A stretch of DNA of 35,295 bases from Chitinophaga pinensis (GTDB lineage: Bacteria > Bacteroidota > Bacteroidia > Chitinophagales > Chitinophagaceae). How positions within the stretch are numbered: the stretch's first letter is position 1; each line of letters begins with the position of its first letter. The stretch lies in contig CAMBYG010000012.1 of the NCBI GenBank assembly GCA_945872085.1, positions 1 to 35,295 on the forward strand. The letters run 5' to 3'. Below, piece after piece: positions 1-35,295 of this stretch. A program made the position numbers and the translations under genes. The notes beneath the pieces are model-generated. The model was not told where the DNA came from, searched no databases, and saw only the letters and a program-made list of their open reading frames with translations.

Positions 1-536
1 TCGGGTTGGAAGTGAACACGCGTACCTCTTTTGTCTGCTACGCCAATTTCTCTTACACTATATTTAGGAATACCACAACTATATTCTTGTTCGAATTTTT
101 TTCCTTCTCGTTCTACGATTACATGAAGATGAGAGCTTAGTGCATTTACACAACTTACCCCTACGCCATGTAAACCTCCAGATACTTTGTAAGAATCTTT
201 ATCGAATTTACCGCCCGCATGCAATACGGTCATTACAACCTCTAAGGCCGATTTACCTTCTTTTGGATGCATACCTGTCGGAATTCCTCTTCCATCATCT
301 TGCACGGAAATTGAATTATTGGTATGAATAGTAACTTGGATTGTTTTACAATGACCTGCCAAAGCTTCATCAATGGAGTTATCTACTACTTCATATACTA
401 AATGGTGTAAGCCCTTTATGCCGATATCACCGATATACATGGCTGGTCTTTTTCTTACGGCTTCAAGTCCTTCTAATACTTGAATACTTCCGGCATCATA
501 TCCTTGTTGTGGCACTGGGTTCTGTTCGTTACTCAT
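1..536 (-). CDS. gyrB: DNA gyrase subunit B, N-terminal part (runs off the left edge)
   Basis: This is the N-terminal 178 residues of the ATPase subunit of DNA gyrase, which introduces negative supercoils using ATP. The GHKL ATPase motifs are visible: VVDNSIDEA (Mg/ATP-binding N box), DDGRGIP and GGLHGVG (ATP lid). The stretch [11 protein letters not shown] and the GHC after IDEALA are typical of GyrB; ParE is the alternative but fits less well. The start is the ATG at 534-536, preceded by a good Bacteroidota promoter about 75 nt upstream. The rest of the gene (transducer, TOPRIM and C-terminal parts) lies outside the window. The neighbour on the right (sigma-54 regulator, same strand) is separated by an intrinsic terminator, so gyrB is its own transcription unit. 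Confidence 0.96.
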
Positions 537-610
537 GATTGGATTTTATAAAAAATGGAGTGTTTAAAGCTATTAATTTTAATTACATTTCTACAACGTA
601 GTAGTTACTA

Positions 611-641
611 CAAATATAGCATAAAATAGGGGCTTTAACAA
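611..641 (-). promoter_or_regulatory. Promoter of gyrB (Bacteroidota type)
   Basis: On the minus strand a TATATTTG box (611-618) matches the -7 consensus TAnnTTTG, and a TTG (639-641) lies 20 nt further upstream as the -33 element. The predicted start of transcription leaves a leader of roughly 65 nt before the gyrB ATG. Confidence 0.7.
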
Positions 642-700
642 AAAAAATAAGGGATATAAAAGAGGCTTAATTTCCACATTTTTAGACATGTTTTTAACAC

Positions 701-733
701 AAAAAAATCCGAAGTATTTCTTCGGATTTTTTT
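701..733 (-). terminator. Intrinsic terminator of the sigma-54 regulator gene
   Basis: Perfect hairpin with stem AATCCGAAG/CTTCGGATT, loop TATTT, flanked by an A-run and a T-run. It lies 18 nt after the stop codon of the 751-1920 gene and separates it from gyrB. Confidence 0.85.
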
Positions 734-750
734 GTGTTTCATACCCATTT

Positions 751-1920
751 TTATTGCATAAAAATGTATGTATCTACATCTTTTTTGGTGATAGATTGAT
801 TGGACATAATCACTAAACGCTCAATAATATTTCTCAACTCTCGAATATTGCCTGTCCAATTATGTTGTTGTAAAGCATCAATAGCAGCTTTTTCAATGGC
901 TTTTGGAGAGTGTTTATATTCTTCATTAATTAGCTTTAAAAAATGATGAATGAGTTGTGGTACATCTTCTTTTCGATCATTTAAAGAAGGTACATGTATT
1001 AAAATCACACCTAATCTATGATAGAGATCTAACCTGAAGTTCTTTTCTTCAACTTCTCTTAATAGATCTTTATTGGTAGCTGCTAAAATTCTAACATCAA
1101 TATTAATTTCTTTTTCTCCACCAACCCGAGTAATCTTCCCTTCTTGTAATGCTCGAAGTACTTTTGCTTGAGCAGACAGGCCCATATCACCAATTTCGTC
1201 AAGAAATAAAGTGCCGCCATTGGCTTGTTCAAACTTACCTATACGTTGTTTAATTGCCGATGTAAAAGATCCTTTTTCATGGCCAAATAATTCACTTTCT
1301 ATCAATTCAGAAGGAATTGCTGAACAGTTTACTTCTATAAATGGACCATTAGCGCGACTACTTTTTTCATGTAAGGCTCGTGCTACTAATTCTTTACCAA
1401 CTCCATTTTCGCCTGTTATTAATACACGCGCGTCTGTAGGAGCAACTTTTTCAATAGTTTCTTTTATTTTAATTAAGGCTGCGGAAGAGCCAATCATTTC
1501 CGATTGATTTATTTTAGTAACTTTCTTTCTCAATTGTTTCGTTTCAACAATTAAGTTGCTTCTGTCTATGGCGTTTCTAATAGTTATTAACAGCCGATTT
1601 AAATCGGGTGGTTTTGCAATAAAATCATAGGCACCTTTTTTTACCGCATCTACGGCAGCATCTATAGTGCCATGGCCTGATATCAAAATAAAGGGGATAT
1701 CTGGTTTTAATTCCAGTGCTTGATCTAGGACTTCTATGCCATCCATTTTAGGCATTTTTATATCACATAAAATACAATCATAATCATGGTCCTTTATTTT
1801 TTTGATGCCTTCCAAGCCATCAATGGCTTCTTCTACTTCAAATCCTTCAAAACTTAAAATATCTTTAAGCGCAGACCGAATTGCTCTTTCATCGTCAATA
1901 ACTAGAACTTTTTGTGGCAT
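751..1920 (-). CDS. Sigma-54-dependent response regulator (NtrC family) without a DNA-binding domain
   Basis: A 389-residue two-component response regulator that should activate RNA polymerase carrying sigma-54. Residues 1-120 form a receiver domain (acidic pair D9/D10, phospho-acceptor D53, K103). Residues about 140-375 form the AAA+ activator domain, with Walker A GENGVGKE (170-177), Walker B TLFLDEIG (237-244), arginine finger region FRLDLYHR and sensor 2 NWTGNIREL (354-362). The sigma-54 contact loop, normally GAFTGA, reads GSFTSA (217-222). Typical NtrC relatives are about 440-470 residues and end in a Fis-type helix-turn-helix; this one stops just after the AAA+ domain and is followed at once by a terminator, so no frameshifted remnant is hidden downstream. 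It may act from solution, as FlgR and CtcC do. Its partner kinase is not in the window. It lies 28 nt after the MORN-repeat gene and is probably co-transcribed with it. Confidence 0.92.
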   Translation of the reverse strand: MPQKVLVIDDERAIRSALKDILSFEGFEVEEAIDGLEGIKKIKDHDYDCILCDIKMPKMDGIEVLDQALELKPDIPFILISGHGTIDAAVDAVKKGAYDFIAKPPDLNRLLITIRNAIDRSNLIVETKQLRKKVTKINQSEMIGSSAALIKIKETIEKVAPTDARVLITGENGVGKELVARALHEKSSRANGPFIEVNCSAIPSELIESELFGHEKGSFTSAIKQRIGKFEQANGGTLFLDEIGDMGLSAQAKVLRALQEGKITRVGGEKEINIDVRILAATNKDLLREVEEKNFRLDLYHRLGVILIHVPSLNDRKEDVPQLIHHFLKLINEEYKHSPKAIEKAAIDALQQHNWTGNIRELRNIIERLVIMSNQSITKKDVDTYIFMQ

Positions 1921-1948
1921 ATGTTTTGCGTTTGAAACTGATAACTAT

Positions 1949-2689
1949 TTATTTCTGTTTTTTATTGCTTGGCACAGCGTGCGGATAATCTAACCAGGGG
2001 GCCACTTTAACGCCTTCTTTAAAGAATCCTTTTTGTTTTAGTAAGCCATCTGTATAAAAATATTTCCACACCCCGTTTTCTTTTCCATTTTCATAGCCAC
2101 CCATTTCACTAATGTTTCCATTACTGTAATATACAATAGTTTCTCCATCAAGAATTCCAGCTTTATAATTATTTTCAATCATTTTGTTTCCATTATCATA
2201 ATACAAAATGGTGGTGCCAGAACGCAAATTATTATTGTAAGTAGCTACTTCTTGTAATTTGCCATTTGGAAAATATTTTTTCTCCGTGCCTTCTTTTTTA
2301 CCATCCGAGTAATAGGTTTCAAGATATAAATGAGCACCATTGGTATAATATCTTTGTAAGCCTTCTAATTGATTGTTAAAATAATTTTCTTTTGCACGCA
2401 CCATTCCATCGCCATTAAATGTAATGCTTGGTCCCATTAAAATTGCTTTATCAAAAGATTGTAGCTTTAAGATAGCTCCATAATCGTTATAAATAGACCA
2501 AATACCTTGTTTTCTATTATTGTCTAACATGCCCTCTTCAGCAATCTTTCCATTTTTCAAATACTGAACAAGCTGTATTTGAGCTGTTTTTCTTACAGAA
2601 ATAGTATCTTGTTGTGCACTCAATTGAAACGAAGTCAATAGTGTTATAATGATACAAAACATATATTTTGAGCGAAGGTTCTTATTCAT
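1949..2689 (-). CDS. Secreted MORN-variant repeat protein (YwqK-like)
   Basis: A 246-residue exported protein. It starts with a signal peptide (positively charged MNKNLRSK, hydrophobic stretch, LSAQ cleavage region). The rest is a series of about eight repeats of roughly 23 residues of the type YYxNGxxxExxxYxxGxxxG, the MORN-variant repeat of the YwqK family. Such proteins are common in Bacteroidota and are often named antitoxins, but no toxin gene is beside it and I do not infer that role. The ATG at 2687-2689 is preferred over an in-frame GTG three codons upstream, because it gives the cleaner signal peptide. The gene precedes the sigma-54 regulator on the same strand with a 28-nt gap, so they probably form an operon. 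Function unknown; probably a periplasmic or surface scaffold. Confidence 0.8.
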   Translation of the reverse strand: MNKNLRSKYMFCIIITLLTSFQLSAQQDTISVRKTAQIQLVQYLKNGKIAEEGMLDNNRKQGIWSIYNDYGAILKLQSFDKAILMGPSITFNGDGMVRAKENYFNNQLEGLQRYYTNGAHLYLETYYSDGKKEGTEKKYFPNGKLQEVATYNNNLRSGTTILYYDNGNKMIENNYKAGILDGETIVYYSNGNISEMGGYENGKENGVWKYFYTDGLLKQKGFFKEGVKVAPWLDYPHAVPSNKKQK

Positions 2690-2706
2690 ATCTAACACAA
2701 AATTAT

Positions 2707-2714
2707 CAAATATA
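2707..2714 (-). promoter_or_regulatory. -7 box upstream of the MORN-repeat gene
   Basis: Minus-strand TATATTTG matches TAnnTTTG, 18 nt before the chosen ATG. I see no clear TTG at the -33 distance, so this is a partial match implying a very short leader. Confidence 0.45.
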
Positions 2715-2785
2715 ATTTAATAACACACACAGAAATACAGCAGCTTTTCGTTCTTCTTGTTTAAATTAAAATCATCTACATTAAG

Positions 2786-2793
2786 TACCTTTG
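2786..2793 (+). promoter_or_regulatory. -7 box immediately before the Nudix gene
   Basis: TACCTTTG matches TAnnTTTG and ends seven bases before the ATG at 2800. If used, the mRNA would be leaderless or nearly so. The nearest upstream TTG (2757-2759) is 26 nt away, longer than usual, so the match is partial. Confidence 0.45.
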
Positions 2794-2799
2794 AAGAGT

Positions 2800-3453
2800 A
2801 TGTTGTCTCTATCACTTGACGTTGCCATTAGTCAACTTAATCAGCACCTTAAAAACCTTCCTGGCCAGTTAGCTCAAGAACGCATGGCGGGCAGAGTAGT
2901 TGCATCGCCATCAACCATTCCTTCTAATGCAAAATTGAGTGCCGTTATGATTTTACTTTTCAAAAAAGATCTCGTTTGGCATTACTGTTTAATAAAACGT
3001 GCTGAAAATAAGGGGGCACATAGTGGGCAATTTGCTTTTCCGGGTGGTAGCGTAGACGAAAGCGATGCAAGCCTTATACATACCGCCATAAGAGAAACTA
3101 AAGAAGAAATAGGAGTGCCTATAAAAGAAGAACAAATAATAGGTGCGCTTACACCTCTTTACATTCCCGTTAGCAATTACCTGGTTCATCCTTTCCTTGC
3201 CTATTGCGATGCGCCTTCGCAGTACGAACTTCAGATAGAAGAGGTGGCCTTCGTTAAAGAATTGGAACTCGCACATCTTTTAAACCCATTAAATAAAACT
3301 AAAACAAGTATTCATTTAAGAGATGCTCCACATACCCAAATAGATGTACCCGCCTATAAAATTTCGGATACAGAGGTAATCTGGGGTGCTACAGCTATGA
3401 TATTAGCGGAGTTTGAAGTAATTTTAAGTCGAACTAAGGAACAAATAATTTAA
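2800..3453 (+). CDS. Nudix hydrolase, CoA diphosphatase type
   Basis: A 217-residue Nudix enzyme of the NudL/PCD1 group, which cleaves the diphosphate bond of coenzyme A or its derivatives. The Nudix box ends in RETKEEIGV, and the CoA-specific preceding segment (LIKRAENKGAHSGQFAFPGG) matches the UPF0035 pattern LLTxR...G...FPGG. Aspartates (SVDESDAS) replace the usual first glutamate, as in that subfamily. An in-frame TTG lies three codons upstream, but it overlaps the candidate -7 box, so I chose the ATG at 2800. The next plus-strand gene, alaS, begins 71 nt later; a TAATTTTG box overlapping this stop codon may give alaS its own promoter. Confidence 0.88.
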   Translation: MLSLSLDVAISQLNQHLKNLPGQLAQERMAGRVVASPSTIPSNAKLSAVMILLFKKDLVWHYCLIKRAENKGAHSGQFAFPGGSVDESDASLIHTAIRETKEEIGVPIKEEQIIGALTPLYIPVSNYLVHPFLAYCDAPSQYELQIEEVAFVKELELAHLLNPLNKTKTSIHLRDAPHTQIDVPAYKISDTEVIWGATAMILAEFEVILSRTKEQII

Positions 3454-3458
3454 TTTTG
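3451..3458 (+). promoter_or_regulatory. Possible -7 box of alaS
   Basis: TAATTTTG matches TAnnTTTG and overlaps the stop codon of the Nudix gene, about 67 nt before the alaS ATG. No TTG is seen at the -33 position, so confidence is limited. Confidence 0.35.
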
Positions 3459-3524
3459 TGCTTCAAGAATAAATGATTGGAATACTATCCTAAGATAATT
3501 TCCACAAAATGCTATAACAACACT

Positions 3525-6128
3525 ATGCTTACATCTGCTGAAATACGTCAACAATTTCTTGACTTCTTTAAGTCAAAAGAACATTTAATAGTTCCGTCTG
3601 CACCCATTGTAGTAAAAAACGACCCTACTTTGTTGTTTACCAATGCCGGTATGAACCAATTTAAAGATTACTTTTTAGGTAATGGCACTCCTTTACATAC
3701 AAGAATAGCAGATACTCAAAAATGCTTGCGGGTAAGCGGCAAGCATAATGATCTTGAAGAAGTAGGCGTGGATACGTATCATCATACTATGTTTGAAATG
3801 TTGGGCAATTGGAGCTTTGGTGACTATTTTAAAAAGGAAGCCATTGCTTGGAGTTGGGAATTACTTACAGAAGTGTATAAGTTGGATAAAAGCAGATTAT
3901 ATGTTTCTGTATTTGAGGGTGACGAAAAAGAAGGCTTGCCAGCTAGCACTATTGCTTTAGAAGAATGGAAAAAAATTGTTGATGCATCGCATATTGTTTT
4001 CGGAAATAAAAAGGATAATTTCTGGGAAATGGGTGATATAGGGCCTTGCGGACCCTGCAGCGAAATACATATCGATTTGCGATCTGATGAAGAACGCGCA
4101 CAAATAGCCGGTAAAGACTTAGTCAATAAAGATCATCCTCAGGTTATTGAAATTTGGAATAATGTATTCATGCAATACAATCGTTTGAAAGATGGCTCGC
4201 TTCAACCACTACCTGCTCAGCATGTAGATACCGGTATGGGCTTTGAACGTTTAGTAAGAGCGGTACAGGGTAAAGCATCTAATTATGATACTGATGTATT
4301 CACAGGTACCATTCAAGAAGTAGCTTCAATCACTAACAAAGCATATCATTTTGGGGATACCAAACAAGATGTTGCTTTTAGAGTAATAGCCGATCATATA
4401 CGTGCCATTGGTTTTGCTATTGCAGACGGACAACTACCGAGCAATACTGGAGCTGGCTATGTTATTAGACGAATTTTAAGAAGAGCAGTTAGATACTACT
4501 ATTCGTATTTAGATTACAAACAACCTTTATTATTTAAATTAATCCCCGTCATTGCTCTGCAATTTGAAACGGTTTTCCCTGAATTACATGCGCAATTAGA
4601 ATTTGTATCAAAAGTAGTACGAGAAGAAGAAGAAGGCTTTTTAAGAACCTTAGAAAAGGGCTTAAAACGAATGGAAGAAGTACTGAAAACCGATTCTAAT
4701 AGTATTAATGGCACTATTGCTTTCGAGCTTTATGATACCTATGGTTTCCCTTTAGATCTAACGCGATTGATTGCGCAAGAACAAGGCAAAACGGTTGATG
4801 AGGCCGGTTTTGAAACCGAAATGGCTAAACAAAAAAATAGATCTAGAGCAGCTACTGCTTTAGATACTGAAGATTGGATACAGGTCAATAATATAGATAC
4901 CGTTCAATTTGTGGGCTATGAACATAGTGCTTGTAAAACGAGTATTATTAAATATAGAAAGGTAACGGCTAAAGGCAAAGAGAGCTATCAGCTTGTTTTA
5001 GAAAAAACCCCTTTTTACGCAGAAAGCGGTGGACAAATAGGTGATACTGGCTATTTGAAAAATGAACTAGATACGATCATCATTACGAATACTAAAAAAG
5101 AAAATGACTTAATCATTCATTTTACCGATGCGCTACCAAATGCACTAGAGGGTACTTTCGATGCACAAATTGACGAAGCAAAAAGACTACAAACAACGCT
5201 ACACCATAGTGCAACACACTTGATGCACGCTGCTTTACAACAAGTATTGGGAAGCCATGTAGCTCAAAAAGGATCTTTGAATAGTGATGCTATTTTACGT
5301 TTCGACTTTTCTCATTTTGCAAAAATGACACCAGAAGAAATTAATAAAGTAGAACAATTGGTTAATGAAAAAATTAGAGCGACTATCCCCGTTGTTATCA
5401 AAGAAATGAGCAAAGAAGAGGCCCTTGCAATAGGCGCAACAGCTTTGTTTGGTGAAAAATATGGCGATCGAGTACGCGTTGTTATTATGGATCCTAATTA
5501 TTCTATTGAATTATGTGGTGGCACGCATGTAAGCAATACCGGCGCAATTGGACTTTTCAAAATCCAAAGTGAAAGTGCTGTTGCTGCAGGGGTTAGAAGA
5601 ATTGAGGCCGTGTGTGGCGCATTAGCTGAAGCAGCTATTGCGGAGAGCTTGCAAGAATTAGACGCTGTAAAAAACCTTTTAAAAAATCCAAAAGATACGG
5701 TAAAGGCTATTGAAACCTTGCAAAGCGAGCTTTCTGGTATCAAAAAACAACTAGAAGCTATAGAGCAGCAACAATGGGCTGTTATTGCTCAAGACTTGGC
5801 CAACAAAGCAATGCTTGTAAATGATAAAAAATTTATTGGGGCTGAATTACAGGTATCAAACGCTGATGCATTAAAGAAAATATGCTCCGATTTAAGAGCA
5901 CATGCTGCACTCATAGTTGTAGTTGCCGCTATAGATGGAAAAGCGCAAGTAGCTGTGGGTGTTAACGATGCTCATGCACAAGAATTCAATGCAGCAACTA
6001 TTATTAAACAACACATTGCTCCGCTAATTAAAGGCGGCGGCGGCGGACAAGGCACATTGGCAACAGCAGGAGGTCAAGACCCTAGCAAATTAGCTGAAGT
6101 TATTGAATCTATAAAAGGACTTCTATAA
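3525..6128 (+). CDS. alaS: Alanyl-tRNA synthetase
   Basis: A full-length 867-residue cytoplasmic alanyl-tRNA synthetase, which charges tRNA-Ala with alanine. The class II core has the N-terminal FTNAGMNQFKD and HHTMFEMLGNWSFGDYF signatures. The editing domain that removes mischarged serine and glycine has the zinc/catalytic motifs HSATHLMH and CGGTHV. The C-terminal C-Ala domain contains a run of five glycines followed by QGTLATAGG. Length matches the family (E. coli 876). An in-frame TTG 16 codons upstream exists, but the ATG at 3525 starts the protein directly at the conserved MLTSAEIRQQFLDFF, so it is preferred. It is closed by a strong intrinsic terminator. Confidence 0.98.
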   Translation: MLTSAEIRQQFLDFFKSKEHLIVPSAPIVVKNDPTLLFTNAGMNQFKDYFLGNGTPLHTRIADTQKCLRVSGKHNDLEEVGVDTYHHTMFEMLGNWSFGDYFKKEAIAWSWELLTEVYKLDKSRLYVSVFEGDEKEGLPASTIALEEWKKIVDASHIVFGNKKDNFWEMGDIGPCGPCSEIHIDLRSDEERAQIAGKDLVNKDHPQVIEIWNNVFMQYNRLKDGSLQPLPAQHVDTGMGFERLVRAVQGKASNYDTDVFTGTIQEVASITNKAYHFGDTKQDVAFRVIADHIRAIGFAIADGQLPSNTGAGYVIRRILRRAVRYYYSYLDYKQPLLFKLIPVIALQFETVFPELHAQLEFVSKVVREEEEGFLRTLEKGLKRMEEVLKTDSNSINGTIAFELYDTYGFPLDLTRLIAQEQGKTVDEAGFETEMAKQKNRSRAATALDTEDWIQVNNIDTVQFVGYEHSACKTSIIKYRKVTAKGKESYQLVLEKTPFYAESGGQIGDTGYLKNELDTIIITNTKKENDLIIHFTDALPNALEGTFDAQIDEAKRLQTTLHHSATHLMHAALQQVLGSHVAQKGSLNSDAILRFDFSHFAKMTPEEINKVEQLVNEKIRATIPVVIKEMSKEEALAIGATALFGEKYGDRVRVVIMDPNYSIELCGGTHVSNTGAIGLFKIQSESAVAAGVRRIEAVCGALAEAAIAESLQELDAVKNLLKNPKDTVKAIETLQSELSGIKKQLEAIEQQQWAVIAQDLANKAMLVNDKKFIGAELQVSNADALKKICSDLRAHAALIVVVAAIDGKAQVAVGVNDAHAQEFNAATIIKQHIAPLIKGGGGGQGTLATAGGQDPSKLAEVIESIKGLL

Positions 6129-6160
6129 AAAAAAGGCGTTTCAAATGAAACGCCTTTTTT
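6127..6160. terminator. Bidirectional terminator between alaS and the barrel gene
   Basis: Stem GGCGTTTC/GAAACGCC with loop AAAT, A-run on the left and T-run on the right. It ends alaS (plus) and, read the other way, the convergent 6176-6853 gene. Confidence 0.9.
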
Positions 6161-6175
6161 ATAGGTATAAGTTTT

Positions 6176-6853
6176 TTACAATCCAGAGATACAAAGACCA
6201 ACAGAATAAGGCGTTATATCTGGTCCATAACCAGCTTTAAATAAGGTATTTAAATTATAGGCCATAAAAACAGAGAAATTGCCATATCCTAATCGTGCAG
6301 TAGCAGCAAATCTCCACGTATCTAAAAAGCGTTTAGAAACAACTTTGTCAGCTGTTTTAGTGCCGCTAGAAGAATAAATACCTTTTGTGTGGGCTTGCAA
6401 TAAGGTTCCAATTCTTAAACCAATAGCTGCTTTAAATCCCTTGTTTTTATTTACATTATTTTCAAAATAACGGAGTTCTAAAGGTGCCTCAAAATAAGCC
6501 GTTGTCAGTTTATACTTACTATAGTTTTTAGTTTCACCCGCAAATTTTACAAATGAAGTATCCGAAAAACGAACTTCTTGATTATCTAAAAAAATATTAC
6601 TACTCCCTATACCTACACCTGCAGCAAAACTGAGTTTAGAGTTTTTTAATGGGTAATTTTTACAAACGTATATATTTAACGCCCTTCCAATGCCCGTAGT
6701 TTTAACCGAATCGGGTTTTCCAGCCCATCCGTCAATGCCAAGCTGAATCATTAAAAAGTCGCTTGCTGGTTTTTCTGAGTTAGTACTCGATTGCGCAAAC
6801 GAAGCATTTGTAAATGCCAATAGGCTACATATAATAAGTCTAAGTGCTTTCAT
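6176..6853 (-). CDS. Outer-membrane beta-barrel protein, function unknown
   Basis: A 225-residue exported protein. The signal peptide (MKALRLIICSLLAFTNASFAQ) ends in a typical Bacteroidota AQ cleavage site. The rest alternates polar and hydrophobic residues with glycine and aromatic turns, as in small outer-membrane barrels (PorT-like/OMP_b-brl groups), and ends in a strand-like segment. The ATG at 6853 is chosen because it opens the signal peptide; an upstream in-frame extension of 13 codons adds nothing signal-like. Transcribed alone, converging on alaS with a shared terminator. I cannot name a specific function. Confidence 0.7.
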   Translation of the reverse strand: MKALRLIICSLLAFTNASFAQSSTNSEKPASDFLMIQLGIDGWAGKPDSVKTTGIGRALNIYVCKNYPLKNSKLSFAAGVGIGSSNIFLDNQEVRFSDTSFVKFAGETKNYSKYKLTTAYFEAPLELRYFENNVNKNKGFKAAIGLRIGTLLQAHTKGIYSSSGTKTADKVVSKRFLDTWRFAATARLGYGNFSVFMAYNLNTLFKAGYGPDITPYSVGLCISGL

Positions 6854-6881
6854 AAATATTAATAAATTCTGAAATGAAAAG

Positions 6882-6889
6882 CAAAGATA
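6882..6889 (-). promoter_or_regulatory. -7 box of the barrel gene, flanked by a palindrome
   Basis: Minus-strand TATCTTTG matches TAnnTTTG, 28 nt before the ATG. A perfect palindrome TGCTAAGTTTAGCA (6892-6905) lies directly upstream, between the -7 box and the expected -33 position, where an operator could act. Confidence 0.5.
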
Positions 6890-6967
6890 CATGCTAAGTT
6901 TAGCACTTTTTGTTAAAATATTTAAGAATACCTCCGCTATAAATTACCAAGATTAAAAAAAAACACT

Positions 6968-6975
6968 TATTTTTG
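6968..6975 (+). promoter_or_regulatory. -7 box of tRNA-His
   Basis: TATTTTTG matches TAnnTTTG and lies 18 nt before the first base of the tRNA. No TTG at the -33 distance, only TTA. Confidence 0.5.
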
Positions 6976-6993
6976 CAGTCCTTAATGAAGTAT

Positions 6994-7068
6994 GGAGATG
7001 GTAGCTCAGTTGGTTAGAGCGCCTGATTGTGGTTCAGGAGGTCGTGGGTTCGATCCCCATTCGTCTCC
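6994..7068 (+). tRNA. tRNA-His (anticodon GTG)
   Basis: Full cloverleaf. The acceptor stem GAGATGG pairs with TCGTCTC (with two G-U pairs), and an encoded extra G at 6994 (position -1) pairs with discriminator C at 7068, the identity signature of tRNA-His. The D stem is GCTC/GAGC, the anticodon stem CCTGA/TCAGG with loop TTGTGGT (anticodon GTG at 7029-7031), and the T arm has TTCGATC. The CCA end is not encoded (CAT follows C73). It is followed closely by its own terminator. Confidence 0.97.
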
Positions 7069-7082
7069 CATCTCAAAATAAT

Positions 7083-7109
7083 AAAACGCTCGAAATGAGC
7101 GTTTTTTTT
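7083..7109 (+). terminator. Terminator of tRNA-His
   Basis: Stem AAAACGCTC/GAGCGTTTT with loop GAAAT followed by a T-run, 15 nt after the tRNA. Confidence 0.85.
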
Positions 7110-7119
7110 ATTATTTTAC

Positions 7120-7127
7120 TATATTTG
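7120..7127 (+). promoter_or_regulatory. -7 box of the DUF3127 gene
   Basis: TATATTTG matches TAnnTTTG, 34 nt before the ATG at 7162. The -33 TTG is not evident. Confidence 0.5.
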
Positions 7128-7161
7128 TTTACACTTTTTATTGTTTTATATATCACCCAAC

Positions 7162-7530
7162 ATGAGCTTAGAAATTACTGGTCGACTTATTGTAAAAATG
7201 CCAACTCAGCAAATTAAAGAGAGTTTTAAAAAACGTGAGTTTGTCATAGAAACTACGGAACAATACCCTCAAAAGATAAAATTAGAATTAACTCAAGATA
7301 AATGCGATGTATTAGATACCTACAAAGAAGGAGACATCCTAAAAGTATCTTTTAATTTGAGAGGTTCTTTATGGCAAGAAAAATACTATGTCAATCTCCA
7401 AGCTTGGCGTATACAATTAGATAATAATTCTAATGCTATGGCAACGGGCAACCAAATGGAAGCACCTGCTGCAACGTCTCAAAATACTAGTTTTGCTGCC
7501 GCAGCATCAGAAGACGATTTACCTTTTTAA
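7162..7530 (+). CDS. DUF3127 protein with SSB-like acidic C-terminal tip
   Basis: A 122-residue cytoplasmic protein of the DUF3127 family found mainly in Bacteroidota. The N-terminal 85 residues carry family features (LEITGRLIVKMP, KKREFVIET, a strand-rich body with YKEGDILKVSFNLRG and NLQAWRI) that suggest a small OB-like beta-barrel. This is followed by a low-complexity Ala/Gln/Asn/Ser linker and a final EDDLPF. That architecture, fold plus flexible linker plus acidic tip ending in Pro-Phe, is the layout of single-stranded DNA-binding protein, whose tip (DDDIPF in E. coli) recruits repair and replication proteins. Function of the family is not established as far as I know. The start is ATG 7162 rather than a TTG seven codons earlier. 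The next gene starts 27 nt downstream. Confidence 0.85.
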   Translation: MSLEITGRLIVKMPTQQIKESFKKREFVIETTEQYPQKIKLELTQDKCDVLDTYKEGDILKVSFNLRGSLWQEKYYVNLQAWRIQLDNNSNAMATGNQMEAPAATSQNTSFAAAASEDDLPF

Positions 7531-7557
7531 TTTAAAAGGGAGTAAAAACTAATTCTT

Positions 7558-8544
7558 ATGAATTCAAAAAACCTGAGTTTTATAATAGCTATTTTGTCAA
7601 TTTTGTTGCTAACAAATTGTACAAAAAATAATGGTATAGATAACAATAGCGTTATTGTAAAGCCTTATGTACTATATTTTTCGGGCGACAGAGGTGAATT
7701 ATTTAAAACAAACACAGGCAGATTATTTAATTTGGTATTTCCACCAGATGGATTTCCATGTAGTGCAATAGCTACCAGCTATGATAATTTATTTTTTATC
7801 AAACGAAACGTACATATTAGTGTAAACAATGGTAAAACATTTGACTCTTCTACGCTTTCTGCTCAAGTGCCTTTTGCACAACAAATAATAGATGTGCCTT
7901 CTTTTGGAAAACTATATGTAGGTAGCACTCTTAATAAATTATCTGTAAGCACCGACCATGGGAAAACCTGGAATCCAGAAACTGCTTGGGATGTAGCTCC
8001 TGCCAACCCCATTTCTTCTTTAACTCAAACTATTAGTGGCACTGTTTTTGCCTTAGAGAAAAACAACAATACTATATTTTATAAAATAAATGCAGGTGCT
8101 AATTGGGCAAAACAAGCACCTAACAACTTGCCGGCTGTTATTGGCATGTATTTGACGCATGCAGGCAATACCTTGATTGCTACTGATTTAGATAATGCAA
8201 ACGGCATCTGGCAGAGTATTGACAACGGTGTTACTTGGTCTCAAATGGCTGGTTTGCCTAATCGTAAATTATATGCTACCAATTGCCCATTTGATGCCGC
8301 TTTACTAGTAGGCACCGATTCTATGGGTGTGTATAGAATGGAAAGCGGAAGCTTTGTTGCCAGCAACAATGGTATACTTAAAAACACCTCTGTGTATGGC
8401 ATTATTGGTAAAGAAGATATTTATAAAAATACTGCCTCTAAAAAATACATTTACATTGCTACTAGCACCGGTTTGTATCGTAGTGATGATTTAGGTAAAA
8501 ACTGGACCTTGATGAAACAAGGTATTGTTACCACTGTATATTAA
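7558..8544 (+). CDS. Lipoprotein with BNR/Asp-box repeats (sialidase-like propeller)
   Basis: A 328-residue predicted lipoprotein. Residues 1-20 are a lipoprotein signal peptide with lipobox LLTNC (C21 lipidated). The mature part contains four Asp-box-like hairpins: SVNNGKTF, STDHGKTW, SIDNGVTW and SDDLGKNW, regularly spaced as blades of a beta-propeller of the sialidase/Ycf48 type. No sialidase catalytic residues can be assigned, so an enzyme role is not claimed; Ycf48-like assembly or surface-binding functions are alternatives. It follows DUF3127 by 27 nt and may share its transcript. Its TAA stop overlaps the TAA of the convergent S4 gene within the four bases TTAA at 8541-8544. Confidence 0.75.
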   Translation: MNSKNLSFIIAILSILLLTNCTKNNGIDNNSVIVKPYVLYFSGDRGELFKTNTGRLFNLVFPPDGFPCSAIATSYDNLFFIKRNVHISVNNGKTFDSSTLSAQVPFAQQIIDVPSFGKLYVGSTLNKLSVSTDHGKTWNPETAWDVAPANPISSLTQTISGTVFALEKNNNTIFYKINAGANWAKQAPNNLPAVIGMYLTHAGNTLIATDLDNANGIWQSIDNGVTWSQMAGLPNRKLYATNCPFDAALLVGTDSMGVYRMESGSFVASNNGILKNTSVYGIIGKEDIYKNTASKKYIYIATSTGLYRSDDLGKNWTLMKQGIVTTVY

Positions 8545-8939
8545 TCGAATTCAATATTCCAATCGGTAAAATCATTCAGGTCGCGGCGTTCTTTCTTAGA
8601 CGGGCGACCTGTTTTACTTAATCGTTTTCCCGTATAAAAAGAGGTGCCCAATTTAATGTTGTGTAATTGATCCTCTTCGCTTGTAATATCTTTGTAATGC
8701 AAAATAGCCGTTTCGTAATTGACTCTCTTTTCTAGTAGGCCCAATACCTCAATGGTGTTTTTTTTTCCCTCGTTTCGAATATCATAGCATTCGCCAATTT
8801 TTACAGATTTAGATGGCTTACAACTAGCGCCATCTTTCAATTTCACCTTTCCATCATCGCAAGCTTTGGTAGCCAAACTTCTCGTTTTAAACAAGCGTAT
8901 GGCCCATAAATATTTATCAATGCGTATTCCTTTATCCAT
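8541..8939 (-). CDS. S4-domain RNA-binding protein, Hsp15 family
   Basis: A 132-residue protein of the Hsp15 (HslR)/RqcP-like family. The S4 RNA-binding domain spans about residues 5-65 (RIDKYLWAIRLFKTRSLATKAC, then GKVKL and KIGECYDI). The C-terminal basic tail GRPSKKERRDL is the hallmark of Hsp15, which in E. coli binds stalled 50S subunits carrying nascent chain-tRNA. It lies nine nt after the PagL-like gene on the same strand, so it is likely the second gene of that operon. The stop overlaps the convergent lipoprotein gene by four bases. Confidence 0.88.
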   Translation of the reverse strand: MDKGIRIDKYLWAIRLFKTRSLATKACDDGKVKLKDGASCKPSKSVKIGECYDIRNEGKKNTIEVLGLLEKRVNYETAILHYKDITSEEDQLHNIKLGTSFYTGKRLSKTGRPSKKERRDLNDFTDWNIEFD

Positions 8940-8948
8940 TCTTATTCA

Positions 8949-10085
8949 TTAAAATCCACAATTTAAACCCCATTCCAATAATTCGGCTTTATTAATATGC
9001 GTTTTTACTAAACCCGATACGGCTAGTTCTTTTAAAAAGCCTTTCGGATGTTGCATTATATAATACTCAAATCCGAATTTCTGATACCATGGCTCATCAT
9101 GTAAGTAAGCGTTTTTTATATAAACTCCGGTCTGTAATTGAAAACCAATTTTGCCGAATAAAAAGGTGTTACCTACAAAAATACTGGAGTTATAACTATG
9201 CACCTTTTCCGCTCCGGGATAAATTTCATTGTTTCGCAAAAAGGCATAAATCCGTTTGTGATAGGTAATGTCTATACCTCCAAAAACTTTGTTTTTATGC
9301 CTATAGTATTTACTCCGCATAAAAGATGCATGGTAAACACCATACAAAGGGCCATCGCCGCTGCCGCTTTGATTAATAGCATAAGCTAAACGAAGATTCC
9401 AAACTTTTTTATTGTCTAAAAGTTGTGGTACAGCATCTTTTCCTATAACAACTCGTTTATCTTCTGCAAAGGGAAAAAAACGAACTCCCAAATGAAAACC
9501 ATAGGAATTAATTCCCAAATTGGGCTTTAAAGTGGCTGCATTAGAAAAGTGTGCAAACTGCAATCCAGCTTGTATATCCCAATGTGAATTTATTGTATAA
9601 CGTAAATCGGTGGCTGCCATAAAATAAATGTTTAAGCCACTGCCAATCATATTATTAAGGGTATCCCATGTATTATAACGCTCAAACTTTTTAGATAAGT
9701 ATCCAGCACCCAAACCCATTCTATAGGTCCAAGACCAAGCTTTTTTTTGCGTAAGTTGATATTGAATAGTGGGATAAATACTATAGCCTCTTCCATACAC
9801 ACTATCTAGTCCATAATTAGTATAGGTAAAACCAATGCCTATTTGAGGGAAATGACGTAAAGCATGCCACGGTTTTTCTCCTCTTGTTTTATGAAAGGCA
9901 TGCAATTCTATTAATTGTGAAGCAGACGGAAGGGGTGCTTTAAAAGCTGCAGTATGTTTAAAAACTTGTGCATGTATGCCATTAATTTCAATGCCATAAC
10001 CATTCCAGTTGCGTTGTGCAAAAGTAATTTGTAGCATTAAAAAACTACCGATCAACAAACTTATATTCCTAAAATACTTCACCAT
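8949..10085 (-). CDS. PagL-type lipid A deacylase / acyloxyacyl hydrolase family outer-membrane protein
   Basis: A 378-residue exported barrel. The signal peptide ends at TFAQ (residues 1-24). The segment GLQFAHFSNAATLKPNLGINSYG (H179, S181, N182) is the signature of PF09411, in which His and Ser are catalytic in PagL, an enzyme that removes the 3-O-linked acyl chain of lipid A. PagL itself is about 170-190 residues. Here the motif sits mid-protein and a further 180 residues, also strand-rich (GGIDITYHKRIYAF, FGKIGFQLQTGVYIKN), follow; long versions of this kind occur in Bacteroidota. Activity on lipid A is inferred from the motif. First gene of an operon with the Hsp15-like gene. Confidence 0.78.
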   Translation of the reverse strand: MVKYFRNISLLIGSFLMLQITFAQRNWNGYGIEINGIHAQVFKHTAAFKAPLPSASQLIELHAFHKTRGEKPWHALRHFPQIGIGFTYTNYGLDSVYGRGYSIYPTIQYQLTQKKAWSWTYRMGLGAGYLSKKFERYNTWDTLNNMIGSGLNIYFMAATDLRYTINSHWDIQAGLQFAHFSNAATLKPNLGINSYGFHLGVRFFPFAEDKRVVIGKDAVPQLLDNKKVWNLRLAYAINQSGSGDGPLYGVYHASFMRSKYYRHKNKVFGGIDITYHKRIYAFLRNNEIYPGAEKVHSYNSSIFVGNTFLFGKIGFQLQTGVYIKNAYLHDEPWYQKFGFEYYIMQHPKGFLKELAVSGLVKTHINKAELLEWGLNCGF

Positions 10086-10098
10086 TAAAAGAGATCTA

Positions 10099-10106
10099 CA
10101 AATATA
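10099..10106 (-). promoter_or_regulatory. -7 box of the PagL-like gene
   Basis: Minus-strand TATATTTG matches TAnnTTTG, 13 nt before the ATG; no clear -33 TTG. Confidence 0.45.
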
Positions 10107-10130
10107 AAACTACAAACCCATTTTATACCT

Positions 10131-10138
10131 TATTTTTG
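10131..10138 (+). promoter_or_regulatory. -7 box of the DUF502 operon
   Basis: TATTTTTG matches TAnnTTTG, 18 nt before the DUF502 ATG. It sits 24 nt from the oppositely directed -7 box of the PagL-like gene. Confidence 0.5.
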
Positions 10139-10156
10139 TATTACAAAACTCTTATT

Positions 10157-10741
10157 ATGCGAAAAACCCTTGCTCGTTTGCTGCGTTCCTTTTTACAAGG
10201 ACTTTTAATTCTTTGCCCTATAGGTATTACTGCCTATTTAATCTTTGCTATTTTCAATTTGGTAGATAGTTTGGTACCATGGGTACCTCGCGGTTTGGGG
10301 TTTGTAATTATCATAGTCTTTGTAACAATTGTTGGTTTTTTAGGAACTCGGTTTTTTATAGGCAAAGCGGTTATTAGTGCACTGGGCAATTTATTAGAAC
10401 ACACACCCGGTATCAAATTTATTTACACGTCCATTAAAGATATTTTAGATTCATTTGTTGGAGACAAAAGACGTTTCAATAAACCCGTTTGGGTTAAAGT
10501 AAATAACGATCCGGAAATGTGGCGCATAGGATTTGTTACACAAAAAGATATGAACTATTTAGGAATGGAAAATATGGTAGCGGTATATTTACCGCATTCC
10601 TATGCTATCTCTGGATGGGTCATTGTTGTTGATAAAACAACCATCAAACCCGTTACCACTATGGATGCTGGTGAAGCCATGAAATTTGCCGTAAGTGGTG
10701 GGGTGACAAGTGTGGATTTAGAAGCAGAAAATAAAAAATAA
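10157..10741 (+). CDS. DUF502 family inner-membrane protein
   Basis: A 194-residue protein of the widespread DUF502 family. A basic N-terminus (MRKTLARLLRSF) precedes the family motif FLQGLLILCPIGITAY in the first membrane helix (about 13-38). A second helix lies at about 48-70 (GFVIIIVFVTIVGFLGTRFF). The soluble remainder includes HTPGIKFIYTSIKDILDSF and WRIGFVTQ, both typical. The family's function is not established in bacteria; a plant homologue (LCV-like) is membrane-bound. It is the first gene of a compact plus-strand operon, with the aldo/keto reductase five bases downstream. The start is ATG 10157, since a TTG seven codons earlier overlaps the -7 box. Confidence 0.88.
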   Translation: MRKTLARLLRSFLQGLLILCPIGITAYLIFAIFNLVDSLVPWVPRGLGFVIIIVFVTIVGFLGTRFFIGKAVISALGNLLEHTPGIKFIYTSIKDILDSFVGDKRRFNKPVWVKVNNDPEMWRIGFVTQKDMNYLGMENMVAVYLPHSYAISGWVIVVDKTTIKPVTTMDAGEAMKFAVSGGVTSVDLEAENKK

Positions 10742-10746
10742 AAATT

Positions 10747-11736
10747 ATGGAATACAGAAGAATGGGGCGTTCGGGCCTGCAATTAAGTGCTTTAAGTTTT
10801 GGTTCATGGGTAACCTTTAGCAAACAAATAGATGATGCTATTTCAGATCGATTAATGGGCATAGCCTATGATCATGGCGTTAACTTTTTTGATAATGCGG
10901 AAGTATATGCTTTAGGTGAGTCGGAAAAAATGATGGGGCGTGTATTAAAAAATAAAAACTGGGATAGAACTTCTTATACCGTTTCTAGTAAAGTATTCTT
11001 TGGATGGAGAGGTAAAGAAAATAAACCTAACCAAACGGGACTAAGTAGAAAGCACATTGTAGAGGCCTGTCACGAAGCACTTCAACGCCTTCAAACCGAT
11101 TATCTAGACTTATACCTTTGTCATAGACCCGATAAAAATGCACCGATTGAAGAGGTAGTTACCACTATGAATACGCTTATTCAGCAAGGGAAAATTCTTT
11201 ATTGGGGTACGAGCGAATGGAGTGCTGCAGAAATTATGGAAGCGCACATGATAGCAAAAGATTTAAATCTTATTGCACCAAGCGTAGAACAGCCTCAATA
11301 CAATTTATTCGAACGTCAAAAAATGGAGGTAGATTACTTGTCTATTTTTAGAAACATAGGCATGGGTACCACCATTTGGAGCCCCCTTGCTTCTGGACTT
11401 TTAAGCGGGAAATATAACAACGGGATTCCAGAAGGGTCTCGATTAGCAATTGAAGGATTTGAATGGTTAAAAGATCGTACGTTAAGTGAAGAACGATTTA
11501 CAAGAGTAGCGGAGCTAGCGAAAATAGCAGCAGCGTTGAACACCAGTGTAGCCACTTTATCTATTGCTTGGTGCTTATGTAATCCTAATGTAAGTACTGC
11601 TATTTTAGGCGCTACTAAAGAAGCTCAATTATTAGAGAATTTAAAAGCATTAGAAGTATACGCCTCGCTTACTCCAGAAATTTTGGAGCAAATAGAAGCT
11701 TGTATGCAAACAAAACCTATTGCCCCTTCGTTTTAA
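10747..11736 (+). CDS. Aldo/keto reductase (Kv-beta/YghZ-like)
   Basis: A 329-residue NADPH-dependent aldo/keto reductase with a TIM-barrel fold. The catalytic tetrad is visible: D49 and Y54 (FFDNAEVYALGESE), K82 (SSKVFFGW) and H126 (DLYLCHRPD). WGTSEWSAAEIMEA, PQYNLFERQKME and the NADP-binding PLASGLLSGKY are the signatures of the group with voltage-gated potassium channel beta subunits and E. coli YghZ, which reduces methylglyoxal and other aldehydes. Substrate is not predictable here. Five bases after DUF502 and nine bases before serC, so translationally close in one operon. Confidence 0.93.
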   Translation: MEYRRMGRSGLQLSALSFGSWVTFSKQIDDAISDRLMGIAYDHGVNFFDNAEVYALGESEKMMGRVLKNKNWDRTSYTVSSKVFFGWRGKENKPNQTGLSRKHIVEACHEALQRLQTDYLDLYLCHRPDKNAPIEEVVTTMNTLIQQGKILYWGTSEWSAAEIMEAHMIAKDLNLIAPSVEQPQYNLFERQKMEVDYLSIFRNIGMGTTIWSPLASGLLSGKYNNGIPEGSRLAIEGFEWLKDRTLSEERFTRVAELAKIAAALNTSVATLSIAWCLCNPNVSTAILGATKEAQLLENLKALEVYASLTPEILEQIEACMQTKPIAPSF

Positions 11737-11745
11737 TAATTGACT

Positions 11746-12807
11746 ATGCTGCATAATTTTGGATCTGGACCAGCCAAATTACATAAAAGTGTTTATGAAC
11801 AACTAGCCAATGCGCTAATTGATTATGAGCAAACGGGATTATCTATATTAGAAATATATCATAGAACACCCTTTTACGAAGCTATTCTAGCAGAAGCAAC
11901 ACTATTGTGCAAAGAGCTTTACCTTCTTGATGATAATAAAGAAGTACTCTTTATGCCCAATGGAGCAACTTGGCATTTTAATTTAATAGCACAGAATTTT
12001 CTACAACAAAAAGCTGCGTACATCCAAACCGGAAATTGGTCTAAAAAAGCATACGATATTGCTTTAGAATATGGTAAAGCGGAGATTATTGCTTCATCCG
12101 AAAATAATAATTTTAAAACTTTACCTATTGTAGAACAAGCTCTTAGTGGTTATGATTACGTGCATATCACAGCTAACAATACCGATGTAGGAACACAGTT
12201 TCATACTTATCCTAAGAGCTCCATTCCATTGGTTGCAGATATGTCTTCCGATATTTTTTCTAAGCCTTTACCTATTAATGATTTTGCATTGATCTATGCC
12301 GGTGCTCAAAAAAACATTGGTATTGCAGGTGCTTCTTTAGTTATTATTGATAAAGCATTTATAAAAAATACTAACGCGTTAACGCCTTCTTATTATCAAT
12401 ACAAAAACTGGGTCAATGCCAATTCTATTATGAACACCCCACCTATATTTGCAATCTATGCAATGTTGGTAAATATGCGTTGGATAAAAGCTATGGGTGG
12501 ACTAGAATTTATGCATGCACAAGCTAAAGAAAAAGCAACATTGCTCTATAAAACGCTAGACAACAGTAATTTGTTTGAAGTGTATGCACAAGAACAGGAT
12601 CGTTCATTAATGAATGTTTGTTTTGCTATAAAAGATCCATCAATGCATAATTCCTTTATGCATTTTGCTAAGGAAGCTGGCATTATACAAATAGATGGCT
12701 ATAGAACCGTTGGCGGATTTAGAGTTTCTTTATACAATGCTATTGAACTAGCTTCTGTGCAACATCTATGCGATGTTATTACTGCATTTGATCATATTCC
12801 TCGCTAA
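11746..12807 (+). CDS. serC: Phosphoserine aminotransferase, divergent
   Basis: A 353-residue class V PLP aminotransferase that matches SerC, which makes 3-phosphoserine in serine synthesis (and acts in PLP synthesis in some bacteria). The PLP lysine is K189 in YAGAQKNIG; D165 (ADMSSDI) contacts the PLP ring nitrogen, W98 stacks on it, and the phosphate-binding HR is at 39-40. GYRTVGGFRVSLYNA near the C-terminus is also typical. Several motifs deviate: NFGSGPAKL for NFSAGPA, and PNGATWHF where GGAS/GGGR-QF is usual. serA is not adjacent. The start is ATG 11746; a TTG two codons earlier is less likely. Third gene of the DUF502-AKR-serC-photolyase operon. Confidence 0.88.
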   Translation: MLHNFGSGPAKLHKSVYEQLANALIDYEQTGLSILEIYHRTPFYEAILAEATLLCKELYLLDDNKEVLFMPNGATWHFNLIAQNFLQQKAAYIQTGNWSKKAYDIALEYGKAEIIASSENNNFKTLPIVEQALSGYDYVHITANNTDVGTQFHTYPKSSIPLVADMSSDIFSKPLPINDFALIYAGAQKNIGIAGASLVIIDKAFIKNTNALTPSYYQYKNWVNANSIMNTPPIFAIYAMLVNMRWIKAMGGLEFMHAQAKEKATLLYKTLDNSNLFEVYAQEQDRSLMNVCFAIKDPSMHNSFMHFAKEAGIIQIDGYRTVGGFRVSLYNAIELASVQHLCDVITAFDHIPR

Positions 12808-12837
12808 ACAATTTATATCTTTTATTGTTTCATCTGC

Positions 12838-14148
12838 ATGCAAACACCTATAACTATATTTTGGTTTAGACGCGATTTACGTATAGAAGATAACCACGGT
12901 TTATTTAAAGCACTTCAGTTAGGCTTGCCCGTATTGCCCATTTTTATTTTCGATCCTAACATACTTCAATCACTTCCTAAAAATGATCGACGCGTTGCTT
13001 TTATTCATGAAACACTAAATGTGCTTCAACAAGCATTAGTTGGTATAGGCTCATCATTAGAAGTAGTATATGATGCTCCTCTAGTAGTATTCCAAAAACT
13101 GTGTGCACAATATACCGTTCAACATGTAATTGCTAATCACGATTATGAACCCTATGCACAAGAAAGAGATAAAGCTATTAAATCTTATTTAGCCGATCGG
13201 GGGATTAGTTTTGAGACCTTTAAAGACCAAGTAATTTTTGAAAAAAATGAAATTGTAAAAGACGATACCACGCCTTATACTGTTTTTACCCCCTATAGTA
13301 AAAAATGGAAAGCAGCATTTACGAAATCACATACAAATCCATTTGCCTCTAGTGCTCTAATTAATAATTTTATTAAAACAGCAGCTAAAGAAATAATTCC
13401 TTTGTCTGCCATGAACTTTGAGAAAGAGGCTTCTGTATTTCCTGCTAAACATGTTGGCAATGAATTATTACAAACCTATAGCGAAGAAAGAGATTTTCCA
13501 GCAAAAAATGGTACTAGTAAATTAGGTATTCATTTACGATTTGGCACTATAAGTATCCGACAATTAGTGGCACAAGCATTTGCAACAAACGAAACTTTTT
13601 TAAATGAACTAATTTGGAGAGAATTCTATCAAATGATTCTTTGGCATTTTCCTCATGTAGTTAACGGTGCATTCAAACCAAAATATAATGCCATAAAATG
13701 GTCGGATAAGGAAACGCATTTTAAGGCTTGGTGTGAGGGAAAAACGGGTTACCCCATTGTAGATGCAGGCATGCGCGAATTAGTAACAACGGGTTATATG
13801 CATAATCGAGTACGCATGATTGTAGCTAGCTTTCTTACCAAACACTTACTAATTGATTGGAGAAAGGGAGCGGATTTTTTTGCCTTGCATTTATTAGACT
13901 TCGATTTAGCTGCTAACAATGGCGGATGGCAATGGGCGGCAGGCTGTGGCTGTGATGCTGCGCCTTATTTTAGAGTTTTTAATCCCTATTTACAAACGAT
14001 TAAGTTCGACAAGGAGCTCAGCTATATCAAAAAATGGATTCCTGAATTAGATGACTTAACTTATCCTGCACCTATAGTAATTCATGAAGAAGCAAGAAAA
14101 AAATGTTTAGAAGTATATGCTAAAGCCTTACAAGGAGAATCGCTTTAA
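12838..14148 (+). CDS. Deoxyribodipyrimidine photolyase (class I cryptochrome/photolyase family)
   Basis: A 436-residue flavoprotein that repairs UV-induced pyrimidine dimers with light. The N-terminal alpha/beta antenna-binding domain starts FWFRRDLRIEDNHGL. The C-terminal FAD domain has TGYPIVDAGMREL, TGYMHNRVRM and LAANNGGWQW. The electron-transfer tryptophan triad is present (about W298, W341 and W364), and N361 near the flavin N5 is kept. After WQW the sequence reads AAGCGCDAAPYFR, where E. coli has SASTGTDAAPYFR. CPD photolyase is the best call; a cryptochrome-like role cannot be excluded. Last gene of its operon, 30 nt after serC; its final 21 bases overlap the convergent regulator-like gene. 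Confidence 0.93.
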   Translation: MQTPITIFWFRRDLRIEDNHGLFKALQLGLPVLPIFIFDPNILQSLPKNDRRVAFIHETLNVLQQALVGIGSSLEVVYDAPLVVFQKLCAQYTVQHVIANHDYEPYAQERDKAIKSYLADRGISFETFKDQVIFEKNEIVKDDTTPYTVFTPYSKKWKAAFTKSHTNPFASSALINNFIKTAAKEIIPLSAMNFEKEASVFPAKHVGNELLQTYSEERDFPAKNGTSKLGIHLRFGTISIRQLVAQAFATNETFLNELIWREFYQMILWHFPHVVNGAFKPKYNAIKWSDKETHFKAWCEGKTGYPIVDAGMRELVTTGYMHNRVRMIVASFLTKHLLIDWRKGADFFALHLLDFDLAANNGGWQWAAGCGCDAAPYFRVFNPYLQTIKFDKELSYIKKWIPELDDLTYPAPIVIHEEARKKCLEVYAKALQGESL

Positions 14149-15342
14149 AATTTGTTTAAAAAAAACAAATCCTGTTGCTTTAACTAGATCATTAATCTCT
14201 TTTTTAATTTTTATAAATTTTTTGCTACCTGCTTGAGTACATAAAGCTAACTCAATAATTTTCTTTTGAATAATAAAGTACTTTCTGGTTAAAAAAGATA
14301 AATTAGCTTCATCAATTCTAGCCAACATTCTTTTTGCATGATCCTTCTTTCCTATACCAAATAATGCTATAGCTTTTATAATATCCAAGGATTCATAAAA
14401 GCCATTATTAAAGGCTACATCTTTATAGCGCATATAATCCAACTCTCCAATTTCTAACATTTGTAAGGCCATTTCATAATTGCCAATTAAATTAAATGCA
14501 TCAGCAACAACGAAAGGATAAAATGGAAAATAACTCTCTCTTTTGTTGGCTGGTTTAACCTTATTATGCCATTGAAAAGCAATTTTAGTCCACTTTTCAA
14601 TTTGTTGTTGATCCTTATTCATATAGCCTTGAGTAAGATTGGCCATAACTTTACGCGCCACTGGAAAAGAATGAGAAGATAAGTTCTCATCAATTTGATT
14701 TATTGTTGTTAACAACGTGGCTCCTTCTTCTTTTTTAACTTGCATAAAGGCAGAAAAATGTAAAACACAATTACCAAAGAGCTGTGCCTCCGGATTGTGT
14801 TTGTTTTTCAAGTACATTTTAAAATAATGCTGATAGGGACCACATATACCATCGAAATAGGGAGCCTTTTCGAAAAAGTAAACTTGCGCAATTGGATGTT
14901 TGGCAAAATAAGGACCCAAATAGGCCAACATAGCCTCAGAGCTAATCACTTTTACAAATACTTTATAATTAGCTATCTGATAATTTATATCTTCTTCATT
15001 TACAGATTCTACTTCATAAAATTGTTTCATGAAGTCGGCCAGTGCTTTCTCTTCCTTTGTTAATTGGGTAACGTTTGTTTTTAATTTAATTAAGGATTGT
15101 ATTTCATCAACACCAGCATATTTTAAAACTATTTGTTCGCTTCTTTTAGAGATAGCTACCCCATCCTTTATAAATCCCCACATGCGCCTTAGGGTCTGCG
15201 CACTAATATCGAGCCCTGTTGTGATTTTAATTTGATACGACAAGCTTTCACATTCATAGCTATATAAGATTGGCTTGCCATAAACCAGCTCTGCCTGTTG
15301 CCTTAAGAGGATGCCTTCTTGAGAAACTAACCAATTATTCAT
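14128..15342 (-). CDS. Bacteroidota regulator-like protein: N-terminal HTH-like region plus helical repeat domain
   Basis: A 404-residue protein I cannot assign to a named family. Residues about 30-85 (LSYQIKITTGLDISAQTLRRMWGF, then SKRSEQIVLKYAGV) resemble a Bacteroidota-specific putative helix-turn-helix region of the pattern LS..I....G..IS..TLRR.WGF......S..TL..L..Y.G. The remaining 300 residues are almost entirely helical, with a repeated A-F-N-x-x-G-x-Y-E-x-A-L-Q-M-L type pattern (about 285-345) like TPR repeats. No membrane segment or signal peptide. It may be a transcription factor whose C-terminal repeats bind a partner; this is inference. Its last 21 bases overlap the end of the convergent photolyase gene. 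A 9-bp inverted repeat (15432-15460) lies about 90 bp upstream of the start. Confidence 0.65.
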   Translation of the reverse strand: MNNWLVSQEGILLRQQAELVYGKPILYSYECESLSYQIKITTGLDISAQTLRRMWGFIKDGVAISKRSEQIVLKYAGVDEIQSLIKLKTNVTQLTKEEKALADFMKQFYEVESVNEEDINYQIANYKVFVKVISSEAMLAYLGPYFAKHPIAQVYFFEKAPYFDGICGPYQHYFKMYLKNKHNPEAQLFGNCVLHFSAFMQVKKEEGATLLTTINQIDENLSSHSFPVARKVMANLTQGYMNKDQQQIEKWTKIAFQWHNKVKPANKRESYFPFYPFVVADAFNLIGNYEMALQMLEIGELDYMRYKDVAFNNGFYESLDIIKAIALFGIGKKDHAKRMLARIDEANLSFLTRKYFIIQKKIIELALCTQAGSKKFIKIKKEINDLVKATGFVFFKQILKRFSL

Positions 15343-15431
15343 GCATTAAAGTTAATCGTAAATTCACATAGATGGAACAATATGGATTTTTTTTGTATAA
15401 ATAAATGTAGCACTTTTACATTGCTTGTTTG

Positions 15432-15460
15432 CTAATTGATGGGTTTCCATTATCAATTAG
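15432..15460. repeat. Inverted repeat upstream of the regulator-like gene
   Basis: CTAATTGAT (15432-15440) and ATCAATTAG (15452-15460) are perfect inverted copies separated by 11 nt. It abuts the comM terminator hairpin but has no T-run of its own. It could be an operator for the 14128-15342 gene. Confidence 0.6.
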
Positions 15461-15494
15461 AAAAAATTCCCACAGTTCGCTGTGGGTTTTTTTT
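15461..15494 (-). terminator. Terminator of comM
   Basis: Stem CCCACAG/CTGTGGG with a TTCG loop, flanked by A-run and T-run. Read on the minus strand it ends comM; its right flank overlaps the comM stop codon. Confidence 0.85.
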
Positions 15495-17037
15495 ATCCCG
15501 CCCAGCCTTCGCGGTCTAAGCTTCTATATTGAATAGCCTCTGCCAAATGCTCGGGTTGAATATGGCTAGCGTCGGCTAAATCCGCAATGGTTCTGGCTAC
15601 TTTTAAAATACGATCATAAGCCCGTGCCGATAAGTTAAGGCGTTCCATAGCTGTTTTCAATAAATGCTGACCCGTAGCATCAATTTCACAAACCTCTTTT
15701 AATAATTTACTACCCATCTGCGCATTACTATATATACCTACCTGTTGTTCGAATCTTTTTTCTTGAATGGCACGTGCTGCAATAACCCTATCTCTCACCA
15801 TATAACTTTTTTCTTGCTCTTGCTTATTAGATAATTCAGAAAACGCTACCGGGGTTACTTCTACATGCAAATCAATACGATCTAACAAAGGGCCTGATAT
15901 TTTATTTAAATAGCGCTGTACCATTATAGGACTGCACGTACAATCTTTATCGGGGTGATTATAAAACCCACAAGGACAGGGATTCATAGAGGCTAGCAAC
16001 ATGAAACTAGCCGGAAAATCCATACTTACTTTTGCACGCGAAATGGTTACTTTCCGCTCTTCCATAGGTTGTCGCATCACTTCCAATACCGTGCGTTTGA
16101 ATTCTGGCAGTTCGTCTAAAAATAAAACGCCGTTATGAGCCAAGGATATTTCTCCTGGTTGTGGATTACCTCCGCCACCCACAAGTGCCACATCAGAAAT
16201 AGTATGATGCGGACTTCGAAATGGGCGGTGGGCTACCAAAGCGGCATCGCTAGGTAATTTGCCCGCAACCGAATGAATTTTGGTAGCTTCTAAAGCTTCT
16301 TGCAAACTAAGCGGTGGTAAAATGGTGGGTAAGCGTTTTGCTAACATCGTTTTACCGGCACCCGGCGGTCCTATTAATATGGCATTGTGCCCACCAGCAG
16401 CTGCAATTTCTAAAGCGCGCTTTACATTGATCTGTCCTTTTACATCGGCAAAGTCGATATCAAAAAATTCTTGTGCAGAAAAAAATTCTTCTCTTGTATT
16501 GACTTCTACAGGTTGTAATTGCAATTTTCCATTAAAAAAATCGACCGCTTCTGTAAAATGCGAAATACCATATACATCTAAATTATTTACTAATGCTGCT
16601 TCTCGGGCATTTTGCTTAGGTAGTATCAATCCTTTAAATTTTTCTGCACGTGCTTGTATAGCTATCGGCAAGGCTCCTTTAATAGGCTTTAGCGAACCGT
16701 CTAAAGAAAGTTCGCCCATGATAATATATTCACCAATAGCGGTAGAAGTTAATTGCCCTGTAACAGCCAACATGCCCAAAGCAATAGGAAGATCATAAGC
16801 AGAGCCCGCTTTTTTAATATCGGCCGGCGCCATATTCACCAATACTTTATACCTGGGTCGCTCTAAACCATTATTCTTAATTGCGGATAGAATTCGATCT
16901 ACGCTTTCTTTCACCGCATTATCGGGCAAGCCTACAATAAAATATCCAGGGGGTTGGTTGGGAGAGGAATCAATTTCCATTGTGATGGTAATAGCATCTA
17001 CGCCATAAACGGCACTTCCATATACTTTGACTAACAT
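15493..17037 (-). CDS. comM: ComM/YifB family AAA+ helicase-like ATPase (Mg-chelatase-like)
   Basis: A full-length 514-residue member of the YifB/ComM family. Residues 1-170 form the Lon-like ChlI N-domain (GLPDNAVKESVDRILSAIKN; NMAPADIKKAGSAYDLPIALGML). The AAA+ domain has Walker A GPPGAGKTMLAKRLP, the characteristic HRPFRSPHHTISDVALVGGG, Walker B GVLFLDELPEF and a zinc-type cysteine cluster NPCPCGFYNHPDKDCTC. The C-terminal Mg_chelatase_C ends in LADA..I.PEHLAEAIQYRSLDR. ComM is a hexameric helicase that promotes branch migration during natural transformation in Vibrio and Acinetobacter. No other competence gene is nearby. A long palindrome (17087-17108) lies 50 bp upstream of the start. 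Confidence 0.93.
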   Translation of the reverse strand: MLVKVYGSAVYGVDAITITMEIDSSPNQPPGYFIVGLPDNAVKESVDRILSAIKNNGLERPRYKVLVNMAPADIKKAGSAYDLPIALGMLAVTGQLTSTAIGEYIIMGELSLDGSLKPIKGALPIAIQARAEKFKGLILPKQNAREAALVNNLDVYGISHFTEAVDFFNGKLQLQPVEVNTREEFFSAQEFFDIDFADVKGQINVKRALEIAAAGGHNAILIGPPGAGKTMLAKRLPTILPPLSLQEALEATKIHSVAGKLPSDAALVAHRPFRSPHHTISDVALVGGGGNPQPGEISLAHNGVLFLDELPEFKRTVLEVMRQPMEERKVTISRAKVSMDFPASFMLLASMNPCPCGFYNHPDKDCTCSPIMVQRYLNKISGPLLDRIDLHVEVTPVAFSELSNKQEQEKSYMVRDRVIAARAIQEKRFEQQVGIYSNAQMGSKLLKEVCEIDATGQHLLKTAMERLNLSARAYDRILKVARTIADLADASHIQPEHLAEAIQYRSLDREGWAG

Positions 17038-17086
17038 ATAACGTGTTTAAAATAGCTTCTCGAAAATACAAAGGTTCATTAAATAA

Positions 17087-17108
17087 TCTATTATTTTAAA
17101 ATAATAGA
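17087..17108. repeat. 22-bp perfect palindrome upstream of comM
   Basis: Half-site TCTATTATTTT (17087-17097) is followed directly by its exact reverse complement (17098-17108), with no spacer. Located 50-71 bp upstream of the comM ATG, in the promoter region. Entirely A/T apart from one C and one G. It could be an operator or a cruciform-prone AT tract. Confidence 0.6.
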
Positions 17109-17152
17109 ACAATTTATTTAATTATTTAAAGCCCTATAACAGTTGCAATGAA

Positions 17153-17187
17153 ATAAAAAAGCCAATAACTGAAGTTATTGGCTTTTT
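17153..17187 (-). terminator. Terminator of the T9SS-secreted protein gene
   Basis: Stem GCCAATAAC/GTTATTGGC with loop TGAA, A-run on the left and T-run on the right, 16 nt past the stop codon of the 17203-19002 gene. Confidence 0.88.
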
Positions 17188-17202
17188 AAAAATCATCAGA
17201 TA

Positions 17203-19002
17203 TTAATATTTTATAAATGTGCTTGTTGTTACTTCAAGGTCTGTATTTGCATCTGAAATAATTACGTTATAAATACCATTTGCAAATTTTTCAATTGGCA
17301 ATTGTATTGATTGTTCTTGCATTACTTGCTGATGCATAACTTGGCCTAAACTATTTACAATTTTGAGTTTTTTTGTATTGACAAATTCATTTAAGAAAAT
17401 AGTAATATTGGTCTGACCAGGATTAGGATATATAGAAATACCATTCATAAGGGCATATTTTTCAACATGGGTTGGAAAAAGATCATCTATTTGGTATATA
17501 GCAGTTGTCCCGGAAACTTCATGAGATGCTATTAATAAATTTTTTCCTGTATGACTTTGTTTAGCTGGTACAAATACCAAACCTTCAACTCCAGCGTCTG
17601 TACTTGTTCCATCTGTTTTAAATGGACTAATATATTTTTCAAATACAGGAGCCGTAGGATTTGTAATATCATATATTAATATTCCACCTTGTCTTTCTAA
17701 TCCTACAAATGCGTAAAATCTATTATCAATTGTTCCTACTGTAAGTGCTTCTGGTTCAGGTCCTTTATCATCACTTCTATCATCTTTTAGAATAGCTTTT
17801 CCTTCATTACAATTAAAGAAATTTAAATAATTTGTTTCAAAAAATTTCTCAATTTGATTCTTGCTATCCCATACAAGAGTTCCAGTTTGGTTCCAAATAC
17901 TAAATGAACGTGCACCAAAAGAATATAATTCATCATAGTCGCTATCTCCATCTGTATCACCAATCACATCTTTAGTTAGGATTTTTAATCTACCTAAAAC
18001 AGAGTCTTGTTTTAATGCTACAGCGTTTGGAAAAACAGTTGAATCTAAACTTACACTTTTAATACGTACTTCATTTGTATAACTAGTATATTCTCTACTA
18101 TCGCCTTCGTTTGCAGTTACAAAATAAGTATTACCTGCTACAGTATAAGCGGCTACTGCATCTGGCATATATACGCCTTTTATAGGATGATTTTTAATAT
18201 TAACTTTTAAATCTTTATCAGATGCATCCATGCCGTTTCCTGTCGAATTATAATCTTTAAATCCTAAACCTTTATAAGATTTAATAGTATCTGCTGTAAG
18301 ATCTACAAACACCATTAAATTAGCTTCTTGACAAACTACTGAAGCTAAACTTGAAGATTCATTTATACAAATGTATTCAGGTTCTAAATCATTTGACCAA
18401 GTCGATAAAGGCTTCTTTAACGAACCCACAATTGATGTAGGAGCTGAATCAAAATTTAATATTTTAACATTATTTTGATTTAGAGTAGTAATACCATTAC
18501 TGATATCTATTATTGCAATTGTACCTTTTGGATCATTAGAATAAGTACTATTAGGCTCTCCTTCTCCAGCTACTAGTACTTTCTTACCATTTGGTGACAT
18601 GGTAATCATATCTGGCAAAGCGCCTACCGTTAGCTGATTTACATAAGCTCCATTTGTGGTAAAAAAAACAACTTTGCCAGAATCTTGCAAAATATTAGCT
18701 TCAATTGCTGCAGCTATATACCCGTTTTTTAAAGCAACTACAGAGTTAACACCACTTCCATAAGGTGTAATAGAAATGCCTCCCACCCTAGTAGGTAAGG
18801 AAGGATTACTAATATCAACAATATCAATCGAATCTGATACTGCATTAGTGATAAAGATTTTTTTGGAACTACTATCGTAAGTAGCAATCTCGGATGCTGT
18901 AACTCTACCATCGGTATATCGTCCCAATTCCGTGACAGCTAATTTCTGTGCATTTACACTAATGGTAAATAAACAAAGGGCTATTATTAGTACTTTTTTC
19001 AT
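17203..19002 (-). CDS. Choice-of-anchor I protein with T9SS type A sorting domain
   Basis: A 599-residue secreted protein. The signal peptide spans residues 1-18 (MKKVLIIALCLFTISVNA). Residues about 20-510 match the choice-of-anchor I family, a beta-propeller-like fold: NAVSDSIDIVDISNP, LPDMITMSPNGKKVLVAGEGEPN, LEPEYICI, PDAVAAY, FVTANEGDSREY, SFGARSFSIWN, KGPEPEALTVG and VEGLVFVP. The repeated acidic motifs suggest metal binding, and relatives are sometimes labelled alkaline-phosphatase or phytase-like; I do not claim a reaction. Residues about 520-599 (GISIYPNPGQTNITI ... NGIYNVIISD) are a type IX secretion C-terminal sorting domain, so the protein should be exported to the surface or medium. 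Monocistronic, with its own terminator. Confidence 0.88.
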   Translation of the reverse strand: MKKVLIIALCLFTISVNAQKLAVTELGRYTDGRVTASEIATYDSSSKKIFITNAVSDSIDIVDISNPSLPTRVGGISITPYGSGVNSVVALKNGYIAAAIEANILQDSGKVVFFTTNGAYVNQLTVGALPDMITMSPNGKKVLVAGEGEPNSTYSNDPKGTIAIIDISNGITTLNQNNVKILNFDSAPTSIVGSLKKPLSTWSNDLEPEYICINESSSLASVVCQEANLMVFVDLTADTIKSYKGLGFKDYNSTGNGMDASDKDLKVNIKNHPIKGVYMPDAVAAYTVAGNTYFVTANEGDSREYTSYTNEVRIKSVSLDSTVFPNAVALKQDSVLGRLKILTKDVIGDTDGDSDYDELYSFGARSFSIWNQTGTLVWDSKNQIEKFFETNYLNFFNCNEGKAILKDDRSDDKGPEPEALTVGTIDNRFYAFVGLERQGGILIYDITNPTAPVFEKYISPFKTDGTSTDAGVEGLVFVPAKQSHTGKNLLIASHEVSGTTAIYQIDDLFPTHVEKYALMNGISIYPNPGQTNITIFLNEFVNTKKLKIVNSLGQVMHQQVMQEQSIQLPIEKFANGIYNVIISDANTDLEVTTSTFIKY

Positions 19003-19121
19003 AGGAATAAATTTTAAATTATTTTATTAAGTAAAAATACAGGCAGTATGTTTTCTTAGTGTTATCTAAAAATTACTATATTGTTAACTACTATATAGAG
19101 GAAAGGGGAAATTGTAATTTT

Positions 19122-19150
19122 TTGGTTTACGCTAATATCTAGTACTTTTG
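19122..19150 (+). promoter_or_regulatory. Promoter of the paaG-like gene
   Basis: TTG (19122-19124), 18-nt spacer, TACTTTTG (19143-19150): a good match to the Bacteroidota -33/-7 consensus, 17 nt before the ATG. Confidence 0.65.
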
Positions 19151-19167
19151 GGTAAGAAAATTTTATT

Positions 19168-19944
19168 ATGAAAGAACTTTTATTATCTATAGCGAATGGT
19201 ATAGCTACTATCACACTCAACAGGCCGGAAAAATATAATAGTGTAAACAGAAACCTAGCCCTTGCTTTTCAAGAGGCATTAGATACCTGCACAAATGATG
19301 AAAGCATTAGAAGTATTATAATTACCGGAAGTGGTAAAGCTTTTTGTGCCGGACAAGATTTAGCAGAAACGAGTGATATAGAAAACATTGATTTTAATAA
19401 AATCATTGAAGAACATTATAATCCCATCATTTTAAAAATGCGCAGTATGCCAAAACCTATCATCTGTGCGGTTAATGGGGTAGCCGCTGGTGCTGGAGCA
19501 AACATTGCCTTAGCTGCAGATATCGTGGTAGCTACAGAAAGCGCTTCGTTTATTCAAGCCTTTAGTAAAATTGGTTTGATACCCGATAGTGGAGGTACTT
19601 TTTTTCTTCCTAGATTGATAGGCATGCAAAGAGCTGCTGCCCTTATGTTTTTAGGAGAGAAAGTAAGTGCCTTGGAAGCGGCAGATATGGGTATGATTTA
19701 TAAATGTTATGCAGATAACGAATTTGAATTAGCCTATAAAAATTTAGCTGCACAACTTGCTGCTATGCCTACGGTAGGTCTAGGATTAACCAAACAATTA
19801 TTAAACGAATCTTGGTCTAATAATTTGGAACAACAATTATTAAAAGAAAAAACACTACAGATTGCAGCCGGCAAAACTCAGGACTTTGCGGAAGGGGTAA
19901 CTGCTTTTTTAGAAAAAAGAAAACCTTTGTTTAAAGGCGAATAA
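19168..19944 (+). CDS. Enoyl-CoA hydratase/isomerase, PaaG-like
   Basis: A 258-residue crotonase-fold enzyme. The oxyanion-hole segments are KAFCAGQDL and NGVAAGAGANIALAADIV. The catalytic acidic residue is D140 in GLIPDSGGTFFLPRL, while the position of the second glutamate of true hydratases is not an acid, as in PaaG. The C-terminal FAEGVTAFLEKRKPLFKGE is nearly the PaaG ending. PaaG isomerises the ring-epoxide of phenylacetyl-CoA to an oxepin in aerobic phenylacetate breakdown. No other paa gene is in the window, so it may instead act in general acyl-CoA isomerisation. Single gene with its own promoter, converging on the DinB-like gene with a seven-base gap. Confidence 0.85.
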   Translation: MKELLLSIANGIATITLNRPEKYNSVNRNLALAFQEALDTCTNDESIRSIIITGSGKAFCAGQDLAETSDIENIDFNKIIEEHYNPIILKMRSMPKPIICAVNGVAAGAGANIALAADIVVATESASFIQAFSKIGLIPDSGGTFFLPRLIGMQRAAALMFLGEKVSALEAADMGMIYKCYADNEFELAYKNLAAQLAAMPTVGLGLTKQLLNESWSNNLEQQLLKEKTLQIAAGKTQDFAEGVTAFLEKRKPLFKGE

Positions 19945-19951
19945 GCGCTGG

Positions 19952-20422
19952 TTAATCTGTAGATACCCAGCCTGGAGTTGCATCGCACTTTTGACGTAAT
20001 AACAGAGTAAGCATCCCTACATGATGTTGAACATGTTTGATATTATAAACAATAACTTCAAACTGGCTATAATTTCTATACGCATTTATAAAGCGCTGCT
20101 CTAAGTTTTTAGCGGGTATGGTAGCAATAGAAAGGGCTCTACAATAGTTTAGATACTGTATTAATTCTTCTTGCGTATATACCCGTGGTGGCTTAGCACC
20201 TGCTGCATCAAACTCTGAAAAGGTAAAAGGAGCGGGTGGTGCAAATGAAGCAGGGTCGTCTGCTAAATAATAGTCTAAATAGAAAAGCGTGTGATACGCT
20301 TTATACCAAAATTCTTGTTCATCATTCCAAAATTCATTTGGACAAGCTTCTATGGCTTGTTCCAACATTTTTATAGAACCCAGTAATTGCGCTAATAAAC
20401 TTGTCTTAATAGTATCCGTCAT
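19952..20422 (-). CDS. DinB-like four-helix protein (putative metal-binding)
   Basis: A 156-residue helical protein with the histidine pattern of the DinB/YfiT superfamily: a His in helix 2 (KAYHTLFYLDYYL) and HVQHHVGML in the last helix, which together could bind a metal ion. DinB-fold proteins often act as thiol-dependent S-transferases, but the substrate here is unknown. The ATG at 20422 is chosen; an upstream in-frame TTG would overlap polA by 19 bases and adds a basic tail not typical of the fold. It lies 11 nt after polA on the same strand, so it is probably co-transcribed with it. Confidence 0.72.
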   Translation of the reverse strand: MTDTIKTSLLAQLLGSIKMLEQAIEACPNEFWNDEQEFWYKAYHTLFYLDYYLADDPASFAPPAPFTFSEFDAAGAKPPRVYTQEELIQYLNYCRALSIATIPAKNLEQRFINAYRNYSQFEVIVYNIKHVQHHVGMLTLLLRQKCDATPGWVSTD

Positions 20423-20433
20423 ATGGATTGATT

Positions 20434-23274
20434 TTAATGTGCTTCTAGCCAATTATTTCCTACCCCTGTTTCTACCAATACCGGCACTTCATTAGGTAAT
20501 ACCATGGCATTACTCATCGCTTGGGTTATGACTTGTTGCAATTGTGCTACTTCGTCTTTAGGCACATCAAATACCAACTCATCATGTACTTGCAATACCA
20601 TTTTACTTTTCAATTGTTGAACACGTAGTTGCTTATCTACTTCTATCATAGCTAGTTTTATCATATCGGCAGCAGAGCCTTGTATGGGTGCATTGATAGC
20701 ATTGCGCTCCGCAAATCCTCGTACAGTTTGATTAGAAGAATTAATATCTGCCAACCATCTTTTTCTTCCTAAGATAGTAGCTACATAGCCATGTTGTTTA
20801 GCAAATTGCACATTGGCATCCATATAGGTTTTTATAGCAGGATACTGAGCAAAATAATTTTCAATGATCGTTTTTGCTTCTGTTCTGCTAATACCTAAAT
20901 TTTCTGCAAGACCAAAAGCAGATTGTCCATAAATGATACCAAAATTCACTGCTTTAGCATTTCTTCTCATGTCTTTGGTAACAGCTGCTTCTTCTACGCC
21001 ATATACTTTTGCAGCGGTAGCAATATGAATATCTTTATGCTCTTTAAAAGCTTGAATCATACTAGCATCGCCACTTAGCGCAGCTATGATACGCAACTCT
21101 ATTTGAGAATAATCGGCCGATACAATACACCAATCTGGATTTCTAGAAACGAATGCTTTTCTAATTTCTCTCCCTCTTTCGGTGCGTATAGGAATGTTTT
21201 GCAAATTTGGATTATTGCTACTCAATCTACCTGTAACGGCTACTGCTTGATTAAAAGAAGTATGCAATCGTTTACTAATAGGATGAATCAATAAAGGCAA
21301 TGCATCTACATAAGTGTTTTTTAATTTACTTAGTTCTCTATGAATTAAAATAGCATCTACAATTTCATGTTTATGTTGCAATTTCAATAATACATCTTCG
21401 CCCGTAGCATATTGTCCGGTTTTGGTTTTCTTAGCGCTCGGATCTAATTTCATAATATCAAATAAGACCTCGCCCAATTGTTTTGGCGAAGCCAAATTGA
21501 AAGGCACACCTGCAGCAGCATGTACTTTTTCTTCCGTTGCTTTTATTTCAATAGCAAGCTCTTTAGAATAGTTATTTAAAAAGTCTACATCAATGCCTAC
21601 GCCCTCAATTTCCATGTCTGTAAGCACCGACAACAAAGGTGCTTCTGCTTGCTCGTATACGGTGCGCACTTGCAAAGTGTCTAATTGAGGATCTAGGGTA
21701 TGTTTTAATTGTAAGGTAATATCAGCATCTTCGGCAGCGTATTCCTTCACGGCTTCTACAGCCACCTCTCGCATGCTTAGTTGACCTTTCCCTTTTTTAC
21801 CAATTAAAGTTTCAATCGAAACAGGTTGATACCCTAAATATTGCGCACTCAATACATCCATACTGCGCTTGCCTTCTGGTGCGATAACATAATGCGCTAA
21901 TAGCGTGTCGTATAAACTACCTTTCAAATGAATACCATGATAATGCAGGACCAATAAGTCGTACTTAATATTATGCCCAATCCAACAGATGGTTGTTGTA
22001 TTAAAAAGATCTTGCAGTAAAGCAACGCGTTCTTTTGTAGCCTGTGTATCGGCTTCGAAAGGAATATAGTAAGCTGTTCCTTTTTGCCAACACAAACTAA
22101 TGCCCACTAAAGATGCCGTATGCGCGTCTAAAGAAGTGGTTTCTGTATCAATACAGATTTCTTTTTGCTGCATTGCTTCTTGTGCCAACTGCATAATCGC
22201 ATCGTTTGTATCAAGAAGAATATACTGATGCGCCGTATTAGAAATATTATGATGCGCCGTAATAGTTTCTTCTACAGCAGCACTTTCGTCGAGATCAACA
22301 ACTGTGGACTCTTGCGAAGTAGCTTTCGTTTTTTGAACGATGGGATTGCCAAATAAATCAGTTGACACAGCTGGTGCAGCTGGTGGTGGTGCTTGATAAT
22401 CGTAACCTAGTACGCGTTTTCCTAAAGCTCTAAATTCTAATTCATTAAAAATCTGCTCTAACACTTCATGATTATAGGCTTCTATTCTAAAATCTCCTTC
22501 GTGAAAAGGCACAGGCACATTGGTGATAATAGTAGCTAATTTTTTAGATAGTAGGGCACTTTCTTTTCCATTGCGCACTTTTTCACCCAAAGCACCTTTT
22601 ATTTTATCAGCATTTTCTAAAACATTTTCGAGCGTATCATATTCCGCTAATAATTTTGCTGCCGTCTTTTCTCCTACCCCCGGTATACCTGGAATATTAT
22701 CTACCGCGTCACCCATTAAACCTAAAATATCAATCACCTGATCAGTGCGCTGAATTCCCCACTTTTCACACACTTCTTTAGCACCTAAAATTTCTGGTTT
22801 ACCACCTTGATAGCCTGGCTTGTAAATAAAAATAGTATCACCTACTACTTGTCCATAATCTTTATCGGGTGTTACCATATAAACGGTATATCCCAAGGCT
22901 GCTGTTTCTTTTGCTAAGGAACCAATGATATCATCGGCTTCAAAACCGTCTAATTCTAAACACGGCAAATTAAAGCCCTTTACTATGCGCTTAATATCTG
23001 GTATAGCACTTAAAATATCTTCGGGTGTTTCTTGTCGATTAGCTTTATACGCTTCAAAATCAATATGGCGTTCGGTAGGTGCATGCGTATCAAACACTAC
23101 GGCTAAATGCGTAGGTTGTTCTTTTTGTATGAGATCTAATAGGGTACTTGTAAATCCAAATTGAGCATTGGTATTTTTCCCAGTGCTAGTGATTCTAGGG
23201 CTTCTAATAAGTGCATAATAAGCTCTATATACGAGCGCCATAGCATCTAATAGAAATAATTTTTTTTCAGACAT
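20434..23274 (-). CDS. polA: DNA polymerase I
   Basis: A full-length 946-residue family A DNA polymerase for repair and Okazaki fragment processing. Residues 1-290 are the 5'-3' flap nuclease (LLDAMALVYRAYYAL, VFDTHAPTERH, ELDGFEADDIIG, GLMGDAVDNIPGIPGVGEKTA). A 50-residue Pro/Ala/Ser-rich linker follows. The 3'-5' exonuclease domain keeps its acidic residues: D376 and E378 in CIDTETTSLD, HNIKYDLLVL, and YAAEDADI. So proofreading should be active, unlike in Taq-type enzymes. The polymerase domain has motif A SADYSQIELR, motif B RRNAKAVNFGIIYG and motif C with H897-D898-E899. The pirin gene lies 62 nt upstream on the same strand and the DinB-like gene 11 nt downstream. Confidence 0.98.
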   Translation of the reverse strand: MSEKKLFLLDAMALVYRAYYALIRSPRITSTGKNTNAQFGFTSTLLDLIQKEQPTHLAVVFDTHAPTERHIDFEAYKANRQETPEDILSAIPDIKRIVKGFNLPCLELDGFEADDIIGSLAKETAALGYTVYMVTPDKDYGQVVGDTIFIYKPGYQGGKPEILGAKEVCEKWGIQRTDQVIDILGLMGDAVDNIPGIPGVGEKTAAKLLAEYDTLENVLENADKIKGALGEKVRNGKESALLSKKLATIITNVPVPFHEGDFRIEAYNHEVLEQIFNELEFRALGKRVLGYDYQAPPPAAPAVSTDLFGNPIVQKTKATSQESTVVDLDESAAVEETITAHHNISNTAHQYILLDTNDAIMQLAQEAMQQKEICIDTETTSLDAHTASLVGISLCWQKGTAYYIPFEADTQATKERVALLQDLFNTTTICWIGHNIKYDLLVLHYHGIHLKGSLYDTLLAHYVIAPEGKRSMDVLSAQYLGYQPVSIETLIGKKGKGQLSMREVAVEAVKEYAAEDADITLQLKHTLDPQLDTLQVRTVYEQAEAPLLSVLTDMEIEGVGIDVDFLNNYSKELAIEIKATEEKVHAAAGVPFNLASPKQLGEVLFDIMKLDPSAKKTKTGQYATGEDVLLKLQHKHEIVDAILIHRELSKLKNTYVDALPLLIHPISKRLHTSFNQAVAVTGRLSSNNPNLQNIPIRTERGREIRKAFVSRNPDWCIVSADYSQIELRIIAALSGDASMIQAFKEHKDIHIATAAKVYGVEEAAVTKDMRRNAKAVNFGIIYGQSAFGLAENLGISRTEAKTIIENYFAQYPAIKTYMDANVQFAKQHGYVATILGRKRWLADINSSNQTVRGFAERNAINAPIQGSAADMIKLAMIEVDKQLRVQQLKSKMVLQVHDELVFDVPKDEVAQLQQVITQAMSNAMVLPNEVPVLVETGVGNNWLEAH

Positions 23275-23336
23275 GAAGCTAAGATACGCCGTGTCTGCTT
23301 TATAAAAAAAGAAAGCCCTTGTTCTTTATTAACAAT

Positions 23337-24056
23337 TTAAAATTTCAACATGGGTACTTCCATCAATAAAACAGAAAGATCGGAGCTGGCTTTAAAATCT
23401 ATCTTTTCAAATTCGGTAATGCCCATACCATCACGAGCAGATAGCGTATAAGTATCGACCATTAAGGTGCCGCTTAACAGGAATACATATAAGCCGTTTC
23501 CTTCTTTTTTTAAGGTATACGTAAACTCGCTATCCTTAGAAAAATTACCCAAATGAAACCATGCATCTTGATGAATCCAAACACCTGCATCCTCTTTATT
23601 AGGAGATAATAGCTGTTGCAACGCATTCTTACTTTGCTCTTCATCGATTGTGATTTGATCATATCGAGGCGTCACATTCATTTGATTGGGAATCACCCAA
23701 ATTTGCAGAAAACAAACTTCTTTGTCTTTGTTCTTATTATACTCGCTGTGCATAATACCACTCCCGGCACTCATCACTTGTATATCGCCTGTACTGATAA
23801 CAGCCGTAGTGCCAAGACTATCTTTATGCTCTAAATCACCGGATAATGGAATAGAAATAATTTCCATATTTTGATGCGGATGTGTTCCAAAACCCATTCC
23901 TGGTGCTACTTTATCATCATTTAAAACACGTAAGGCACCAAAATGAATTCGTTCTTCATCATAATAATTAGCAAAGCTAAATGTATGATAACTCAATAAC
24001 CAACCATGGTCGGCTTTTCCTCTTGATGCAGCGGTATGTAATATAAATTCTGGCAT
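23337..24056 (-). CDS. Pirin family protein (YhhW-like)
   Basis: A 239-residue bicupin of the pirin/YhhW group. The four metal ligands are all present: H59 and H61 (GTHPHQNMEIIS), H103 and E105 (GSGIMHSEYN). The N-terminal HGWLLSYHTFSFANYYDEERIHFGALRVLNDD and the turn GDLEHKDSLG are also typical. E. coli YhhW has quercetin 2,3-dioxygenase activity in vitro; the physiological role is unclear. Same strand as polA, 62 nt upstream of it and without an obvious terminator between, so partial co-transcription is possible. Confidence 0.92.
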   Translation of the reverse strand: MPEFILHTAASRGKADHGWLLSYHTFSFANYYDEERIHFGALRVLNDDKVAPGMGFGTHPHQNMEIISIPLSGDLEHKDSLGTTAVISTGDIQVMSAGSGIMHSEYNKNKDKEVCFLQIWVIPNQMNVTPRYDQITIDEEQSKNALQQLLSPNKEDAGVWIHQDAWFHLGNFSKDSEFTYTLKKEGNGLYVFLLSGTLMVDTYTLSARDGMGITEFEKIDFKASSDLSVLLMEVPMLKF

Positions 24057-24116
24057 ATTATTTTTTGTGTAAAATTGGCGCTATATAATTCAAAAACCAA
24101 TAAGCTATATTAATAA

Positions 24117-24142
24117 AAAAGCGCTTTTTACAAAGCGCTTTT
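24117..24142 (-). terminator. Terminator of the FKBP gene
   Basis: Stem AAGCGCTTT/AAAGCGCTT with loop TTAC, extended by A/T pairs; 14 nt past the stop codon of the FKBP gene. Confidence 0.85.
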
Positions 24143-24155
24143 CAAAAAATGTAGC

Positions 24156-24590
24156 TTAACCTACTTTAATCAATTGAACATCAAATATTAAAGTAGCATA
24201 AGGTGGTATAGCCCCTCCAGCGCCTCTTGCACCGTATCCTAATTCGTAAGGAATATAAAATCTAAAGGTAGCTCCTTCGTTCATTAACTGAACGCCTTCT
24301 GTCCATCCTGGAATTACTTGGTGTAAACCAAAAGTAGCGGGTTGGTTTCTTTTGAAAGAACTGTCGAACACCGTTCCATCTATTAATTTTCCTTCATAAT
24401 GAACCGTAACCATTGTTGTAGGGCCAGGTTTATTACCGGTTCCAGCTTGCAAAATTTCGTATTGCAAGCCACTTGCTGTTTGCTGCACTTCTGCACGCTT
24501 TGCATTTGCTTCTAAAAATTGTTTTCCTGCTTCCATTTGTGCGGTTTTTTTCTGTTGTAAAAGTTCTTGTAATTTAGATGAGGTATCCAT
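24156..24590 (-). CDS. FKBP-type peptidyl-prolyl cis-trans isomerase
   Basis: A 144-residue prolyl isomerase. A helical N-terminal part (about 1-35, Gln/Lys-rich, no signal peptide) precedes one FKBP domain (about 40-144) with VTVHYEGKLIDGTVFDSSF, the VIPGWTEGVQLM active-site segment, FYIPYELGYGARG and IPPYATLIFDVQLI. The helical arm resembles the dimerisation arm of FkpA/Mip-type enzymes, but without a signal peptide the protein should stay in the cytoplasm. Single gene with its own -7 box and terminator. Confidence 0.94.
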   Translation of the reverse strand: MDTSSKLQELLQQKKTAQMEAGKQFLEANAKRAEVQQTASGLQYEILQAGTGNKPGPTTMVTVHYEGKLIDGTVFDSSFKRNQPATFGLHQVIPGWTEGVQLMNEGATFRFYIPYELGYGARGAGGAIPPYATLIFDVQLIKVG

Positions 24591-24610
24591 TCGTTAACAA
24601 AAATGAGCTA

Positions 24611-24618
24611 CAAAAGTA
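24611..24618 (-). promoter_or_regulatory. -7 box of the FKBP gene
   Basis: Minus-strand TACTTTTG matches TAnnTTTG, 20 nt before the ATG. No clear -33 TTG. Confidence 0.5.
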
Positions 24619-24679
24619 GAACCTTTTTTTAATTAAAGATATTGTGATTTATTTTTACTTATAAATCGAGTAAAAAAAT

Positions 24680-24687
24680 TATCTTTG
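24680..24687 (+). promoter_or_regulatory. -7 box of dnaN
   Basis: TATCTTTG matches TAnnTTTG, 19 nt before the ATG at 24707. No clear -33 TTG. Confidence 0.5.
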
Positions 24688-24706
24688 TTATTCAAATTTA
24701 TATTCC

Positions 24707-25828
24707 ATGCGCTTTATTGTTACTTCTTCCGTTTTACTTAAAAACCTACAACAAATAGGTGGTGTTATTAGTTCTAATACGGTACTTTCTGTTTTAGAAG
24801 ACTTTCTTTTCGAATTGAAAGGCAATACGCTTACCCTAACCGCTACTGACTTAGAAACGATGATGCGGGTGCAATTGGAAGTGAACGAATCGGAAGGGGA
24901 AGGTAGAATTTGTATTCCTTCAAAAATTGTTTTAGACTATCTTAAAAACTTACCAGAGCAACCGATTACGTTCTCTGTAAACACTAATGATTTATCTATT
25001 GAAATGTCGAGCGATGTGGGTAAATATAAAATTGGTGGCGAAAAAGCAGATGATTTCCCTAAAGAACCAATAGCTAATGATACTTCTTCATTCACTATTT
25101 CTTCCATCGGTTTAATTGAAAGTATCAATAATACCTTGTTTGCAGTGAGCAATGATACGTTGCGTCCAGCAATGACAGGTGTGTATTTTGAGCTTACTAA
25201 AACAGGCATCAACTTTGTATCTACAGATGCGCATCGTTTAGTTCAATACAGAAGAACTGATGTAGTATGCCCTAACGATAATGGATTTGTAGTGCCTAAA
25301 AAACCTTTACAACAATTACGATCTACTTTAGCAGCAGATGAAACCATGCTAAAATTATCATACAATAGCAGCCATTTATTTGTGACTAACGAAAAATTGA
25401 GCATGAGCTGTCGTTTGATTGATGCCCGTTTCCCAGATTATAAAGCGGTGATACCTACCGACAATCCATTTAAACTTACCTTAACTAGAACCGAATTTAT
25501 GAGTGCTTTGAGAAGGGTGAGTATTTTTGCAAATAAGACAACTAATCAAGTTGTTTTAGATATTGCTGGAAATAAATTACAAATTAGCGCTCAAGATATC
25601 GACTTCTCTTACGAGGGTAAAGAAAGCTTAGGTTGCCAATATAGTGGCGAAGACATGAAAATTGCTTTCAACGCAAAATTAATGTTAGAGATGGTTAACA
25701 ATTTAAGTGGCGATCATGTAAACTTAGAATTAAGTACGCCTACAAGAGCTGGTATCTTTAAACCGGTTGATAAAGGAGATAATGAAGAAATATTAATGCT
25801 TTTAATGCCCCTTATGGTTGGCGTTTAA
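24707..25828 (+). CDS. dnaN: DNA polymerase III beta sliding clamp
   Basis: A 373-residue sliding clamp that tethers DNA polymerase III and other DNA enzymes to DNA. It has the three-domain clamp layout: N-terminal MRFIVTSSVLLKNLQQIGGVIS, central RPAMTGVYFEL and DAHRLVQYRR, and C-terminal FPDYKAVIPTDNP, followed by the partner-binding end LLMPLMV. Length matches the family. dnaA and recF are not adjacent and no DnaA-box cluster is seen nearby, so this is not an oriC locus. Single transcription unit with its own terminator. Confidence 0.97.
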   Translation: MRFIVTSSVLLKNLQQIGGVISSNTVLSVLEDFLFELKGNTLTLTATDLETMMRVQLEVNESEGEGRICIPSKIVLDYLKNLPEQPITFSVNTNDLSIEMSSDVGKYKIGGEKADDFPKEPIANDTSSFTISSIGLIESINNTLFAVSNDTLRPAMTGVYFELTKTGINFVSTDAHRLVQYRRTDVVCPNDNGFVVPKKPLQQLRSTLAADETMLKLSYNSSHLFVTNEKLSMSCRLIDARFPDYKAVIPTDNPFKLTLTRTEFMSALRRVSIFANKTTNQVVLDIAGNKLQISAQDIDFSYEGKESLGCQYSGEDMKIAFNAKLMLEMVNNLSGDHVNLELSTPTRAGIFKPVDKGDNEEILMLLMPLMVGV

Positions 25829-25847
25829 TTACTAACCCAGTAATAAG

Positions 25848-25875
25848 AAAAATCCCGCTTTGTGCGGGATTTTTT
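25848..25875. terminator. Bidirectional terminator between dnaN and the flippase gene
   Basis: Stem ATCCCGC/GCGGGAT with loop TTTGT, A-run and T-run on its flanks; placed between two convergent genes. Confidence 0.9.
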
Positions 25876-25886
25876 ATTGCGATTAC

Positions 25887-27386
25887 TTATCGTTTTAAAA
25901 AGGGTAATTGTCTCCAGTGCAATTGTTCTTGTTTTATTAAATAAACAAAGAATAAAGCAAAGGCAATCAATCCGCTGAAGATCTTCAAAAATAAAGAATC
26001 AAGTTGGTGGGCTACAAATGATTGTACAAAAAATAAAACAGCCGTTAACAATAGATAACTACTTATTTTCTTTACCGCATACGGAATTGGATAGTGCTTT
26101 TGACCAATGATAAAGGACAATAGCATCATTACTGCATAACAGATAAAAGTGGTCCAGGCGCAAGCAAACATACCATAGGTAGGAATAAATATATAATTAA
26201 GCACCAAGGTAATAGTAGCACCTACCAAAGTAATAAATACTCCATATTTTAAATTATCACTTACTTTATACCATACTGCTAGGTTATAATAAATGCCGAG
26301 ACATACATTAGCCGCCAACAAAATAGGCACCACACCAATACCCGATCGGTAGGTAGGCCCGATATAAAATTTCCAAACATCTAAAAATAGCGCCGTAAAT
26401 AAGAAAGCCAAACATAAGGTAATTACAAACCAATGCATCACCTTTGCATACAACAGTGGCGCTTCTTTTTCTTTTGATTGATTAAAGAAGAAAGGTTCGG
26501 CCGCCATTTTAAACGCTTGAATAAATAGGGTAATGAAAATAGCCAGTTTATAATTAAAATTATAAATAGCCGTTGTAGTCTTAGAAATAAGCAGATCGGG
26601 AGAAACCAACTTGCCCAACATAATTCTATCAATTACTTCATTAATCATGCCTCCCAATCCAATAATTAAGAAGGGTAAACTATACGTTAGGATGCGCTTC
26701 CATAAATTCCAATCTATTGTAAAACGAACCGAACTCCATTCTTTCCATAAGAAAAGAAAGGTGAATAGCGAACCCAATAAATTGGCCAATAATAATAATT
26801 CAGTTGTAGATAAAGGACCTATCCATTGTGCGTAGCTACTTGTTGGATGTGCTTTGCAAAAACCTGGACTATACAATACAAACCATGCTGTAAGCAAGAG
26901 GGTTGTAAGAATACCACCTATTTTTATAAATGCATATTTCAAAGGTTGTTCTTGCTGTCTTAATTTAGCAAAGGGTATAGCTGCAATGGTATCTACAGCA
27001 ACAATAGCAATAGCGTAATTAATAAACACCGCTTTGTCTACACCAATTAATTGTGCCAAGGAGGTATTGCATAAAATTAAGAGAATGCTCAGCACCATTG
27101 TGCTGAAAAAGAGCGAAGTAAAGCTGGTTTGAAAAAGGGTTTGTTTGCTTATTTCTTTATGGGCACTAAACCTAAAATAAGCGGTTTCCATACCGTAAGT
27201 AAATACAATATTAAGAAAGGTAATAGATGCATATAATAAGGCCATATTGCCATTGGCAGCTTTGCCAGCAGCATCTACTAAAGCATAGGACAATAAAGGA
27301 TTTAATAAATAATTAATCAATTTGGCGCCTACATTGCTTAAACCATATAGGGCTGTTTGACTAGCTAATTTTTTTAATTGCGACAT
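25887..27386 (-). CDS. Polysaccharide biosynthesis protein / lipid-linked glycan flippase (MOP superfamily)
   Basis: A 499-residue inner-membrane protein with about 14 hydrophobic helices. The N-terminus (SQTALYGLSNVGAKLINYLLNPLLSYAL) and the central TYSLPFLIIGLGGMINEVIDRIMLGKL followed by YNFNYKLAIFITLFIQAFKMAAEPFFF are characteristic of Wzx/RfbX-like flippases in the MOP/MATE superfamily. These flip undecaprenyl-linked sugars across the inner membrane; the glycan here is unknown, and no glycosyltransferase cluster is adjacent. It lies 15 nt after korB on the same strand, so it may be transcribed with it although the functions look unrelated. Confidence 0.88.
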   Translation of the reverse strand: MSQLKKLASQTALYGLSNVGAKLINYLLNPLLSYALVDAAGKAANGNMALLYASITFLNIVFTYGMETAYFRFSAHKEISKQTLFQTSFTSLFFSTMVLSILLILCNTSLAQLIGVDKAVFINYAIAIVAVDTIAAIPFAKLRQQEQPLKYAFIKIGGILTTLLLTAWFVLYSPGFCKAHPTSSYAQWIGPLSTTELLLLANLLGSLFTFLFLWKEWSSVRFTIDWNLWKRILTYSLPFLIIGLGGMINEVIDRIMLGKLVSPDLLISKTTTAIYNFNYKLAIFITLFIQAFKMAAEPFFFNQSKEKEAPLLYAKVMHWFVITLCLAFLFTALFLDVWKFYIGPTYRSGIGVVPILLAANVCLGIYYNLAVWYKVSDNLKYGVFITLVGATITLVLNYIFIPTYGMFACAWTTFICYAVMMLLSFIIGQKHYPIPYAVKKISSYLLLTAVLFFVQSFVAHQLDSLFLKIFSGLIAFALFFVYLIKQEQLHWRQLPFLKR

Positions 27387-27401
27387 GCGTTGGTATGGTT
27401 A

Positions 27402-28427
27402 TTAAACAATTTCCCAGGTGTCTTTTCCACGCAATAAAGCATCTAAATCGCCAACACCTTTTCTTGCAACACTATCTTCCATTTGTAAATTCATTTGCTC
27501 TTCGTAGCATGGGCGTTGAGTTTGATAAAAAACGCCAAATGGACGAGGGAAATGATTTTCCAAAGTTGGATCATCAAAGAAGCGCGTTAATAGTTGTGCT
27601 TTATAATAATCCGTTTCATCGTGTATCCACAAACCATCCGTACCTTCTTCCGCTATATTTACGATTACGGGTTTGTATCCATCTAATCGAATACCTTTTT
27701 GTTGTTGCGCACCAAAAATAAGCGGTTTGCCTTGCTCTAAAAATAATACCTCTTCTGGCTTAGAACTTTTTTCAGTAAATATTTCAAATGCACCATCATT
27801 AAAAATATTACAGTTTTGATAAATTTCTAAAAAGGACGCGCCTTGATGTGCTTCGCTTCTAAGCAGCATCGCTTGTAAATGCTTAGGGTCTCTATCCATA
27901 CTACGTGCTATAAAAGTAGCATCGGCACCCAAAGCTAAAGCTAAAGGATTGAATGGATGATCTAAACTACCTACTGGTGTGCTCTTAGTAACCTTGTTTA
28001 ATTCTGAAGTAGGGGAATATTGTCCTTTTGTTAAACCATAAATTTGATTGTTGAACAATAAAATATTGACATTAAAATTGCGTCTTAATAAATGTATCGT
28101 ATGGTTTCCTCCAATACTTAATCCATCGCCATCACCCGTTACAATCCATACACTCAACTCTGGGCGTGTTGCTTTCAATCCGCTTGCAATAGCCGTAGCC
28201 CTACCATGAATACTATGCATACCATAAGTGTTCATGTAGTAAGGGAAACGCGAACTACAACCGATACCAGAGATAATTACAATCTGCTCTCTAGGAATAC
28301 CAATTTGTGGTAAAACTGTTTGCACTTGTTTTAGTATAGAATAATCACCACAACCAGGGCACCAGCGTACTTCTTGGTCGGTAGCAAAATCTTTTGCAGT
28401 AAGAGTTGGCGTTATTTGTTCGCTCAT
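27402..28427 (-). CDS. korB: 2-oxoacid:ferredoxin oxidoreductase beta subunit
   Basis: A 341-residue thiamine-diphosphate subunit of a 2-oxoacid (probably 2-oxoglutarate):ferredoxin oxidoreductase. The ThDP/Mg motif runs from GDGDGLSIGGNH to ILLFNN (98-127). Cysteines for the [4Fe-4S] cluster are C23 and C26 (RWCPGCGDY), C57 (GIGCSSR) and a fourth in IYQNCNIF. It needs an alpha subunit (KorA) for activity, which in Bacteroidota is usually encoded just upstream; here the upstream neighbour is divergent murI, so the partner must be elsewhere. The flippase gene starts 15 nt downstream. Confidence 0.92.
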   Translation of the reverse strand: MSEQITPTLTAKDFATDQEVRWCPGCGDYSILKQVQTVLPQIGIPREQIVIISGIGCSSRFPYYMNTYGMHSIHGRATAIASGLKATRPELSVWIVTGDGDGLSIGGNHTIHLLRRNFNVNILLFNNQIYGLTKGQYSPTSELNKVTKSTPVGSLDHPFNPLALALGADATFIARSMDRDPKHLQAMLLRSEAHQGASFLEIYQNCNIFNDGAFEIFTEKSSKPEEVLFLEQGKPLIFGAQQQKGIRLDGYKPVIVNIAEEGTDGLWIHDETDYYKAQLLTRFFDDPTLENHFPRPFGVFYQTQRPCYEEQMNLQMEDSVARKGVGDLDALLRGKDTWEIV

Positions 28428-28462
28428 AAATTAGACGCTAAATTGGGTTGTTAAATATCCCT

Positions 28463-28470
28463 CAAATTTA
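28463..28470 (-). promoter_or_regulatory. -7 box of korB
   Basis: Minus-strand TAAATTTG matches TAnnTTTG, 35 nt before the korB ATG. No TTG at the -33 distance. Confidence 0.45.
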
Positions 28471-28526
28471 CGAGGTTTTACTGGGAGTTTATACTTTTCA
28501 GAAATCAATCTTAACTTAGCATTATA

Positions 28527-29354
28527 ATGGATAAGAAACTTACACCAATTGGCATCTTTGATTCGGGTTATGGCGGACTAACAGTTTTTAAAGAAATTGA
28601 AGCCTTAATGCCATCCTACGATTATATCTATTTGGGCGATAATGCACGCGCACCTTACGGTTCAAGGTCGTTTGAATCGGTATACCAATATACCTTGAGC
28701 AGTGTAAAATGGTTGTTTGAACAAGGTTGTCCATTAGTTATTTTAGCTTGTAATACTGCATCTGCAAAAGCACTGCGAAGTATTCAGCAAAATGACTTAG
28801 CCAACATAGATCCAGCAAAAAGAGTTTTAGGGGTAATCCGTCCAACGGCCGAATATATTGGTGCTCACTCTAAAAGCAAAGCAATTGGTGTGTTGGCTAC
28901 CAAAGGAACGGTGCATTCTAATTCTTATCCCATAGAAATACAACATATAGATGCCTCCTTAAAGGTATACCAACAAGCCTGTCCAACCTGGGTGCCCTTA
29001 ATAGAAAATAACGAATACGAAACAGCCGGTGCTGCATTCTTTATAGAGCGGGACGTGAAGAGTTTATTAGCTCAGAATAAAGAAATCGATACGCTATTAT
29101 TAGGATGCACGCATTACCCGATAATTGAAAAACAAATTCGATCTTATTTACCAGAAAATATTCAATTAATAAGCCAAGGTGCTATTGTAGCTAACAGTTT
29201 AGAGGCTTACTTAAAACGACATAGTCCAATGGAGTTGGCGATAAGCAAACACGGAACGCAACAATTCTACACCACCGACGATGTACATGATTTTAACCAG
29301 CATGCTCCTCTATTCTATGGCAAACCCATAGCAGCGAAGCACCTGCATTTATAA
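28527..29354 (+). CDS. murI: Glutamate racemase
   Basis: A 275-residue racemase that supplies D-glutamate for peptidoglycan. The two catalytic cysteines are C75 (LACNTASA) and C194 (LLGCTHYP). The N-terminal PIGIFDSGYGGLTVFKEI (D12, S13) and YLGDNARAPYG are typical. Divergent from korB, with 99 nt between the starts; a weak TACTTTTC at 28492-28499 is the best promoter candidate. Converges on the transporter gene with a four-base gap. Confidence 0.96.
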   Translation: MDKKLTPIGIFDSGYGGLTVFKEIEALMPSYDYIYLGDNARAPYGSRSFESVYQYTLSSVKWLFEQGCPLVILACNTASAKALRSIQQNDLANIDPAKRVLGVIRPTAEYIGAHSKSKAIGVLATKGTVHSNSYPIEIQHIDASLKVYQQACPTWVPLIENNEYETAGAAFFIERDVKSLLAQNKEIDTLLLGCTHYPIIEKQIRSYLPENIQLISQGAIVANSLEAYLKRHSPMELAISKHGTQQFYTTDDVHDFNQHAPLFYGKPIAAKHLHL

Positions 29355-29358
29355 ATGT

Positions 29359-31725
29359 TTATTCGTGTAAGCCTGTAGATACAAAGTCTTTTTTAGCTTG
29401 TTTCTTCTTCAACACTTTTTCCATCCATAACAACATAGCTGGTTGTAAAGTAAGATTTGTAATCATCGCTAAAAATAAAGTAAGCGAGGTAAGATAACCT
29501 AAAGATTGCGTGCCTTGAAAGTGCGATAAAGCAAAAACACCAAATCCTACGATCAAAATCAAAGAGGTATAAATAATACTCAATCCCGTATCTTGAATAG
29601 TTCTACGAACAGTCATGGCAATGTCTTCATCATGCGTAGCTAATTCTTGTTTGAAATTAACTAAGAAGCGAATCGTTACATCTATCGTGATACCAAGCGC
29701 CACGCTAAACACCAATACTGTAGAAGGTTTTATGGCAATGCCCAACCAACCCATAATACCTGCTGTAAGCAACAGGGGAACAATATTAACCGTAACAGAA
29801 ATCAATAATATTCTCCACGATCTAAACAACATAATCATGCAGGCAAAGATCATAATGAAAGAAAGTATTAAACTATCTCTCAAGCTGTTGATGATAAAGG
29901 TAGTGCCTTCTAAAAACACAACACTCGTGCCGGTAAAGGTTAATTTATATTTTGTAGAATCAAAAATAGCATAGGTAAGTGGTTTAATACTATCCAATAA
30001 AATAGGTAATCTAGCTGAGCCCACATCGGCCATACTAATACTAATACGCGTTTGTTGTTTGGTGCTATCTACAAACGACTGCACTAATTTTTGGAAAATG
30101 CTTGCTTTACCACTAGTACCCGAATCCGATTTTTTTGTTTTTAAATAGGGTTGTAAAAATGCAGCATCAAACATACTTGGTACAGCATAATTACTACTAT
30201 CGCCATCGTAATAAGCTTGCTTTGCAAACTTAATACCTTCTGTGATGCATAAAGCGTGACCAATTTCTGGCATTTGCTGTAATTCGGTAACCAACTCATC
30301 CATTTTCTGCATCATGTCTAAAGAGATGGCTCCATTCTTACGTTTGGTATCTACCACAATTTCTAAAGGCATAACCCCTTTGAAATTAGTTTCAAAGAAT
30401 TTCAAATCCAGATATAAAGGATCATTTTTAGGAAGATCGTCAACGATATAACCTACATTTTTTAATTGCACAATGCCAGCTACAGCCACCAAGCATAAAG
30501 CAGTAGTAATAGCATAAATCATTTTTCTATGATGGAAAACCCATACCGTTAGGATGTCTAGCATTTTTTGCATGCGCGGACTTTCTAGATAATTGGTATG
30601 CTTAGGGTTGGGCGGTGCTACAAAGCTGAGCAACACCGGAATAATAATTAGTGAAATAAAGAAGATAGCTAAAATATTAAGTCCGGCTACCAAACCAAAC
30701 TCTTTTAAAATAGCACTTTTCGTAAAGAAAAATACACCAAAACCAATAGCCGCTGTTAGATTGGTAAACAAGGTTACAATACCCATTTTATCTACCATCT
30801 GCAAAAGCGACTGGTGTTTATTGGCAGTTGTTTGGTAAGAGGTATGATATTTATTTAAAAAATAAACACAATTAGGAATACCAATAACCACAATCAATGG
30901 TGGTATTAAAGCCGTAAGAATGGAAATATGATAACCACACAAATGAATAGTACCTACACTCCATATTACTCCTATACCAACAACCAACATAGAGATAGCC
31001 ACCGCCACAAAGGATCTAAAGAATACGATTAAAATAGTTGCGGTAAGTACTAAAGATAAAATTAAAAATAAGCGCATTTCATCTTGTACTCTATCCGCAG
31101 TAATAGTACGGATATAAGGAAGGCCAGAGTAATGAACAGCAATATGTTGTTGAGCAGAAAAAGCATCTACCTGTTTTGTAATTCCGGCTACAATAGCAGA
31201 GCGTTCTTTAGAATTGATACGCTCTTTATTTAACGTTAACGCCATTAAATACGTATGCGTAGTAGGGTTGTATAAAAACCCTTTATAGAATGGCAAATTT
31301 AAAAAAGTAGCTGCAACACGAGCTACATCTTCGACCGAATCGGTAGTAACCAAACGAATAGATTGAAGCGTATTGGTAGTAGTATCTTTATAAAGATTGA
31401 TTGCCGAAGGCACACTAAATACATTTTCTACTGCTGCGCTTTTTTCTAAGCTGCGCACTAAAGTATTGTACGCTTTAAAAAAAGAAGGATTAAAAAAAGC
31501 ATCGGTCTGCACCCCAACAACCATCACATTACCATCTTCACCAAACTTATTTAAGAAGTTTTTATACTCTTGGTATTTAGGATTATTGGTAGGTATGGCA
31601 CTAGTAAAATCATAACTCAAGGTCACTTTACTAGCTTCGATACCCATATAAACCGTAATAGCTAGTAAAAGGGCTAATAAAGTAAAGCGTTGTTTTAAAA
31701 TAAAGGCTGCTAAAGAATGCCACAT
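29359..31725 (-). CDS. RND/MMPL-family transporter
   Basis: A 788-residue inner-membrane protein with two similar halves, each one membrane helix, a large periplasmic loop and a bundle of five helices, as in RND/MMPL and sterol-sensing-domain-like exporters. Recognisable pieces are the start of the first loop (LSYDFTSAIPTNNPKYQEYKNF), ALIPPLIVVIGIPNCVYFLNKYH, and in the second half VLVFSVALGITIDVTIRFLVNF. MmpL3 and hopanoid transporter HpnN are relatives, so a lipid or hydrophobic substrate is plausible but unproven. No membrane-fusion or outer-membrane partner gene is adjacent. The ATG at 31725 is preferred; an in-frame TTG eight codons earlier overlaps the -7 box. Confidence 0.88.
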   Translation of the reverse strand: MWHSLAAFILKQRFTLLALLLAITVYMGIEASKVTLSYDFTSAIPTNNPKYQEYKNFLNKFGEDGNVMVVGVQTDAFFNPSFFKAYNTLVRSLEKSAAVENVFSVPSAINLYKDTTTNTLQSIRLVTTDSVEDVARVAATFLNLPFYKGFLYNPTTHTYLMALTLNKERINSKERSAIVAGITKQVDAFSAQQHIAVHYSGLPYIRTITADRVQDEMRLFLILSLVLTATILIVFFRSFVAVAISMLVVGIGVIWSVGTIHLCGYHISILTALIPPLIVVIGIPNCVYFLNKYHTSYQTTANKHQSLLQMVDKMGIVTLFTNLTAAIGFGVFFFTKSAILKEFGLVAGLNILAIFFISLIIIPVLLSFVAPPNPKHTNYLESPRMQKMLDILTVWVFHHRKMIYAITTALCLVAVAGIVQLKNVGYIVDDLPKNDPLYLDLKFFETNFKGVMPLEIVVDTKRKNGAISLDMMQKMDELVTELQQMPEIGHALCITEGIKFAKQAYYDGDSSNYAVPSMFDAAFLQPYLKTKKSDSGTSGKASIFQKLVQSFVDSTKQQTRISISMADVGSARLPILLDSIKPLTYAIFDSTKYKLTFTGTSVVFLEGTTFIINSLRDSLILSFIMIFACMIMLFRSWRILLISVTVNIVPLLLTAGIMGWLGIAIKPSTVLVFSVALGITIDVTIRFLVNFKQELATHDEDIAMTVRRTIQDTGLSIIYTSLILIVGFGVFALSHFQGTQSLGYLTSLTLFLAMITNLTLQPAMLLWMEKVLKKKQAKKDFVSTGLHE

Positions 31726-31746
31726 AGTAGAGTAAAATTTGTGGCG

Positions 31747-31754
31747 CAAAAGTA
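31747..31754 (-). promoter_or_regulatory. -7 box of the RND transporter gene
   Basis: Minus-strand TACTTTTG matches TAnnTTTG, 21 nt before the ATG. It helps reject the TTG start at 31747-31749, which lies within the box. Confidence 0.5.
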
Positions 31755-31784
31755 CCTAAATATTTTTACGCCTTTTTAAAAAGT

Positions 31785-32765
31785 TTATTTAAAAAGTGCT
31801 TGTGCTCTGTGCAATCGGTCGTTGATGGCACGACCTAAATCTTGATCTGGAAAGCGCTCTGCTATAATTAGGTCTAAACCATAAGCATCTGCTTCTCTTA
31901 AGGCCCTAAATAAGTTGGCGGCGGCGGCTGATAAATTATGCTGCGAAGAAAGTGTCCATACTTGAGCGCCCTGCAAAGCTTCATAAGTATTAGTAAAAGC
32001 AATGATTCCTATTTTTTTATCTGCAAGCTCATTATACAAAAGAGCAGGGTCGCCAATGATAAGCGGCGTATGCGTTGCATAATGACTTTTTAATTGGCCT
32101 GCAGTGGTAGGGGCTTGCTCATTATGCGTTTGTAGTACTACCGTATCGTTGATACATGCTGCTATTGCTTCTACACTAATGCCTCCCACTCGGTGCACCA
32201 CTACTTTATGTTGATCTACACTTACAATCGTACTTTCTAAACCAATAGAGCAAGTGCCGCCATCTAAAATATAGGGAATCTTTCCGTTTAGCCCTTGTAA
32301 TACATGAGCTGCAGTAACCGGACTTACATAACCAAAAGGATTGGCACTAGGTGCGGCTAATGGAAAAGGAAGCTGTTGCAATAACGACAAGCACAAAGGA
32401 TGATTGGGAACTCGAAGGGCTACATAAGGACTACCTGCCGTAACCAAATCGGGAATACAGTCTTTTTTAGGCACTAAAAAAGTTATAGGACCTGGGCAAA
32501 ATTTTTCGGCTAGTGTAGATAAAAGCGTTGGAATTGTTTCGGCATAATTTGATGCTTCAGTCCAATCTTTAATATGCACTATAAGCGGATTAAAATGCGG
32601 ACGGTTTTTAGCTTCAAATATTTTCAATACAGCATTTTCTGATAAGGCATTTGCTGCCAATCCGTATACGGTTTCTGTAGGAACGGCTACAACTTCATTT
32701 GCGCTTAGAAAATGAATAGCCGGTTCTAGTTCCGTTCCAATTTTTGTAGAAAATAAATGGTCCAT
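31785..32765 (-). CDS. L-threonylcarbamoyladenylate synthase, Sua5 type
   Basis: A 326-residue enzyme that makes threonylcarbamoyl-AMP for the t6A modification at position 37 of ANN-decoding tRNAs. The YrdC domain (about 10-200) has VPTETVYGLAANAL, KNRPHFNPLIVHI, CPGPITFLVPK, ALRVPNHPL, APSANPFGYVSPV and GLESTIVSV. The linker THNEQAPTTAGQLKSHYATHTPL and the C-terminal domain identify the longer Sua5 form rather than short TsaC. Its ATG overlaps the stop of the upstream nitrilase-like gene by one base (TAATG on the minus strand), so translation is probably coupled. Confidence 0.94.
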   Translation of the reverse strand: MDHLFSTKIGTELEPAIHFLSANEVVAVPTETVYGLAANALSENAVLKIFEAKNRPHFNPLIVHIKDWTEASNYAETIPTLLSTLAEKFCPGPITFLVPKKDCIPDLVTAGSPYVALRVPNHPLCLSLLQQLPFPLAAPSANPFGYVSPVTAAHVLQGLNGKIPYILDGGTCSIGLESTIVSVDQHKVVVHRVGGISVEAIAACINDTVVLQTHNEQAPTTAGQLKSHYATHTPLIIGDPALLYNELADKKIGIIAFTNTYEALQGAQVWTLSSQHNLSAAAANLFRALREADAYGLDLIIAERFPDQDLGRAINDRLHRAQALFK

Positions 32766-33550
32766 TATAAAATTAAGAAATCATCGGCGTCTTTCAGGAA
32801 AGGCAATTGTTGCCTTGCTGCGTTCAGTTCCGATGCTTCTAACGCAAAGGTAATACCAATTTCTTGATTGCTTAAGGTCGTTAGCCAATTTCCCATTGGG
32901 TCTATGGCACCACTATGACCAATATAGTGCAAGCCATTTTGATCATCACCAATTCTATTCACCGCCAACACATAACATTGATTTTCTATAGCACGCGCTT
33001 GCAATAAGGTGCGCCAAGCATGATCTCTTTTTTCTGGCCAATTGGCTACATAAATGATAGCATCATATTCTTCCTGCTTATTTCTAGCCCAAACCGGAAA
33101 TCTAAGATCGTAACAGATTTGGATTAAAAACTTCCATCCACCCAAGGATACGATCACGCGTTTGTCGCCAGATGTATAGGCTTTGTCTTCTCCGGCGTAG
33201 GCAAACAAATGTTTTTTATCGTAGGCATGTAATTGCCCGTTGGGTAATACCCACAAAAAGCGGTTATAGTACTTACCCTCTTCTAAAAGAGCGCAAGAGC
33301 CAGCTATAACAGAAGCATATTTTTTTGCCATTTCCTGCATCCAAGGTATAACTTGTTCGCCAGAGGGGTCTAAAAGTGTAGCTGGAGTCATGGTAAATCC
33401 AGTAGAAAACATTTCGGGTAAAATAATTAAAGTATTATGAGCTTGATGCAGCTCAATAAAATCTTCAATTTTGGATAGATTTTGTCTATAATCATCCGAA
33501 ACGATATCAATTTGTACTAAAAGAACACTTAAATTCTCCTTTTTTCCCAT
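32765..33550 (-). CDS. Carbon-nitrogen hydrolase, omega-amidase (YafV/Nit2)-like
   Basis: A 261-residue nitrilase-superfamily amidase with the Glu-Lys-Cys triad: E46 (ILPEMFSTGF), K112 (YDKKHLF) and C146 (IQICYDLRFP). EMFSTGF and YDLRFPVWARN are typical of the YafV/Nit2 omega-amidases, which hydrolyse 2-oxoglutaramate or 2-oxosuccinamate as a metabolite-repair step. ATG 33550 is chosen; an in-frame GTG six codons upstream lies inside the sigma-54 promoter of the first small RNA (33561-33577), so it is unlikely. The gene is back to back with that RNA gene, leaving only 12 bases between the ATG and the -24 element. First gene of an operon with tsaC/Sua5. Confidence 0.9.
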   Translation of the reverse strand: MGKKENLSVLLVQIDIVSDDYRQNLSKIEDFIELHQAHNTLIILPEMFSTGFTMTPATLLDPSGEQVIPWMQEMAKKYASVIAGSCALLEEGKYYNRFLWVLPNGQLHAYDKKHLFAYAGEDKAYTSGDKRVIVSLGGWKFLIQICYDLRFPVWARNKQEEYDAIIYVANWPEKRDHAWRTLLQARAIENQCYVLAVNRIGDDQNGLHYIGHSGAIDPMGNWLTTLSNQEIGITFALEASELNAARQQLPFLKDADDFLIL

Positions 33551-33562
33551 TTTAAAAAAGTT

Positions 33563-33577
33563 TGGCACGGTTATTGT
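33563..33577 (+). promoter_or_regulatory. Sigma-54 promoter of small RNA 1
   Basis: TGGCAC (33563-33568), five bases, TTGT (33574-33577): matches the -24/-12 consensus TGGCAC-N5-TTGC with one change (T for C at -12). Invariant GG and G are 11 bases apart as required. Predicted transcription start about 33589. Confidence 0.75.
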
Positions 33578-33588
33578 ATATACTAATT

Positions 33589-33700
33589 CAAGATTACTTT
33601 ATTGGTTAAGTAATTATCGTTAGTGTGTATGTAAATACGTTATGCCTTTATCGGTTTATTGGTTGTTACTAAGGAGCGGGGAACCGCTCCTTATCTTTTT
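33589..33700 (+). ncRNA. Predicted sigma-54-dependent small RNA, copy 1
   Basis: A predicted transcript of about 112 nt from the sigma-54 start near 33589 to the T-run ending at 33700. It begins with a perfect 7-bp hairpin, ATTACTT (33593-33599) with AAGTAAT (33608-33614), whose 8-nt loop reads TATTGGTT. The decamer TTTATYGGTT occurs three times (33598-33607, 33647-33656, 33655-33664), the last two in the single-stranded 3' part. It ends in a 9-bp terminator hairpin. A short reading frame from ATG 33642 runs through the terminator, so a coding role looks less likely. I do not recognise the RNA as a known family. Existence is inferred from promoter, terminator and conservation of the duplicate. 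Confidence 0.7.
33671..33700 (+). terminator. Terminator of small RNA 1
   Basis: Stem AAGGAGCGG/CCGCTCCTT (33671-33679 and 33684-33692) with loop GGAA, followed by ATCTTTTT. Confidence 0.92.
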
Positions 33701-33768
33701 TATAAAGCTAAGGTATAAATAGAAAAATAAAAAACTTGTACATCCTGAAAGATAATTAAATTTTTTAT

Positions 33769-33783
33769 AATTGATTATCAATT
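33769..33783. repeat. 15-bp palindrome between the two small RNA genes
   Basis: AATTGATTATCAATT is a perfect palindrome around a central T, located 44 bases upstream of the -24 element of small RNA 2. Its half-site ATCAATT also occurs at 33506-33512, 51 bases upstream of the -24 element of copy 1, inside the nitrilase-like gene. Possible activator site; AT-rich chance is the alternative. Confidence 0.5.
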
Positions 33784-33826
33784 GTTTATAAAATTTTTGT
33801 AAAATAATTTTAGTTATTTAAATGTT

Positions 33827-33841
33827 TGGCACGGTTATTGT
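33827..33841 (+). promoter_or_regulatory. Sigma-54 promoter of small RNA 2
   Basis: TGGCAC (33827-33832), five bases, TTGT (33838-33841), identical to the copy 1 promoter. Predicted transcription start about 33853. Confidence 0.75.
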
Positions 33842-33852
33842 ATACACTAATA

Positions 33853-33964
33853 CAAGATTACTTTATTGGTTAAGTAATTATCGTTAGTGTGAATGTAAAT
33901 ACGTTATGCCTTTATCGGTTTATTGGTTGTTACTAAGGAGCGGAGAACCGCTCCTTATTTTTTT
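33853..33964 (+). ncRNA. Predicted sigma-54-dependent small RNA, copy 2
   Basis: Paralogue of the copy 1 RNA, about 112 nt. The 5' hairpin (33857-33863 with 33872-33878), the three TTTATYGGTT decamers and the terminator stem are all unchanged. The differences inside the transcript fall at 33892 (linker), 33944 (terminator loop) and 33959 (T-run), so none disrupts a stem. It lies 32 nt upstream of the dipeptide epimerase gene on the same strand; the T-run leads into a TTG that could serve as the -33 element of that gene. Confidence 0.7.
33935..33964 (+). terminator. Terminator of small RNA 2
   Basis: Stem AAGGAGCGG/CCGCTCCTT (33935-33943 and 33948-33956) with loop AGAA, followed by a run of seven T. 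Confidence 0.92.
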
Positions 33965-33992
33965 GTACTCCTGCAAAATAGTTGCACCTTTG
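33963..33992 (+). promoter_or_regulatory. Possible promoter of the dipeptide epimerase gene
   Basis: TTG (33963-33965), 19-nt spacer, CACCTTTG (33985-33992), one mismatch from TAnnTTTG. The box ends four bases before the ATG, so a leaderless transcript would result; it overlaps the terminator T-run of small RNA 2. Confidence 0.35.
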
Positions 33993-33996
33993 AGCT

Positions 33997-35010
33997 ATGT
34001 TACAACTCCATTACAAGAAAGTTCGTCATGCTTTCGAATACCCTTTTACCATTTCTAAAGGAACAAAAACACATCAAGAAGCATTGGTAGTAGCTTTAGG
34101 CATGGGCCCTTACTGGGGCTTTGGAGAAGCCTGCAAAATAAGCTACTATGGTATAGACCTCGATGCCATGATAAGCCTGCTGGAAAGCAAAAAACAGGTC
34201 ATACAAAAATACGCCCTCACCGACCCAGAACGCTTTTGGCATTTTTTACACCACCTTTTTCCCGATCAGCATTTTTTAATAGCCGCTCTCGATTGTGCCG
34301 GTTGGGATCTGTTTGCTAAAATGCGACAAAAGAAAGTATACCAATTAATAGGCGTTGAACAATTACACGCACTTAGCACCAATTATACCATTGGTTTGGC
34401 TGAGCCAGCCGAAATGCTCGAGAAAATGAAGGCACACCCTTGGCCTATTTATAAAGTAAAAATTAGCAACGCAAACGATATCGATACCTTGGCGCTACTT
34501 AGAGCTCATACTAAGTCGCTTATTCGAATAGATGCCAATGAAGCATTGGATGTAACTACTACTTTAAAATTGCTTCCCGAATTTGAAAAATTAGCTATTG
34601 AACTGATAGAGCAGCCCATTGCAAAAGATAATTATGAGGGCATGCAAGAGCTAAAAGCAAAAAGCAGTATCCCGTTTTATGCAGATGAAGCTTGTGTAAC
34701 TGAAAACGATGTAATACGTTGCAAAAATGCATTTCATGGAATCACGATTAAACTTAGTAAATGTGGTGGTATAACACCGGCTTTAAGAATGATAAAAGAA
34801 GCCCGTAGCATTGGATTGTCTATAATGCTAGGCAATATGAACGAATGCAGTATTGGCACGGCTCCTTTAGTGCACTTGCAATATTTGGTAGATAAAATGG
34901 ATGCCGATGGGCCTTTGTTGCTAAAAGAAGATAGTGGTAAAGGGCTCTTTTATGAGCATGCTATAGCCTGTGTAGAAGATAAAAACGGATTGGGCATACA
35001 AGCCCTTTAA
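33997..35010 (+). CDS. Dipeptide epimerase (L-Ala-D/L-Glu epimerase-like, enolase superfamily)
   Basis: A 337-residue enolase-superfamily enzyme. The C-terminal barrel has the KxK base motif (K153, K155), metal ligands D179 (RIDANEA), E205 (IELIEQP) and D230 (YADEA), the second base K255 (IKLSKCGG), and the DADGP motif (302-306) that binds the substrate amino group in dipeptide epimerases. E. coli YcjG uses such a fold to epimerise L-Ala-D-Glu from recycled murein peptides; the exact dipeptide specificity here is uncertain. It lies just downstream of small RNA 2, and its TAA overlaps the stop of the convergent small lipoprotein gene in TTAA (35007-35010). Confidence 0.92.
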   Translation: MLQLHYKKVRHAFEYPFTISKGTKTHQEALVVALGMGPYWGFGEACKISYYGIDLDAMISLLESKKQVIQKYALTDPERFWHFLHHLFPDQHFLIAALDCAGWDLFAKMRQKKVYQLIGVEQLHALSTNYTIGLAEPAEMLEKMKAHPWPIYKVKISNANDIDTLALLRAHTKSLIRIDANEALDVTTTLKLLPEFEKLAIELIEQPIAKDNYEGMQELKAKSSIPFYADEACVTENDVIRCKNAFHGITIKLSKCGGITPALRMIKEARSIGLSIMLGNMNECSIGTAPLVHLQYLVDKMDADGPLLLKEDSGKGLFYEHAIACVEDKNGLGIQAL

Positions 35011-35153
35011 TGAAAACGCTTTGGTCCGTAATTTCGATTAATATCCGAACCGCAACCACAACCTTTTTTGGCACTTGCACAAGAACCTAGTACTTGACTA
35101 ACTAAGGCAATAAAAATTAAACCGTATATAAATGGTGTAGCTTTGCGCTTCAT
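35007..35153 (-). CDS. Small cysteine-rich lipoprotein, 48 residues
   Basis: A short gene with ATG at 35151-35153 and TAA at 35007-35009. The N-terminus is basic (MKRKATPF), followed by a hydrophobic segment and the lipobox LGSC (C25 as the lipidation site). The mature part is only 24 residues and holds KKGCGCGSDINRNYGPKRF with two further cysteines. Signal, lipobox and codon use support a real gene; similar tiny CGC-containing lipoproteins are common in Bacteroidota but have no established function. It is convergent with the epimerase gene (four-base overlap of stops), and its start overlaps the promoter of the next plus-strand gene. Confidence 0.7.
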   Translation of the reverse strand: MKRKATPFIYGLIFIALVSQVLGSCASAKKGCGCGSDINRNYGPKRFH

Positions 35154-35173
35154 AGGTAAACTGATTACATTTG
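35143..35173 (+). promoter_or_regulatory. Promoter of the glycosyltransferase gene at the right edge
   Basis: TTG (35143-35145), 20-nt spacer, TACATTTG (35166-35173): full match to the Bacteroidota -33/-7 consensus. Predicted start about 35180, after the last stop codon in the coding frame. Confidence 0.65.
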
Positions 35174-35189
35174 TAAAAATAACAAAGCA

Positions 35190-35295
35190 ATTTTAAATTC
35201 TGCTAAAAATATTTTAATCGCACCCTTAGATTGGGGAATGGGACACACCACACGCTGTATACCCATAATCCATCATTTACTTAAAGAAGAAAAAA
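35190..35295 (+). CDS. Glycosyltransferase (MurG-like GT-B fold), N-terminal fragment; start codon unclear
   Basis: The last 91 bases encode KNILIAPLDWGMGHTTRC followed by IPIIHHLLKEEK, the N-terminal strand and glycine-rich loop (G-x-G-H) of a GT-B glycosyltransferase of the MurG/UDP-sugar transferase type found in Bacteroidota. The gene runs off the right edge. There is no ATG, GTG or TTG in this frame between the upstream stop (35157-35159) and the ATG at 35238, which lies inside the G-M-G-H motif. The best candidates are ATT codons at 35190 or 35211; 35190 is used as a provisional start because it follows the predicted transcription start by about ten bases. A sequence error or a truly non-standard start cannot be told apart here. 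Confidence 0.65.
   Translation, partial: MLNSAKNILIAPLDWGMGHTTRCIPIIHHLLKEEK

Follow-up and report, generated by a model that had tools for sequence, protein, structure and literature searches.

Small RNAs (sRNAs) driven by sigma-54 are best known from Proteobacteria. Qrr1-5 of Vibrio are several near-identical RNAs of ~100 nt with sigma-54 promoters, and such promoters also drive the paralogous sRNAs CrcZ/CrcY/CrcX of Pseudomonas and GlmY/GlmZ of Enterobacteria. For the Bacteroidota, a 2025 survey named grpE and groES as sigma-54 dependent (PMC12316311), and Flavobacterium psychrophilum has sigma-54-motif promoters ahead of groES-groEL, dnaK, grpE-dnaJ, htpG, lon, clpB, and skp, as well as ahead of Rfp36, a putative regulatory RNA that is listed singly (PMC9723704). 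FopS, a paralogous sRNA family of Bacteroides with 14 members, is transcribed from a primary sigma promoter rather than a sigma-54 promoter; its members block translation near start codons, and a FopS/GibS model is said to have been deposited in Rfam (PMC11697453).

Here we analyzed a 35,295-nt stretch of Chitinophaga pinensis DNA (referred to as the window) that carries two near-identical blocks, A and B. We consider these, with a probability of roughly 0.75, to be two paralogous, probably sigma-54-dependent sRNA genes with intrinsic terminators. The pair is new in sequence and known only from this genus. It resembles Qrr1-5 in comprising near-identical RNAs of ~100 nt with sigma-54 promoters, but there is no sequence match, quorum-sensing neighbours are absent, and the Qrr RNAs are Hfq based. 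Paralogy and sigma-54 promoters are likewise common to the pair and to CrcZ/CrcY/CrcX and GlmY/GlmZ. A covariance-model search of Rfam returned no match of any kind for the block, Qrr included, and the Qrr comparison made in the original prediction thus holds as an analogy. The further suggestion that nothing of this sort had been described in Bacteroidota was too strong, given Rfp36 and FopS. Rfp36, compared here by description and not by sequence, is also an independent RNA behind a sigma-54 promoter in this phylum, but it is single whereas A and B are paired. FopS/GibS of Bacteroides thetaiotaomicron are paralogous sRNAs with terminators, like A and B, but differ in their primary sigma promoter and in that the pair had no match in Rfam, where the presence of the FopS/GibS model is unconfirmed.

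Results

Two copies of one promoter-RNA-terminator unit

A repeat search of the window revealed a direct repeat of 145 nt (copy A, 33556-33700; copy B, 33820-33964) with 96% identity and a spacing of 264 nt. Realignment of the 140-base blocks within it (33561-33700 and 33825-33964) reproduced exactly the spacing and the five differences reported originally, at positions 33581, 33588, 33628, 33680, and 33695. All five leave the two promoter elements (-24 and -12) and the stems of the 5' hairpin and the terminator untouched. As had also been proposed, the limits of the repeat coincide with promoter and terminator, each copy being exactly one promoter-RNA-terminator unit (Table 1). The case of a scattered repeat or mobile element, raised at the outset as an objection, was not borne out: A and B are the sole copies in the 1.9-Mb genome assembly, and blastn of the block against plasmids and phages gave no match.

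Table 1. Features of the window and of related loci
Feature	Position	Strand	Basis
Sigma-54 activator, receiver + AAA+ (NtrC-type)	751..1920	-	PF00072, PF00158, AAA_lid_14
Carbon-nitrogen hydrolase, divergent upstream neighbour	32765..33550	-	PF00795, 5e-36
Sigma-54 -24/-12 promoter, copy A (TTGGCACGGTTATTGTA)	33562..33578	+	strict consensus
Small RNA A, ~112 nt	33589..33700	+	predicted start
5' hairpin of RNA A (GATTACTT...AAGTAATT)	33592..33615	+	fold
Intrinsic terminator of A	33670..33700	+	10-bp G+C-rich stem, then T-run
Sigma-54 -24/-12 promoter, copy B	33826..33842	+	identical to copy A promoter
Small RNA B, ~112 nt	33853..33964	+	predicted start; block 96% identical to A
5' hairpin of RNA B	33856..33879	+	fold
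Intrinsic terminator of B	33934..33964	+	stem + T-run
Enolase-superfamily (MR/MLE, epimerase-like) gene, downstream of B	33997..35010	+	PF13378, 6e-27
Wider-family loci	L041 902-1018; L171-L185 ~1501-1620; L178 83-198		sigma-54 promoter, core, covarying terminator
hsp20-linked core variants	L199, L205, L207, L212		PF00011, E 1e-18 to 1e-23
Outlier target site, pseudouridine-synthase-like gene start	L234 ~8795-8840 (G000:C5)		predicted pairing

The start of RNA A was placed 12 nt past the -12 position and at the substitution boundary described below. In each RNA, the predicted fold comprises a 5' hairpin of 8 bp and, ahead of a U-run, a terminator stem of 10 bp; both RNAs fold better than shuffled sequences (z of -3.1 for A and -2.9 for B). 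An outer helix extending upstream of +1 was rejected, as it is not kept in a sister species (G001). We also observed a perfect inverted repeat, AATTGAT-T-ATCAATT (33769-33783), centred ~77 nt upstream of the predicted start of B and with no clear counterpart upstream of A; it is a possible activator site.

The predicted RNA is conserved in sister species

Two other species of the genus (G001 and G002) also carry the block, which adjoins the same carbon-nitrogen hydrolase gene in G001 and the same epimerase-like gene in G002. Because the contigs of both sisters break off at the repeat, the tandem layout was seen in one genome only; such contig ends are expected if the layout is tandem there too, without being proof of it.

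In G001, none of the 81 nt of the RNA body had changed, while the neighbouring gene differed at 163 of 783 bases (79% identity); by simple arithmetic, the chance of no change in 81 nt at that gene's rate is near 6e-9. Because the RNA body has remained 100% identical beside a gene that drifted to 79%, the predicted transcript is under selection. The 18-nt promoter element showed only 1 change across A, B, G001, and G002. Substitutions instead cluster between -12 and +1 and 3' of the terminator stem: the 10-nt spacer before +1 varies, and the next 81 nt are those identical in G001. Since changes gather in these two places, a start at ~33589 gains independent support. In G002, the 5' hairpin carries one G-U-preserving change, and the terminator stem is shifted by one base, yet a 9-bp stem still forms (by inspection).

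Sigma-54 sites and machinery

The strict consensus TGGCACN5TTGYW matched the window twice, against 0.10 matches expected, a count reached in none of 100 shuffles; the promoters of A and B are the only strict sites there. Genome-wide, 13 strict sites were found and none with a reversed control pattern. The other 11 all lie inside open reading frames (ORFs), leaving the A and B promoters as the only intergenic ones. When one mismatch was allowed, 72 of the 81 distinct sites fell within ORFs of at least 120 codons, and the sites outside ORFs included one before a secreted-type protein and one, TTGGCAAGCTTTTTGCT, 55 nt before grpE-dnaJ (locus L167, contig G000:C72), which is plausibly a sigma-54 promoter.

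All three species of the genus possess rpoN, and the genome contains two strong matches to sigma-54 activators. In the one encoded in the window we found no DNA-binding domain, its AAA_lid_14 domain ending at residue 386 of 389. The second, whose gene lies between miaB and an lptE-like gene, has a C-terminal helix-turn-helix (by inspection). With the block conserved in two sister species and rpoN and two activators present, an sRNA pair with sigma-54 promoters and terminators, the core of the original prediction, is the best reading, while the novelty claimed for it was overstated.

A wider sRNA family in Chitinophagaceae

A covariance model of the window pair, run over 396 genomes of the family, gave only three weak matches beyond the genus. 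One (L040) was discarded as a terminator-only likeness and another (L042) as the sigma-54 promoter of a secreted protein. The third (L041, Segetibacter sp. RYN_294) has the same promoter, hairpin spacing, and terminator, and it opened up a wider family. With a 3-mismatch pattern, only the genus and Segetibacter matched well among the 396 genomes, the others representing 3-mismatch background. A pattern scan of 84,980 species yielded 32 matches, about the number expected by chance, and promoter, hairpin, and terminator occurred together only in the genus and Segetibacter.

A model built from the single Segetibacter RNA detected strong homologues, with E values down to 1e-20, in all 10 Segetibacter-genus genomes searched and also in nine other sampled genera of Chitinophagaceae, often several per genome. 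Other Chitinophagaceae have sigma-54-driven predicted sRNAs of similar size and layout. Most copies share the 23-nt core, CTCATAAGCAGTTAGTTTTGGTT, without a single difference, across genera. The class with sigma-54 promoters comprises 16 genomes and often adjoins prfA or a convergent VanZ-like gene (names by inspection). Its terminator covaries, with 5 pairs changed on both sides and 99.3% of cells paired, a result obtained in none of 500 shuffles. Core variants with 1 to 3 mismatches, again with a terminator, were found 3' of Hsp20 genes, 6 to 34 nt separating stop codon and core, which suggests 3'UTR-derived versions of the family RNA. Rfam held no match for this family, and we found no description of it in the open-access literature. 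With its 23-nt core and its two contexts, including hsp20 3' ends, it can be tested directly in culturable Chitinophagaceae.

At locus L189, which comes from the same order but not the same family, a tandem pair of predicted sigma-54-driven short RNAs with terminators was observed at 1314-1432 and 1501-1624, with a Flavo-1 RNA (RF01705) directly upstream (1111-1198). A model of 16 members of the Chitinophagaceae family recognized this locus weakly (E of 3e-4).

Alternative explanations

The blocks could be cis-acting leaders or attenuators, in which case transcripts started at B would run past its terminator and into the epimerase-like gene, 32 nt beyond; B does lie in line with, and just upstream of, that gene on the + strand. 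Copy A, however, ends in the same terminator and is separated from B by an AT-rich spacer of ~120 nt, no alternative antiterminator fold is apparent, and a primary-sigma-like promoter (TTTG-N19-CACCTTTG, 33962-33992, recognized by eye and kept in G002) overlaps terminator B and precedes the epimerase-like ATG. We regard this explanation as unlikely. The promoter just mentioned would place the start of transcription at about the ATG itself. Recent neutral tandem duplication, in which the blocks would not be functional sRNA genes, would account for there being only five differences between A and B, but it is disfavoured by the identity of the RNA body in G001 beside a diverged flanking gene, and we consider it very improbable. 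Equally little credence can be given to a small peptide encoded from the ATG at 33643 (MPLSVYWLLLRSGEP...): although the open frame is present in both copies, it runs through the terminator stem, the A and B frames reach different 3' ends, and the stem changes in G002 keep the pairing while altering several residues of the frame (by inspection).

Descent from the wider family is a different matter, as it is compatible with A and B being sigma-54-dependent sRNA genes and adds common origin to that reading. A and B would then be diverged members of the family with the core CUCAUAAGCAGUUAGUUUUGGUU, perhaps with the same targets. Alike in both are a TTGGCA-N5-TTG promoter, a 5' hairpin, UUGGUUG before a 9- to 10-bp terminator, a length of ~90 to 110 nt, and paralogues within a genome; Segetibacter shares with the pair, in addition, the spacing from the -24/-12 element to the hairpin and the AAGATTACTT/AAGTA hairpin itself. 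The Segetibacter model also ranked A as its top match in the window (25.9 bits, E of 0.003), a score resting on promoter and hairpin and less telling since L041 had been chosen by that same likeness. The 16-member model, in contrast, did not recognize A, which scored only 14.0 bits (E of 0.5) and came third in the window. A and B lack the CUCAUAAGCAGUUAG core, and their neighbours differ from the prfA or VanZ-like genes common beside the family; the core CUCAUAAGCAGUUAGUUUUGGUU was absent from the window and from roughly 0.6 Mb of the genome searched. In anchored comparisons, the likeness of the pre-terminator segment of A and B to the family core was equalled by ~1 in 10 shuffles, and its likeness to the L189 pair by 14 to 20 of 3000. 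The likeness of A and B to the 5' ends of other Segetibacter species was equalled by 239 of 2000 shuffles. Common origin with fast evolution is thus possible and unproven, and we lean somewhat against membership.

Proposed function and candidate targets

If A and B are indeed two copies of one sRNA gene, sigma-54 RNA polymerase activated by an enhancer-binding protein would probably start at ~33589 and ~33853 and stop at the terminators, producing two nearly identical RNAs of ~112 nt each. Transcription, the start sites, and the choice of activator are what we infer here. The product would likely be a regulatory RNA made upon induction of the sigma-54 (protein-folding/envelope stress) regulon, and two copies would provide a higher dose and a faster response. 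We propose a role in protein-folding stress because chaperone genes carry sigma-54 promoters in Flavobacterium and other Bacteroidota and because of the site before grpE-dnaJ here; the company kept in the regulon suggests this role, and for the stress signal itself we see the odds as almost balanced, slightly on the negative side. We favour, by a modest margin, a mode of action in which the unpaired middle of the RNA, whose end ahead of the terminator reads UUUAUUGGUUGUUAC, would base pair with mRNAs. If A and B are expressed, Bacteroidota would own sigma-54-driven sRNAs, apparently tied to the sigma-54 chaperone regulon of the phylum. As a tentative generalization, which we consider less likely than not, the RNA arm of a sigma-54 response to protein-folding stress in Chitinophagales may consist of multicopy sRNAs that evolve fast and are driven by sigma-54, with the window pair as the version of this genus and related RNAs in the 3' ends of hsp20 mRNAs.

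For the wider family, the idea of a seed (the complement of the core contains AUGAGAAAA) was abandoned: top matches included exported proteins, with no significant enrichment. When the unpaired region of the window RNA was compared with 347 start regions (~435 kb, about a fifth of the genome), it showed, overall, no more pairing than 60 shuffled RNAs did. A single outlier, over the opening codons of a pseudouridine-synthase-like gene, reached a predicted -38.0 kcal/mol, compared to shuffle minima of -30.3 (standard deviation, 2.1), making this gene a candidate target of the RNA.
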